From: Variovorax sp.
GTDB lineage: Bacteria > Pseudomonadota > Gammaproteobacteria > Burkholderiales > Burkholderiaceae_C
Assembly: GCA_017744285.1 (NCBI GenBank)
Contig: JAGIBP010000009.1
Coordinates: 1 to 64,000, forward strand
Reading direction: 5' to 3'
DNA length: 64,000 nt
A program made the translations under genes and the position numbers. Below the pieces are notes generated by a model. The model ran no database searches. It was not told the DNA's origin and worked only from the letters and a program-made list of their open reading frames with translations. This document shows, one piece after another, positions 1 through 64,000 of the stretch (position 1 is the stretch's first letter; the number at the start of each line of letters is the position of its first letter).

Positions 1-1
1 C

Positions 2-256
2 GCCCGCGTCGAGCGCGCGCCGCTGCGGCGCCCCGCGACCCGCCCGCCGGCCGCGCCGGCCTTCAGCGCGCGGCAGGCCGTGAAGGTCAGGCGCTACGGC
101 GAAGGGCAGGTGGTCTGCGCCGACTCGGGCTCGATCACCGTCGAGTTCGCGGACGGCAGCCGGCGCAGCTTCGTGCCGGGCTCCGTCGAGGCGCTGCCGC
201 ACGCCGCGCGCGGGCCGATCGCCCCGAAGGCGGGCACCGAAGGAGAAAGGCCATGA
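2..256 (+). CDS. C-terminal fragment of an upstream protein (possible helicase-type tail, ...VKVRRYGEGQVVCADSGSITVEFADGSRRSFVPGSVE...)
   Basis: Open frame from the window edge, stop TGA at 254-256 overlapping the ATG of the next gene (ATGA). The 'YGEGxVV...ITVEFxDGxxRxF' pattern resembles C-terminal tails of some RecQ/UvrD-type proteins; identity weak. Confidence 0.4.
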   Translation, partial: ARVERAPLRRPATRPPAAPAFSARQAVKVRRYGEGQVVCADSGSITVEFADGSRRSFVPGSVEALPHAARGPIAPKAGTEGERP

Positions 257-2037
257 ACGTCAGCGAATACATCTGGCACCGGGTGCAGGCCTGGGGCCTC
301 TACCGCGTCTACGGCTATCCGGGCGACGGCGTCGGCGGCCTCGACGTCGCGCTGGAAAAGGCCGGCGACACGCTCCAGTACGTCCAGGTGCGCCACGAGG
401 AGATGGCCGCCTTCATGGCGTCGGCGCATGCGAAGTTCACCGGCCAGGTGGGGCTGTGCTATGCCACCTCGGGGCCCGGCGCGATCCACCTGCTCAACGG
501 CCTCTACGACGCGAAGATGGACCATGTGCCGGTGGTCGCGATCGTCGGCCAGCAGGCGCGTTCCTCGCTCGGCGCGCACTACCAGCAGGAGGTGGATCTG
601 CCCGCGCTCTTCAAGGACGTGGCCGGCGAATTCGTCATGACCGCGAGCGTGCCGGCGCAGGTGCGGCACCTGGTCGATCGCGCCATCCGCATCGCGGCCT
701 CGCGGCGCACGGTGACCTGCGTGATCGTGCCCAACGACGTGCAGGAACTCGACTACGAGGACCCGCCGATGGCGCACGGCGCGACGCACACCGGCGTCGG
801 CCACGCGCGGTCCGCGCAGGTGCCCGACGAGGCGGCGCTGCGCGAGGCGGCGGCGGTGCTCAACCAGGGCACCCGGGTCGCGATGCTGGTCGGCGCCGGC
901 GCGCTCGGCGCGACCGACGAGGTGATCGCGGTGGCCGACCGGCTGCAGGCCGGCGTGGCGAAGGCGCTGCTGGGCAAGGCGGTACTGCCCGACGACCTGC
1001 CGTGGGTGACCGGTTCGCTGGGCCTGCTCGGCACCGAGCCGAGCTGGACGCTGATGCAGGAGTGCGACACGCTGCTCATGGTGGGCTCGTCCTTCCCCTA
1101 TAGCGAGTTCCTGCCCAAGCCGGGCCGCGCCCGGGGCGTGCAGGTCGACATCGACGGCACGCTGCTGAGCCTGCGCTATCCGATGGAGGTCAACCTCGTG
1201 GGCGACAGCGGCGCGACCTTGCGGGCGCTGCTTCCTCTGCTGGAGCACAAGCCCGCCTCGTCCTGGCGCGAGGGCATCGAACGCCAGGTGGGCCAGTGGT
1301 GGCAGAAGCTCGAAGCGCGGGCGATGGCCTCGGCGGACCCGATCAATCCGCAGCGCGTCTTCTGGGAGCTGTCGCCGCGCCTGCCCGACAACTGCATCCT
1401 CACGGGCGATGCCGGCACCGTCGCCAACTGGTATGCGCGCGACATCCGGATGCGGCGCGGGATGATGGGGTCGCTCTCCGGCAGCCTCGCCTCGCTCGGG
1501 TCGGCCACGCCTTACGCGGTGGCCGCCAAGATGGCCTTCCCGGACCGCGTGGTCATTGCCTTCATCGGCGACGGCGCGATGCAGATGAACGGGCTCAACG
1601 TGATGATCACCATCGCGAAATACTGGCGCCGCTGGGCCGATCCGCGGCTGGTCGTGATGGTGCTGCGCAACCGCGACCTGTCGCAGGTGACATGGGAAGA
1701 GCGCGTGCAGATCGGCGCCGGCAAGACCGAGTCGACCCAGCGCGTGCCCGATTTCCGCTACGACGCGTACGCGCGGCTGCTGGGACTCGAGGGCATCTCG
1801 GTGGACGATCCCGAGCGCATCGGCGCCGCGTGGGACGCGGCGCTGGCCGCGGACCGGCCGGTGATCCTCGACTGCGTGACCGACCCCAACGTGCCGCCGC
1901 TGCCGCCGCACATCAGCGCCGAGGAGGCGAAGAACTTCATGGCGATGACGACGGGCGAGCCCGAACTCGGCAGCGTGGTCAGGAACACCGTGAAGCAACT
2001 GCTCGCGGGCATCCTCCCCGGCCGGCACGAGCAATGA
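253..2037 (+). CDS. Thiamine pyrophosphate-requiring enzyme (pyruvate oxidase/acetolactate synthase-like)
   Basis: 594 aa; N-terminal TPP domain (VRHEEMAAFMASAHAKFTGQVGLCYATSGPGAIHLLNGLYDA), TPP-binding GDGAMQMNGLN. Confidence 0.9.
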   Translation: MNVSEYIWHRVQAWGLYRVYGYPGDGVGGLDVALEKAGDTLQYVQVRHEEMAAFMASAHAKFTGQVGLCYATSGPGAIHLLNGLYDAKMDHVPVVAIVGQQARSSLGAHYQQEVDLPALFKDVAGEFVMTASVPAQVRHLVDRAIRIAASRRTVTCVIVPNDVQELDYEDPPMAHGATHTGVGHARSAQVPDEAALREAAAVLNQGTRVAMLVGAGALGATDEVIAVADRLQAGVAKALLGKAVLPDDLPWVTGSLGLLGTEPSWTLMQECDTLLMVGSSFPYSEFLPKPGRARGVQVDIDGTLLSLRYPMEVNLVGDSGATLRALLPLLEHKPASSWREGIERQVGQWWQKLEARAMASADPINPQRVFWELSPRLPDNCILTGDAGTVANWYARDIRMRRGMMGSLSGSLASLGSATPYAVAAKMAFPDRVVIAFIGDGAMQMNGLNVMITIAKYWRRWADPRLVVMVLRNRDLSQVTWEERVQIGAGKTESTQRVPDFRYDAYARLLGLEGISVDDPERIGAAWDAALAADRPVILDCVTDPNVPPLPPHISAEEAKNFMAMTTGEPELGSVVRNTVKQLLAGILPGRHEQ

Positions 2038-2094
2038 GCCGCGGCGCGCGCGGCGGCAAGAACTGCGCACGCGCGGGAGGATCTGCAGCAGCTT

Positions 2095-2388
2095 TTACAG
2101 GCCCTGGGTCGCCACCTCGCCGCGGCGCTCGTCGATGAGTGCCCGCGCCTTCGAGGCCAGCGCCTGGATCGCGCTGACGCCGTCGCGGTGGCGCCCCGAC
2201 AGCATCACGCGGCAACGCAGCGCCGAGCCGTCGTACAGGTCCGCATGCCCGCTGACGTGGCCGTCGTCGCCGGCCGCGTCCACTTCGATCGTGACGTTCC
2301 ATCCCTCGTACTGGAAATCGTGGGATGCCTTGTTCTTGGGGTTGCCTTCCTCCGGCCCCAGGTGGCCGGTGGTTTGGGGGCTCGTCAT
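2095..2388 (-). CDS. Hypothetical small protein (MTSPQTTGHLGPEEGNPKNKASHDFQYEGW...)
   Basis: Minus-strand ORF; internal Met chosen as start. Confidence 0.55.
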   Translation of the reverse strand: MTSPQTTGHLGPEEGNPKNKASHDFQYEGWNVTIEVDAAGDDGHVSGHADLYDGSALRCRVMLSGRHRDGVSAIQALASKARALIDERRGEVATQGL

Positions 2389-2478
2389 TCCATCTCCTCT
2401 GATTGGCTGCTGGCGCACGGGAGCCGGGCGCGTTCAGGTGAGGCAGCAAGCGGCGTGCCCGCCCGCACCGTGCGCGGC

Positions 2479-3006
2479 TCACGGCTCGCGATGCCGGTAG
2501 ACGAGGGCGGCGAACTCGTCGAAGCTGGGCAGCGACCAGTCGACGTCGCGCGTGAAACGGTAGCTGTCCAGCCACGCGCGCCAGCACTCGAACTGCGGCG
2601 GCGAGGGCGAGATCTGCGGCCGCTGCTTCTTCAGCAGCGCGAGCGCCTCGAGCGGCGCCATGCCGCGATGCACCAGCAGGCACAGCGCCAGCGTCGCGGA
2701 GCGGCCGATGCCCCACTCGCAGTGCACGAGCACGCGCCGGCCCGCGTCGAGGAACTCGCTGGCGAAGCGGATGCCGTATTCGAGGTCCGGCGTCTCCACG
2801 CCGCACATGTCCTCGGTGGGCAGGTGCAGCAGCGAGAGGCCGTGGCTGCGCATGACGACGGGATCGGGCACCGCCTCGCCACGCAGGTCGATCACGGCGG
2901 CGATGCGATGCTCGCGCGCGAGGGCCTCCGCCTGCTCTGCGGGAAAGCTTCCGCCCACGGCGATGAGATCGGTGATCCAGTTCAGGTTCGGCTGCCAGAC
3001 GCTCAC
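2479..3006 (-). CDS. Dual-specificity/tyrosine protein phosphatase-like protein
   Basis: Signature VHCEWGIGRSATLALCLL (HCxxGxxRS). Confidence 0.85.
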   Translation of the reverse strand: MSVWQPNLNWITDLIAVGGSFPAEQAEALAREHRIAAVIDLRGEAVPDPVVMRSHGLSLLHLPTEDMCGVETPDLEYGIRFASEFLDAGRRVLVHCEWGIGRSATLALCLLVHRGMAPLEALALLKKQRPQISPSPPQFECWRAWLDSYRFTRDVDWSLPSFDEFAALVYRHREP

Positions 3007-3164
3007 GGGAAAACTCTAGTGCCATTTGCGGCGCCCCCCGCGAGAACGCGCGCAAGGCCTACCCCCCCGGGGGGCGAATGGCTCGGCCGCTGCGCGATGC
3101 CGGACTACATGCGCCCGCGGCACCGCACCCACAATGAAACTTCTGCGACGTGCGAGGTGAGCTG

Positions 3165-4154
<990 letters not shown>

Positions 4155-4186
4155 TCGCCGCCTTCAGTCAGAGGCATGAGGGCAAG

Positions 4187-8809
<4,623 letters not shown>

Positions 8810-8830
8810 AGCGCCCTGGCCGCCCGTGCC

Positions 8831-9205
8831 TCAGGCGCCGCCGCCCGCGACCCCGTCGCCCAGCGACAGCATGCCGACCAGGCGCCGCGCGCGATCCACC
8901 ACCGGGATCCGGCGCGGCGCGCGGCGGTCGATGGTGCTCAGCACCTCGTCGAAAAGCTGGTCCTCGAAGCACCAGTAGGGGTCCACGGTCATCACCGAGC
9001 CCACGGGCGTGGTGGACGGCAGCCCGCGCGCGACGGCGCGCACCGCGAGGTCGCGGGCGGTGACGAGGCCGACGAGCTTGCCGTCCTCGCAGACGGGCAC
9101 CGCCGCCAGCTCCCAGGCATCCATTGCCTGCGCGGCGGCCTGTGTCGAGGTGTGCGGCGACACCGCCCGGACCCCGCGGGTCATGAGTTCTGAAACCAAA
9201 GGCAT
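8831..9205 (-). CDS. CBS domain-containing protein
   Basis: Two CBS-like repeats (MTRGVRAVSPHTSTQAAAQAM; VMTVDPYWCFEDQLFDEVL). Confidence 0.85.
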   Translation of the reverse strand: MPLVSELMTRGVRAVSPHTSTQAAAQAMDAWELAAVPVCEDGKLVGLVTARDLAVRAVARGLPSTTPVGSVMTVDPYWCFEDQLFDEVLSTIDRRAPRRIPVVDRARRLVGMLSLGDGVAGGGA

Positions 9206-9290
9206 CGAGGCGCTCCAGTTCGCAACGCGGCATGCGGCTGCATGCCATCTGCCCCGAGCCCGGCAAGCCGCATGCCCGGCCCGTGGGGGC

Positions 9291-10676
<1,386 letters not shown>

Positions 10677-10770
10677 GGCGTGACCCCTCCTGTAGTGGCT
10701 GGCTGGTTCGTCGCCCTGGCGGGTGAACCGTCCGGCAAGCGTACGTCGAACCGCGCGGCGCGCAAGATGT

Positions 10771-11166
10771 CTAGTCGGGATGGCGCCGTGCGAGCGCGCG
10801 CAATTCTTCTGTCAGCGCGGTCATACGCGCAAGCTGGCGCGCGATGACCTGCCTGGCCTGGGCCTGGAGCGCGGCGTCGTCCGTGGCAGTTTCCAGGAGC
10901 GCCAGGGCCGCGTTGGCCGCGCCGATGGGCGTGCGCAGCGCGTGGTCCAGGCGCAGCAGCTCCTGCCGCAGCGCGTCGGCGCCTCCGTCGTCCGGCGCGG
11001 CGGCCGCCGGGGCCGGGGCGGGCCTGGGTGGCGCCCGCAGGGCCTGCGCCGCCCACAGGGCGGCCGCGAGCAGGCCCAGCGCGGCCAGAGCCGGCAGGCG
11101 CGGCGAGCCCGCGCGCGCCTCGGGGGCGCGCAAGTTTTGCCGCAATAGCTTCCGGATCGTTTCCAT
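10771..11166 (-). CDS. Membrane-anchored DHp-only histidine kinase stub
   Basis: METIRKLLRQ... one TM (LPALAALGLLAAALWAAQAL), H-box-like LDHALRTPIGAANAALALLE; stop follows directly, no HATPase domain. Confidence 0.65.
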   Translation of the reverse strand: METIRKLLRQNLRAPEARAGSPRLPALAALGLLAAALWAAQALRAPPRPAPAPAAAAPDDGGADALRQELLRLDHALRTPIGAANAALALLETATDDAALQAQARQVIARQLARMTALTEELRALARRHPD

Positions 11167-11218
11167 TTTCCGGACTCTATTTGAAAACCAAAGGATTAGT
11201 AATACCAGGCTGCTGAGC

Positions 11219-11233
11219 TGGCACGGGGCTTGC
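11219..11233 (+). promoter_or_regulatory. Sigma54 (-24/-12) promoter candidate upstream of rpoN-like gene
   Basis: CTGGCACGGGGCTTGCG: TGGCACG-N4-TTGC with canonical GG-N10-GC spacing; predicted +1 about 11245. Confidence 0.75.
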
Positions 11234-11245
11234 GCCGCCCGGGCC

Positions 11246-12595
11246 ATGCAGGCTCTTGCACCGCAACTGCGTCCCGCGCAGGTCACGGCGTTCTCACCCC
11301 GGCTGCAGCAGGCGGTCCGGCTGCTCCACCTCTCGTCGCAGGACTATGCCCACGCGATGCAGGCGGCGGCGGAAGACAACCCGTTCCTGGAGGTCGACGA
11401 CGCGCCGCCGCCGGGCCAGGAGGCGTTCGGCCGCTCCGGCACGCTCTCGCGCGGGGCCTCGGTCCGGCACGACGAGGGCGTCGACGCGCTGCAGCGCCTC
11501 CCGGTGGCGGGGTCGCTGCGCCAGCACCTGCACGATCAGCTCGGCGTGCTGCGGCTGGACGAGCGCGAGCGCGTGCTCGCCGCGGCGGTGGTCGAGTCGC
11601 TCGACGACGATGGCTACCTGCGCATCTCGCTGGCGGACATCGCCGCGGTGGTGGGCGAAGCGGGCGAGCCGGCGGAAGCGCTCGAGGGCGCGCTGCAGGC
11701 GGCGCTGCGGCGCGTGCAGTCGCTCGATCCGCCCGGCGTCGGGGCGCGCAGCGTGTCGGAATGCCTGCTGCTTCAGCTTCCCCGCATCGAGGAGCCGCGC
11801 CTGCGCGAGACGGTGCGTCGCATCGCGTCCGATCACCTCGACCTGCTGGCGGCCCACAACTTCCGCCGCATCGCGGCCGAACTCGGCGAGCCGATCGAGG
11901 GTGTTCGCGAGGCCGGCGACCGTATCCGCCGCCTGGACGCGCGCCCGGGCTGGAAGTACGACGCCACGCCCACGCCCTTCGTCACGCCCGACGTCTTCGT
12001 GCGGCGGCAGCGCGGCGCGTGGTCGGCCGTGCTCAACGAGGCGGCGATGCCGCGCGTGAACCTGAACCAGGCCTGCGCGCGCCTCTTCGAGCGGCAGCTG
12101 CAGGGGCGCAACCCCGAGATGGCGGCGTACCTGGAACGGGCGCGCTGGACCGTGCAGAACCTCGCGCAGCGCTCGGCCACCATCCTGCGCATCGCGCAGG
12201 CGATCGTCGCCAGGCAGAAGCTGTTCCTCGACCACGGCCCGATCGCGATGAAGCCGCTCGGCCTGGGCGCCATCGCCGAGGCGGTGGGCGTGCACCCGTC
12301 CACCGTGTCGCGTGCGATCCATCACAAGTACATGGCGACGCCCGCGGGCGTGTTCGAACTCAGGTACTTCTTCTCGCGCGGCGTCCAGCATCGCAGCGGC
12401 GCGGCCACCGCGCCGAGCGCCATCCGGCAACTGCTGCGCGAGCTGATCGAGGCGGAGCCGGGCGGTGCGCCTCTCAGCGACGCGGTGCTCGCGCGCCAGC
12501 TGGCCGAGCAGGGCTTCCAGGTCGCGCGGCGCACGGTGACCAAGTACCGGCAGTCGATGAAGATCGAAGCGGTCGACCGGCGCGGCCGCCATTGA
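11246..12595 (+). CDS. rpoN: RNA polymerase sigma-54 factor (RpoN family)
   Basis: Region I LAPQLRPAQVTAFSPRLQQAVRLLHLSSQDY...; RpoN box VARRTVTKYRQ near the C-terminus; HTH VGVHPSTVSRAI. Confidence 0.93.
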   Translation: MQALAPQLRPAQVTAFSPRLQQAVRLLHLSSQDYAHAMQAAAEDNPFLEVDDAPPPGQEAFGRSGTLSRGASVRHDEGVDALQRLPVAGSLRQHLHDQLGVLRLDERERVLAAAVVESLDDDGYLRISLADIAAVVGEAGEPAEALEGALQAALRRVQSLDPPGVGARSVSECLLLQLPRIEEPRLRETVRRIASDHLDLLAAHNFRRIAAELGEPIEGVREAGDRIRRLDARPGWKYDATPTPFVTPDVFVRRQRGAWSAVLNEAAMPRVNLNQACARLFERQLQGRNPEMAAYLERARWTVQNLAQRSATILRIAQAIVARQKLFLDHGPIAMKPLGLGAIAEAVGVHPSTVSRAIHHKYMATPAGVFELRYFFSRGVQHRSGAATAPSAIRQLLRELIEAEPGGAPLSDAVLARQLAEQGFQVARRTVTKYRQSMKIEAVDRRGRH

Positions 12596-12613
12596 GCGCT
12601 CGGCGCGCGGGCC

Positions 12614-12979
12614 TCACCGCTCGAAGGCTTCCTGGCACGGCACGCAGCGCTCGCTGGCGGGCTGCACTTCCAGCCGCGCGCGCGGAATCGGCGCGCCGCA
12701 GTCGATGCACAGGCCGTAGCGGCCCTGGCGCATGCGCTCCTTGGCTGCGGCGATCTGGCGCAGTTCGAGCGCATCGCGGTCCTTCTCGGCCTGGCGGACC
12801 GTCTCGCGCGTGGCGGCTTCGCCCAGGTCGGCGAGATCGCTCACTTCCTCCTGCGGCACCCGCGCGGGTCCGTCGATCGCCTCGCTGTTGATGGCCGCGA
12901 GCTCGGCCGACAGTTCGAGCTCGCGCTTGTCGAGCCTCTTGCGCAAGGCGGCGAGTTGCTTGTCGCTGAGCCCGGTCAT
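12614..12979 (-). CDS. TraR/DksA family zinc-finger protein
   Basis: C-terminal [26 protein letters not shown]; coiled-coil N-terminal part. Confidence 0.88.
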
Positions 12980-13133
12980 AACAGCACTCCTCAAAATTGG
13001 CGCTGTGCCATCAGGCCCGACCGCCGCCGCCGGCGCCTTCGGCGCGGACGCCATGCGCGGGTCAGCGCAGGCCGACAGATTCCCGCTTCCTGGTGCGGCG
13101 ACGCCCCGCGCCGACTCCCTGCAAAATCCCCCC

Positions 13134-15209
13134 ATGACGCCCGAGTTCGACTTCCACAATCCCTACTGCCACGGCTTCGCCCGCGTGGCCGTGGCGGTGC
13201 CGCGCAATCGCGTCGCCGATCCCGTGTTCAATGCCGCCGAGACGGTGCGGCTGTACCGCGAGGCGGCCGCGCAGGGCGCGGTGCTGGTCGCGTTTCCGGA
13301 GCTGGGGCTGTCGGCCTACACCTGCGACGACCTCTTCCACCAGGCGGCGCTGCTCGACGCCTGCGAGGCGGCGCTGCAGACGGTGGTCGAGGCCTCGCGC
13401 GACCTGAACGCGGTGGCCGTGGTGGGGCTGCCGCTGCGCGTGGACCACCGGCTCTTCAACTGCGCCGCGGCGGTGTGCGGCGGGCGGCTGCTGGCCGTGT
13501 TCCCCAAGACCTACCTGCCGAACTACGGCGAGTTCTACGAGGCCCGCCAGTTCGCCGGCGCCGACACCGCGCTCGCCACCGAGATCGAGCTGTGCGGCCA
13601 GCGCGTCCCGTTCGGCACCGACCTGCTGCTGCAGGCGCGCCAGATGCCGCTGCTGAAGCTGCACTGCGAGATCTGCGAGGACGTGTGGGTGCCCATTCCG
13701 CCGTCGAGCCACGCGGCGCTCGCGGGCGCGACGGTGCTGGTGAATCTCTCGGCGTCGAACATCACCATCGGCAAGTCGGCCTACCGGCACCAGCTCGTGA
13801 GCCTGCATTCGGCGCGCTGCCTGGCGGCGTACCTCTATTCGTCGGCGGGCATCGGCGAGTCGACCACCGACCTGGCCTGGGACGGGCAGGCGCTGATCTA
13901 CGAAAGCGGCGAGATGCTGGCCGAGAGTGAGCGCTTCGGCAACCGCTCGCACATGATCTACGCCGACGTGGACCTCGAGCACCTGTCTCGCGAACGCATG
14001 CGGCAGAACTCCTTCGGGATCTCGGCGCAGAAGCACCGCGCGGCGCTGCAGGCCTGGCGCACGGTCGCCTTCGACCTCGAGCGGCCGCAGCCGCCGTCGC
14101 GCGGCCTGCTGCGCCGCGTCGCGCGCTTTCCCTATGTGCCGGCCGATGCCGCGCATCGCGACGAGCGCTGCCACGAGGTCTTCAACATCCAGGTGCAGTC
14201 GCTGGTGCAGCGGATGGAAGCGGCCAACATCAAGAAGCTGATCATCGGCGTCTCGGGCGGCCTCGATTCGACCCACGCGCTGCTGGTGTGCGCGAAGGCG
14301 GTCGACCGGCTCGGCATCCCGCGCGCGAACATCCTCGGCTACACCATGCCGGGCTTCGCCACCAGCGATCGCACGCTGGGCCAGGCGCATGCGCTGATGC
14401 GGGCGGTGGGCTGCACGGCGCAGGAGATCGACATCCGCCCGAGCTGCACGCAGATGCTGCATGACCTCGGCCATCCCTTCGCGGGCGGCGTGCCGCAGTA
14501 CGACATCACGTTCGAGAACGTGCAGGCCGGCGAGCGCACCAGCCATCTCTTCCGGCTGGCCAACCACCACGGCGGCATCGTCGTCGGCACCGGCGACCTG
14601 AGCGAGCTGGCGCTCGGCTGGTGCACCTATGGCGTGGGCGACCACATGTCGCACTACAACGTGAACGCGAGCGTGCCCAAGACGCTCATCAAGCACCTGG
14701 TGCGCTGGGTCGCCGAGAAGGAGGAGATCGGCGCCGAGGGCAGCCGCGTGCTGGTGGCCATCGTGGAAACCGAGGTGAGCCCCGAACTGGTGCCGCCCAC
14801 GGCCGGGCCGGGCGGCGAGCCGCAGGCCCAGCCGGGCCAGCGCACCGAGGACACCATCGGTCCCTACGAGCTGCAGGACTTCCACCTGTACTACACCCTG
14901 CGCTTCGGCTTCAGGCCGGCGAAGGTCGCGTACCTGGCCTGGCAGGCCTGGCACGACCGCTCGCTCGGCGTCTGGCCCGACGCGTTGCAGGGCGAGCGCA
15001 ACGAATACGCGCTCCCGGAGATCCGGCGGCATCTGGGCACCTTCCTGTGGCGCTTCTTCAAGACCAGCCAGTTCAAGCGCTCGTGCGTGCCCAACGCGCC
15101 GAAGGTGGGTTCCGGCGGTTCGCTGTCGCCGCGCGGCGATTGGCGGGCGCCCTCCGACTCGGAGGCGGCAGTCTGGATGGCGGACCTGGAGAACATCCCG
15201 GCGAAGTAG
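13134..15209 (+). CDS. nadE: NAD+ synthase (glutamine-hydrolysing)
   Basis: N-terminal nitrilase-type amidase ([27 protein letters not shown]), synthetase domain [16 protein letters not shown]. Confidence 0.95.
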
Positions 15210-15319
15210 GGCCGGCGCTCTCCTACGCAAGTTGCGGCGGCGTCCGACACGGCGCCGCGCATGCGGCCCTAGGGTGAACCCGATGTGAATTCGGGGTCCG
15301 AGGGCCCGGGGACTGAGCC

Positions 15320-16393
15320 GTGGAAATTCTGGTGGTCGTTGGCACCCTGACGGGGTACGGGGGAATCGAGGTCTGTGTCCGGTCGCTGGCGCGCGATGCC
15401 GCCGCCAACGGCGACACGGTCCGCGTGCTCGCGCTGTGCCCTTCGCTCAATGACGGCGGCTGGCACGAGGGGCTGGCCTACAGTGAAGTCAGCCACGGCT
15501 CGAGTTCGCTGAAGAAGCAGATCGTCCAGGGGCTGCCCGCCTTCGTGCGCGCCTGCAAGGAGCATCCGCCCGATGCCGTGATCGTGATCTACAGCGCCAC
15601 GCTCCTCATGGTGCGGCTCGGCCTGCTGCTGGCGGGGCTGCGGCGGCCGGTGCTCGCGTGGCTGCACTTCTCGCTCGCCTACCGCCAGCGAACCAGCCTT
15701 CTGCGGCTCGCGGACGCGCATCTGTGCATCAGCGCCGAGATCGCGCAGGCGACGAAGCGGCTGCCCGGCGTGCGATCCGACGGCGTTCACCTGGTCTACA
15801 ACGGCACGCCGATGGAGGCGGTGCGGGCCATGCCGCGTTCGACGAGCGGGCCGCTGCGCGTGCTGCACGTGGGCCGCCTCATGCAGGGCAGCCAGAAGCG
15901 CACCGACGACCTGCTGCTGGCCCTTGCGCAGGTGCACGGCGACTGGCACCTCGACCTCCTGGGGCCCGCCTGCCCGGAGAGCGACTTCGACGAACTCCGC
16001 ACGCTCGCCGAGCACCTCTGCATCGCGGATCGCGTGACCTTCCACGGGCGCAAGACGCCGCCCTGGGAGGCCGTGAAGGCAGCGGACGTGCTGGTCCTGT
16101 GTTCGGCCTTCGAGGGGTTCCCGCTCGTGCTGATCGAGGCGATGGCGCGCGGCATCCCGTGCCTCAGCAGCGACTGTCCTTCGGGTCCCTCGGATGTCAT
16201 CCGGCCGGAGGAGAACGGATGGCTCTTCGAGGTGAGCGACGTCGCGGCGCTGGCCGCTCGCCTGCAGACGCTGGTGGACTCGCGCGAGGCCCTGCCGTCC
16301 GCCGAGGCGGTGCGCGCCTCGGTGCGGGAGTTCAGCAGCAGCAAGGTGTTCCAGCGCATCCGCCGCGCCATCGAAGAGACGGTGGCCGCCTGA
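15320..16393 (+). CDS. Glycosyltransferase, GT4-like (GTG start)
   Basis: GT-B fold motifs: HVGRLMQGSQKRTDDLLLAL, CSAFEGFPLVLIEAMARGIPCLSSDCPSGPSDVI. Confidence 0.88.
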   Translation: MEILVVVGTLTGYGGIEVCVRSLARDAAANGDTVRVLALCPSLNDGGWHEGLAYSEVSHGSSSLKKQIVQGLPAFVRACKEHPPDAVIVIYSATLLMVRLGLLLAGLRRPVLAWLHFSLAYRQRTSLLRLADAHLCISAEIAQATKRLPGVRSDGVHLVYNGTPMEAVRAMPRSTSGPLRVLHVGRLMQGSQKRTDDLLLALAQVHGDWHLDLLGPACPESDFDELRTLAEHLCIADRVTFHGRKTPPWEAVKAADVLVLCSAFEGFPLVLIEAMARGIPCLSSDCPSGPSDVIRPEENGWLFEVSDVAALAARLQTLVDSREALPSAEAVRASVREFSSSKVFQRIRRAIEETVAA

Positions 16394-16418
16394 CGGGCCG
16401 TCCCGCGGCGAGGTCGAC

Positions 16419-17030
16419 GTGACGCGGCGTCTTTCGCGCGACGAGGCCGCCCAGGCACTTGGCGAACTGCGGGGCGAGACCGACCGCTGCCGCGAATGCC
16501 CGCTCGGCGAGCGCGCCACGCAGTCCGTGTGCGGCGAGGGCGCCGTCCACGCGAAGATCATGGTGGTCGGCGAGCAGCCGGGCGACCGCGAGGACCTGCA
16601 GGGGCGGCCCTTCGTCGGTCCGGCGGGCGGGCTGCTCGATCGCGGCCTGGCCGAGCTGGGCTGGTCGCGCGAGGCGCTGTACGTCACCAATGCGGTCAAG
16701 CACTTCAAGTACGAGCTGCGCGGCAAGCGCCGCATGCACAAGACGCCGGCCCAGCGCGAGATCGAGGCCTGCCACCACTGGCTGGAGCGCGAGATCGCGA
16801 TCGTGCGGCCCGCTGCGTTCATCGCGCTCGGCGCGACCGCGGCGCGCGCGCTGCTGGGCCGGCGCGTCGCGGTCCTGAGCGAGCGCGGCCGGTGGCACGA
16901 GGACGCCGCGGGACGGCCCGTGCTCGTCACGCTGCATCCTTCGGCGCTGCTGCGCGGCGATCCGCAGCAGCGCGACGCGGCCTGGGCGGCCTGGCTGGCC
17001 GACCTACGCATCGCGCTGCCGCCGCGCTAG
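16419..17030 (+). CDS. UdgX-type uracil-DNA glycosylase superfamily protein
   Basis: GEQPGDREDLQGRPFVGPAGGLLDR, VTNAVKHFKYELRGKRRMHKTP, LHPSALLRG. Confidence 0.88.
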   Translation: MTRRLSRDEAAQALGELRGETDRCRECPLGERATQSVCGEGAVHAKIMVVGEQPGDREDLQGRPFVGPAGGLLDRGLAELGWSREALYVTNAVKHFKYELRGKRRMHKTPAQREIEACHHWLEREIAIVRPAAFIALGATAARALLGRRVAVLSERGRWHEDAAGRPVLVTLHPSALLRGDPQQRDAAWAAWLADLRIALPPR

Positions 17031-17102
17031 CGAAGTTCGCCTACGCGATTTCCTCTCTGCTGCCTTGCGCGCCGGCGCCGGGCCGCCCTGTAGCGTGGCC
17101 CC

Positions 17103-18173
17103 ATGATCAAGGTACGCAAGGGCCAGGCGCCCCCGCCGATGTCGCGCGAGGCCTTCCACGAGCGCTTCATGCAGGCTTACCAGGACCCGGCCTTCGCGGC
17201 CGAGCACGCGGCGCTGGCCCGGCTCGAAGCGATCGCGTGGCAGGCCTACCAGGAAGGCCGCAAGGCGCCCTCGACGCGCAAGGCGGGCGAGGGCTTCGCG
17301 GACCCGGAGTACGAGGTCTCGATCGAATGGCTCGAGACCCGCGGTCGCCTGCGCCGGGCCCAGGCCGCGTGGGCCGACCCCGCCACGCCCTCGCGCGTGC
17401 TGCTCGTCAATGCCTCTCCGCGCAACGATGGCACCTGCCCCGGCGAGATGTCGAAGACCTGGCGCATGCTGCAGCTCGCGAAGACCGAGCTCGACGAGGC
17501 GCGCATCGCCTGCGACGTGCTGGACCTGAGCCTTTTGACCTCCGACTACGCGCGCCGGATCCATCCGTGCAAGGGATGCGTCTCGACCGCGATGCCCCTG
17601 TGCCACTGGCCGTGCAGCTGCTATCCCAACCATGCGCTCAACCAGACCGGCGACTGGATGAACGAGATCTACGAACGCTGGGTGGCGGCGCACGGCATCA
17701 TCCTTTTCACGCCGACGCACTGGTACCAGGCCGCGAGTCCGCTCAAGCTCATGATGGACCGGCTGGTCTGCGCCGACGGCGGCAACCCCGATCCCACGAG
17801 CACCCACGGCAAGCGCCCGGAAGAAGCCAAGGCGCTCGAACTCAAGGGCTGGGACTATCCGAAGCACCTCGCTGGCCGCGTGTACGGCCTGGTGGTGCAC
17901 GGCGACGTGGGCGGCGTCGAAGACCTGCGCCGCAACCTCGGCGACTGGCTCGACTGGATGGGCCTCGTCGATGCCGGCCCGAAGGCGCGGCTGGACCGCT
18001 ACGTGGGCTACTACGCGCCCTACGCCACCAGCCACGACGCCTTGAACGACGACACCGGCGTGCAGGCGGAAGTGCGCAACGTGGCGCGCGCCGTGGCGGA
18101 TGCGGTGGCACTCCTGCGCGCCGGACGGCTTCCGCAGCCTGACCGCGGGCTGATCGAGCCGCGACCCAAGTGA
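17103..18173 (+). CDS. Flavodoxin/NADPH-dependent FMN reductase family protein
   Basis: LLVNASPRNDGTCPGEMSKTWRM, HPCKGCVSTA, FTPTHWYQAASPLKLMMDRLVC. Confidence 0.8.
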   Translation: MIKVRKGQAPPPMSREAFHERFMQAYQDPAFAAEHAALARLEAIAWQAYQEGRKAPSTRKAGEGFADPEYEVSIEWLETRGRLRRAQAAWADPATPSRVLLVNASPRNDGTCPGEMSKTWRMLQLAKTELDEARIACDVLDLSLLTSDYARRIHPCKGCVSTAMPLCHWPCSCYPNHALNQTGDWMNEIYERWVAAHGIILFTPTHWYQAASPLKLMMDRLVCADGGNPDPTSTHGKRPEEAKALELKGWDYPKHLAGRVYGLVVHGDVGGVEDLRRNLGDWLDWMGLVDAGPKARLDRYVGYYAPYATSHDALNDDTGVQAEVRNVARAVADAVALLRAGRLPQPDRGLIEPRPK

Positions 18174-18226
18174 AGGGGCGCGGCCAGGGCCATCACCGCG
18201 TCATCCAACGGGCGTAGACTGCTTCC

Positions 18227-18673
18227 ATGGTTCCACGCAGCGTCGATGCCTTTCTGGAGGTCGTGCGCGGCGACGGCATCGCCGCCGCGCTGGCCTGGCT
18301 GAACGCGGGCGTGCCGCATCGGTTCAGCGCCATCTACCGCTTCGAGGGCGCGCTTCTTCGCAACGAGTTCTTCTGCGACAAGAAGGGCGCCGCGCGGCCC
18401 GCGTTCCTGCTCGCGGTGCCGTTCGAAGTGAGCTTCTGCCAGTTCGCGTTGCGCGACGGCGCGTTCCGCACCGACGACTCGGGCACCGACGACAGGCTGC
18501 TGGGCCATCCCTACCGCGGCGTGGTCGTGTCCTACCACAGCGTGCCGCTGACCACGCTCGAAGGCGAGATCTGGGGCACCCTGTCGCACTTCGACACGGA
18601 AGCGCTTCACCTCGACGACGAGGAGTTCGCGTTGCTGCAGGCCGTGGCGCGGGAACTGCCGGCGTTCCTCTGA
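18227..18673 (+). CDS. GAF-domain-like protein
   Basis: 148 aa; GAF-like pattern (HRFSAIYRFEGALL...YRGVVVSYHSVPLTTLEGEIWGTLSHFD). Confidence 0.6.
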   Translation: MVPRSVDAFLEVVRGDGIAAALAWLNAGVPHRFSAIYRFEGALLRNEFFCDKKGAARPAFLLAVPFEVSFCQFALRDGAFRTDDSGTDDRLLGHPYRGVVVSYHSVPLTTLEGEIWGTLSHFDTEALHLDDEEFALLQAVARELPAFL

Positions 18674-18683
18674 TCCGGGCGGA

Positions 18684-19508
18684 TCACTCTCGCGCGGTGC
18701 GTCCTTGCGTACGCCGCCGCACGAGCGCCAGGTTGGCCGTCGTCATCGCCGCGAGCAGCGTGACCAGCCACGAGAAATACACCCACAGCAGGAACATCGG
18801 GAGCGCGGCGAATGCGCCATAGAGGGCCTTGTACGTCGGCACCTTGACGAGGTAGGCCGTGAAGCCGCGCTTGCCGGCTTCGAAGGCGAGGCTGCCCAGC
18901 AGGCCGCCCACGAGTGCGTCTCGAAGCCGCACGCGCGTGTTCGGGACGAGGTAGAACGCGCAGGTCAGCGCCACCATGCCCAGCACGAGCGGCCCGAGGT
19001 CGAGCACGAAGGCCGCCGGCCGCGCGAGCGCGGCGATCAGGCCCGTCGAGACGCCCGCCAGGTACGACGTGGCCCAGAGACTCAGGCCCAGCACCGGCGG
19101 CCCGAGCAAGAGCATCACCAGGTACAGGCCGACCCGTCGCGGCAACGGCCGGTTGCGGCGCACCTGCCACATCTGGTTGAGCGCGTTCTCCACCGTCAGC
19201 AGCATCGCGACGGCGGTGCACAGCAGGAAGAGCGAGCCGATCCACGTGAGGCCGCTCGCGTTCGCGGCGAACTGGTTCAGGTACTTGAGGACCGTGCGGG
19301 CAATGTCCGAAGGCAGCAGCCTGCTCAGCAGCAGTTCCTGCAAGGAGGCCTTGAATCGACCGAAGGCCGGCACGCGTGCGAACAGCGCGAAGCTCGCCGC
19401 CAGCAGGGGCACGATGGACAGCAGGGTGGTGAAGGTCAGACTGCCCGCGACCTGCGGCAGGCGTTCCTTGCGCGCGCGCTGGATCGTCAAACGGGTCAAT
19501 GTGAACAT
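18684..19508 (-). CDS. YihY/BrkB family inner-membrane protein
   Basis: Multi-TM; AGSLTFTTLLSIVPLLAASFALF and NQMWQVRRNRPLPRRVGLYL typical of the family. Confidence 0.9.
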   Translation of the reverse strand: MFTLTRLTIQRARKERLPQVAGSLTFTTLLSIVPLLAASFALFARVPAFGRFKASLQELLLSRLLPSDIARTVLKYLNQFAANASGLTWIGSLFLLCTAVAMLLTVENALNQMWQVRRNRPLPRRVGLYLVMLLLGPPVLGLSLWATSYLAGVSTGLIAALARPAAFVLDLGPLVLGMVALTCAFYLVPNTRVRLRDALVGGLLGSLAFEAGKRGFTAYLVKVPTYKALYGAFAALPMFLLWVYFSWLVTLLAAMTTANLALVRRRTQGRTARE

Positions 19509-19635
19509 GGAATGCGGCCTCGCGCCTTCGGGCCGGTGCGCGGAGAAAAGGGCGCGATTATGCAGGCGGCACGCATCGCGCTCGTCGTGTAGATTTCTGG
19601 TCGGAGTCTGAGAAATCTCTGCAATCATTTCGATC

Positions 19636-19872
19636 ATGTCCGCCGTCCCTTCCCACGATGAACTCGCCAGCCTCGGTGAAGAGGAACTGATTGCCTATGC
19701 CCAGGGCTGGCGTGCGCGCGCCGCGCGCGGCGACCGCTCGGCCTATGGCGTGGCCCACGCCTTGGAAGTCGAACTGCGCCGGCGCATGCGGCACAGCGCC
19801 CTGCAGCAACTCGAGGCGAAGCCCCCCGAGCCGCCACGTCCGTGGTGGAAGCGTTGGGGCGCGAGCCGCTGA
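19636..19872 (+). CDS. Hypothetical protein (78 aa)
   Basis: MSAVPSHDELASLGEEELIAYAQGWRARAARGDRSAYGVAHALE...; independent ORF with promoter-like upstream DNA. Confidence 0.6.
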   Translation: MSAVPSHDELASLGEEELIAYAQGWRARAARGDRSAYGVAHALEVELRRRMRHSALQQLEAKPPEPPRPWWKRWGASR

Positions 19873-20063
19873 GGCCGCGGCAGCCCGGCCCCTGCGAATC
19901 CCGCGGTGGCCTTCGTTCCGCGTGAGCGCCTATGAAACGGCGTTTCACGGGTAACATGCGCACCCGGCGGTCGAACGCCGGAACGACCTGCCGAACGTGC
20001 CCCCTTGCCGATGATCGATTTCTTCTTTGCGACCCGCTGCGTCCCAGGCCCGAGAGGCCCGCA

Positions 20064-20693
20064 GTGATTTTTTCAGGGAACGAACTCCTCGCCATCAAGG
20101 TCGTTGCGGTGGCCACGCCCGTGGCCGGGTTGGCAGCCTTCGCGCACGTGCGGGCCCGCCGCCGGCGCGCCCGCGCGATGAGTGCCGAGGGGACGCGCAA
20201 GCGCACGCGTTCCCTTGTCATCGAGGTTCGCGAGAGCGAGGCGACCGGCGCGGGCTTCGTCAGCATCGAACTCACGCCGCATCTGCTGGCCTGCCTCGCC
20301 GCGGCGAACAGCGCGCGGCTGCGCGGCTATCCCACACCCGATTCCGTGATGGTGGCGCCCGCGGTGATGGCCACCTGGAAGACCCTGGGCAAGCGCGACC
20401 TGGAAGAGGTCGAACTCGCGAGCAAGCTGATCGTGACGCGCGAATTCGTGAAGGTCCGCTCGTCGTCGCGCACGCTCGAAAGCGTTCGCGTGCCGCTGGG
20501 CGAACTGCTGCGCGCACACGGGCGCCTGCCCGAGGGCCAGGCGCTGTACTGCGCTGCCGAAGGGGACGACCCCTCCGACGCGGTCCGCGTGCGGCGCATC
20601 GCGCCGGCCGGCGCATCCAAGGACTTCTACTGGGTGCGCCAAGGGGCGGGCCAGCCCGCCGCGCCGGCGATCCGCGCGAAGCGGGACAACTGA
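20064..20693 (+). CDS. Hypothetical protein with N-terminal membrane segment (GTG start)
   Basis: VIFSGNELLAIKVVAVATPVAGLAAFAHVRARRRR...; GTG overlaps TGA of a possible 18-codon upstream ORF. Confidence 0.55.
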   Translation: MIFSGNELLAIKVVAVATPVAGLAAFAHVRARRRRARAMSAEGTRKRTRSLVIEVRESEATGAGFVSIELTPHLLACLAAANSARLRGYPTPDSVMVAPAVMATWKTLGKRDLEEVELASKLIVTREFVKVRSSSRTLESVRVPLGELLRAHGRLPEGQALYCAAEGDDPSDAVRVRRIAPAGASKDFYWVRQGAGQPAAPAIRAKRDN

Positions 20694-20740
20694 CGCGCGC
20701 CGAGCCTGCGCCGGTGCACGGGCCGGTACATTAGCGCCAC

Positions 20741-21493
20741 ATGCAAGAGAGAGATCGGGCCCTTCGGCCATCGACCCGCGGCGGTCGCTTCACACGCTTT
20801 TTCATTCATTCGAGTTTCGTCACCGGTCTTCGCGCAGGCTTGGGTGTGCTGCTTTGCACGCTGATCGTGGCTTGCGGCACATCGTCCAAGGCGCCATCGC
20901 GTTCCCGCGCGGCCGCCCCGCCGCCCGCGGCGCGCGCGCCATCGTCACCCGCGCCTGCGCCCGCGAAGGCCGACGGCGCAACGTCCGCCGAGTCGCCGAA
21001 GGCCCGTGCAAAGCGCCAGGCGGCGCGCAAGGGCGGCAAGACACGCTCCGCTTCGGCGGCCAAGGCAGGCGCCTCGAAGGCGCCCAGGGTCGCGGCATCG
21101 CCGGCACCGGGCGCGGCGGCCGGCACCTTCCTGTGGCCGGCGTCCGGCGAGCTCGCCGCGCGCTTCAATGGCGGCACGAGCAAGGGCATCGACATCCGCG
21201 GCAAGCCCGGCGACCCGGTGATCGCCGCCGCGGGTGGGCGCGTGGTGTATGCCGGCTCGAAGCTGCGCGGCTACGGCAATCTCGTGATCGTCAAGCATGG
21301 CGATGAATTCATGACCGCCTATGCGCACAACCGCAAGCTTCTCGTGCGCGAGAACGAGCAGGTGAGGGCCGGCCAGCAGATCGCCGAGATGGGCAGCACC
21401 GACGCGAACGCCACGAAGCTGCATTTCGAGCTGCGGCGAAAGGGCAACGCGGTCGACCCGCTGCCCTACCTCAAGGCACCGCCCGCGCCCTGA
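20741..21493 (+). CDS. Peptidoglycan DD-metallopeptidase-like lipoprotein (M23/LytM)
   Basis: Lipobox-like LIVAC-G; M23 domain GIDIRGKPGDPVIAAAGGRVVYAGSKLRGYGNLVIVKHGDEFMTAYAHN. Confidence 0.88.
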   Translation: MQERDRALRPSTRGGRFTRFFIHSSFVTGLRAGLGVLLCTLIVACGTSSKAPSRSRAAAPPPAARAPSSPAPAPAKADGATSAESPKARAKRQAARKGGKTRSASAAKAGASKAPRVAASPAPGAAAGTFLWPASGELAARFNGGTSKGIDIRGKPGDPVIAAAGGRVVYAGSKLRGYGNLVIVKHGDEFMTAYAHNRKLLVRENEQVRAGQQIAEMGSTDANATKLHFELRRKGNAVDPLPYLKAPPAP

Positions 21494-21508
21494 GGCCGGC
21501 GCGGGGCC

Positions 21509-22114
21509 TCAGTGCCTCGAGGGCAGGTAGCCGTGCGTGCGGGCGTAATGCAGCGCCTGCGTGCGGCTCGTGACGCCGATGCGCTTGAACAGCCTGTACA
21601 TGTGGACCTTGATCGTGTGCTCGCTGATCTGCAGGTACTCGGCGATCTCTCGATTGCCGAAACCGAGCGCGATGCATTCGACGAGCTGCACCTGGCGCTT
21701 GGTGAGCTTGCCCGCCGCGGCGTTCGCGGGCGTGTCGTCGGTGTCGATCTCTTCCGAGAGCAGCGCGCGCAGCGAGTCGGCGAGTTGCGACGAGCCGGTC
21801 GCCTTGTCGATGTAGACATCGGCGCCGCTGGCGAGGCAAAGCTGCTCCATGTCCTCGGCGGGCGAGGCGGAATAGACCGCCAGCGGCACGTCCGAGAACT
21901 CGCCCTTGAGCGAGATCACGCCATCGCAGCCGGTGGCGTCGGGCAGGTTCAGGTCGAGGCAGAACAGCGTCGGCGCGCCGTGCTTGGTGATGGCGCCAGG
22001 AAGCCGCGAGAGGCGGTCCAGTTCGACGATGTTGGCGGCGGGCCGGACGCGGCGCAAGACCATCGAAACGGCGTCGCGCATCAGGGGGTGGTCATCGATG
22101 ACGTAAATGCTCAT
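21509..22114 (-). CDS. LuxR/NarL family response regulator
   Basis: REC (LFCLDLNLPDATG) and LuxR HTH (LTKRQVQLVECIALGFGNREIAEYLQISEHTIKVHMYRLFKRIGV). Confidence 0.92.
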   Translation of the reverse strand: MSIYVIDDHPLMRDAVSMVLRRVRPAANIVELDRLSRLPGAITKHGAPTLFCLDLNLPDATGCDGVISLKGEFSDVPLAVYSASPAEDMEQLCLASGADVYIDKATGSSQLADSLRALLSEEIDTDDTPANAAAGKLTKRQVQLVECIALGFGNREIAEYLQISEHTIKVHMYRLFKRIGVTSRTQALHYARTHGYLPSRH

Positions 22115-22416
22115 CAGGCCTTCTTTGGTCAGTCAGGTATCAGGAAATTTCTGGTTGGATACTCGCACGCGTGCCTGCGCATCCGAGCTTTCTGCCGCGA
22201 CAGCACGGCAGCAAGGCGAGACGTATTTCACGAAGATGAATCTCGTCCGGCGAATGGTTTTTCGAGTGAAAACTATCGACTAACACCATCCCTTCGGATT
22301 GCGTCGAGGCACTGTGCAATTTTGCGCGGATCGTGTGACGACGCGTGCAGTAAGTCGTTTGAACTCAGTCACCGTCCTCTGACAATTGCCCGAAATTTCT
22401 GGGGTCATCGCTCACC

Positions 22417-22857
22417 ATGGAAGCCTGCTGTTCTTTCGGAGCCTTCTCGCGAATCGTCAGGCCGCTCGTCACGCTGTTCACGAAGCGCGTGGCGCCGCCG
22501 GCACCTGTGCGCCGGGACGCGGAGCGAGCCGGCGCTGCGATGCCGCCGTTCGCGAGCGCGCCGATGTCCGTGGCGCCGAGCGTCGTGCAGCCGCCCGCCG
22601 CGCCGGCGGAGATCGCGCCGGGCCCCGCCAAGCCGATGCGCACGCTCGCCGAGGTGCGCGCGGACCTGGCCCGGCTTCGCGAGAAGTCGCGCGAGCGCCA
22701 GGCGCAGGCGCGCGTCGCTCGCCCCGAGGTGGCCTTCGCCGCCACCGACTTCATGGACTACCTGCCTTCGGCGCCCACGCGCCACGAGGCACCGGCGGGC
22801 GACGAGAGCTTCGCGCCCACGGCCTACATCGACTTCACCGTGCTGAAGTCGCGCTGA
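22417..22857 (+). CDS. Hypothetical protein (146 aa)
   Basis: MEACCSFGAFSRIVRPLVTLFTKR...; coding likely, function unknown. Confidence 0.55.
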   Translation: MEACCSFGAFSRIVRPLVTLFTKRVAPPAPVRRDAERAGAAMPPFASAPMSVAPSVVQPPAAPAEIAPGPAKPMRTLAEVRADLARLREKSRERQAQARVARPEVAFAATDFMDYLPSAPTRHEAPAGDESFAPTAYIDFTVLKSR

Positions 22858-22894
22858 CCCTTGCGGCAGTGCGAGACGCACCGGCCCGCAAGGG
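22858..22894. other. Nested hairpin in intergenic DNA
   Basis: CCCTTGCGG ... CCGCAAGGG (9-bp perfect inverted repeat) enclosing GTGCG-AGA-CGCAC. Confidence 0.6.
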
Positions 22895-23055
22895 ATCGGT
22901 GCCGTGCCGGGATGCATACGCACCTCGACACCTCCGTGACCCTTCGTAGCATTCGGCCCTTCAGTGTTTTGGCGATGCAGATTCAGGCGTCGTCTTACAA
23001 GCTGGGCCGGGCCTGCCGTTGACAAAAGTTGCTTCGCGAAAAAAAGGAGCACGGC

Positions 23056-23880
23056 ATGCAGCTCGTCACATCTGCGAACTCTGTCTGGCCATCCAGCGCC
23101 ACCCCTTCCGTTGCATATGCGCAGCTCGGCGATCTGGTGGAAATGCTGCTGCACCCGAAGGGCTCGGCCTTCACCACCTGCGGCTTCTGCCAGACCCTCA
23201 ATCGCGAGGGCGCCACGCGCTGCCGCGCGTGCGGGGGATCGTTCGCGCCATCGGATGACGAAGACCGCGCCGGGGAAGACGGCCCGGCGGATGCGCAGGC
23301 GACCGTCGACGGCCAGCCGATCGGTGGGCGCGAGTTCTCGGACCTGCCTGCGCTGCGCACCGTTCTCTTGCTCGTGCTGGTGCCGCCGATCCTGATGTTC
23401 CTCGGCTTCGGCGCATGGAACGCATTGCGCGCGAGCCTCGGCCCGGCCGAGCAGGTCGTGCTGCCCAGCCGCTCGAGCATCGATTCGGTGTTCGCGTTGC
23501 CCGCCGCGAGCGTGCCGCCGCCGCGACGTGATGCGACGCGCAGCGCAGCGGCGCAGGCGGGACCCGATGCGGGGGCGCACCATGACAAGGAAGGCGGCGC
23601 CGGGCGCGTTGCAGGGCCCGCGGCCGCGATCGCCGCGACCGAGGCCGATCGCGAGGCGCCGAAGGCCGCGCCGGCCCGCACGGCGCCCCGGCCCGTGGCG
23701 ACGCATCACGCGGAGGCCAATCCGCTTGCGGCGTGCAGCGGCTACACCTTCATCGCGCGCGCGGTGTGCGTGAACAGGAGCTGTGCGGAACCGCGCGCCG
23801 CGCAGCACGCGCAATGCCGGCAGGCAAACCGTCAGCGGCGCATCGACGAGAGCCGCCGCAATCCGGTGCTCATGGGTTGA
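23056..23880 (+). CDS. Hypothetical zinc-ribbon membrane protein
   Basis: CGFCQTLNREGATRCRACGG then TM TVLLLVLVPPILMFLGFGAW. Confidence 0.65.
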   Translation: MQLVTSANSVWPSSATPSVAYAQLGDLVEMLLHPKGSAFTTCGFCQTLNREGATRCRACGGSFAPSDDEDRAGEDGPADAQATVDGQPIGGREFSDLPALRTVLLLVLVPPILMFLGFGAWNALRASLGPAEQVVLPSRSSIDSVFALPAASVPPPRRDATRSAAAQAGPDAGAHHDKEGGAGRVAGPAAAIAATEADREAPKAAPARTAPRPVATHHAEANPLAACSGYTFIARAVCVNRSCAEPRAAQHAQCRQANRQRRIDESRRNPVLMG

Positions 23881-23984
23881 AGGCTCCGCGCCACACGGCC
23901 GTCGTTGTGTGGACAGCCACACGGACTGTTGGCAATATGTATCCGCCCACCCCGTGGGCGTGTTCAACTTCAACGAAGGATCCC

Positions 23985-24341
23985 ATGAGAAAGATTGTTC
24001 TGACTGCCGGCATTGCTCTGGTCCAGATGGTGGCGATCAACGCCTTCGCGCAATCGAGCGGTGACGCCGATCCCGCGCAGGCGAAGTCGCCGCCCACGCC
24101 GAAGACGACGCCTGCGGAACGGGCCGAGGCGCGAGGTGAACGCAAGGCTGCGGGATCCCAGGCCGCACGCGGACCGCAGATAGGCGAAGGTCAGAGCGAG
24201 CCCACGCCGACGGCGAAGACGACGCGCAAGGAGCGCAAGGCCGCGAACGCCAAGCGCCGGGCCGCCACACGCGAAGCCAACAAGGCCGGCGAGCTGTCCC
24301 GCGGCGGCAACGCCGACGCACCGGAGAAGCAAAAGCCGTGA
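23985..24341 (+). CDS. Small secreted basic repeat-rich protein
   Basis: Signal peptide MRKIVLTAGIALVQMVAINAFAQ; KTTPAERAEARGERKAAG.../KTTRKERKAANAKRRAATREANKAGELSRGG. Confidence 0.65.
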   Translation: MRKIVLTAGIALVQMVAINAFAQSSGDADPAQAKSPPTPKTTPAERAEARGERKAAGSQAARGPQIGEGQSEPTPTAKTTRKERKAANAKRRAATREANKAGELSRGGNADAPEKQKP

Positions 24342-24350
24342 TCATTTCTT

Positions 24351-24451
24351 GAGCGAGCATCGCCCGGCTCGCTCCCCGGACTCAGCACGCGAGTCCGGGT
24401 TCCATGGCGAAGCGACTCGCCATGGATCCGCTGCAAACGGATGCCGTCCGT
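24351..24451. repeat. Tandem array of perfect inverted repeats (hairpins)
   Basis: GAGCGAGC/GCTCGCTC; CCCGGACTC/GAGTCCGGG; TCCATGGCGA/TCGCCATGGA; ATCCG/CGGAT alternating with ACGGA/TCCGT. Confidence 0.75.
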
Positions 24452-24452
24452 A

Positions 24453-25442
24453 TCAGGAATCGGCCGTGAAGCCGATCTGTTTGACCAGCGGTCCCCAGCG
24501 TTCGAACTCGGCCTTCTGGTCGGCCGCCATGTCCTGCGGCGTGCTGCCATGGGCCACGAGACCCCCCAGCGCCAGCGCATCGATCACCGACTTGTCCCTC
24601 AGGGCCTGGTTGATCGCATCGCTCGCGAGCGAGACGGTCGCCGCGGGGGTCTTGCTCGGCGCATAGAAGCCGAACCATTCCTCCGAGGTCACGTCCGGAT
24701 AGCCCAGTTCGATGAACGTCGGCACGTCGGGCAGATAGGGCGAGCGCTTCTTGCCCGAGGTCGCGAGCACGCGCACGCGGCCCGCCTTGATGTATTGCAG
24801 ATAGTCGCCGCTCGGGTTCATCGCGGCCGCGATCTGCCCGCCGACCAGGTCGGTGACGCTGGGCACCGTGCCGCGGTAGGGAACGTGCTTGAGGTCCACG
24901 CCCGCGCGCAGGCCGAGCAGCGCGCCCAGCAGGTGCGGCATGGAACCCGCGCCGGGCGAGCCGTAGCTCGCCTGCGTCGGATTGGCCTTGGCCCAGGCCA
25001 GGAAGTCCTTGAGCGTCTTGACCTGCGCCGGCACCGCCGGACCCACGGCCAGGCCGTGGAACATGATCGCGCCGATCGAGACCGCGGTCACGTCCTCGGG
25101 CTTGTAGCTCAGCCGCGGGTAGATGTGCGGATAGACCGACAGCGCCGAGACGGGCGCCAGCGTCAGCACCGTGCCGTCGGAGGGAGCGGCCTTGAGCGCT
25201 TCCACCGCGATGCGGCCGCCGGCGCCTGGCTTGTTCTCGACATAGCCGGGGTTCTTGCTGTAGGGCGAGCCGCCCAGCTTCTCGGCCACGCGGCGGGCCA
25301 CGCTGTCGCCCGCGCTGCCGGCGGGGAAGCCATACATGATCTTGATCTGGTCCAGCGCCTGGGCGAGCGCGGAAAGTGGGGCCAGCGCGCCGAGCGCGGC
25401 GGCGCCGCCCAGGGTGTGCAGGAAGTGTCGGCGATGTTGCAT
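24453..25442 (-). CDS. Bug/TctC family tripartite tricarboxylate-type substrate-binding protein
   Basis: IKIMYGFPAGSAGDSVARRVAEKL, VENKPGAGGRIAVEALKAAPSDG. Confidence 0.92.
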   Translation of the reverse strand: MQHRRHFLHTLGGAAALGALAPLSALAQALDQIKIMYGFPAGSAGDSVARRVAEKLGGSPYSKNPGYVENKPGAGGRIAVEALKAAPSDGTVLTLAPVSALSVYPHIYPRLSYKPEDVTAVSIGAIMFHGLAVGPAVPAQVKTLKDFLAWAKANPTQASYGSPGAGSMPHLLGALLGLRAGVDLKHVPYRGTVPSVTDLVGGQIAAAMNPSGDYLQYIKAGRVRVLATSGKKRSPYLPDVPTFIELGYPDVTSEEWFGFYAPSKTPAATVSLASDAINQALRDKSVIDALALGGLVAHGSTPQDMAADQKAEFERWGPLVKQIGFTADS

Positions 25443-25485
25443 CGATAGTCTCCGGATGTGTCAGTGGAATGAAGGGTTCTGGGTC

Positions 25486-27483
25486 TCAGGCGCTGCCCAG
25501 TTCTCGCGCGTAGTCGATGAAGAATTCGAGGCTTGCCGGGTTCTGCATCGCGTCGGGGCTCGCGACCTTCTCGCGCGGCACGCCGAGCAGCAGCTTGCGC
25601 ACCGGCACCTCCATCTTCTTGCCGCTCAGGGTCCGCGGGACGTCGCTGATCTGCAGCACCACGTTGGGCACGTGGCGTGCCGAAGCCTTGGTGCGGATCT
25701 GCGCGCCGATGCGTTCCTTGAGCGCCTCGTCCAGCACCAGGCCGGGCTGCAGCACCACGAAGAGCGGCATGAACGAAGGGCGGCCGAGGTATTCGAGGTC
25801 GACCACCAGGCTGTCGCGCACCTCGGGCAGTTCTTCCACCACGCGGTAGATCTCGGCGGTTCCCATGCGGATGCCGAAGCGGTTGATGGTGCTGTCGGAG
25901 CGCCCGAAGATGACCGAGCTGCCGCGCGTGCTGAAGCGGATCCAGTCGCCATGGCGCCAGACGCCCGGGTAGGTGTCGAAGTAACTCTCGCGATAGCGCT
26001 GGCCCTCGGGGTCGTTCCAGAAGCACACCGGCATCGAGGGCATGGGCTGCGTGATCACCAGTTCGCCGACCTCGTCGACCACCGCGTGGCCGGCTTCGTT
26101 GAACGCATAGGCCGCGACGCCCAGCTCGGCGCACTGGATCTCGCCCGCATGCACCGGCAGGGTGGGCGCGCACGCCACGAAGCCCGACGCGATGTCGGTG
26201 CCGCCGCTGATCGAGGCCAGCCAGAGGTCGGGCTTGACCGCGTCGTACACCCACCGGTACGCATCGATGGGCAGCGGCGAGCCGGTGGCGTTGATGGCGC
26301 GCAGCTTGTCCAGGCGCGCATAGGCGCGGGGACGCAGGCCGTCCTTCATGCAGTTGATGAGGTAGGCCGCGCCGCACCCGAACAGCGTGACGCCCTGTTC
26401 GTCGATGAAGCGCCAGAGCGCATCGGCGTCGGGCCAGGTCGGGTTGCCGTCGTAGAGCACGATGCTGGCGCCGGTGAGCAGGGCGCCGATCTGCAGGTTC
26501 CAGACGATCCATCCGGTGCTGCCCAGGAACAGCAGCCGGTCGCCCTCGCGCAGGTCGTGCTGCAGCGTCATGGTCTTGAGGTGCGTGAGCACGATGCCGC
26601 CGTGGCTGTGGACCATGGCCTTGGGCAGGCCGCTCGTGCCGGAGGAGTACACGATCCACAGCGGATGCTCGAAGGGCAGGCGTTCGTAGCGCGGCGGTGC
26701 GGCAACGCGAACCGCTTCGGCCCAGCCGGTGCCATCGCGCCATTGCGGCACGGCGCCGGACGAAGACGACGCGGGGCCCGGCACGTGGATCACGTGGCGC
26801 ACGCTGGGCAGCCTGGCGAGCAGTTCCTGCACCTGCGGTGCGCGGTCGTGCACCTTGCCGTTGTAGCTGTAGCTGTCCGCGGCGAGCAGCACCTTGGGCT
26901 CGATCTGGGTCAGGCGGTCCAGCACCACCGAGGGCCCCATGTCGGGCGCGCAGCTCGACCAGATGGCGCCGATGCTGGCGCACGCCAGGAAGGCGGTCAC
27001 GGTCTCGGGCCGGTTCGGCAGGTAGCCCGCGACGCGGTCGCCCGGACCGATGCCCCAGCCGCGCAGGGTCGCGGCGAGGGCGGCCGTGTCGCGCTCCAGT
27101 TCGGCCCACGACACCTCGCGCAGCGGCGCGTTCTCGGCGCGCGCGATGATGGCCGGGCGCTGCGTCGTGGCGTTGCGGAACAGGTTTTCGGCGTAGTTCA
27201 GGCGCATGCCGGGGAACCAGCGTGCGCCCGGCATGTCCCGGCTCGCGAGGGCCGGCGTGCGCTCGCCTTCGCCAACGACCTCGAAGTAATCCCAGATCGA
27301 TTGCCAGAAGCGGTCGATGTCCGAGATGGACCAGCGCCACAAGGCGTCATACCCGCCGGTAGGAACGCCGTGCCGGTCGGCCAGCCACGTCTGGAAATGG
27401 TGAAGGCGGCTGGCCCGGACCTGCGCCTCCGAAGGCGACCACAGGCGTTGGCCGTGCCCTTCGGGCAGAGATGAGGTTTGCAT
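25486..27483 (-). CDS. Acetoacetate--CoA ligase
   Basis: Adenylate-forming motifs VYSSGTSGLPKAMVHSHGG, SGGTDIASGF; domain order as in acetoacetyl-CoA synthetases. Confidence 0.9.
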   Translation of the reverse strand: MQTSSLPEGHGQRLWSPSEAQVRASRLHHFQTWLADRHGVPTGGYDALWRWSISDIDRFWQSIWDYFEVVGEGERTPALASRDMPGARWFPGMRLNYAENLFRNATTQRPAIIARAENAPLREVSWAELERDTAALAATLRGWGIGPGDRVAGYLPNRPETVTAFLACASIGAIWSSCAPDMGPSVVLDRLTQIEPKVLLAADSYSYNGKVHDRAPQVQELLARLPSVRHVIHVPGPASSSSGAVPQWRDGTGWAEAVRVAAPPRYERLPFEHPLWIVYSSGTSGLPKAMVHSHGGIVLTHLKTMTLQHDLREGDRLLFLGSTGWIVWNLQIGALLTGASIVLYDGNPTWPDADALWRFIDEQGVTLFGCGAAYLINCMKDGLRPRAYARLDKLRAINATGSPLPIDAYRWVYDAVKPDLWLASISGGTDIASGFVACAPTLPVHAGEIQCAELGVAAYAFNEAGHAVVDEVGELVITQPMPSMPVCFWNDPEGQRYRESYFDTYPGVWRHGDWIRFSTRGSSVIFGRSDSTINRFGIRMGTAEIYRVVEELPEVRDSLVVDLEYLGRPSFMPLFVVLQPGLVLDEALKERIGAQIRTKASARHVPNVVLQISDVPRTLSGKKMEVPVRKLLLGVPREKVASPDAMQNPASLEFFIDYARELGSA

Positions 27484-27625
27484 GGGGGTGTTCCGTGAGC
27501 GTTGCGGGATGGGCCGGGGGCCGTCAGGAAGCCACAGGGGCGCCTGGGTGCCCCGGATTGTTTCGGGCTTCTTCGGGAGCGACCGTTCATTCGGGGACAA
27601 TTGACCACAGGGATAACCCTTGCAC

Positions 27626-28411
27626 ATGGACACGCTTCTTCGCGCAACCCCACGCCTGCCCGCCGAGGCGGCGCCAGCCCCCGAGCCGTCGAGACTGGAC
27701 CTGCCGGCCCTTCTCGCGCGCTCGGGCTGGTATCACGCGCTGCCCCCCGAGGCGCGCGACTGGGTCGCGCCGCGGTTCGTCGAGCGCTTCGTGCCGCGTG
27801 GCCAGCTCGTGGGCGGCCGCGGCGAGATCCCCTCGTGCTGGTTCGGCCTCGTCGATGGTGTCCTCAAGTCCTCCGTGCTCGCCGCGGACGGCCGGGTCTC
27901 GAACCTCGGCGGCATCCTTCCGGGCGCCTGGTTCGGCGAGGGCGGGCTGCTGCGCGCCCGGCCCCGGCACGGCGACTACGTGGCGCTGCGCGACAGCCGG
28001 GTGGCCGAGTTGCCGCTCGACGACTTCTCGCACCTGCTCCAGAGCCAGCCGGCCTTCAAGGACTTCGTCCTCATGCAGGTGACCGAGCGCCTGCACTACT
28101 TCATGGACCAGCTGGGCGAAGCCCGCCTGCTGCGCGCGCCCGCGCAGGTCGCCTACACGCTGTGCGGACTGGCTCATCCGCTGAACAACCCGCTGGGCCT
28201 GCGGCACCTGCCGATCTCGCAGGACGAACTTGCCGCGATCGCGGGTGTGTCGCGCCAGCGCTGCAACCAGGCGCTGGCGCACATGCGGGCCGCCGGCTGG
28301 CTGCAAACGGGGTATGGTGGCCTCACGCTGCTGGACCTCGGAGCCATCGCCACGATGGCGCGCGATGCCCGAGGGGCGGCGGCCGGCGATCTCCACCGCG
28401 TGCTGCGCTGA
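27626..28411 (+). CDS. Crp/Fnr family transcriptional regulator
   Basis: cNMP-like domain plus HTH LPISQDELAAIAGVSRQRCNQALAHMRAAGWL. Confidence 0.88.
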   Translation: MDTLLRATPRLPAEAAPAPEPSRLDLPALLARSGWYHALPPEARDWVAPRFVERFVPRGQLVGGRGEIPSCWFGLVDGVLKSSVLAADGRVSNLGGILPGAWFGEGGLLRARPRHGDYVALRDSRVAELPLDDFSHLLQSQPAFKDFVLMQVTERLHYFMDQLGEARLLRAPAQVAYTLCGLAHPLNNPLGLRHLPISQDELAAIAGVSRQRCNQALAHMRAAGWLQTGYGGLTLLDLGAIATMARDARGAAAGDLHRVLR

Positions 28412-28483
28412 CTCAGCCGTGGCCGCGCATTGAACGCGCGCGCGAATGGCGGGATCGAAGGGAGCACCGGAAAGGAGGCCCGC

Positions 28484-29353
28484 ATGAACAACGCCACGAC
28501 AACGCAGAGGGTCCGCGAGTTCCTCGAAGGGCCGCTCACGCGCCCGGCGCTGCGCAAGTGGCGGCTCCGGCAGTTCCTGTCGCGGGAGGGCTTCACCGCC
28601 TACTTCGGCGTGTTCGACAGCTTCGCCGACGCGCGTCGGTGGCTGCCGGAAAGCCCCGGGTTCGGCAAGGAGGAACTCGCCAGGGAGTTCGTGGACGTGC
28701 GCTGCCGCAGACTCTACGAATACGACTACCCCGTGCTGTGGTGGCTCGCCTCGGCGCTGCGCAGCGGCGCGCGCCGGGTGCTGGACATCGGCGGCTCGGT
28801 CGGCGTTCACTACTACGCCTACAGCCGCTACCTCGAGATGCCCCCGGACCTGCGCTGGCAGATCGTCGAGGTGCCGATGATCGTGTCCCTCGGCCAGGGG
28901 CTGGCCGCGGAGAAGGGCGCATCGGCACTCGATTTCTCGACGGACCTGCGCGCGAGCCTGGCCGACACCGATGCGGACCTCTGGCTCTCGGCCGGCACTC
29001 TCCAGTACATGGAAGACGCGCGGCCGGGCGACCTGCTCGGCCGATGCGCGGCGCGCCCGGCGCACATCCTGCTCAACAAGCTGCCTCTCTACGAAGGCGA
29101 GGACTTCGTGACGGCGCAGAACATCGGCTACGACTGCTTCGCGCCGGTGCAGGTGTTCAACCGCGATCGCCTGATCGGCGAAGTGGAAGCGCGCGGCTAC
29201 GTGCTGCGCGACACATGGGCGGTGCACGAGCGGTCGCTCTATCTGCCGGGCTTTCCGGAACGCTCCCTGCCCAGCTTCAGCGGCCTCTACTTCACGGCCC
29301 GGACTAAGATGCCCGACCGATCACACGCCGCCGAGGCGAAGGAGCCGCAGTGA
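28484..29353 (+). CDS. Methyltransferase of the TIGR04325 type
   Basis: RVLDIGGSVGVHYYAYSRY, LSAGTLQYMED, LLNKLPLYEGEDFVTAQNIG. Confidence 0.8.
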   Translation: MNNATTTQRVREFLEGPLTRPALRKWRLRQFLSREGFTAYFGVFDSFADARRWLPESPGFGKEELAREFVDVRCRRLYEYDYPVLWWLASALRSGARRVLDIGGSVGVHYYAYSRYLEMPPDLRWQIVEVPMIVSLGQGLAAEKGASALDFSTDLRASLADTDADLWLSAGTLQYMEDARPGDLLGRCAARPAHILLNKLPLYEGEDFVTAQNIGYDCFAPVQVFNRDRLIGEVEARGYVLRDTWAVHERSLYLPGFPERSLPSFSGLYFTARTKMPDRSHAAEAKEPQ

Positions 29354-30108
29354 ACGCTCGACGACTGCTCATGTTGATTCTGGGTTCGATGATCTCCCTC
29401 TGCGCGGCCGCGGCGGGCATCGAGGGGCCGACCTGGCGCCTCACCGGCGTACAGGGCCTGGACGCCGGGCTGCTGCCCACCGGGCCCAAGGCCGTCACGG
29501 CGCGCTTCGACGGCGGGCGCGTCTCCGGCTTCTCGGGGTGCAACCGCTTCTTCGGCAGCTACACGCTCAAGCCCGACCAGCTCGTCGTCGGCCGCCTCGC
29601 GGGCTCGATGATGGCGTGCGCCGGCGACGCGATGAAGGTGGAGAGCGCGGTGCACCGTGCGCTGGCCGGCACCTTCCGGCCGGTGGTGAGCGGCGACAGC
29701 CTCACGCTGACGTCGGCGCGCGGCGAGCCGGTGATGAGCTTCCAGGCCGAGCCGGCGCCTCGCCTCGCCGGCTTGCGTTCCACCGTCACCGGCTTCAACA
29801 ACGGCCGGCAGGCGGTGGTGAGCCCGATGCTCGACACCACGATCTCGATGAGCTTCGACGACCGCGTGGTGCGCGGCTTCAGCGGCTGCAACACCTTCCG
29901 CGCGGGCTACACGGTGGAAGGCAACCGCATCACCGTCGGCCCCGTCGCGACCACGCGCCGCGCCTGCGCCCCGGCCGTGATGGAGCAGGAACGGCAATTC
30001 CTCGCGGCGCTCAGGTCGACCACCACCTGGGACTTCAGCGGCGCGCTGCTCGACATGCACCGCGCGGACGGCGAACGGACGCTGACCGGCACGCGCGAAA
30101 CCAGTTGA
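29350..30108 (+). CDS. Secreted protein with two META domains
   Basis: Signal peptide; repeated SGFSGCNRFFGSYTL and RGFSGCNTFRAGYTV blocks. Confidence 0.85.
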   Translation: MNARRLLMLILGSMISLCAAAAGIEGPTWRLTGVQGLDAGLLPTGPKAVTARFDGGRVSGFSGCNRFFGSYTLKPDQLVVGRLAGSMMACAGDAMKVESAVHRALAGTFRPVVSGDSLTLTSARGEPVMSFQAEPAPRLAGLRSTVTGFNNGRQAVVSPMLDTTISMSFDDRVVRGFSGCNTFRAGYTVEGNRITVGPVATTRRACAPAVMEQERQFLAALRSTTTWDFSGALLDMHRADGERTLTGTRETS

Positions 30109-30140
30109 GTATCGGAAATCAAGTCAAGGAAAACACATTC

Positions 30141-30920
30141 ATGGATCTCGGAATCAAGGGCCGCAAGGCCGTCGTCTGCGCTTCGTCCCAGGGCCTCGGA
30201 CTGGCATGCGCCACCTCGCTGGCGCGCGAAGGCTGCACGGTCTGGATCAATGGCCGCACCGAAAGCAAACTGGTCGAAGCGGCGGCGCAGATCGAGCGCG
30301 AGACGGGCCACCGTCCCGCGATCGTGGTGGCCGATATCACGACGGAAGTGGGCCGCGCCGCGCTGCTCGCCGCCTGCCCGGAGGCGGACATCCTCGTGAA
30401 CAACAACGCCGGCCCGGAGCCGGGCAAGATCGCCGACTGGTCCGAGCAGGACTGGCGCGACGCGGTGGAAGGCAACATGCTCGCGCCGATCATGCTGATC
30501 AAGGCCTTGCTGCCTGGCATGCGCGAGCGCAAGTTCGGCCGCATCATCAACATCACGTCGGCCATGGTGAAGTCGCCCAACGCGATGATGGGCCTCTCGG
30601 CGGCGGTGCGCGCGGGGCTCACTGCGCTGTCGAAGTCGGTGCAGCACGATTCGGTGGCCGACAACGTGACCATCAACAATCTCCTGCCCGAGCGCTTCGA
30701 CACGGACCGCCAGCGCTTCATGGCCGAGCGCATGTGCGAGCGCGACGGCATCAGCGTCGAAGAGGCGCGCAGGCGCATCGCCAGCACCATCGCGGCCAAG
30801 CGCTTCGGCAAGCCCCGCGAATTCGGCGACGCCTGCGCGTACCTGTGCAGCGAGCAGGCCAGCTTCATTTCGGGCCAGAACCTGCAGCTTGACGGAGGCT
30901 CCTACGTCGGGCTGGTGTAG
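30141..30920 (+). CDS. SDR family oxidoreductase
   Basis: AVVCASSQGLGLACA, DILVNNNAGPEPG, C-terminal SFISGQNLQLDGGSYVGLV. Confidence 0.9.
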   Translation: MDLGIKGRKAVVCASSQGLGLACATSLAREGCTVWINGRTESKLVEAAAQIERETGHRPAIVVADITTEVGRAALLAACPEADILVNNNAGPEPGKIADWSEQDWRDAVEGNMLAPIMLIKALLPGMRERKFGRIINITSAMVKSPNAMMGLSAAVRAGLTALSKSVQHDSVADNVTINNLLPERFDTDRQRFMAERMCERDGISVEEARRRIASTIAAKRFGKPREFGDACAYLCSEQASFISGQNLQLDGGSYVGLV

Positions 30921-31007
30921 GAGGAGGAGGCGTCGGGCGGCCCGGCGCGCCTCCCTCGCGTTGTGGATGACGCATCGCGGCACGTGTCTCCCAATCGAGG
31001 CTCGATC

Positions 31008-31823
31008 ATGGATTCACGCGAAGTCGCCAAATTCTGGGAAGCCAATGCCGACGCATGGACCCGCCTCGCGCGCCTGGGCATCGACGTCTTCCGCGACGCG
31101 CTGAACAGCCCCGCCTTCTTCAGCATGCTGCCGCCGGTGCACGGGCTCGAGGGGCTCGACGTCGGGTGCGGCGAGGGCGCCAACACGCGCCATCTCGCGC
31201 GGCTCGGCGCGAAGATGATGGCGGTCGACATCGCGCCGACCTTCGTTCGCAACGCGCAGGCCGCCGAAGCCGCCGATCCGCTCGGCGTCGACTACCGCAT
31301 TGCCGACGGCATGGCGCTGCCCTTCGCCGGGGGCTCCTTCGACTTCGTCACGGCCTTCATGTCGCTGATGGACATGCCGGACCCGGTGCGGGCCCTGCAC
31401 GAGGCGAGCCGCGTGCTGCGGCCGGGGGGCTTTCTTCAGTTCTCCATCCTGCATCCCTGCTTCACGCCGCCGCACCGGAAAGTGGTGCGCGACGCGGGCG
31501 GCAGGGCGCGGGCGATCGAGATCGGCGGCTACTTCGAGTCGACCGAGGGCCGCGTCGACACCTGGTGGTTCTCCACGCTGAAGCCGGATGAGCGAAAGCA
31601 GGTCGAGCCCTTCAGGACGCCGATCTTCCACCGCACGCTCAGCGAATGGTTCGACATCGTGATCGGGGCCGGCCTTCTCATCGACAAGATCGGCGAGCCC
31701 ACGGCGGGCGTGGGTTCGGTGCACGAGGATGCGGTGGTCGACGACACGCGCGTCGCGCCGCTGTCGCTGCACATCCGGGCCACCAAGCGGGCGCCGCGCG
31801 CCCGCGGGAAGGTGCTGGCCTGA
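31008..31823 (+). CDS. Class I SAM-dependent methyltransferase
   Basis: LEGLDVGCGEGANTRHLARLGAKMMAVDI. Confidence 0.88.
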   Translation: MDSREVAKFWEANADAWTRLARLGIDVFRDALNSPAFFSMLPPVHGLEGLDVGCGEGANTRHLARLGAKMMAVDIAPTFVRNAQAAEAADPLGVDYRIADGMALPFAGGSFDFVTAFMSLMDMPDPVRALHEASRVLRPGGFLQFSILHPCFTPPHRKVVRDAGGRARAIEIGGYFESTEGRVDTWWFSTLKPDERKQVEPFRTPIFHRTLSEWFDIVIGAGLLIDKIGEPTAGVGSVHEDAVVDDTRVAPLSLHIRATKRAPRARGKVLA

Positions 31824-31974
31824 GTCGCCGGCCCCGGGCGCGGCGCGAGGCCCGTTGTGCACCTTGGTGCTGCGGGATTCCACCAAGGCCCCGCGCCGAG
31901 CCCCGCGGCGCATACTGGCGACAGACCCGCGAGGCCCTTCCCCCAGGGCAGCGGGCGGCAGCAAGGAGACCTCA

Positions 31975-33804
31975 TTGCAGAGAACCAACATTGCCAACCC
32001 GGCCTATTTCCACAAGGTCGTCGATTGCCAGTACGCCTGTCCCGCGCACACCCCCGTCCCCGAATACATCCGGTTGATCGCGCAGCGCCGCTATGGCGAC
32101 GCCTACATGATCAACTGGGTCTCCAACGTCTTTCCCGGCATCCTCGGGCGCACCTGCGACCGGCCCTGCGAGCCGGCCTGCCGCCGCGGGCGCGTCGAGG
32201 AAAGCAACGCCCAGGATCCCGAGCCGGTCGCCATCTGCCGCCTCAAGCGCGTGGCGGCCGACATGAAGGAGGACGTGCGTGCACGCATGCCAAAGGTCGA
32301 GCCGCGCAACGGCAAGCGCGTGGCGTGCGTGGGCGCGGGCCCGGCCTCGCTCACGGTCGCGCGCGATCTCGCGCCGCTCGGCTACGAGGTCACGGTGTTC
32401 GACGGCGAGCCCAAGGCGGGCGGCTTCATCCGCACGCAGATCCCGCGCTTTCGCCTGCCCGAATCGGTGATCGACGAGGAAACCGGCTACATCCTCGACC
32501 TCGGCGTGAAGTTCCGCGGCGGCGAACGCATCGACTCCATGAAGGCGCTGATGGACGAGGGCTGGGACGCGATCTTCGTCGGCTGCGGCGCGCCGCGCGG
32601 GCGCGACCTCGACGTGCCGGGGCGCCAGGAGGCGGCGGCCTCGATCCACATCGGCATCGACTGGCTGGCCTCGGTGTCGTTCGGCCACATCACGCGCATT
32701 GGCCAGCGCGTGATCGTGCTCGGCGGCGGCAACACCGCGATGGACTGCTGCCGCTCCGCGCGCCGCCTGGGCGGCACCGACGTGAAGGTGATCGTGCGCA
32801 GCGGCTTCGACGAGATGAAGGCCTCGCCCTGGGAGAAGGAAGACGCGCAGCACGAAGGCATCCCGATCATCAACTTCCACGTGCCCAAGGAATTCGTGCA
32901 CGAGAACGGCAAGCTCGTCGGCATGCGCTTCGAGATCGTGCGCGCCGAATACGACGCGGAAGGCCGCCGCAAGCTGGTGCCCACCGGCGAGGACGACGCC
33001 TTCTTCGAATGCGACGAGGTGCTGGTCGCGGTGGGGCAGGAGAACGCCTTTCCGTGGATCGAGCGCGACTGCGGCATCGAGTTCGACAAGTGGGGCCTGC
33101 CCAGGCTCGACCGGAGTAGCCTGCAATCGACCGTGCCGCGCGTCTTCTTCGGCGGCGATGCGGCCTTCGGGCCCAAGAACATCATCGAGGCGGTCGCGCA
33201 TGGGCACGAGGCCGCGGTGTCGATCGACAAGCTGCTGCACGGCGAGCCCGTCACGCATCGCCCCGCGCCGATGACCAACCTGGTCTCGCAGAAGATGGGC
33301 ATCCACGAGTGGAGCTACGACAACGACACCTCGAACGACCTGCGCTACCGGGTGCCGTGGGAGAAGGCCGAAAGGGCGCTCGCGAGCATCCGCGTCGAGG
33401 TGGAACTGGGCTTCGACGCGGCCACGGCCTTCAAGGAGGCGCAGCGCTGCCTGAACTGCGACGTGCAGACTGTGTTCACCGAGGCGGCCTGCATCGAGTG
33501 CGATGCCTGCGTCGACATCTGCCCGATGGACTGCATCACCTTCACCGCCAACGGCGAAGAGGCCGAACTGCGCACGCGATTGAAGGCCCCGGCGCTCAAC
33601 CTCGCGCAGGACCTGTACGTGTCCGGCGGGCTCAAGACCGGCCGCGTGATGGTCAAGGACGAGGACGTCTGCCTGCATTGCGGCCTGTGCGCCGAGCGTT
33701 GCCCGACCGGTGCGTGGGACATGCAGAAGTTCCTGCTCAAGACCACGCCGGCCGGCCCGGGGGCGCGCGAGAAGCGCGTGGCGCCGCAGGGAGTCCCCGC
33801 ATGA
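31975..33804 (+). CDS. NAD(P)-binding FAD oxidoreductase (GltD-like) with C-terminal 2x[4Fe-4S] ferredoxin domain (KorC-like partner)
   Basis: TTG start preceded by AAGGAG; CxxxCP N-terminal cluster motifs (RTCDRPCEPACRRGRVEE), Rossmann GAGPASLTVARDL and GGGNTAMDCCRSARRLG, C-terminal CIECDACVDICPMDC ... CLHCGLCAERCPTG. Confidence 0.85.
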   Translation: MQRTNIANPAYFHKVVDCQYACPAHTPVPEYIRLIAQRRYGDAYMINWVSNVFPGILGRTCDRPCEPACRRGRVEESNAQDPEPVAICRLKRVAADMKEDVRARMPKVEPRNGKRVACVGAGPASLTVARDLAPLGYEVTVFDGEPKAGGFIRTQIPRFRLPESVIDEETGYILDLGVKFRGGERIDSMKALMDEGWDAIFVGCGAPRGRDLDVPGRQEAAASIHIGIDWLASVSFGHITRIGQRVIVLGGGNTAMDCCRSARRLGGTDVKVIVRSGFDEMKASPWEKEDAQHEGIPIINFHVPKEFVHENGKLVGMRFEIVRAEYDAEGRRKLVPTGEDDAFFECDEVLVAVGQENAFPWIERDCGIEFDKWGLPRLDRSSLQSTVPRVFFGGDAAFGPKNIIEAVAHGHEAAVSIDKLLHGEPVTHRPAPMTNLVSQKMGIHEWSYDNDTSNDLRYRVPWEKAERALASIRVEVELGFDAATAFKEAQRCLNCDVQTVFTEAACIECDACVDICPMDCITFTANGEEAELRTRLKAPALNLAQDLYVSGGLKTGRVMVKDEDVCLHCGLCAERCPTGAWDMQKFLLKTTPAGPGAREKRVAPQGVPA

Positions 33805-35645
33805 GCGCGACGCTTCCACCCCAGGGCATCGTCCGGCAGATCGAGGCCGTCAACGATTTCGTCATCAAGTTCGCCAACGTCAACGGCTCGGGTTCGGCCT
33901 CGGCCAACGAACTCTTCGCCAAGGCGATCCTGCGCATGGGCGTGCCGGTGAGCCCGCGCAACATCTTCCCGAGCAACATCCAGGGCCTGCCGACCTGGTA
34001 CGAGGTGCGCGTGACCGAAGCGGGCCATCTCGGGCGGCGCGGCGGCACCGACATGATGGTCGCGATGAATCCGCAGACCTGGGATGCCGATGTGGCCGAG
34101 TTGGAGCCCGGCGGCTATCTGTTCTACGACAGCACGCGCGCCCTGCCGCCCTCGAAGTTCCGCGACGACATCCGCGTGATCGGCATGCCGCTCACCGAGA
34201 TCTGCAATGCGGTCTACCAGGACCCGCGCCAGCGGCAGCTGTTCAAGAACATCGTCTACGTGGGCGCGCTCGCGATCCTGCTGGGCATCGACCCCGAAGT
34301 GGTCGAGAAGCTCTTCGGCGAACAGTACAAGGGCAAGGAACGGCTGCTGGCCTCCAACGTGCAGGCCCTGCACCTGGGCTGCGACTTTGCGCGCGAACAC
34401 CTGCGCGAGCCGATCGGCCTGCAGGTGCGGCGCGCCGACCGCGTGGGCAACAAGATCTTCGTGGACGGCAACAGCGCGGCCGCGCTCGGCTGCGTGTACG
34501 GCGGCGCCACGGTGGCGGCGTGGTATCCGATCACGCCGTCGTCGTCAGTCGCCGAGGCCTTCCAGAAGTACTGCGCCAAGTTCCGCGTCGATCCGGCCAC
34601 GGGGCAGCAGCGCTTCGCGATCGTGCAGGCGGAGGACGAGATCGCCTCCATCGGCGTGGTGGTGGGCGCGGGCTGGAACGGCGCGCGCGCCTTCACCGCC
34701 ACCTCGGGGCCGGGCATCTCGCTGATGAGCGAGTTCATCGGGCTGGCGTACTTCGCGGAGATCCCGGTCACGCTCATCAACGTGCAGCGCGGCGGCCCTT
34801 CCACCGGCATGCCCACGCGCACGCAGCAGGCCGACATCCTGGCGTGCGCGTATGCGTCTCATGGCGACACCAAGCACGTGCTGCTCTTTCCCGAAGATCC
34901 GCACGAATGCTTCGAGCATGCGGCGGCCGCGCTCGACCTCGCCGACCGGCTGCAGACGCCGGTGTTCGTGATGACCGACCTCGACATCGGCATGAACCAG
35001 CGCCTGTGCGCGCCCTTCGCGTGGGACGACAGCCGCGCCTACGACCGCGGCAAGGTCATGACCGCCGAGGAACTGGAGGCCGGCCGCGACTTCGGCCGCT
35101 ACAAGGACGTGGACGGCGACGGCATCCCCTGGCGCACGCTGCCGGGCACGCACCCGACCAAGGGCAGCTTCTTCACGCGCGGCACCACGCGCGACGCCTA
35201 TGCGCGCTATTCGGAGCGCGGCCCCGACTACGTCTACAACATGGAGCGGCTGCTGCGCAAGTTCCGCACCGCGGCCACGCTGGTGCCGCAGCCGGTGGTG
35301 CGCCTCGCGGCCGAGAAGACGCCGCTGGGCGTGATCTATTTCGGATCGACCAGCCCGGCCATGCACGAAGCGCTGGAGGCCCTGCAGGCGCGCGGCATCC
35401 AACTCGACGCGATGCGGCTGCGCGCCTTCCCGTTTCCGGACAGCGTCGCGCGCTTCCTCGCGCAGCACGAGAAGGTGTTCGTGGTCGAACAGAACCGCGA
35501 CGCGCAGATGCACACGCTGCTGGTGAACGAACTCGACGTCGACCCGGCGCGGCTCGTGCGCGTGCTGCACTTCGACGGCACGCCGATCACGGCGCGCTTC
35601 ATCACCGAGACGATTTCCGAGCGCGTGAACAAGGAGCGTGCATGA
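33801..35645 (+). CDS. 2-oxoacid:acceptor oxidoreductase subunit alpha (KorA-like, gamma-alpha fusion)
   Basis: NVNGSGSASANELFAKAILRMGVPVSP, AWYPITPSSSVAEAF, TATSGPGISLMSEFIGLAYFAEIPV. Confidence 0.92.
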   Translation: MSATLPPQGIVRQIEAVNDFVIKFANVNGSGSASANELFAKAILRMGVPVSPRNIFPSNIQGLPTWYEVRVTEAGHLGRRGGTDMMVAMNPQTWDADVAELEPGGYLFYDSTRALPPSKFRDDIRVIGMPLTEICNAVYQDPRQRQLFKNIVYVGALAILLGIDPEVVEKLFGEQYKGKERLLASNVQALHLGCDFAREHLREPIGLQVRRADRVGNKIFVDGNSAAALGCVYGGATVAAWYPITPSSSVAEAFQKYCAKFRVDPATGQQRFAIVQAEDEIASIGVVVGAGWNGARAFTATSGPGISLMSEFIGLAYFAEIPVTLINVQRGGPSTGMPTRTQQADILACAYASHGDTKHVLLFPEDPHECFEHAAAALDLADRLQTPVFVMTDLDIGMNQRLCAPFAWDDSRAYDRGKVMTAEELEAGRDFGRYKDVDGDGIPWRTLPGTHPTKGSFFTRGTTRDAYARYSERGPDYVYNMERLLRKFRTAATLVPQPVVRLAAEKTPLGVIYFGSTSPAMHEALEALQARGIQLDAMRLRAFPFPDSVARFLAQHEKVFVVEQNRDAQMHTLLVNELDVDPARLVRVLHFDGTPITARFITETISERVNKERA

Positions 35646-36697
35646 CCTACATCGCCAAGCCGAAGCTGCGCCACCCCACGCTGGCCACCAACCAGGTGGG
35701 CTACACGCGGCGCGACTACGAGGGCAAGATCTCCACGCTGTGCGCGGGTTGTGGGCACGACTCGATCTCGGCCTCGATCATCGAGGCCTGCTGGCAGCTC
35801 GACATCGAGCCGCACCGCGTCGCCAAGCTCTCGGGCATCGGCTGCAGCTCGAAGACGCCCGATTACTTCCTCGGCGCCTCGCACGGCTTCAACACCGTGC
35901 ACGGCCGCATGCCCAGCGTGCTGACCGGCGCCAACCTCGCGAATCGCAGCCTGCTGTACCTCGGCGTCTCGGGCGATGGCGATTCGGCCTCCATCGGCCT
36001 CGGCCAGTTCGCGCACGCGATGCGGCGCGGAGTGCGCATGGCCTACATCGTGGAGAACAACGGCGTCTATGGCCTCACCAAGGGCCAGTTCTCCGCCACC
36101 GCGGACCAGGGCTCGAAGAGCAAGAAGGGCGTGGTCAACACCGACAGCCCGGTCGATCTCGCGGCGATGGCGCTGCAGCTCGGCGCCACCTACGTCGGGC
36201 GCGGCTTCTCGGGCAACAAGGCGCAGCTGGTGCCGCTGATCAAGGGCGCGATCAGCCATGGCGGCGCGGCGTTCATCGACGTCATCAGCCCGTGCGTGGC
36301 CTTCAACAACCACCCCGGCAGCACCAAGAGCTACGACTACGTGCGCGAGCACAACGAGGCGGTGAGCCGCATCGACTTCATCAGCGGCCGCGACGAGATC
36401 CTCGTCGACATGGCGCCGGGCGAGGTGATGGACGTGCGCCAGCACGACGGCAGCCTGCTGCGCCTGCGCAGCCTGCACCCGGACTACAACCCGGCCGACC
36501 GCTACGCCGCCATGGCGCACATGCAGCGGCACCAGGAAATGGGCGAGATCGTGACCGGGCTGCTCTACGTCGACCCGCTGGCGACCGACCTGCACACTGC
36601 GCTCAACACCGTCGAGCGGCCGCTCAACGCGCTCGGGCCGGCCGAGCTTTGCCCCGGCGCGCAGGCGCTGGAGCGGCTCAACGCCACCTTGCGTTAA
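35642..36697 (+). CDS. 2-oxoacid:acceptor oxidoreductase subunit beta (KorB-like)
   Basis: STLCAGCGHDSISASI, GIGCSSKTPDYFLGASHGFNTVHGRMPSVLTGANLAN, VSGDGDSASIGLGQFAHAMRRGVRMAYIVENNGVYGLTKGQFS. Confidence 0.93.
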   Translation: MTYIAKPKLRHPTLATNQVGYTRRDYEGKISTLCAGCGHDSISASIIEACWQLDIEPHRVAKLSGIGCSSKTPDYFLGASHGFNTVHGRMPSVLTGANLANRSLLYLGVSGDGDSASIGLGQFAHAMRRGVRMAYIVENNGVYGLTKGQFSATADQGSKSKKGVVNTDSPVDLAAMALQLGATYVGRGFSGNKAQLVPLIKGAISHGGAAFIDVISPCVAFNNHPGSTKSYDYVREHNEAVSRIDFISGRDEILVDMAPGEVMDVRQHDGSLLRLRSLHPDYNPADRYAAMAHMQRHQEMGEIVTGLLYVDPLATDLHTALNTVERPLNALGPAELCPGAQALERLNATLR

Positions 36698-36745
36698 GCG
36701 CGGGGCGGCCGCACCATAGGGCGATTCCGTTTGGAGGAGCGGCTC

Positions 36746-37183
36746 ATGGCTGAACGTACCGTTTTCCAGTCCATCTCGCGCAAGCACGTCACCAGCCTCG
36801 CGCCGCAGGCGACGGTGCGCGATGCCGCCTGCGTGATGACGAGGGCCAATTGCGGCAGCGTCCTCATCATGGAGCCGCCCGACAGCCTGCTGGGCATCCT
36901 CACCGAGCGCGACCTGATGACGCGCGTGCTCGCACGCGGCCTCGATCCCGACGCCACCGCCGTGCGGGCCGTGATGACGCCCAATCCGATCTGTGTCGCG
37001 CCGGAAACATTGGTATCCGATGCCGTCGTGCTGATGCTGGAGCGCGGCTTCCGGCATCTCCCGCTGGTGTCGGGCAAGAAGATCCTTGGCGTGTTCTCGG
37101 TGCGCGATGCGCTGCCGCGCGAGCTTGGCGCGGCGCTCAGCCAGACGGAGTTCAACGAGCAGGTGAACGACGTGCTGGGCTGA
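36746..37183 (+). CDS. CBS domain-containing protein
   Basis: Two CBS repeats: GSVLIMEPPDSLLGILTERDLMTRVLARG; VMLERGFRHLPLVSGKKILGVFSVRD. Confidence 0.88.
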   Translation: MAERTVFQSISRKHVTSLAPQATVRDAACVMTRANCGSVLIMEPPDSLLGILTERDLMTRVLARGLDPDATAVRAVMTPNPICVAPETLVSDAVVLMLERGFRHLPLVSGKKILGVFSVRDALPRELGAALSQTEFNEQVNDVLG

Positions 37184-37196
37184 GGCCCCGCCGTGT

Positions 37197-38030
37197 TCAG
37201 CGAACGCCGTCGAGAAAGCGTTCGAACAGCGCGACGGTCTCCGGCGAAGTCATGCCGCGATGGCTGGCGCATTGCGCGGCCGGCATCAGGGCCTGCACGC
37301 CGGCGAGGTACTCGAACAGCATGTCGTCCGCCGCGCAGGTGACGAGCGTGGGCACGCGCACCAGCGGCAGCCGGGCGCGCTTGTCGTACGCGAGCGCCGC
37401 CTGGTAGGGGATGTGGAAGGTGCGCGCGGCCTTCAGCACCTCGACCACCTTGTCATGCAGCGCGTCGGCATCGGGCAGGCCGGTCGGGCGCCGATGCGCC
37501 GCGTCCTTGCGGTACCACGGCCAGAACAGGTAGGCGTCGCGAACGAAGGTCCAGAGCAGGTGGAACTGGCTGCCGTTCTGGTCGATGGCGACGCGCGGCA
37601 CGTAGCGCGCGAGCATCTCCGCCTGCTCCTCGTCGCCGTAGAGCCCGATGCCGTCGACGATCAGCGAGCGCACGCGCCCCGGATGCCCGATGGCGAGTTC
37701 GCACGCGATGTTGGCCCCGGTGTGGGTGCCGTAGAGGTCGAAGCGCTCGATGCCCAGGGCCTCCAGCGCGCGCCGGTGCGCGTCCGCGAAGTAGGCGACC
37801 TCGGTCTGCCCCTCTGCGGGCGCCGATGAGTCCCCGTTGCCGAGCGTGTCGGGCGCGATCACGTGCCGGTGCGCGCCGAGCGCACGCAAGAGCGGCTCCA
37901 GCGCCTTGGCCGACCCGGGCGAGGCATGCAGCAGCACCAGCGGCGCGCGGCCCGCGGCCGGCGTGCCGGCCTCGCGGTAGTGGACCTGGCCTTCGGCGAC
38001 ATCGACGAAGCCGCGGCGCACCTTCGTCAT
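37197..38030 (-). CDS. Alpha/beta hydrolase
   Basis: VLLHASPGSAKALEPLLRALG, VIAPDTLGNGDSS. Confidence 0.85.
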   Translation of the reverse strand: MTKVRRGFVDVAEGQVHYREAGTPAAGRAPLVLLHASPGSAKALEPLLRALGAHRHVIAPDTLGNGDSSAPAEGQTEVAYFADAHRRALEALGIERFDLYGTHTGANIACELAIGHPGRVRSLIVDGIGLYGDEEQAEMLARYVPRVAIDQNGSQFHLLWTFVRDAYLFWPWYRKDAAHRRPTGLPDADALHDKVVEVLKAARTFHIPYQAALAYDKRARLPLVRVPTLVTCAADDMLFEYLAGVQALMPAAQCASHRGMTSPETVALFERFLDGVR

Positions 38031-38035
38031 GGCGC

Positions 38036-39184
38036 TCACAACCCCATCTCCCGCGCGATGAGGTTGCGCTGCAGTTCGCTGCTGCCTTCGCCGAAGGTGT
38101 AGAGCCCGGCGTCGCGCCACATGCGTTGCATGTCGCTCTCCATCGCGTAGCCGGCGCTCGCCATGATCTGCAGGCCATTGCGCGTGACGTACTGGAAGGT
38201 CTCGGTGGCCGCCAGCTTGGTCTGTGCCGCTTCGAGCCGGCACGGGCGGCCGGTGGCGATCAGCCAGGCAAGCTGGTAGAGAGACAGGCGCGCCAGGTTG
38301 ACGCGCACCTGCATGTCGGCCAGCTTGTGCTGGACCGCCTGGAACGAGCCGATCGCCTGCCCGAACTGCCGCCGCTCCTTGGCGTGCGCGAGCGCCACGT
38401 CGACCGCGCGCTGGGCCTGGCCGACCGCATTGGCCGCCTGGCCGGCGCGGCTGTAGTGCAGCGTCGACATCGTGTGCCGGAAGCCTTGCCCGACCTCGCC
38501 CATGACCGCGGCGTCGCCGACCTCGACGTCGTCGAAGCCGATGTCGTAGGAGGGCATGCAGTGGTGGCCGACCTTGTCGAGCCCGGTCATCGAGATGCCG
38601 GGCGTGGCGCGCGGCACGAGCAGCATGGTCACGCCCTTGGAACCCTTGCTGCCCGGCTCGGTGCGGCAGGGCACGACGAGGTAGTCCGCCGCATCGGCGT
38701 TGCTGATCCAGGTCTTGCGCCCGTTGATGCGCCAGCCGCCGCCATCGAGGCGCCGCGCGCTGGTGGTGATGGCGCCGGCGTCGGTGCCGGCCGTGGATTC
38801 GGTGAGCGCGAGCGCGAAGCGCGCGCGGCCTTCCATGAGGCGCGGCAGGATCTCGCGCTTCTGCGCTTCGGTGCCATAGTTCAGGAGCGACATGGCGCCG
38901 AAGCCCACGGTGGTGCCGAAAAGCGTGGCCGCGATGCCGGCGTGCCAGGCCAGCCGCTCGTTGACCAGGGCCGCGCTGCGCCAGTCCTTGCCGAGTCCGC
39001 CGTAGGCCTCGGGAATGGCCAGGGCGAGCAGGCCGAGCTCGCCCATGCGCGGCAGCAGGTGCCAGGGCGTCTCGTGCGCGAGGTCGGCGCGGCGCAGCGC
39101 CTCGGGCGGGAATTCGCGCGCCATCATGCGGTCGATCGAGTCGAGCAGCGCGCGGTCTTCTTCGGGGATGTCGAAATCAATCAT
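38036..39184 (-). CDS. Acyl-CoA dehydrogenase family protein
   Basis: FALALTESTAGTDAGAITTSARR, NGLQIMASAGYAMESDMQRMWRDAGLYTFGEGSSELQRNLIAREM. Confidence 0.93.
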   Translation of the reverse strand: MIDFDIPEEDRALLDSIDRMMAREFPPEALRRADLAHETPWHLLPRMGELGLLALAIPEAYGGLGKDWRSAALVNERLAWHAGIAATLFGTTVGFGAMSLLNYGTEAQKREILPRLMEGRARFALALTESTAGTDAGAITTSARRLDGGGWRINGRKTWISNADAADYLVVPCRTEPGSKGSKGVTMLLVPRATPGISMTGLDKVGHHCMPSYDIGFDDVEVGDAAVMGEVGQGFRHTMSTLHYSRAGQAANAVGQAQRAVDVALAHAKERRQFGQAIGSFQAVQHKLADMQVRVNLARLSLYQLAWLIATGRPCRLEAAQTKLAATETFQYVTRNGLQIMASAGYAMESDMQRMWRDAGLYTFGEGSSELQRNLIAREMGL

Positions 39185-39198
39185 TCGTCGATCGGGAG

Positions 39199-40671
39199 TT
39201 ACAGCGGGTCGAGCCGCGCGACCAGCTCGGTCTTCACGACCTTGCCCAGCGAATTGCGCGGCAGTTCGTCGACGAGGAAGACCCGGCGCGGCACCTTGTA
39301 CGGCGCGAGCGCCTGGCGGCACAGTGCGACGAGTTCGGCTTCCTCGACCTCGCCCTTGCGGATCACGAAGGCCGCGACTTCCTCGTTGAACTCGCGCGAG
39401 GGCCAGCCGACCGCGGCGGCTTCGAGCACGGCCGGGTGGTCCATCAGCACGGCCTCGATTTCCTGCGGGTAGATGTTGACGCCGCCGCGGATGATCATGT
39501 CCTTCGAGCGGCCCTTGAGGAACAGGTAGCCCTCGTCGTTCAGCGCGCCGAGGTCGCCCGGGTAGAACCAGCCGTCGCGGAAAGCCTCCTTGCTGGCCTC
39601 GGGGTCGCCGTGGAAGCCCTCGGCCACCGAGGCGCTGCGGTAGCGGATGCGGCCCGTGTCGCCCGTGGCGACAGGGCGGTGCGCCTCGTCGACCACCTGC
39701 ACCTCGACGCCGAAGGCCGGTCGGCCGACCGAGTCGCCGTGGCGCAGCTGGTCTTCGGGCGTGAGCACGGTCACGCCGCCGCCTTCGGTCGAGGCGTAGT
39801 ACTCGACGAAGTTGGGGCAGATCGTCTCGCGGATCTGCACCCGCTCCTCGCGCGTGAGCGCCGAGCCCGAGGAGATCAGCGACTTCATGCCGCGCAGCGG
39901 CGCGAGGGTGGCCGCGTCGCAGGCCAGCAGGCGGCGCAGCAGCGTCGGCACGAGGAACAGGAGGCTGCCTTGCGTGCGCCCGATCTCGGCGGCCAACTCT
40001 TCCGGCGTGTAGGGCGGCGGGCACAGCACCACGGTGCCGCCCGCGTAGAGGGTGGAGAGCGTGAAGGTGCGTCCGCCGCCGAAGTACAGCGGCGTGGCGT
40101 TCACGTAGCGCTCGCGGCTGCCGAAGCCGAGGTCCGCCCACTGCGTGTAGAAGCGGCTCACCAGCCGCTGGTGCGAGAGCATCGGCCCCTTGGGCCGCCC
40201 GGTGGTGCCGGACGACAGCGACATCACGAGCCCGCGATCGCCGTCAGGGAAGGGCACACGAGGCTCGGCGCGCGCCACTTCGGCGAGCCAGCCGGGCCCG
40301 ACGTCGACGCAGGGCACGCCCTCGAAGGCGGCCCCCGGTTCGACCATCACCAGCGCGGCGCCGAAGTGCTCGGCAACGCGCTGCTTCTCGAAAGGTTTCC
40401 AGCGGCAGTCCACCGGCAGCAGCACGCCGCCGGCGCGCGCCACGGCATAGAGCATCAGCACGTGCTCGATCGAATCGGCCAAAGCGATGCCGATCACCGC
40501 ACCGGATTCCAGCCCGCGCCCTTGCAGCCACGCGGCGCGGCGGGTGATCTCGGCGTCGAGCGTGCGGTAGTCCAGCGTGCGCGCGCCATGGACGAGCGCG
40601 GGCTGCGTGGGCCGCTGGCGGCCGTGCAGCGCGATCTGCGCGGCGATATTGGGAATGCGCGGGCTCGTCAC
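39199..40671 (-). CDS. Class I adenylate-forming acyl-CoA ligase (GTG start)
   Basis: MSLSSGTTGRPKGPMLSHQRL, VEYYASTEGGGVTVL, YPGDLGALNDEGYLFLKGRSKDMIIRGGVNIYPQEIEA. Confidence 0.92.
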   Translation of the reverse strand: MTSPRIPNIAAQIALHGRQRPTQPALVHGARTLDYRTLDAEITRRAAWLQGRGLESGAVIGIALADSIEHVLMLYAVARAGGVLLPVDCRWKPFEKQRVAEHFGAALVMVEPGAAFEGVPCVDVGPGWLAEVARAEPRVPFPDGDRGLVMSLSSGTTGRPKGPMLSHQRLVSRFYTQWADLGFGSRERYVNATPLYFGGGRTFTLSTLYAGGTVVLCPPPYTPEELAAEIGRTQGSLLFLVPTLLRRLLACDAATLAPLRGMKSLISSGSALTREERVQIRETICPNFVEYYASTEGGGVTVLTPEDQLRHGDSVGRPAFGVEVQVVDEAHRPVATGDTGRIRYRSASVAEGFHGDPEASKEAFRDGWFYPGDLGALNDEGYLFLKGRSKDMIIRGGVNIYPQEIEAVLMDHPAVLEAAAVGWPSREFNEEVAAFVIRKGEVEEAELVALCRQALAPYKVPRRVFLVDELPRNSLGKVVKTELVARLDPL

Positions 40672-41546
40672 TTGCGGCTGCCGTCGGGGTTGAGGCCATA
40701 GATGCGCAGCACGTTGTCGCGCAGCAGCTTGCGCCTGGGCTCGGGGCGCAGGCCCAGGGCCTCGATCTCGGCGCGCGTGCGCTCGAAGTCGAGCACCGGG
40801 AAGTCGGTGCCGAAGATCACCTTGTCCTGCCCGTAGCTGTTGATGTAGTTGACGAAGGACGCGGGCCAGTACTTGGGGCTGTGCGCATCGGTGCCGATGT
40901 ACACGTTGGGGTGCTTCCACGCCATCGCGATCATCTCGTCGGTCCATGGGATGCCGACGTGGATGCCGATCAGCTTCAGCTCCGGGAAGTCGCAGGCCAC
41001 CGCGTCGAGCGAGATCGGCCGGCCCACGCTGCGCAGCCGGTGGTTCGGGTCGTACAGCATCGATTGCCCGACCTGCAACTGCACCGGCACGTCGAGCTCG
41101 ACGCACTTCGCGTAGAACGGATACCACCGCGCATGGTCCGGCGCGAGCTCGAACCAGTGCGGGTAGAAGTGGGCGCCGATGAAGCCGTATTCCTTGATGC
41201 CCTTTTCGAGCAGGCGCACGCCCGCCATGCCCTCGGTCGGGTCGAGCCCGGCCAGGCCGTGGAAGCGGTCGGGGTAGCGGTTCACGGCCTCGGCCACCAT
41301 CTCGTAGGGGATGTGGTAGCTCGCCTTGTGCTGGATCGGGCCGTTCTTCGCGGCGATGAGGAACGAGCGTTCGATGCCCGCGGCGTCCATGCGGCGCAGC
41401 ATGTCTTCGTGCGTGAGGCCCTGCAGCGTCTCGTTGCTGACCTTCATCTTGCCGCCGTAGAAGGCGTCGCGGGGCGGGCGGATCGCGCGGACCTCGGGGG
41501 TCCAGATGTTGACGACCGCATCGATCGCCTGGATGTCGTGGCTCAT
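40668..41546 (-). CDS. Amidohydrolase family protein
   Basis: VEAVNRYPDRFHGLAGLDPTEG, LKLIGIHVGIPWTDEMIAMAWKHPNVYIGTDAHSPKYWP; stop overlaps the GTG start of the ligase gene. Confidence 0.88.
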   Translation of the reverse strand: MSHDIQAIDAVVNIWTPEVRAIRPPRDAFYGGKMKVSNETLQGLTHEDMLRRMDAAGIERSFLIAAKNGPIQHKASYHIPYEMVAEAVNRYPDRFHGLAGLDPTEGMAGVRLLEKGIKEYGFIGAHFYPHWFELAPDHARWYPFYAKCVELDVPVQLQVGQSMLYDPNHRLRSVGRPISLDAVACDFPELKLIGIHVGIPWTDEMIAMAWKHPNVYIGTDAHSPKYWPASFVNYINSYGQDKVIFGTDFPVLDFERTRAEIEALGLRPEPRRKLLRDNVLRIYGLNPDGSRK

Positions 41547-41660
41547 GGGTTTCCTCGGGTAAAGAAAGGGCCGGCCGGGACGCAGCCGCACCCTGCGCGC
41601 GGGCGGGTGCCCGCGCGGCGTGTCTCGAACGCCTTAGGGGGGCCTGGCCCCCGGCGGCGC

Positions 41661-42644
41661 CTATTCCTTGATGTTGGCGGCCTTCACCGCCGCAGCCCAG
41701 CGGGGCAGTTCGGCCTGGATCAGGGCCGCATAGGCCTCGGGCGTCATCGGCGCGGGCTCCATGCCGCCTTCCTTCAGGCGCGCGACGACCTCGGGCATCT
41801 TCAGGATCTCGGTCACTTCGCGGTTCAGCTTGCGAATGACCTCGGGCGGCGTGTTCGCGGGGGCCATCAGCCCGTACCAGCCGTTGACCTCGAAGCCGGG
41901 CAGCGTCTCGGCCACCGCGGGCACCTGCGGCAGCACGCTCGAACGCTGGCGCGTGCTCACCGCCAGCGGGCGCAGCTTGCCGTCCTGGATCAGGCCGAGC
42001 GCGCCGCTCAGGTTGACGAAGGCCGAGCTGATCTGCCCGCCCATGATGTCCGTCTGGATGGCGCCCGAACCGCGGTAGGGCACGTGGACCATGTCCACCT
42101 TGGCCGCCTGCGCGAGCATCGAGCCCGCGAGGTGCGTGTTGCTGCCGATGCCGACCGAGCCATACGACACCTGGCCCGGATGCGCCTTGGCATAGGCGGT
42201 GAACTCGGCCAGTGTCTTGGCGGGGAAATCGCTGCGCACCACGAGCACCGCGGGACCGGAGGCAATCAGCGTGATCGGCGCGAAGTCCTTCACCGGGTCG
42301 TAGGGCGGCTTGGGCGGCAGCGAGGGCGCGATCGCGATCGGGTTGAGGTGCGAATAGAAGAGGGTGTAGCCGTCGGGCTTGGCGCGCGCCACGAAGGCGG
42401 CGCCGATGGTGCCGTTGGCCCCCGACTTGTTGTCGACCACGAAGGGCTGGCCCAGGCGGTTTTGCAGCTCCTGCGCGACCGGGCGAATGATCGCGTCCGA
42501 CGGTCCGCCGGCGGCCCAGGGGTTGACGATGGTGACGGGGCGGTTGGGGTAGTCGTCCGCGGCGGCAGCCAGGCCAGCGGCGAGCAGCAGGGTGGCCGGA
42601 GCCCAGGTTCTCAAAAGGCGGCAAGCGGGTTTCAGCAAAGACAC
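41661..42644 (-). CDS. Bug/TctC family substrate-binding protein
   Basis: YPNRPVTIVNPWAAGGPSDAIIRPVAQELQNRLGQPFVVDNKSGANGTIG. Confidence 0.92.
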   Translation of the reverse strand: MSLLKPACRLLRTWAPATLLLAAGLAAAADDYPNRPVTIVNPWAAGGPSDAIIRPVAQELQNRLGQPFVVDNKSGANGTIGAAFVARAKPDGYTLFYSHLNPIAIAPSLPPKPPYDPVKDFAPITLIASGPAVLVVRSDFPAKTLAEFTAYAKAHPGQVSYGSVGIGSNTHLAGSMLAQAAKVDMVHVPYRGSGAIQTDIMGGQISSAFVNLSGALGLIQDGKLRPLAVSTRQRSSVLPQVPAVAETLPGFEVNGWYGLMAPANTPPEVIRKLNREVTEILKMPEVVARLKEGGMEPAPMTPEAYAALIQAELPRWAAAVKAANIKE

Positions 42645-42705
42645 GATGGCGCGTTCCTCAGACGAGTGTTCGGGGGGATTCCCGAGGGAGCGGCTTTGCT
42701 ATATT

Positions 42706-42740
42706 ATTCGTCTGGCGAATAGCTAAACCGCTATACGAAT
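42706..42740. promoter_or_regulatory. Candidate IclR operator between divergent bug and iclR-like genes
   Basis: ATTCG-TCTGG-CGAAT (42706-42720) plus another CGAAT 20 bp later (42736-42740); adjacent TATATTATT. Confidence 0.5.
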
Positions 42741-42802
42741 TGATTGTGCGGCGCGATCCGAACCGGGTCAAGCCCTGTCACACGCTGGAAATGAGAGACG
42801 AC

Positions 42803-43618
42803 ATGACGGACACCACCGCGCCCGCCGCGCCGGCATCGAAAGACCCGAGCTTCGTGACCGCGCTGGCGCGCGGCCTGGACATCCTGCGCTGCTTCACGGC
42901 CGAGCGGCAGGACCTGGGCACCAGCGAGATCGCGCGCCTCACCGGCCTGCCGCAGCCCACCGTCTGGCGGCTGTGCAAGACCTTGTCGCAGCTCGGCTAC
43001 CTGGTGCCGGGCCGGACGCCCGACCGCCTGCGCGTGGGCGCGGCCGTGCTGATGCTGGGCCACGCGGCCATCACGCGGACCGGCATCGGCCACGTGGCCC
43101 TGCCGCTGATGCAGCAGGTGGCGGACGAGTTCGGCATCTCGGTGTCGCTGGCCGAGCGCAACGGGCTGGACATGGTGGTGGTGCAGCGCATCGAGGCGCC
43201 GAGCATCCTGCGGCTGAACATGCACGTCGGCTCGGCGCTCGAACTGGGCAACTCGTCGCTCGGCTGGGCCTACCTGGCGGCGGTGGAGGCGCCGATCCGC
43301 AACGCCGCACTCAGAAAGCTCGAAAAGCACTACGGCCCGGCTGCCTGGCCGCAGGTCGCCCGCGACATCGAGCAAGGCCGCCAGGAGTTCGCGCAGCAGG
43401 GCTTCGTCACCAACTTCGCCAAGTCGCACCAGGACGTCAACGCCATCGGCGTGCCCGTGATCTCGCCGGACCGCCAGCGCGTGATGGCGCTCACCTGCGG
43501 CGGTGCCAAGTCCTCGCTGTCGACGCAGAAGCTGGCGACCCAGGTCGCGCCCGCGATGCTGGCGCTGGCGGAGAAGATCGCGCCGATGCTTTCGCGGCCG
43601 GTGGGGGAAGAGCGGTAG
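42803..43618 (+). CDS. IclR family transcriptional regulator
   Basis: LARGLDILRCFTAERQDLGTSEIARLTGLPQPTVWRLCKTLSQLGYL; C-terminal effector domain VISPDRQRVMALTCGG. Start may be 42791 or 42740. Confidence 0.92.
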   Translation: MTDTTAPAAPASKDPSFVTALARGLDILRCFTAERQDLGTSEIARLTGLPQPTVWRLCKTLSQLGYLVPGRTPDRLRVGAAVLMLGHAAITRTGIGHVALPLMQQVADEFGISVSLAERNGLDMVVVQRIEAPSILRLNMHVGSALELGNSSLGWAYLAAVEAPIRNAALRKLEKHYGPAAWPQVARDIEQGRQEFAQQGFVTNFAKSHQDVNAIGVPVISPDRQRVMALTCGGAKSSLSTQKLATQVAPAMLALAEKIAPMLSRPVGEER

Positions 43619-43713
43619 AGGCGTCGAGGCGGGGCGTCAGAGGGCCGAGGTATCGAGCTCGGCAGGTGGGAGGGGCTTGGCGCCATGGGGCGGGGCGGCC
43701 GTCGCGCGCTGGC

Positions 43714-44159
43714 TCATGGGGCGATCTTCGAGGCCGGCTGCGGCGGGATGCCGCCTTGCGTCACGACGATCTCCACGCGCCGGTTGCGCGCGCGTCCGAC
43801 GGGCGTCATGTTGTCGCTCAACGGCTGCGTGTCGCCCTTGCCTTCGGCCATCAGGCGCTCCCGGTTGACGCCTGCGTTTTTGAGCGCTTCTCGTTGCCCA
43901 TGCTGCCGCTTGGTGCACAGCGCATAGGTGGCGCCGCGAAGTGCTCGTGTCGGATCTGCGTGCTCGCATAGATCGACTTGAAGGTTTTCAGCTCCTGCAC
44001 CAGCAGGCGGTGCAGCACGTCGCGCCCCTGCGGATGCAGTTCCTTCAGCAACGTGCCAGACAAGCGCAGCATCGGCATCGACGCTTCGAGCAAGGGATTC
44101 TCGGCCGCCTCTACGGCGGCGAGGCGCTTCTTGCGCGAGAGGTCGGACGGGAGCGTCAC
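43714..44159 (-). pseudogene. Decayed TssL (DotU-OmpA fusion) remnant of a type VI secretion system
   Basis: Frame 1: MTLPSDLSRKKRLAAVEAAENPLLEASMPMLRLSGTLLKEL...LKTFKSIYASTQIRHEH (DotU N-terminus); frame 2: ATYALCTKRQHG then OmpA tail ALKNAGVNRERLMAEGKGDTQPLSDNMTPVGRARNRRVEIVV. Frameshift plus internal deletion. Confidence 0.75.
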
Positions 44160-44629
44160 CTCCTTGGAAGCACTGAAGACTGGCGTGTCCTCGGACTCCG
44201 GCTAACGGGTCAGGTTCTTCCGGGTAGTCACGAGGCATCGAACACCCGCCGATAGCGCACATGGCCGGCGATTCGACGGCGAGGGTTCTGTGGCTCAAGG
44301 GGACCTCCGTAACGTTTGATGAAGCGCGATGCGCAAGGCCTCGCGGCAAGTGGCGGCACGTGGGGAAATGGAATGCGCTTCCTTACGAGCGACGGGAGCG
44401 CTGCGGTCGAACTGCGCCCGATTCTTGGCGGCTGCCCCGCGCAAGAAAATCAGAACCGTCTGGAACTGCGAATGGTTCGCGCGCGCTGGGGCGCGCGTGG
44501 CGAGGTCCGCGCGACCTCAGTCAGCGTGAAGCAGGAAAGGGAGAGCACGCGGCCGCTCGGCCGCGCCTCGGTCAGTAGGCGGTGCGTCCGGCTGGTGCCG
44601 CCCCGGGCGCAGGCGTCGCCGTGGGCTCG

Positions 44630-45286
44630 TCAGTGCGAGCGGCCCTTCACGGCCTTCTTCTTCGCCGCCTCGAACGCCGCGGCCACGACCGGCTTGGCCC
44701 ATTGCGGGACCGAATCGAGCGCGATGTGCGACACCACGTGGCCGCCTTCCATGTGCAGCAGCAGCACGGGTTGGGGCGGGATGCCGGCCTTCGGATCGCC
44801 GTCGATGCTGTTGTCGTACACGCGCAGGCTCGCCAGGTGCGGCAGCAGGCGGATCAGGTTGGCGCGGCTGCTCACGTAGCGCGCGCGGATCTTGTCGTCG
44901 GCAATGGGGTGCCCGCCCGCGAGCACCCGCTCCTTCACGCGCTGGATGTGCTTGTCGGGCGATTCGAGCCCGGCGTACCAGACGTGGACCTGCGCGCCCT
45001 TGCGCGCGCCCGAGAGCAGCATGTCCGGCAGGGTGCGCGCGCCCAGCGTGGTCTCGAAGGCGAAGTTGAGCCCCTCGGCCAGGGCGCTTTCGAGGCCCGC
45101 GCGGCCCATTTCCCAGGCCTGGGCGTTGGCGGATTCCTGCGTGAGGCCCGGATTGGCGTCCAGCAGCGCGCGTGCCGCGAGATCGGGGTTGAAGTAAGGA
45201 ACCTTGCGGGCCGCGAGCGCCGCACCGCCGATGCTGCTCTTGCCGGCGCCGTTCACCCCTGCGAGAACGAAGATGCGGGCCGCCAT
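44630..45286 (-). CDS. Zeta-toxin-like P-loop kinase
   Basis: IFVLAGVNGAGKSSIGG (Walker A), FAFETTLGARTLPDMLL, VKERVLAGGHPIADDKIRARY. Confidence 0.82.
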   Translation of the reverse strand: MAARIFVLAGVNGAGKSSIGGAALAARKVPYFNPDLAARALLDANPGLTQESANAQAWEMGRAGLESALAEGLNFAFETTLGARTLPDMLLSGARKGAQVHVWYAGLESPDKHIQRVKERVLAGGHPIADDKIRARYVSSRANLIRLLPHLASLRVYDNSIDGDPKAGIPPQPVLLLHMEGGHVVSHIALDSVPQWAKPVVAAAFEAAKKKAVKGRSH

Positions 45287-45320
45287 GGTCAGTGCGAGTC
45301 CCTCATGCAACCCTGCGGGG

Positions 45321-46043
45321 TCACTTCGAGCCGCCGCCGACCTCTTCCAGAATCCGGGGCATGGACTCCAGGAAGGCGGTGATATGCAGCGAAATGACGC
45401 GTGGTATCTCGATCGACGTGCTGTCGCCGTACACGTGCCGACGGATCGCCAGGTGCGAGATGTTGCCGTGCAGGATCCAGCCGATCTCCTGGGCCATGGC
45501 CGGGTCGCCCGGTGACGGCAGACCCTTGTCGAATGCGGCCTCCTCGACGATGGTCAGCAGCAGGGTGCGGATGATGGCGGCGATATAGGTCGGGGCCATC
45601 TCGACCTCGGCCAGCGACGCATACAGAAACAGGCGCAGCCACCGCCGCGTGAGGATGGTCTCGTAGTACTCGCGATAGAAGGTGTTCAGCCGCTCGACCA
45701 GCGGCACGGCACGGTCGCGCAGCTGCACGAACCAGATCGCCTTGAACGGGCCGGCGATCTCGGCCTCGTACACGGCGTTCAAGAGCGCCGCCTTGTTGGG
45801 GAAGGCGCTGTAGAGCAGGCGTTGCGAAACGCCGCAGGCCTCCGCCAGCGCGCGCGTCTGCGCGGTCAGCCCGTATTCCGAGAAGAAATCAAACGCCTTG
45901 GCCTGGATCTGCGCGCGGCGCTCCACCGCCGGCATGCGCGCCGTGGCCCGCCGCTTGGCGCTGGCCGGCTTGCTGTTGGCCTCGGCGTTGGCCGAACTCG
46001 AGCGCGAGCGGGAGGAGGAGAGGGCGGTTGACTTGGCTTTCAT
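45321..46043 (-). CDS. TetR/AcrR family regulator
   Basis: HTH: IQAKAFDFFSEYGLTAQTRALAEACGVSQRLLYSAFPNKAALLNAVYE. Confidence 0.9.
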   Translation of the reverse strand: MKAKSTALSSSRSRSSSANAEANSKPASAKRRATARMPAVERRAQIQAKAFDFFSEYGLTAQTRALAEACGVSQRLLYSAFPNKAALLNAVYEAEIAGPFKAIWFVQLRDRAVPLVERLNTFYREYYETILTRRWLRLFLYASLAEVEMAPTYIAAIIRTLLLTIVEEAAFDKGLPSPGDPAMAQEIGWILHGNISHLAIRRHVYGDSTSIEIPRVISLHITAFLESMPRILEEVGGGSK

Positions 46044-46111
46044 CGGGCTGCGTTCACGACGGCGCACACGAAATCGGTGGACATGGCCCAGACTCTAGCC
46101 CAAAATCGTTG

Positions 46112-46125
46112 TCGTCAAGTGACGA
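46112..46125. promoter_or_regulatory. Candidate TetR operator
   Basis: TCGTCA-AG-TGACGA palindrome followed by TATAAAT. Confidence 0.6.
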
Positions 46126-46151
46126 TATAAATAGGGCATGTCTGACGAGGA

Positions 46152-46490
46152 ATGCCCCCCATGCAAGGAGCAGGCAACGTGATCTACGAAATGCGGACCT
46201 ACCAGGTTCAGCCCGGCAGGGCCGGAGAATTTCTCAAGATGTACCAGGAGCAAGGCCTGCCGCTCATTTCGCGCTACGCGAAGCTGATCGGCTGCTGGAC
46301 GAAGGAGAGCGGCGTGCTCAATTCCGTCGTCTTCATCTGGGCCTACGAGGACCTGGGGCACCGGACCGGCCAGCGCGCGAAGATGGCGCAGGATCCCGAG
46401 TGGGCCGCCTTCGTGCCGTCGATGCTGCCCTACCTGGTCCACCAGGAAAGCGTCTTCCTCAGCCCGGCCGCGTTCTCGCCGCTGAAGTAG
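46152..46490 (+). CDS. NIPSNAP family protein
   Basis: YEMRTYQVQPGRAGEFLKMYQEQGLPLISRYAKLIGCWTKESGVLNSVVFIWAYEDL. Confidence 0.88.
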   Translation: MPPMQGAGNVIYEMRTYQVQPGRAGEFLKMYQEQGLPLISRYAKLIGCWTKESGVLNSVVFIWAYEDLGHRTGQRAKMAQDPEWAAFVPSMLPYLVHQESVFLSPAAFSPLK

Positions 46491-46500
46491 CCGGGGCGTC

Positions 46501-47865
46501 ATGCCGGTCAGCGTCTTCGAACTGTTCAAGATCGGTATCGGCCCCTCCAGCTCCCATACCGTGGGGCCGATGCGGATCGCGCGGCGCTTTGTCGGCGCGC
46601 TGGCCGAGGCGGGCGGGCTGCAGAGCGTTGCTCGCGTCGAGGTCAACCTCTACGGGTCGCTTGCGCTCACGGGGCGCGGCCACGCCACCGATCGCGCGGT
46701 GCTGCTGGGCCTCATGGGACACGAGCCCGAGACGGTCGATATCGCGCGATCGGCGGAATGGCTGAGCGATCTGCGCGCCAGCGGCCGGTTGCCGTTGCCG
46801 GGCGGCTGCGAGGTGCCATTCGAGGAGGCCCGCGACATGCTCTTTCATGCGCACCGGAGCCTGCCGCAACACCCGAACGGCATGCGCATGCTGGCCTATG
46901 ACGCGCTGGGGCAGGTGCTCGCCGACCAGACCTTCTTCTCGACAGGTGGCGGTTTCATCGCCACCGACGAGGAACTGCGGCAGCCGGCGGCGAGGGCCGG
47001 CATCTCGTGGCCCTATCCCTATCGCTCTGCGGAGGAGTTGCTGGGCCGCTGCCGCGACGCCGGGATCGACATGGCCCGGCTTGCCATGCAGAACGAACTT
47101 GCATTGCGCACCGAGGCCGAGGTGCTGGCCGGGTTGGACCGCATTCGCGAAGCCATGTTCGATTGCATGGATCGCGGGCTGCGTGCATGCGGTGCGCTTC
47201 CCGGGTCCCTCGGCGTGCAGCGGCGTGCCGCCGGCCTGCACCAGGCGTTGCAGGCGCGGGGGGCGCAGCCCTTGCGCGAACTCGACTGGGTGAATGCCTA
47301 TGCGGTCGCCGTGAACGAGGAGAACGCCGCGGGCGGCCGCGTGGTCACGGCGCCGACCAATGGTGCGGCCGGCGTGCTGCCGGCGGTGCTGCGTTTCTTT
47401 GAACGCTTCTACGCGCAGTGCGAGCCCGCGGCCGCTCGCACCTTCCTGCTCACGGCCGCCGCCATCGGTTCGCTCTACAAGGAGAACGCTTCGATCTCGG
47501 GTGCCGAGGTGGGATGCCAGGGGGAGGTCGGCGTGGCCGCCTCCATGGCCGCCGCCGGGCTTGCGGCGGTCCTCGGTGGAACGCCCGCGCAGGTGGAGAA
47601 CGCCGCGGAGATCGCCATGGAACATCACCTGGGCATGACCTGCGACCCGGTCGCCGGGCTGGTGCAGGTGCCGTGCATCGAGCGCAATGCCATGGGCGCG
47701 GTGAAGGCGATCAATGCCGCTCGCCTCGCGCTGGCGGGTGACGGCCGCCATCTGGTCACCCTCGATCGCGTGATCGCGACCATGAAGGCCACGGGGGCGG
47801 ACATGCACCACAAGTACAAGGAAACCTCGCTGGGTGGGCTGGCCGTGAGCGTCGTGGCTTGCTGA
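46501..47865 (+). CDS. L-serine ammonia-lyase (Fe-S type)
   Basis: [33 protein letters not shown], cluster region [45 protein letters not shown]. Confidence 0.93.
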
Positions 47866-47869
47866 AAAA

Positions 47870-47907
47870 CGTCACTCGTGACGATTTGCTAAGTCATCAC
47901 TTGACGA
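47870..47907. promoter_or_regulatory. Two candidate TetR operator palindromes
   Basis: CGTCAC-TC-GTGACG (47870-47883) and TCATCA-CT-TGACGA (47894-47907) followed by TATAAAT as at 46112. Confidence 0.6.
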
Positions 47908-48007
47908 TATAAATTTCTGAACGAAGAATGGGAGCCTGGTCGGGTCGGCAGCGAAATGGCTGCGGGCCTGTGAACCGATCGGCTCGGCACCTCAAGGAGA
48001 AACAGGC

Positions 48008-49336
48008 ATGAGCAAGATGTGGATTGGTGAGCCTTCGCGGCGCGACTTCCTGAAGGTGGCCGGCGTGGCCAGTGCCGCCGCGGGCGGCCTCCTGTCGTTG
48101 GATGCGCAGGCGCAGGGTGGCGCACTGAATGCGTACACCTGGTCGGCGGCAGTCGACCTGGTCAAGAGCCATCTCACCGCGTTCGAGGCCAAGACCGGCA
48201 TCAAGGTCGCCTACAACACCTCGCCCTGGGCGCAGTACCGCGACACCATGGTCACCAAGTTCGTGGCCAAGGCGCCGATCGACACGCTGTGGGTCTCCGA
48301 CAGCTGGCTGCCCGAGTGGGCCGATGCCGGCTGGATCGCCCCCATCAACCAGTTCCCCGATCTCCTCAAGTACAACGCCGACGCCGACCAGTTCTGCACG
48401 GATTCGATGACCTACAAGGGCAAGCAGTACGGCCTGACCTACTACTCCGACTACATGGCCTTCTTCTACGACGAGGAGATGCTGAAGAAGGCGGGCATCA
48501 AGGAGCCGCCGAAGACCTGGGACGAGGTGCTGCAGCAGTCCCTCAAGATCAAGTCGGCCGGCCTGTCGGACTACCCGATGATGCTGTCGATGGCGCGCGA
48601 GAGCTGGCTGATCGAGTTCCTGACCGCGATGGTCTACTCGCACGGTGGCCGATTCGTCCAGGACAGCGGTGCGGCCGCGATGGCACAGCCCGGTGGCGGG
48701 GCGCAGAAGGCGCTGCAATGGATCGCCGATGCGGTGCAAAAACACAAGATCATTTCGCCTGCCTGTGTGGAAACCGGCGAACTCAACGGCCTGAAGGCGT
48801 TCGGCGCGGGCAATCATGCGTTTGCGCTGCTCAGCCGCTACCGCATCCGCACGCTCAACGATCCGAAGCAGTCGCCCATTGCCGGACGCGTGCGGCAGGC
48901 CTTGATGCCCGCGGGCCCGGGCGGCTCCAATGCGACGGTCGGATGGATGCGCTTCCATGCCATGACGCCGCAGGCGGCGGCGGACAAGAGCCGCGCGGCC
49001 AACGCCGCCAAGCTCATCGAATGGTTCGGCGGCAAGGCCAACGGCCAGTACCAGTTCCAGAAGATGCTGTTCGATGACCTGGGTTCCGGCTTCGGCATCC
49101 CGTCGCTCTTCAAGGATCCCGACGTGCAGGCCAGCTATGCCAAGTACGCGGACATCAAGGTCTTCGAGGCGCAGCAGAAGCTCGCGCGCAAGAAGGACGT
49201 CATCTCCCGCTGGCTCGGCGAGTGGGACGAAGTGAACGGCGCTGCATGGCAGTCGGCGGTCATCGGCAAGTCCACGGTGGCGGACGCGCTCAAGAAGTCC
49301 GCCGGCGCGTGGAACGAACTGCGCAAGGACTCGTGA
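48008..49336 (+). CDS. ABC transporter extracellular solute-binding protein (family 1, Tat signal)
   Basis: RRDFLKVAGVASAAAGG Tat-type signal; VDLVKSHLTAFEAKTGIKVAYNTSPWAQYRDTMVTKF. Confidence 0.9.
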   Translation: MSKMWIGEPSRRDFLKVAGVASAAAGGLLSLDAQAQGGALNAYTWSAAVDLVKSHLTAFEAKTGIKVAYNTSPWAQYRDTMVTKFVAKAPIDTLWVSDSWLPEWADAGWIAPINQFPDLLKYNADADQFCTDSMTYKGKQYGLTYYSDYMAFFYDEEMLKKAGIKEPPKTWDEVLQQSLKIKSAGLSDYPMMLSMARESWLIEFLTAMVYSHGGRFVQDSGAAAMAQPGGGAQKALQWIADAVQKHKIISPACVETGELNGLKAFGAGNHAFALLSRYRIRTLNDPKQSPIAGRVRQALMPAGPGGSNATVGWMRFHAMTPQAAADKSRAANAAKLIEWFGGKANGQYQFQKMLFDDLGSGFGIPSLFKDPDVQASYAKYADIKVFEAQQKLARKKDVISRWLGEWDEVNGAAWQSAVIGKSTVADALKKSAGAWNELRKDS

Positions 49337-50310
49337 AGACGCAGCATTCAGGCGCGGGCACTGGCGCCGCGCTTCCCATTCGCGCCGCGTCGGCCCCGCC
49401 GGCGAGCAAGCCGCAGCGACGGTGGCTTCGCTATCCGTCCAGCGTCTATGACCAGCGCAGCGCGATGCTGTTCCTGGCGCCGATGTTCGCGGTGCTGATG
49501 GCGGTCGCCGTGTTTCCGGTGCTGTATTCCTTCTGGGTCAGCCTGCACGACCTGAAGCTCACGCGGCCGAACCGCGTGCCGTTCGTCTGGTTCGGAAACT
49601 ACGTCAAGGTCTTTCAGGACCCGCTGTTCTGGGATTCGGTGCTGCGCACGGTGCACTTCAGCGTGATGTCGGTCACGGCGATCATGGTCATCGCCACCCT
49701 GATGGCGCTTCTGCTCAACGAGGACTTCCGCGGCCGCCGCGTGCTCTCCTCGATCCTGCTCATTCCCTGGGCGATCCCCTACGTGGCTAACGGCCTGATG
49801 TGGAAGTGGATCTACGACTCCGGCTACGGCGCCCTCAACGGCCTGCTGCTGCAACTGGGCTTCATCGACAAGTACCTCGTGATGCTGGGCGACACCGCCA
49901 AGACCCTGCCGCTGATCACCAATGCCTTCGTCTGGAAGGAAGTGCCCCTGGCCACCATCCTGCTGCTGGTGGTCCTGAAGTCGATTCGCGCCGACCTGTA
50001 CAGCGCCGCCAAGGTCGACGGGGCCAACGTCTGGCAGCGCTTTCTTCACATCACGCTGCCCTCGCTGGTGCCCGGCTTTGCACTGGTCATGATCTACGAA
50101 ACCATGATGGCCATCCGCCACTTCGATCTGTTCTTCGTGCTCACCGAAGGCGGGCCGGCCGAGGCCTCGCATGTCGTGGCCTGGCAGGTGTACGTGGAGA
50201 CCTTCCGCAAGCTGGCCTTCGGCACCGGCGCGGCGCTCGCCTACATCATGGCACTGGCGACCTTCGTCCTTGCCTGGTTCATCATCCGCGCCACGAGCCG
50301 CAAGCTCTGA
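49333..50310 (+). CDS. ABC transporter permease (MalF/UgpA-like), GTG start
   Basis: AMLFLAPMFAVLMAVAVFPVLYSFWVSL; EAA loop YSAAKVDGANVWQRFLHITLPSLVPG. Confidence 0.92.
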   Translation: MKTQHSGAGTGAALPIRAASAPPASKPQRRWLRYPSSVYDQRSAMLFLAPMFAVLMAVAVFPVLYSFWVSLHDLKLTRPNRVPFVWFGNYVKVFQDPLFWDSVLRTVHFSVMSVTAIMVIATLMALLLNEDFRGRRVLSSILLIPWAIPYVANGLMWKWIYDSGYGALNGLLLQLGFIDKYLVMLGDTAKTLPLITNAFVWKEVPLATILLLVVLKSIRADLYSAAKVDGANVWQRFLHITLPSLVPGFALVMIYETMMAIRHFDLFFVLTEGGPAEASHVVAWQVYVETFRKLAFGTGAALAYIMALATFVLAWFIIRATSRKL

Positions 50311-50324
50311 GCACAGGACGCACC

Positions 50325-51233
50325 ATGAAAAGGTACCTTCCCGGCCGCCGCGCGATGCTGTTCGCAGCCTCGCTGCTGTTCTCCCTCTACGTGCTGGCGC
50401 CCATCGGCTGGCTCGTGTCGTCCTCGTTGCAGTCCGAGGCGGAAATCACTTCCGTGCCACCGCACTGGGTGCCCCATGCGCCCACGCTCGACAACTTCCG
50501 CGCGATCTTCAAGGCGCCCGACGAGAAGGTGACCTACGAGACCCGCAAGCAGGGCGACACCGCCACCGGCGGCTTCATCCCGTCGACGGCGGCCAACCTG
50601 CTGCCGGCCATGAAGAACAGCTTCATCGTCGCCGCCGCGGTGGTGGTGCTGAACCTGCTGGTGAGCGTGCCGGCGGCCTACGCGCTCGCCAAGATCCGCT
50701 TCATCGGACGCTCCGCATCCATGTACTTCATGCTGTCGACGCGGGTGATTCCCGACATCGCGCTGGTGGTGCCGTTCTTCCTGTTCGTGCAGAAGCTCGG
50801 GCTGATGGACAACCTGCTCTCGCTGGTCATCACCTATCTCGCGATCACCGTGCCATTCAGCATCTTCATCCTGACCGGCTACTTCGAGTCGCTGCCCGAC
50901 GAGCTCGACAAGGCCGCGCGCGTGGACGGCTGCTCGCGCCTGCAGACGCTGGTGCTCGTGTTCCTGCCGCTGGCCCTGCCTTCGATCGTCGCCGTGGTGC
51001 TGTTCACCTTCCTCACGAGCTGGAACGAGTTCCTGCTGGCACTGATGTTCACGCAGACGCCGGCCTCGCAGACCATGCCGATCGTGGTGGCCTCGTTCAC
51101 CTCGGATTTCAACATCAGCTTCTCTTTCATCAATGCCGCCGGCGCGCTGGCGATCGTGCCCCCCGTGCTGGTCGCCATCGTGTTCGAGCGCTACATCGTG
51201 TCCGGCCTGACCGCCGGCGCCGTCAAGGGCTAA
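50325..51233 (+). CDS. ABC transporter permease (MalG/UgpE-like)
   Basis: EAA loop LDKAARVDGCSRLQTLVLVFLPLALPSIVAV. Confidence 0.93.
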   Translation: MKRYLPGRRAMLFAASLLFSLYVLAPIGWLVSSSLQSEAEITSVPPHWVPHAPTLDNFRAIFKAPDEKVTYETRKQGDTATGGFIPSTAANLLPAMKNSFIVAAAVVVLNLLVSVPAAYALAKIRFIGRSASMYFMLSTRVIPDIALVVPFFLFVQKLGLMDNLLSLVITYLAITVPFSIFILTGYFESLPDELDKAARVDGCSRLQTLVLVFLPLALPSIVAVVLFTFLTSWNEFLLALMFTQTPASQTMPIVVASFTSDFNISFSFINAAGALAIVPPVLVAIVFERYIVSGLTAGAVKG

Positions 51234-51241
51234 GGCAATCC

Positions 51242-52342
51242 ATGGCACGCATCCAGTTCGAATCCGTGCGCAAGCAGTATCCCAACGGGTACACCGCGCT
51301 CGAAGACCTCAACCTCCACATCGCCGACAAGGAGTTCCTGGTGCTTCTGGGGCCTTCGGGCTGCGGCAAGTCGACCACGCTCAACATGATCGCCGGGCTG
51401 GAGGATGTGACCGAGGGTCACCTGCGTTTCGACGCCGAGATCATGAACACGGTGCCGCCCCACAGGCGGGACGTGTCGATGGTGTTCCAGAGCTATGCGC
51501 TGTATCCGCACAAGACGGTGTACGACAACATCGCCTTCGGCCTGAAGATGCGCAAGTTCGACAAGGCCGAGATCGACCGCCGCGTGCGCGATGCCGCCCG
51601 TCGCCTGGAGATCGAGCCGCTGCTGGAGCGCCGGCCCGACCAGCTCTCGGGCGGCCAGCGCCAGCGCGTGGCGCTGGGCCGCGCCATGGTGCGCAAGCCG
51701 CAGGTGTTCCTGATGGATGAGCCGCTGTCCAACCTCGACGCGGCGCTGCGCATCTCGATGCGCGCCGAGATCAAGCAGTTGCACCAGGCCATGCAGACCA
51801 CGTTCGTCTATGTGACGCACGACCAGGCGGAGGCGCTGACGCTGGCCGATCGCATCGTCGTGATGCGCAGCGGCGTGGTGCAGCAGATCGGGACGCCCGA
51901 TGCGATCTACGAGCGCCCGAGCAACATGTTCGTGGCCTCGTTCCTCGGCAACCCGCCGATCAACTTCATCCGCGGAAGCCTGGCCCGCCAGCCGCAAGGC
52001 CTGGTGTTCCGGTGCGGCGAGACCGTGCTGACGCTGCCGGATGCCGCGGCGCAGAAGCTCGCCGGCCACGACGGCCGCGAAGTCGTGCTGGGGATCCGGG
52101 CGGAGGACGTGGCCGAAAGCGGCGATGCCTCCGAAGGCGCGCGCCTGGGTGGACGCATCCTTTCCGTCCTGCCCGTTGGCTCGGACCAGTTCCTGGAGAT
52201 GGAGGTAACGCAGACGAAGCTGTTCTTCCGCGTCGGCAAGGAGTGCCAGTACAAGGCGGGCGACCAGGCGCAACTGGCGATCCATCTGAACCGCCTGCAC
52301 GTGTTCGACGCCGAGACGACCCGGAACCTGCTCTGGGCCTGA
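51242..52342 (+). CDS. ABC transporter ATP-binding protein (MalK/UgpC-like)
   Basis: Walker A GPSGCGKST, LSGGQRQRVALGRAMV, Walker B VFLMDEPLSNLDA. Confidence 0.95.
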   Translation: MARIQFESVRKQYPNGYTALEDLNLHIADKEFLVLLGPSGCGKSTTLNMIAGLEDVTEGHLRFDAEIMNTVPPHRRDVSMVFQSYALYPHKTVYDNIAFGLKMRKFDKAEIDRRVRDAARRLEIEPLLERRPDQLSGGQRQRVALGRAMVRKPQVFLMDEPLSNLDAALRISMRAEIKQLHQAMQTTFVYVTHDQAEALTLADRIVVMRSGVVQQIGTPDAIYERPSNMFVASFLGNPPINFIRGSLARQPQGLVFRCGETVLTLPDAAAQKLAGHDGREVVLGIRAEDVAESGDASEGARLGGRILSVLPVGSDQFLEMEVTQTKLFFRVGKECQYKAGDQAQLAIHLNRLHVFDAETTRNLLWA

Positions 52343-52349
52343 AGCCACG

Positions 52350-53219
52350 GTGAAACCCACAGCCTTCACGTACCACCGGCCGACCTCTCCCGATGAGGCG
52401 CTGTCGCTGCTCGCCCGTCACGGTGCGCACGCCAAGGTCATCGCCGGAGGGCAAAGCCTGGTGCCCATGATGAACATGCGGTTGGCCAGTCCGGCCCACC
52501 TCATCGACATCAACGACCTGAGCGAACTGGCGCAGGTCCGCCTGCGCGGCGACTCGCTCGAAGTGGGTGCGCTGGCCCGGCATCGCGCGGTGGCCGAATC
52601 GCCGCTCGTGCGCGAGCACTGCCCGCTGCTCATGCAGGCGGCGCGCACCATCGGCCACTACGCCGTCCGTGAACGCGGCACGGTCGGCGGCAGCCTCGCG
52701 CATGCCGACCCTGCGGCGCAGCATGCGCTCGTCGCGGTGACGCTCGGCGCGAAGCTGACGCTGGCATCGCGGGGCGGCGAGCGCGTGGTCGATGCGGGGG
52801 AGTTCCTGACGTCGGCGATGAGCACGACGCTCGCGCCCGACGAGATGGTGCTGTCGGTGCGCTATCCGTGCGCCGGTCCGGGGGAGGTCTCGGCCTTCCG
52901 CATGTTCAACCAGCGTCACGGCGATTTCGCGCTCGTGGCGGTGGCCGCCACCCTGACGCTGGTCGAGGGGCGCGTCGCTGCGCTGCGCGTGGGCGTGGGC
53001 GGGGTCGCACCGGTGCCGCAGCGGCTCGAAGGCCTGGAACGCTTTGGCGGCCGCGTGCCGGACATCGACTGGGTGGCCGAAGTGGCCCGCGCCGCGCGGG
53101 AATCCGTGTCACCGGAAGAGCATCCGCGGGTGCCGGCGCTGTATCGCAGCGAACTCACGGAAACCCTGGTGGCGCGCGCGCTCGCGCGCTGCGTGGAAAG
53201 AAGCGGGGCGTTTGCATGA
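52350..53219 (+). CDS. FAD-binding subunit of xanthine dehydrogenase/CO dehydrogenase-like enzyme
   Basis: HAKVIAGGQSLVPMMNMRLASPAHLIDIN, TVGGSLAHADPAAQ; GTG start. Confidence 0.93.
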   Translation: MKPTAFTYHRPTSPDEALSLLARHGAHAKVIAGGQSLVPMMNMRLASPAHLIDINDLSELAQVRLRGDSLEVGALARHRAVAESPLVREHCPLLMQAARTIGHYAVRERGTVGGSLAHADPAAQHALVAVTLGAKLTLASRGGERVVDAGEFLTSAMSTTLAPDEMVLSVRYPCAGPGEVSAFRMFNQRHGDFALVAVAATLTLVEGRVAALRVGVGGVAPVPQRLEGLERFGGRVPDIDWVAEVARAARESVSPEEHPRVPALYRSELTETLVARALARCVERSGAFA

Positions 53220-53710
53220 CCATCCAGCGCATCACCCTCACGGTCAACGGCCGCAACGTCGAGTTCGACGCGCCGCATCGCAAGCTTCTGTCCGACGCCC
53301 TGCGCGAGGACTGCGGCCTGACCGGAACGCACGTGGGCTGCGAACACGGCGTGTGCGGCGCCTGCACGGTGCTCGTGGACGGCCGCCCCCAGCGGTCGTG
53401 CCTGAGCTTCGCGGTGCAGATGGAAGGGCACGAGATCGAAACCGTCGAGGCCGTCGGCACGCCGCAGCGGCTGTCCCCCCTGCAGCAGGCCTTGCACGAG
53501 TGTCACGGGCTGCAGTGCGGCTTCTGCACGCCGGGCATCGTGATGACCTTCGAGGCCTTCCTGAAGGACCAGCCTGATCCGAGCGAAGCGCAGGTGCGCG
53601 AGGCGCTCTCGGGCAATCTCTGCCGCTGCACCGGCTACCAGAACATCGTGGACGCCATCCTGCTGGCGGCGCGCCGCATGCGCGAGGGGGCGAGCGATGA
53701 GCGAACCTGA
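53216..53710 (+). CDS. (2Fe-2S)-binding subunit of molybdenum hydroxylase
   Basis: GCEHGVCGACTVLVDG, GLQCGFCTPGIVMT, LSGNLCRCTGYQNIVDAI. Confidence 0.95.
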   Translation: MTIQRITLTVNGRNVEFDAPHRKLLSDALREDCGLTGTHVGCEHGVCGACTVLVDGRPQRSCLSFAVQMEGHEIETVEAVGTPQRLSPLQQALHECHGLQCGFCTPGIVMTFEAFLKDQPDPSEAQVREALSGNLCRCTGYQNIVDAILLAARRMREGASDERT

Positions 53711-56069
53711 ATTCCGTTCCATCGGTCGCCACGAACCGCGCCGCGAGGACGCGCGCCTGCTCACCGGGCGCGGGCGCTACGTCGACGACATCGTGGTGCC
53801 GGGCGCGCTGCACGCGTGCTTCGTGCGCTCGCCGCACGCGCATGCGCGCCTCGTGGCAATCGACACGGCCGCCGCGCTCGCGATGCCGGGCGTGGTCGCT
53901 GTCTATACGGGGCGCGACATCGCGGCGCACACCACCCGCCACCGCATGGCGCCGCCGATCGAGGGCTTGCAGCCCATGGAATCGGACACGTTGCCGATCG
54001 ACAAGGTGCGTTTCCAGGGCGACCCGGTGGCCTGCGTGATCGCCACGGACCGCTACCTCGCCGAAGACGCCGCCGAGCACGTCGACGTGGAATATGAGGT
54101 GCTGCCCGCGGTGGCGACGATGGCGCAGGCCCTCGAAGCGCATGCGCCGCGCGTGGACGATGCACTGCCTTCGAACCTGCTCTCGCACCAGCACGCGAGC
54201 TGGGGCGACGTCGACGGGGCAATGGCCCGCGCCCACCGCGTCATCGAAAGCAGTTTTTCGATGCACCGCCAGACCCATCTGCCGATCGAAACGCGCGGCT
54301 GCATCGCGAGCTGGGACGCCGGGCGGGAACATCTGCTGTTCCAGGTCGGCACGCAGGTGCCGCACCCTTACCGGACCACGCTGGCGGGCCGCCTGCGGCT
54401 GTCCGAATCGCAGGTCACGGTCGCGTCGCCGGACGTGGGCGGCGGCTTCGGCCAGAAGATCGCGGTCTATCGCGAAGAGCTCACGGTGGCGGTGGCTTCG
54501 ATCCTGTTGCAGCGGCCCGTGCGCTGGCGCGAGGACCGCATGGAAAACCTGCTGGCTTCCTCGCAGGCGCGCGAGGACTTCTGCCACACCCGGGTGGCCG
54601 TGGACGCACAGGGCCGCATCCTGGCGCTGGACCTTCAGATCGTGGAGGACTTCGGCGCCTACAGCTTCTACCCTGGCAACTACCTGGCGCGCGTGGTGGC
54701 GATGATCATCACGGGCCCCTACCGCATCGCCGACTACCGCTACGACGTGAAGGTGGTGCTGTCGAACAAGGTGGGCAACGGGCCCATGCGCGCGCCCATG
54801 GCCATCACCAGCTGGGTGATGGAAGGCACCGTGGACAACGTGGCGCGCGAACTCGGGCTGGACCCGGTGGCGGTGCGGCGCATCAACATGCTCGAGGGGC
54901 GCGACTATCCCTACACCATGGCCACGGGCGAAGTGCTGGCGGACATCACGCCACGCGAAACCATGGAAGCCGCGCTGGCGGCGATCGACTACCCGGCCTT
55001 CCGGCAGCGCCAGGCCGAGGCGCGCGAGCGGGGCGAATACCTGGGCCTGGGCCTCTGCACGGTTGTCGAGTCCACCACCTATGGCTCGAAGTTCTACAAG
55101 GCCGCAGGCATCCCCGGCTCCGGCCACGAGGCCGCCTGGGTGCGCATCGAGCCTTCCGGCGTGGTGAACGCTTCCGTCGGACTGGGCGCCACGGGGCAAG
55201 GCTACGAGACCGCGCTGTCGCAGGCCGTGGCGGAAGGGCTGGGCGTGCCTTCGTCGTGCGTGAAGATCCACCTGGGCCACACCGATGTCGCGCCCTACGG
55301 CATGGGCAGCCGCGGTGCGCGCGGCGGTACCGCGGGCGGCGGCACGCTCTACCTGTGCGCGCTGGACGCGCGCCGCGCGGTGCAGACCATCGCGGCGCAC
55401 CGTCTCGGGCTGCCGCTCGATGCCGTGCGCCTGCGCGACGGCGTCGTGCAGCAGCACGTCGAAGGCGAGTGGCGCGAAGCCGGGCTCACCCTGGCCGATA
55501 TCGCGCGGCTGGCGTACCTGGATCCGCTGGCGCTGCCGCCGGGCTTGGCGCCCGGCCTGGAGTTCCACAAGACGTACGAGCCGCCGCCCATGACCTATTC
55601 CAACTCCAGTCATGCGTGCATCGTGCGCATCGACGCGGCCACAGGTGCGGTGCAGATCGAGCGCTACGTGGCCGCGGAGGATTGCGGCACGGTACTCAGT
55701 CCGGTGGTGGTGCAGGGGCAGCAGCATGGCGCGATCGCGATGGGCCTGTCGGGCACCCTGATGGAGCACATGGACTACGACCCGGACACGGGGCAGAACC
55801 TGTCGGGATCGCTGGCGGACTACCTGGTGGCGACCGCGCACGAGATTCCGCGCATCGAGCTGATCCCCATGCACACGCCCAGCCGGGCGACGCCGGCGGG
55901 CATCAAGGGCATGGCCGAAGGCGGCGTGATGGGATCGATCGGCGCCCTGATGAACGCCGTGAACGACGCGCTGGCGCCCCTGGGCGTGCAGGCCACCCGC
56001 CAGCCGCTCGCACCGGCCTACATGCGCAGTCTGCTGCGCGGCAATCCAACGATGGAGAACAAGCAATGA
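53697..56069 (+). CDS. Molybdopterin-binding subunit of xanthine dehydrogenase family enzyme
   Basis: SIGRHEPRREDARLLTGRGRYVDD, VTVASPDVGGGFGQKI, GMGSRGARGGTAGGG, GIKGMAEGGVMGS. Confidence 0.93.
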   Translation: MSEPEFRSIGRHEPRREDARLLTGRGRYVDDIVVPGALHACFVRSPHAHARLVAIDTAAALAMPGVVAVYTGRDIAAHTTRHRMAPPIEGLQPMESDTLPIDKVRFQGDPVACVIATDRYLAEDAAEHVDVEYEVLPAVATMAQALEAHAPRVDDALPSNLLSHQHASWGDVDGAMARAHRVIESSFSMHRQTHLPIETRGCIASWDAGREHLLFQVGTQVPHPYRTTLAGRLRLSESQVTVASPDVGGGFGQKIAVYREELTVAVASILLQRPVRWREDRMENLLASSQAREDFCHTRVAVDAQGRILALDLQIVEDFGAYSFYPGNYLARVVAMIITGPYRIADYRYDVKVVLSNKVGNGPMRAPMAITSWVMEGTVDNVARELGLDPVAVRRINMLEGRDYPYTMATGEVLADITPRETMEAALAAIDYPAFRQRQAEARERGEYLGLGLCTVVESTTYGSKFYKAAGIPGSGHEAAWVRIEPSGVVNASVGLGATGQGYETALSQAVAEGLGVPSSCVKIHLGHTDVAPYGMGSRGARGGTAGGGTLYLCALDARRAVQTIAAHRLGLPLDAVRLRDGVVQQHVEGEWREAGLTLADIARLAYLDPLALPPGLAPGLEFHKTYEPPPMTYSNSSHACIVRIDAATGAVQIERYVAAEDCGTVLSPVVVQGQQHGAIAMGLSGTLMEHMDYDPDTGQNLSGSLADYLVATAHEIPRIELIPMHTPSRATPAGIKGMAEGGVMGSIGALMNAVNDALAPLGVQATRQPLAPAYMRSLLRGNPTMENKQ

Positions 56070-56950
56070 GTGAAGCGAATTCCGCGGCCCGCATCGGGTT
56101 CGTGGGCCTGGGCATCATGGGCCAGCACATGGCCCGGCACCTGCTGGCCGCCGGCCACCCTTTGCGTGTGTACAACCGATCGGCCGACAAGGCGCGGCCG
56201 CTGCTGGACGAAGGCGCGATCTGGTGCGACACGCCGGGCGCCGTGGCTGCCGGCTCGGACGTGGTGATCACCATGGTGGGCCATCCGCACGACGTGGAGG
56301 AGGTCTGGCTGGGCGCGGATGGCATCCTGGCCCATGCATCCGGCGCGCTGCTGATCGACATGACGACCTCCAGCCCCGAACTGGCGAAGCGCCTGGCCCA
56401 CGAAGCGGCCAAGCGCGGCTGCCGCGCACTCGATGCGCCGGTGTCGGGTGGCGACGTCGGTGCGCGCGAGGCGCGCCTGTCCATCATGGTGGGCGGTGAC
56501 GCCGCGGCATTCGACCAGGCGCTGCCCATCCTGCAGCGCATGGGCAAGACGATCGTTCACGCGGGCGCTGCCGGCAGCGGCCAGCACACCAAGATGTGCA
56601 ATCAGATCGTCATCGCCTCCACGATCATGGGCACCTGCGAGGGCCTGGCCTATGCCCGCGCCGCGGGTCTCGACCTGGATCTCGTGCTGTCGTGCATCGG
56701 TGGCGGCGCGGCGGGCAGTTTCCAGCTGAACGTGATGGGGCCGAGGATCGTCAAGGGCGACTTCGCGCCCGGCTTCATGATCGAGCACTTCCTCAAGGAT
56801 CTGTCGATCGCGTTGGCCGAAGCCGATCGCATGAAGGTCGCGCTGCCCGGGGCGGCGCAGGCACGCAAGCTCTATATGCAATTGTCGGAGCAGGGCCATG
56901 CGCGTGATGGCACGCAGGCCCTCGCACGCCTGTATGGAGCTGCCGCATGA
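56066..56950 (+). CDS. 3-hydroxyisobutyrate dehydrogenase/tartronate semialdehyde reductase-family oxidoreductase
   Basis: IGFVGLGIMGQHMARHLLAAGHPLRVYNRS, DAPVSGGDVGAREA, GQHTKMCNQ. Confidence 0.92.
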   Translation: MSEANSAARIGFVGLGIMGQHMARHLLAAGHPLRVYNRSADKARPLLDEGAIWCDTPGAVAAGSDVVITMVGHPHDVEEVWLGADGILAHASGALLIDMTTSSPELAKRLAHEAAKRGCRALDAPVSGGDVGAREARLSIMVGGDAAAFDQALPILQRMGKTIVHAGAAGSGQHTKMCNQIVIASTIMGTCEGLAYARAAGLDLDLVLSCIGGGAAGSFQLNVMGPRIVKGDFAPGFMIEHFLKDLSIALAEADRMKVALPGAAQARKLYMQLSEQGHARDGTQALARLYGAAA

Positions 56951-57573
56951 CCATGGAGATCACCGGCGAGTACCTGGTGCCCGCACCGCAGGCGCGCGTC
57001 TGGCAGGCGCTGAACGATCCCCAGGTGCTGCGCGCCAGCATTGCCGGCTGCCAGTCGCTCGAGAAGGTGTCGGAGTCCGAGTTCTCCGCGATCGTCACCA
57101 CCAAGGTGGGCCCGGTGTCGGCGACGTTTCGCGGCACTGTCAGCCTGTCCGATCTGGATGCGCCCCATGGCTATACGCTCACCGGTCGAGGCCAAGGCGG
57201 CGCCGCCGGTTTCGCGAAGATGAGCTCGCGGGTCGCGTTGCAGCCGCAGGGGGAGCAAACGCTGTTGCGCTACACCGCGCAGGCCGAGATCGGCGGCAAG
57301 CTCGCCAGCGTGGGCAGCCGCCTGATGCAGGCGGTCGCGAAGAAGAACGCCGATGAGTTCTTCGCCGCGTTCACACGGCAGCTCGGCGGTGCGCCGCAAT
57401 CCGCGCCGCAGCCGCTGGAAGAGGCGGCGCACGGGGACAGTGCGATCTCCGCGAGCCCTGCTCCCGTCGCCGCGGGCGGCGGCCTGGGTGCGCCCGTGCC
57501 TGCATGGCTGGTCGTGTTCGGGAGCGGCCTCGGAGCGGGGCTCGGCTATTGCCTGGCCCTGGTGGCGCGATGA
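56947..57573 (+). CDS. CoxG-like SRPBCC protein
   Basis: MEITGEYLVPAPQARVWQALNDPQVLRASIAGCQSLEKVSESEFSAIVTTKVGPV; C-terminal TM. Confidence 0.9.
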   Translation: MTMEITGEYLVPAPQARVWQALNDPQVLRASIAGCQSLEKVSESEFSAIVTTKVGPVSATFRGTVSLSDLDAPHGYTLTGRGQGGAAGFAKMSSRVALQPQGEQTLLRYTAQAEIGGKLASVGSRLMQAVAKKNADEFFAAFTRQLGGAPQSAPQPLEEAAHGDSAISASPAPVAAGGGLGAPVPAWLVVFGSGLGAGLGYCLALVAR

Positions 57574-58778
57574 AGATCATCGAGGCCATCGGCGCGCAGG
57601 CCGGGGAGGCACGTTCGTGGCGGCGCGATATCCATGCGCATCCCGAGCTGGCATTCCAGGAGCAGCGCACCTCCGACCTGGTGGCCCGGCTACTCACCGA
57701 GTGGGGCATTCCAGTGCATCGCGGATGGGCTGGAACGGGCGTGGTCGGGGTCGTGCACGGGCGAGATGGCGGCGCCTGCGGCCGGGCGCTGGGATTGCGC
57801 GCCGACATGGACGCACTGCCCTTGCAGGAGCAGAACGATTTCGCGCACGCGAGCCGTCATGCGGGCCGGATGCACGCGTGCGGCCACGACGGCCACACGG
57901 CCATGCTGTTGGCGGCGGCGCGCCATCTCGCCGGGCACCGCGATTTCGATGGCACGGTCTACCTGATCTTCCAGCCGGCCGAAGAGGACGGCGGCGGCGC
58001 GGGCATGATGGTCAAGGAAGGGCTGTTCGATCGCTTCCCGATGGAAGCAGTCTTCGGCATCCACAACTGGCCTGGCGGCGCGGTGGGCACCTTTGCCGTC
58101 AGCAGCGGCCCCGTGATGGCCTCGTCCAACGATTTCCGCATCGTCGTTCGCGGGCGAGGCAGCCACGCCGCGATGCCGCACAACGGCGTCGATCCGATCG
58201 CTGTGGCTTGCCAGTTGTTCTCGGCGCTCCAGACCATCGTTTCGCGCAACCTCAAGCCCATCGAGGCTGGCGTGATCTCCGTGACCATGTTCCACGCGGG
58301 TGAGGCCACCAATGTGCTGCCCGATGCCTGCGAGCTGCAGGGAACGGTGCGCACGTTCACGCTGGAAGCGCTCGACCTCATCGAGCGGCGCATGCGCGAG
58401 ATCACCGAGAGCACCTGCGCGGCCTTTGGCGCGCGCAGCGAGTTCACCTTCCGGCGCAAATATCCGCCGACGATCAACTCGGCGCGCGAGGCGGCCTTCG
58501 TGCGCGAGGTCATGGCCGAGATCGTGGGGCCTGAACAAGTGCGGGAGCAGGAACCGACCATGGGTGCCGAAGACTTCGCGTTCATGCTGCAGGCCAGTCC
58601 GGGCGCCTATGCCTTCATCTCGAACGGTGATGGCGGGCACCGGGAGATGGGGCACGGTGGCGGCCCCTGCAACCTGCACAACCCCAGCTACGACTTCAAC
58701 GACGAACTGCTGCCGCTCGGGGCGACCTTCTGGGTTCGGCTGGCGCAGCGATGGCTGCAGTCGCGACTGGAGCGGTGA
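57570..58778 (+). CDS. M20 family amidohydrolase (hippurate hydrolase-like)
   Basis: RRDIHAHPELAFQEQRTSDLVA, GLRADMDALPL, HACGHDGHTAMLL, TMGAEDFAFML. Confidence 0.93.
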   Translation: MKIIEAIGAQAGEARSWRRDIHAHPELAFQEQRTSDLVARLLTEWGIPVHRGWAGTGVVGVVHGRDGGACGRALGLRADMDALPLQEQNDFAHASRHAGRMHACGHDGHTAMLLAAARHLAGHRDFDGTVYLIFQPAEEDGGGAGMMVKEGLFDRFPMEAVFGIHNWPGGAVGTFAVSSGPVMASSNDFRIVVRGRGSHAAMPHNGVDPIAVACQLFSALQTIVSRNLKPIEAGVISVTMFHAGEATNVLPDACELQGTVRTFTLEALDLIERRMREITESTCAAFGARSEFTFRRKYPPTINSAREAAFVREVMAEIVGPEQVREQEPTMGAEDFAFMLQASPGAYAFISNGDGGHREMGHGGGPCNLHNPSYDFNDELLPLGATFWVRLAQRWLQSRLER

Positions 58779-58820
58779 CCACCGGCTGCTCCGGCAGCCC
58801 GTCGAACGACCCGGCGCGTT

Positions 58821-59195
58821 TCACCTCTTGGTGGCCTTGCCGCCGGCGGCGCGCACGGCCGCCTTGCCCAGTTCGGCCGGCGACATCGCGAAGGCGTCTT
58901 CCATGGCCTGGGCCGCCGCGTCGCCCTGCATGCGGGCGAACATGTCATCGAACTGCTGCGTCAGCGCATCCAGGTCGGGTTCGGCCGCCTGTTCGAGCGC
59001 GAGGTAGCGGTCGATCGACATCAGCACCATGGCCGGCTCGTCGTGGCGGGTGACGACCACGGCGCCGTGCGTCATGACCGCGCTGGTCACCTTCTGCATG
59101 CCCGCCACCAGCTTGGTGGCCGAGACGGCAGGCAGGCCGCGCGTGAAACGGTCGATGGCCTCGGGGCGCGAAATGGTCGATGGCGTGGTGGACAT
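58821..59195 (-). CDS. Phd/YefM-like antitoxin
   Basis: LPAVSATKLVAGMQKVTSAVMTHGAVVVTRHDEPAMVLMSIDRYLALEQAAEPDLDALTQQFDDMFARMQ. Confidence 0.75.
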   Translation of the reverse strand: MSTTPSTISRPEAIDRFTRGLPAVSATKLVAGMQKVTSAVMTHGAVVVTRHDEPAMVLMSIDRYLALEQAAEPDLDALTQQFDDMFARMQGDAAAQAMEDAFAMSPAELGKAAVRAAGGKATKR

Positions 59196-59231
59196 GAGAA
59201 GCTCCGGGGAATCCCTGTTTTTCCTAATTTG

Positions 59232-59249
59232 GGTATTTTAGGTATTTTC
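59232..59249. repeat. Tandem GGTATTTT direct repeat in antitoxin promoter region
   Basis: GGTATTTTA GGTATTTTC, with CCTAA...TTAGG inverted repeat on the minus strand. Confidence 0.55.
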
Positions 59250-59263
59250 CAAGGATCCTGCCA

Positions 59264-59614
59264 TCAACCCTTGCGCGGCGGCAGGCGCTTCAGCACCGCG
59301 GCCGCGGCGCGCCGGTAGGTGCGGATCATCACGGCCAGGCCGGCGAGGGCGAAGACCGACAGGGCCGCGAATGCGGCGTTGAACACCATCGGGATGCCGT
59401 CGTTGTAGGTCAGCACGGCCAGCACCAGCGAGCCCAGGAAGAGGCCGCCCCAGCGCAGGATGTACATGTCCATGTACGTCTTGAGCCAGAGGTCGTTGCG
59501 GTAGACGATGTCCTCGGCCTCGCGGGCATCGGCATCGGTCGGGATGCGTTCGAGCATGCCGCTGGGCGACCAGAAGCGGCTCCAGATCGAGCGCGTGGGG
59601 GAGGGCGCTTGCAT
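59264..59614 (-). CDS. Hypothetical membrane protein (116 aa)
   Basis: Two TM segments (GGLFLGSLVLAVLTY; AAFAALSVFALAGLAVMI). Confidence 0.65.
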   Translation of the reverse strand: MQAPSPTRSIWSRFWSPSGMLERIPTDADAREAEDIVYRNDLWLKTYMDMYILRWGGLFLGSLVLAVLTYNDGIPMVFNAAFAALSVFALAGLAVMIRTYRRAAAAVLKRLPPRKG

Positions 59615-59617
59615 CGG

Positions 59618-60229
59618 TCAGCCGCGCAGGGGCAGCGCGACCCCGATGGCGACGAACACGCCGCCGCAGGCGCGGTTGAAGCGCCGTCCCGTCCTGCGCA
59701 GCCAGGGGCTGATCCGATGCGCCATGCTGGCAATGAAGAGTTCGGTCGCGATCTCGATCGCCGCGAAGGTGCCGGCCAGCACCAGGAACTGCACCCACAG
59801 GCTGCGCGCGGGATCGATGAACTGAGGCAGGAAGGCGGCGAAGAACAGGATGCCCTTGGGGTTCGTGAGCGCGGACAGCGCGCCCTGGCGGAACAGCGAG
59901 CGGCCGCGCGCGGACACGGCAGGCGCCGGCGCCTCGATCCCGATCGGCGGCGCGCGCCAGACCTGGATCCCGAGCCAGACGAGGTAGGCGCCGCCGAGCC
60001 ACTTGAGCACCGTGAGCCAGGCCAGCGATGCCTTGAGCAGCGCGCCGATGCCGAACATCGACAGCGCGATGACGATGACGAACCCGAGCGCGCCGCCGGA
60101 AATCGTGTAGAGCGTCTTGCGCCGTCCGTGCAACGCGCCGTGCGTCAGCGCCAGCAGGCCGTTGGGGCCGGGCGACAGCGACAGGCCGATGGCCGCCAGC
60201 AGGTAGATGAGCCAGGTGTGGAGATTCAT
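59618..60229 (-). CDS. LysE/RhtB family translocator
   Basis: LIYLLAAIGLSLSPGPNGLLALTHGALHGRRKTLYTISGGALGFVIVIALSMFGIGALL. Confidence 0.93.
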   Translation of the reverse strand: MNLHTWLIYLLAAIGLSLSPGPNGLLALTHGALHGRRKTLYTISGGALGFVIVIALSMFGIGALLKASLAWLTVLKWLGGAYLVWLGIQVWRAPPIGIEAPAPAVSARGRSLFRQGALSALTNPKGILFFAAFLPQFIDPARSLWVQFLVLAGTFAAIEIATELFIASMAHRISPWLRRTGRRFNRACGGVFVAIGVALPLRG

Positions 60230-60301
60230 GGTCCCGAATGCTCGCGGGCATGGCGCAGGCGGTCAAGCGCCGCCCGCCTGCGCGCAGGGGCGTGCCGCCT
60301 T

Positions 60302-60414
60302 AAGTGTCATTTAAGAAATGCGCAGGACACTTCGATCCGGCGGCCCTGCTTCTTCTCTCCCCCTCCCTCCTCCATGAAGGGCTGCCCTTCACCCGCTTCG
60401 GCGGGCTTTTTTTT
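60302..60414 (+). ncRNA. Candidate intergenic small RNA with CU-rich anti-SD tract and intrinsic terminator
   Basis: AAGTGTC...GACACTT hairpin, CTTCTTCTCTCCCCCTCCCTCCTCC single-stranded tract, GAAGGG-CTG-CCCTTC hairpin, then terminator; flanking genes are both on the minus strand. 5' end unknown. Confidence 0.5.
60392..60414 (+). terminator. Intrinsic terminator
   Basis: CCCGC-TTCG-GCGGG-C-TTTTTTTT. Confidence 0.88.
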
Positions 60415-60423
60415 GCGTGGCGT

Positions 60424-62055
60424 TCAGCGCTTCGCCGCGAACTGGTAGCCCACCCGCCGCGTCGGCGTGAGCGCCCCGAAGCTCGGCCAGGCCAGCAGCA
60501 CGCCCTGATGGCCGAGCGTGCGCTGGAAATCGCGCAGGCTGTCCGCGTCGGCGCGCACCGAGCGCAAGGGCTGCCTGCGCGCCAGCGCGAAGGCGGCCAG
60601 CGTGCCCGAGGCCTCGCCGATGCTCCATTCGGTCGCGTGCTCGCGGTACGCGCCGTTGGTGATCCGCGTGCAGCCCAGGTTCTTGCAGGCCGGCAGCAGG
60701 TTCTCGACCCGCACCGGCAGCAGCGCCCCGAGCGGAATCCGGAAGGGGAACGCGTCGATGTCGACGGTGTTGCGTCCCCGCGTGCTCGGGTGCAGGTCGA
60801 TCCGATAGGCCCCGATGCCCACGCTGTCCTCGAACGGCTCGGCCGCATCCGCACCCGGCCGCGCCGCCACCCCGATGTGCTGCTCGAGCACCGTGAACTC
60901 CGCGCGGATGCGCCGGCCTTCGCGGTAGTAGGCCTGCTTGGCGAGGCCGTCGGACGTGCCCAGCACATCGCCTCGCAGGCGCAGGCCCGGATAGCCCTGG
61001 CCGCCGTCGTGGCGCGGCGCTTCCGTCTGCATCCAGTAGAAGAAGGCCAGGCTCAGCGCGCGCGCTTCGTCCAGCGCGCTCGCCTGCTCCTGCGGCGAGA
61101 CGCCGACCACGGGCTTCTCCCAGTAGTCCATCTGGGGCCAGTTGGCGAGCGTGATGTCGCTCGCGTAGCTGCCCGGCCGGAAGTTGCGCCGGTAGGCGAT
61201 GCGCCGCGCATGCCAGAGGTCATAAAGCGACTCGGCGTCGGTCGGCCCCACGAACAGCGGGCGCTCCCGCGGCTCGTGGGTCACGAAGTCGCTCAACGTC
61301 CAGCTCAGCTGCGGGCCGGGCCAGCAGTCGAGCTGCAGCGTCCGCAGGCGGTCGTAGTCGCGCGGCTTCTCGATCGTGTGGTCCTCGCCCGGCAGGTAAT
61401 CCGCCGCCAGGCACCAGGTGATGGCCTGCTGGTCGAAGGGGTCGGCCTCGGGCAGCGCGTGCGGTTCGTTCGTCTGCGCCTGCGCCTCCGCGCCGACGAC
61501 ATGCTCGGCGCCGGCCAGGTCGAGCAGGTCGCCGATCTCGGTGGCGTCGATGAAGACCCGCGCGGTCAGCACCTTGTCGACTTGCGCCTCGAGGTCCCGC
61601 AGCTGCACGGCACGCACGTGGTCGCCATGGGTCTCCACCTTCGAGGTCCGATGCCGGCGCAGCACCTGGAGCCGTCCCGAGGCCACGTGCGGCGCGAGCA
61701 GTTCGTCGATGACCTTCACCGCCACCCAGGGCTCATGGCAGAGCGAGCTGACGTTCCCCTGGCCCGGATTGAGCCGCACCCGCGTCCGCGCGGCGTCCGT
61801 CAGCGGAAGGTGCCTGCGGTAATAGGCACGGATGGCCTCGCGGAAATCTGCGTAGCTCTGCGATGCCGTGAGATGCTCGATCCACGGGTGTTCGTCGGGC
61901 GGCACGCCCTGCGCCGTGAGCTGGCCGCCGAGCCAGTCCAGCTCTTCCACCAGGACCACCTGCGCGCCCATCCGGGCGGCGGCCAGCGCCGCGGAAACGC
62001 CGCCCAGCCCGCCGCCGATGATCGCGACATCCGTCGCCAGTTCCTTGATCGCCAT
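60424..62055 (-). CDS. FAD-dependent oxidoreductase
   Basis: VAIIGGGLGGVSAALAAARMGAQVVLVEELDWLGGQLTAQGVPPDEH; VFIDATEIGDLLDLAGAEHVVG. Confidence 0.9.
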   Translation of the reverse strand: MAIKELATDVAIIGGGLGGVSAALAAARMGAQVVLVEELDWLGGQLTAQGVPPDEHPWIEHLTASQSYADFREAIRAYYRRHLPLTDAARTRVRLNPGQGNVSSLCHEPWVAVKVIDELLAPHVASGRLQVLRRHRTSKVETHGDHVRAVQLRDLEAQVDKVLTARVFIDATEIGDLLDLAGAEHVVGAEAQAQTNEPHALPEADPFDQQAITWCLAADYLPGEDHTIEKPRDYDRLRTLQLDCWPGPQLSWTLSDFVTHEPRERPLFVGPTDAESLYDLWHARRIAYRRNFRPGSYASDITLANWPQMDYWEKPVVGVSPQEQASALDEARALSLAFFYWMQTEAPRHDGGQGYPGLRLRGDVLGTSDGLAKQAYYREGRRIRAEFTVLEQHIGVAARPGADAAEPFEDSVGIGAYRIDLHPSTRGRNTVDIDAFPFRIPLGALLPVRVENLLPACKNLGCTRITNGAYREHATEWSIGEASGTLAAFALARRQPLRSVRADADSLRDFQRTLGHQGVLLAWPSFGALTPTRRVGYQFAAKR

Positions 62056-62063
62056 GCGCCGGC

Positions 62064-63062
62064 TCAGTCCGCCTTGATGCCCAGCTTGCGGATGGCCTCG
62101 CCATAGCGTCGGGTGTCGCTGGCAATGAGCCGGCCGAAGTCCGCGGGGCTGCCCGTGCCCGCCTCGATGCCCAGGGCCTGGAGCCGGGCCTGGGTGTCGG
62201 GGTCGTTCAAAAGGGCATTGATGTCCTTGTTGAGCCGCGCGATCACCGGCTGCGGCGTGCCGGCCGGCGCCAGGACGCCGAACCAGCCGGTCACCTCGAA
62301 GCCGGCAATGCCCTGTTCGGCGACCGTGGGCACCTCCGGCAGCACGCTGGAGCGCGCCGGGGTCGTCACCGCGATCGGGACCAGCTTGCCCGACTTGATG
62401 TGCGGCAGCGCGCTCGACGGAATGTCGAAGCCCAGGTCCACCTCGCCCGACAACAGCGCGGTGAGCGCCGGGCCCGACCCCTTGTAGGGCACCATGACCA
62501 TGTCGATCTTCGCGTCGTTCTTCAGGAACTCGGCGGCCAGGCTGGTGGTCGTCGCGCCGCCGCCGCCGGCCGCGTAGTTGAGCTTGCCGGGGTTCTTGCG
62601 CGCGGCATCGATCACGTCCTTGAGCTTGCGCAAGGGCCCGCTGGCCGGCGCCACGATCACCACCGGGGAGGCGCCGAGCTTGGCCACGGGCTCGAAGCTC
62701 TTCTGCGGGTCGTAGCTGAGCTTGGGGTAGAGCGCGCCGCTGCCCGCGTGCCCGCTGGTGACCAGCAGCAGGGTGTGGCCGTCGGGCTTGGCCGCGGCGA
62801 CCGCGGCGGTCGCGATGGTGGCGCCCGCGCCGGGCTTGTTGTCGACGACCACCGGCTGGCCGAGCGAATCGCCGAGCTTCTGCGCCACGAGGCGCGCGAG
62901 GATGTCGGCGGAGCCGCCGGGCGCGAAGCCGACCACCAGGGTGACGGGCTTGGCCGGATAGGTTTGCGCCTGGGCGACGGACAGTGCCAGCGCGGCACCG
63001 GCGATCAGCAGGCCTTTGAGAAGGGGGCGGAGGGTCAGGGGCATCGGTTGTCTCTTGTGCAT
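62064..63062 (-). CDS. Bug/TctC family substrate-binding protein
   Basis: YPAKPVTLVVGFAPGGSADILARLVAQKLGDSLGQPVVVDNKPGAGATI; start may be 63044. Confidence 0.92.
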   Translation of the reverse strand: MHKRQPMPLTLRPLLKGLLIAGAALALSVAQAQTYPAKPVTLVVGFAPGGSADILARLVAQKLGDSLGQPVVVDNKPGAGATIATAAVAAAKPDGHTLLLVTSGHAGSGALYPKLSYDPQKSFEPVAKLGASPVVIVAPASGPLRKLKDVIDAARKNPGKLNYAAGGGGATTTSLAAEFLKNDAKIDMVMVPYKGSGPALTALLSGEVDLGFDIPSSALPHIKSGKLVPIAVTTPARSSVLPEVPTVAEQGIAGFEVTGWFGVLAPAGTPQPVIARLNKDINALLNDPDTQARLQALGIEAGTGSPADFGRLIASDTRRYGEAIRKLGIKAD

Positions 63063-63160
63063 CGAAAGATCCTCCGGATGCTAGGAAGGCGCGCCGCCGC
63101 GGTCCAATACCAATGCGGGCGGGGGCTATAACATCGTGTTCTAGATACAGCCCCATCCGC

Positions 63161-64000
63161 ATGAATCTCCGCCAGATCGAAGTCTTTCGCGCGGTCATGT
63201 CGACCGGCTCCACCACCAACGCGGCGCGGCTGCTGCATGTCTCGCAGCCGGGGATCAGCCGGCTGATCCGGCACCTCGAGCTCCAGCTGGGCGTGCCGCT
63301 CTTCGAGCGGCGCAATGCGCGCCTCATCCCGACGCCCGAGGCGCATGCGCTGCACGCGGAGGTCGAGAAGGTCTATCGCGGCGTGCAGCATGTCCAGAAT
63401 GTCGCGGCGCACCTGCGCTTCGGCGACCATGGCACGCTTCGGGTGCTGTCCAGCGCCAACACGGGGCTGCAGCTGGTGCCCCGCGCCACCGCGAAGCTGC
63501 TGCAGCGCTTCGCCCATGCCAAGGTCTTCTTCGAATCGCTACCCACGCGCGAGATCGTGCAGACGCTGGTGGCGGAAGAGGCGGACGTGGCGATCTCCAG
63601 CGCGCCGCTGGACCACCCGGTGCTCGACGTGCGCGAGATCGGCCGCTGGAACCTGCTGTGCGCGGTGCCCCAGGGGCATCCGCTGCTCGCGGGCGGAAAG
63701 TTCAAACTCGAGGACGCGCTGCGGCAGCGCCTGATCGTCTACAGCCCGGAGGCGCCCCAGAGCCGCGTCATCGATGCCTGGCTCGCGAAGTTCGGCATCG
63801 CGCGCCAGGTGGCGGTGGAGGTGCGCTCGGGCTATGCGGCCTGCGCCATGGCGGCCAGCGGGGCGGGCGTGGCGTTCGTCGACGAGTTCTCGGCCCGCGC
63901 GCACCGGGCACAGGACCTCGCGCTGCTGCGGATCCCGAGGGCGCCGAGCTTCGCCATCTACAGCGTCACCAACGTCAATCGACCGACCTCGCAACTGGGC
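63161..64000 (+). CDS. LysR family transcriptional regulator (runs off window)
   Basis: MNLRQIEVFRAVMSTGSTTNAARLLHVSQPGISRLIRHLELQLGVPLFER; open to the window end. Confidence 0.92.
   Translation, partial: MNLRQIEVFRAVMSTGSTTNAARLLHVSQPGISRLIRHLELQLGVPLFERRNARLIPTPEAHALHAEVEKVYRGVQHVQNVAAHLRFGDHGTLRVLSSANTGLQLVPRATAKLLQRFAHAKVFFESLPTREIVQTLVAEEADVAISSAPLDHPVLDVREIGRWNLLCAVPQGHPLLAGGKFKLEDALRQRLIVYSPEAPQSRVIDAWLAKFGIARQVAVEVRSGYAACAMAASGAGVAFVDEFSARAHRAQDLALLRIPRAPSFAIYSVTNVNRPTSQLG

Follow-up and report, generated by a model that had tools for sequence, protein, structure and literature searches.

A conserved sigma54 promoter before a second rpoN gene in Variovorax sp. and its probable place in a sigma54 cascade

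Introduction

Which sigma54 factor transcribes a gene that itself encodes a sigma54 factor? The question is raised by a stretch of 64,000 nucleotides of the soil bacterium Variovorax sp. (contig JAGIBP010000009.1), hereafter the window, in which a sigma54 promoter element directly precedes an rpoN-like gene. Sigma54-driven rpoN genes are already a known kind, and a sigma54 promoter before a second rpoN has an experimental precedent in Ralstonia. A first-pass annotation of the window had described a near-consensus sigma54 promoter with exact GG-N10-GC spacing, and had proposed that a sigma54 holoenzyme, possibly containing the product of the gene itself, transcribes it into a leaderless mRNA or, alternatively, that sigma54 represses an upstream sigma70 promoter.

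Results

The features of the locus are shown in Table 1; all gene starts are predictions. The gene beginning at 11246, annotated at first as rpoN-like, encodes a complete RpoN, with activator-interacting, core-binding and DNA-binding Pfam domains all above cut-off. Its RpoN box, ARRTVTKYR, is intact, the ARRT and TKYR columns being invariant among 14 sequences. The genome search for another rpoN that had been suggested found rpoN1 on contig C38, where it follows an lptA-like gene. Housekeeping rpoN genes usually lie in such a neighbourhood, and the gene of the window is therefore rpoN2. In a search from which the records nearest the window may be missing, the best named match was Variovorax sp. 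KK3, in keeping with Variovorax as the most likely genus. Within the genus rpoN2 is sporadic (21 of 61 genomes). In a quick tree of 117 proteins, with several long branches, the same-genus rpoN2 formed one fully supported group separate from rpoN1, and the rpoN2 of Ralstonia and Burkholderia fell in a different branch from that of the window. The best plasmid match to rpoN2 was on a 424-kb Comamonadaceae plasmid (53% identity), so the gene can, by this sequence match, travel; the window copy was traced to no plasmid. In one rpoN2 of the genus (genome G004, L013 / L042) the reading frame is broken near the start codon, ahead of the continuing Region I, which could reflect either a sequencing error or genuine damage. 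Directly downstream of the window rpoN2 lies a convergent gene for a DksA/TraR-type zinc-finger protein (12617-12979, minus strand).

Table 1. Positions of the promoters, activator site and genes described in the window
Feature	Position	Strand	Basis
Sigma54 -24/-12 promoter element of rpoN2, TGGCACGGGGCTTGC	11219..11233	+	Exact consensus, conserved upstream of same-genus rpoN2
Predicted upstream activator (enhancer) site, GCAAGTTTTGCCGCAA	11130..11145	+	Conserved motif; ~-115 to -100 from predicted start
rpoN2, second sigma54 gene, 449 aa	11246..12595	+	Pfam Sigma54_AID, CBD, DBD; TIGR02395 387 bits; ATG at predicted +2
Sigma54 activator, NtrC-type response regulator: receiver, AAA+ (GSFTGA loop), Fis-type HTH	9291..10676	-	Pfam
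Orphan HisKA (DHp) protein, 131 aa	10771..11166	-	Sole Pfam match HisKA, residues 67-128
CheB-CheR-PAS-histidine kinase-receiver hybrid	4187..8809	+	Pfam
Candidate second-type (non-T-26) promoter, GGGCACGCCGCTTGC	2446..2460	-	15.4 bits; before small conserved ORF 2095-2418 (-)

The sequence and coordinates first reported for the element were correct. It reads T at 11219, G at 11220 and 11221, then CACG, GGGC and TTG, and C at 11233, with the GG-N10-GC spacing inside TGGCACGN4TTGC that marks sigma54-dependent promoters. It is the sole site without mismatch to TGGCACG-N4-TTGC within the 64-kb window, and a simple weight matrix ranked it top there (19.2 bits versus 15.7 for the runner-up), a score of at least 14.5 bits being reached in 2.8% of random 370-bp stretches. 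Regulon searches were done by pattern, and in this genome of 4.09 Mb (107 contigs, 69% complete) six exact TGGCACGN4TTGC sites were counted, versus one for the backwards control pattern. With the -12 region placed at C11233, transcription is predicted to begin at about 11245, one base 5' of the ATG.

Alignment of the regions upstream of orthologues, also suggested by the first-pass annotation, placed the GG-N10-GC element directly before rpoN2 in all 21 same-genus copies, 17 of them exact, three with TGGCATG and one with CGGCACG. Its N4 spacer varies among species, the pattern expected of a functional promoter, and judged by this conservation the element is functional. For the wider Burkholderiales, 80 loci of relatives were scored. 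With a matrix that ignores position -26, a threshold of 12 bits, which random windows reach in 4.7% of cases, was attained at 25 of the 28 rpoN2 loci in the clade of the window gene and at 36 of 44 in the branch of Burkholderia, Alcaligenaceae and Ralstonia, and a comparable element preceded one of 15 rpoN1 or sole-copy rpoN genes. No such element was found upstream of the rpoN1 of this genome, where the best score was 6.8 bits, against the 19.2 bits of rpoN2.

Further upstream, a shared motif, GCAAGATTTGCCGCAA, lies 85-108 bp before the element in 15/15 copies first compared. The best copy at each of these loci has at most four mismatches, and three or fewer occurred in just 0.3% of shuffled upstream regions. 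In the window the predicted site overlaps the 5' end of the divergent HisKA gene and falls within the ~80-150 bp upstream expected of an enhancer. An additional copy is found 47 bp further upstream in two species. The motif, with 0-2 mismatches, is present at 15 of 25 rpoN2 loci from other genera of the clade, and it did not recur in the rpoN2 loci of the Burkholderia branch.

The divergent activator has the conserved features of the NtrC type (receiver D52, G-SFTGA loop, Fis-type HTH); over 10 aligned orthologues it is 69-83% identical, and neither Asp52 of the receiver nor most of the HTH varies. Its gene adjoins rpoN2 in divergent orientation in 12 of 14 loci, and the remaining two (G010 and G028) keep the activator site without an adjacent activator gene. 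Linkage and co-conservation make it likely that this regulator binds the site at 11130. Control of rpoN2 by sigma54 together with an activator is strongly supported at the level of sequence, and the earlier proposal that a sigma54 holoenzyme transcribes the gene agrees with the conserved element, its variable spacer, the conserved activator site and the linked activator gene.

Between the activator gene and rpoN2 sits the gene for the HisKA-only protein, in which one membrane segment was predicted by eye and which has no ATPase domain. This short form, with an invariant H-box His, was present in 13 of 13 loci read, and homologues occur in L033-L046. It is possibly a phosphotransfer protein, and its role could resemble that of Spo0B or ChpT, phosphotransferases of the DHp type. 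In 11 of 14 loci a homologue of the hybrid kinase is encoded close to rpoN2, and this kinase is a candidate sensor for the activator.

The predicted leader of the window rpoN2 mRNA is 1 nt long and no Shine-Dalgarno motif precedes the ATG at 11246, as the leaderless reading had it. That reading is plausible for the window, but 17 of the 21 copies start further from the element (26-56 nt past it where readable), many of them with a ribosome-binding site, often an AGGA or GGAG motif. The ATG follows 12-14 nt past the element in the other four copies, those of the window, G017, G033 and G062; the last three form one clade, so the near-leaderless form occurs in two lineages. In both, a nearly leaderless transcript is plausible from the sequence; it is not the conserved state. 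RNA structure at the rpoN2 start codon was not unusual (z = 0.44).

A second promoter type, VGGCACGCCGNTTGCC, differs in having a base other than T at -26, the spacer CCGN and C at -11. Genomes with rpoN2 contain on average 3.24 such sites and those without it 0.75 (Mann-Whitney p = 8e-7), and 33 of 68 sites are no more than 20 kb away from rpoN2 (p ~1e-53), both p values being rough because the genomes were treated as independent and the pattern was picked after examples near rpoN2 had been seen. The genes behind the variant sites encode CheB methylesterases, KGG proteins, manganese catalase and hemerythrin. The KGG stress genes, searched independently of the variant pattern, provide a cleaner test: they occur in 14 of 21 genomes with rpoN2 versus 3 of 40 without. 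When scored ignoring -26, 13 of the 14 KGG genes in the former have a strong element, always with non-T-26 and C-11; two of the three in the latter have none, and in G005, which is without rpoN2, a variant element still precedes KGG. The promoter of rpoN2 itself has T-26 in 20 and G-11 in 19 of the 21 same-genus copies. Counts of TGGCACGN4TTGC per genome, compared by eye, did not separate genomes with and without rpoN2; the variant type alone did. Variant-motif matches sampled from genomes without rpoN2 were mostly not before recognisable stress genes. The activator motif is missing before most variant promoters, so this motif lends no support to one activator shared by the whole variant cluster.

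The VGGCACGCCGNTTGCC type recurs at L033, L034, L040, L041, L043, L044, L088, L090, L093, L215 and L216, and in the genome under study before a KGG gene at C56:2768. Beside the candidate promoter of this type in the window the activator site was not found. Homologues of the ORF behind it, also preceded by an element of similar kind, occur in two further genomes (L101:540-842 and L100:16849-17181, ~100 aa, ASHxFxYxGWxVxVxLD...SGHADL); the window copy matched nothing in Pfam or NCBIfam. A further small protein that is conserved, MNELSSYFAxHPLENPANYLGTDFDPAGAAAYRLRLRxWK, follows the variant promoter type at L041:3547-3795, L042:9329-9571, L044:3914-4165 and L215, and its L044 copy had no Pfam match.

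Discussion

We consider it probable that rpoN2 is expressed through a cascade in which RpoN1 and the activator switch on rpoN2, and RpoN2 in turn the stress genes linked to it, with feedback by RpoN2 as a possible addition. In response to a presumed signal, the phosphorylated NtrC-type activator would bind at 11130-11145 and, by DNA looping, open a sigma54 holoenzyme waiting at 11219-11233, and transcription would begin at about 11245. The first holoenzyme would most likely contain RpoN1, which is always present, and hence the circuit would be a cascade; RpoN2 may then add positive feedback. The transcript would carry a leader of ~1 nt in the window species and of ~15-45 nt in most relatives.

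The closest precedent is Ralstonia solanacearum, in which, according to a lacZ study, all rpoN2 expression was lost in an rpoN1 mutant and rpoN2 is preceded at 63 nt by the element TGGCACAGCCTTTGCA (PMC4371752). In Cereibacter sphaeroides, position -11 helps to tell RpoN1 from RpoN2 promoters (PMC11999139). The precedent and the split between promoter types favour RpoN1 as the starter of rpoN2. They do not decide the matter, since in other genera of the clade the promoter of rpoN2 itself has C-26, and T-26 as a strict mark of RpoN1 was dropped for this reason. Against the cascade also stand the two loci lacking an adjacent activator gene, the variant element before KGG in G005, and the separate branch in which the rpoN2 of Ralstonia and Burkholderia lie. 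Nevertheless, cascade control by RpoN1 is more likely than self-transcription.

That RpoN2 instead serves as the principal sigma factor for its own promoter, forming a positive-feedback switch, is in our estimation unlikely, even if promoter and factor sit together and the rpoN2 promoter of sister genera shares non-T-26 with the RpoN2-linked type. Autoregulation of rpoN has been predicted broadly, beta-Proteobacteria included (PMC12316311), and rpoN2 of Rhizobium etli and Mesorhizobium loti lies within a NifA-activated operon (PMC3538637). However, the silence of R. solanacearum rpoN2 without rpoN1 (PMC4371752) argues against it, and a gene wholly dependent on itself could not start from zero. 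The difference between the Variovorax rpoN2 promoter (T-26, G-11) and the rpoN2-linked promoters (non-T-26, C-11) speaks mildly against autoregulation. From the suggestion that the gene is transcribed by a sigma54 holoenzyme, possibly its own, the holoenzyme is thus retained, and RpoN2 as its reader is disfavoured by the need for rpoN1 in R. solanacearum and by this difference in promoter type.

Repression of an upstream sigma70 promoter by a sigma54 holoenzyme lying over the start codon seems very improbable. A closed sigma54 complex is able to block other polymerases, and the window element is right at the start codon, but activation is implied by the conserved activator site, which lies at the distance usual for enhancers, element and start codon are 12 to 56 nt apart depending on the copy, and a consensus scan of 10700-11500 found no sigma70-like site. 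A chance match with no role, conceivable for a pattern as short as GG-N10-GC alone in a GC-rich genome, was refuted on sequence grounds and is barely credible, because the element precedes every one of the 21 same-genus rpoN2, as in most rpoN2 loci of the order, and is missing before nearly all rpoN1.

Known systems resemble the Variovorax locus in part. R. solanacearum, too, carries a second rpoN that is expressed conditionally and has a -24/-12 element a short way upstream; there, rpoN1-dependence has been demonstrated, the element is TGGCACA...TTGCA at 63 nt from the gene, and the accessible portion of the article reports no activator or activator site (PMC4371752). In the prxS-rpoN2 of R. 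etli and M. loti, a second rpoN likewise depends on a sigma54 promoter together with an activator that binds an enhancer, but these organisms are alphaproteobacterial, the promoter lies upstream of prxS, activation is by NifA, which has a TGT-N10 type site of its own, and the context is symbiotic nitrogen fixation (PMC3538637). The second rpoN of Azoarcus sp. BH72, also betaproteobacterial, has an RpoN motif and is conditionally induced; it is tied to nitrogen-fixing conditions, and the available part of the source describes no leaderless start or linked activator (PMC3916325). In B. pseudomallei, a second sigma54 of the Burkholderiales is linked to a stress gene, RpoN2 being required for the catalase katE, before which there is an RpoN box; target regulation was studied there, unlike the promoter of rpoN2 itself (PMC4745423). 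This link fits a stress role.

A more speculative proposal, which we put forward only tentatively, is that RpoN2 is a specialised sigma54 that reads the VGGCACGCCGNTTGCC dialect (non-T-26, CCGN, C-11) and runs a general-stress regulon (KGG, Mn-catalase, CheB-like, hemerythrin), and that it would be switched on via RpoN1 and a phosphorelay leading from the orphan HisKA-only membrane protein to the divergent activator.

Conclusions

Judged by the literature searched, the new features are the conservation of the activator site, the linkage of an activator and its orphan HisKA partner to rpoN2, a start that is nearly leaderless in two lineages, and a second type of promoter associated with rpoN2. 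The rpoN2 mRNA could also represent a rare case among sigma54 transcripts, one nearly devoid of a leader. Specificity of sigma54 paralogues is known in Cereibacter sphaeroides and little studied in Burkholderiales. The locus offers a genomic model, open to testing, in which two sigma54 factors act in series, the first constitutive and the second switched on by it, with a matching split in promoter sequence. Probably, the other sigma54 turns on rpoN2 and thereby opens a stress-response cascade; the rpoN2 of Burkholderiales is often without a clear phenotype, and the cluster of stress genes points to where one may be looked for.
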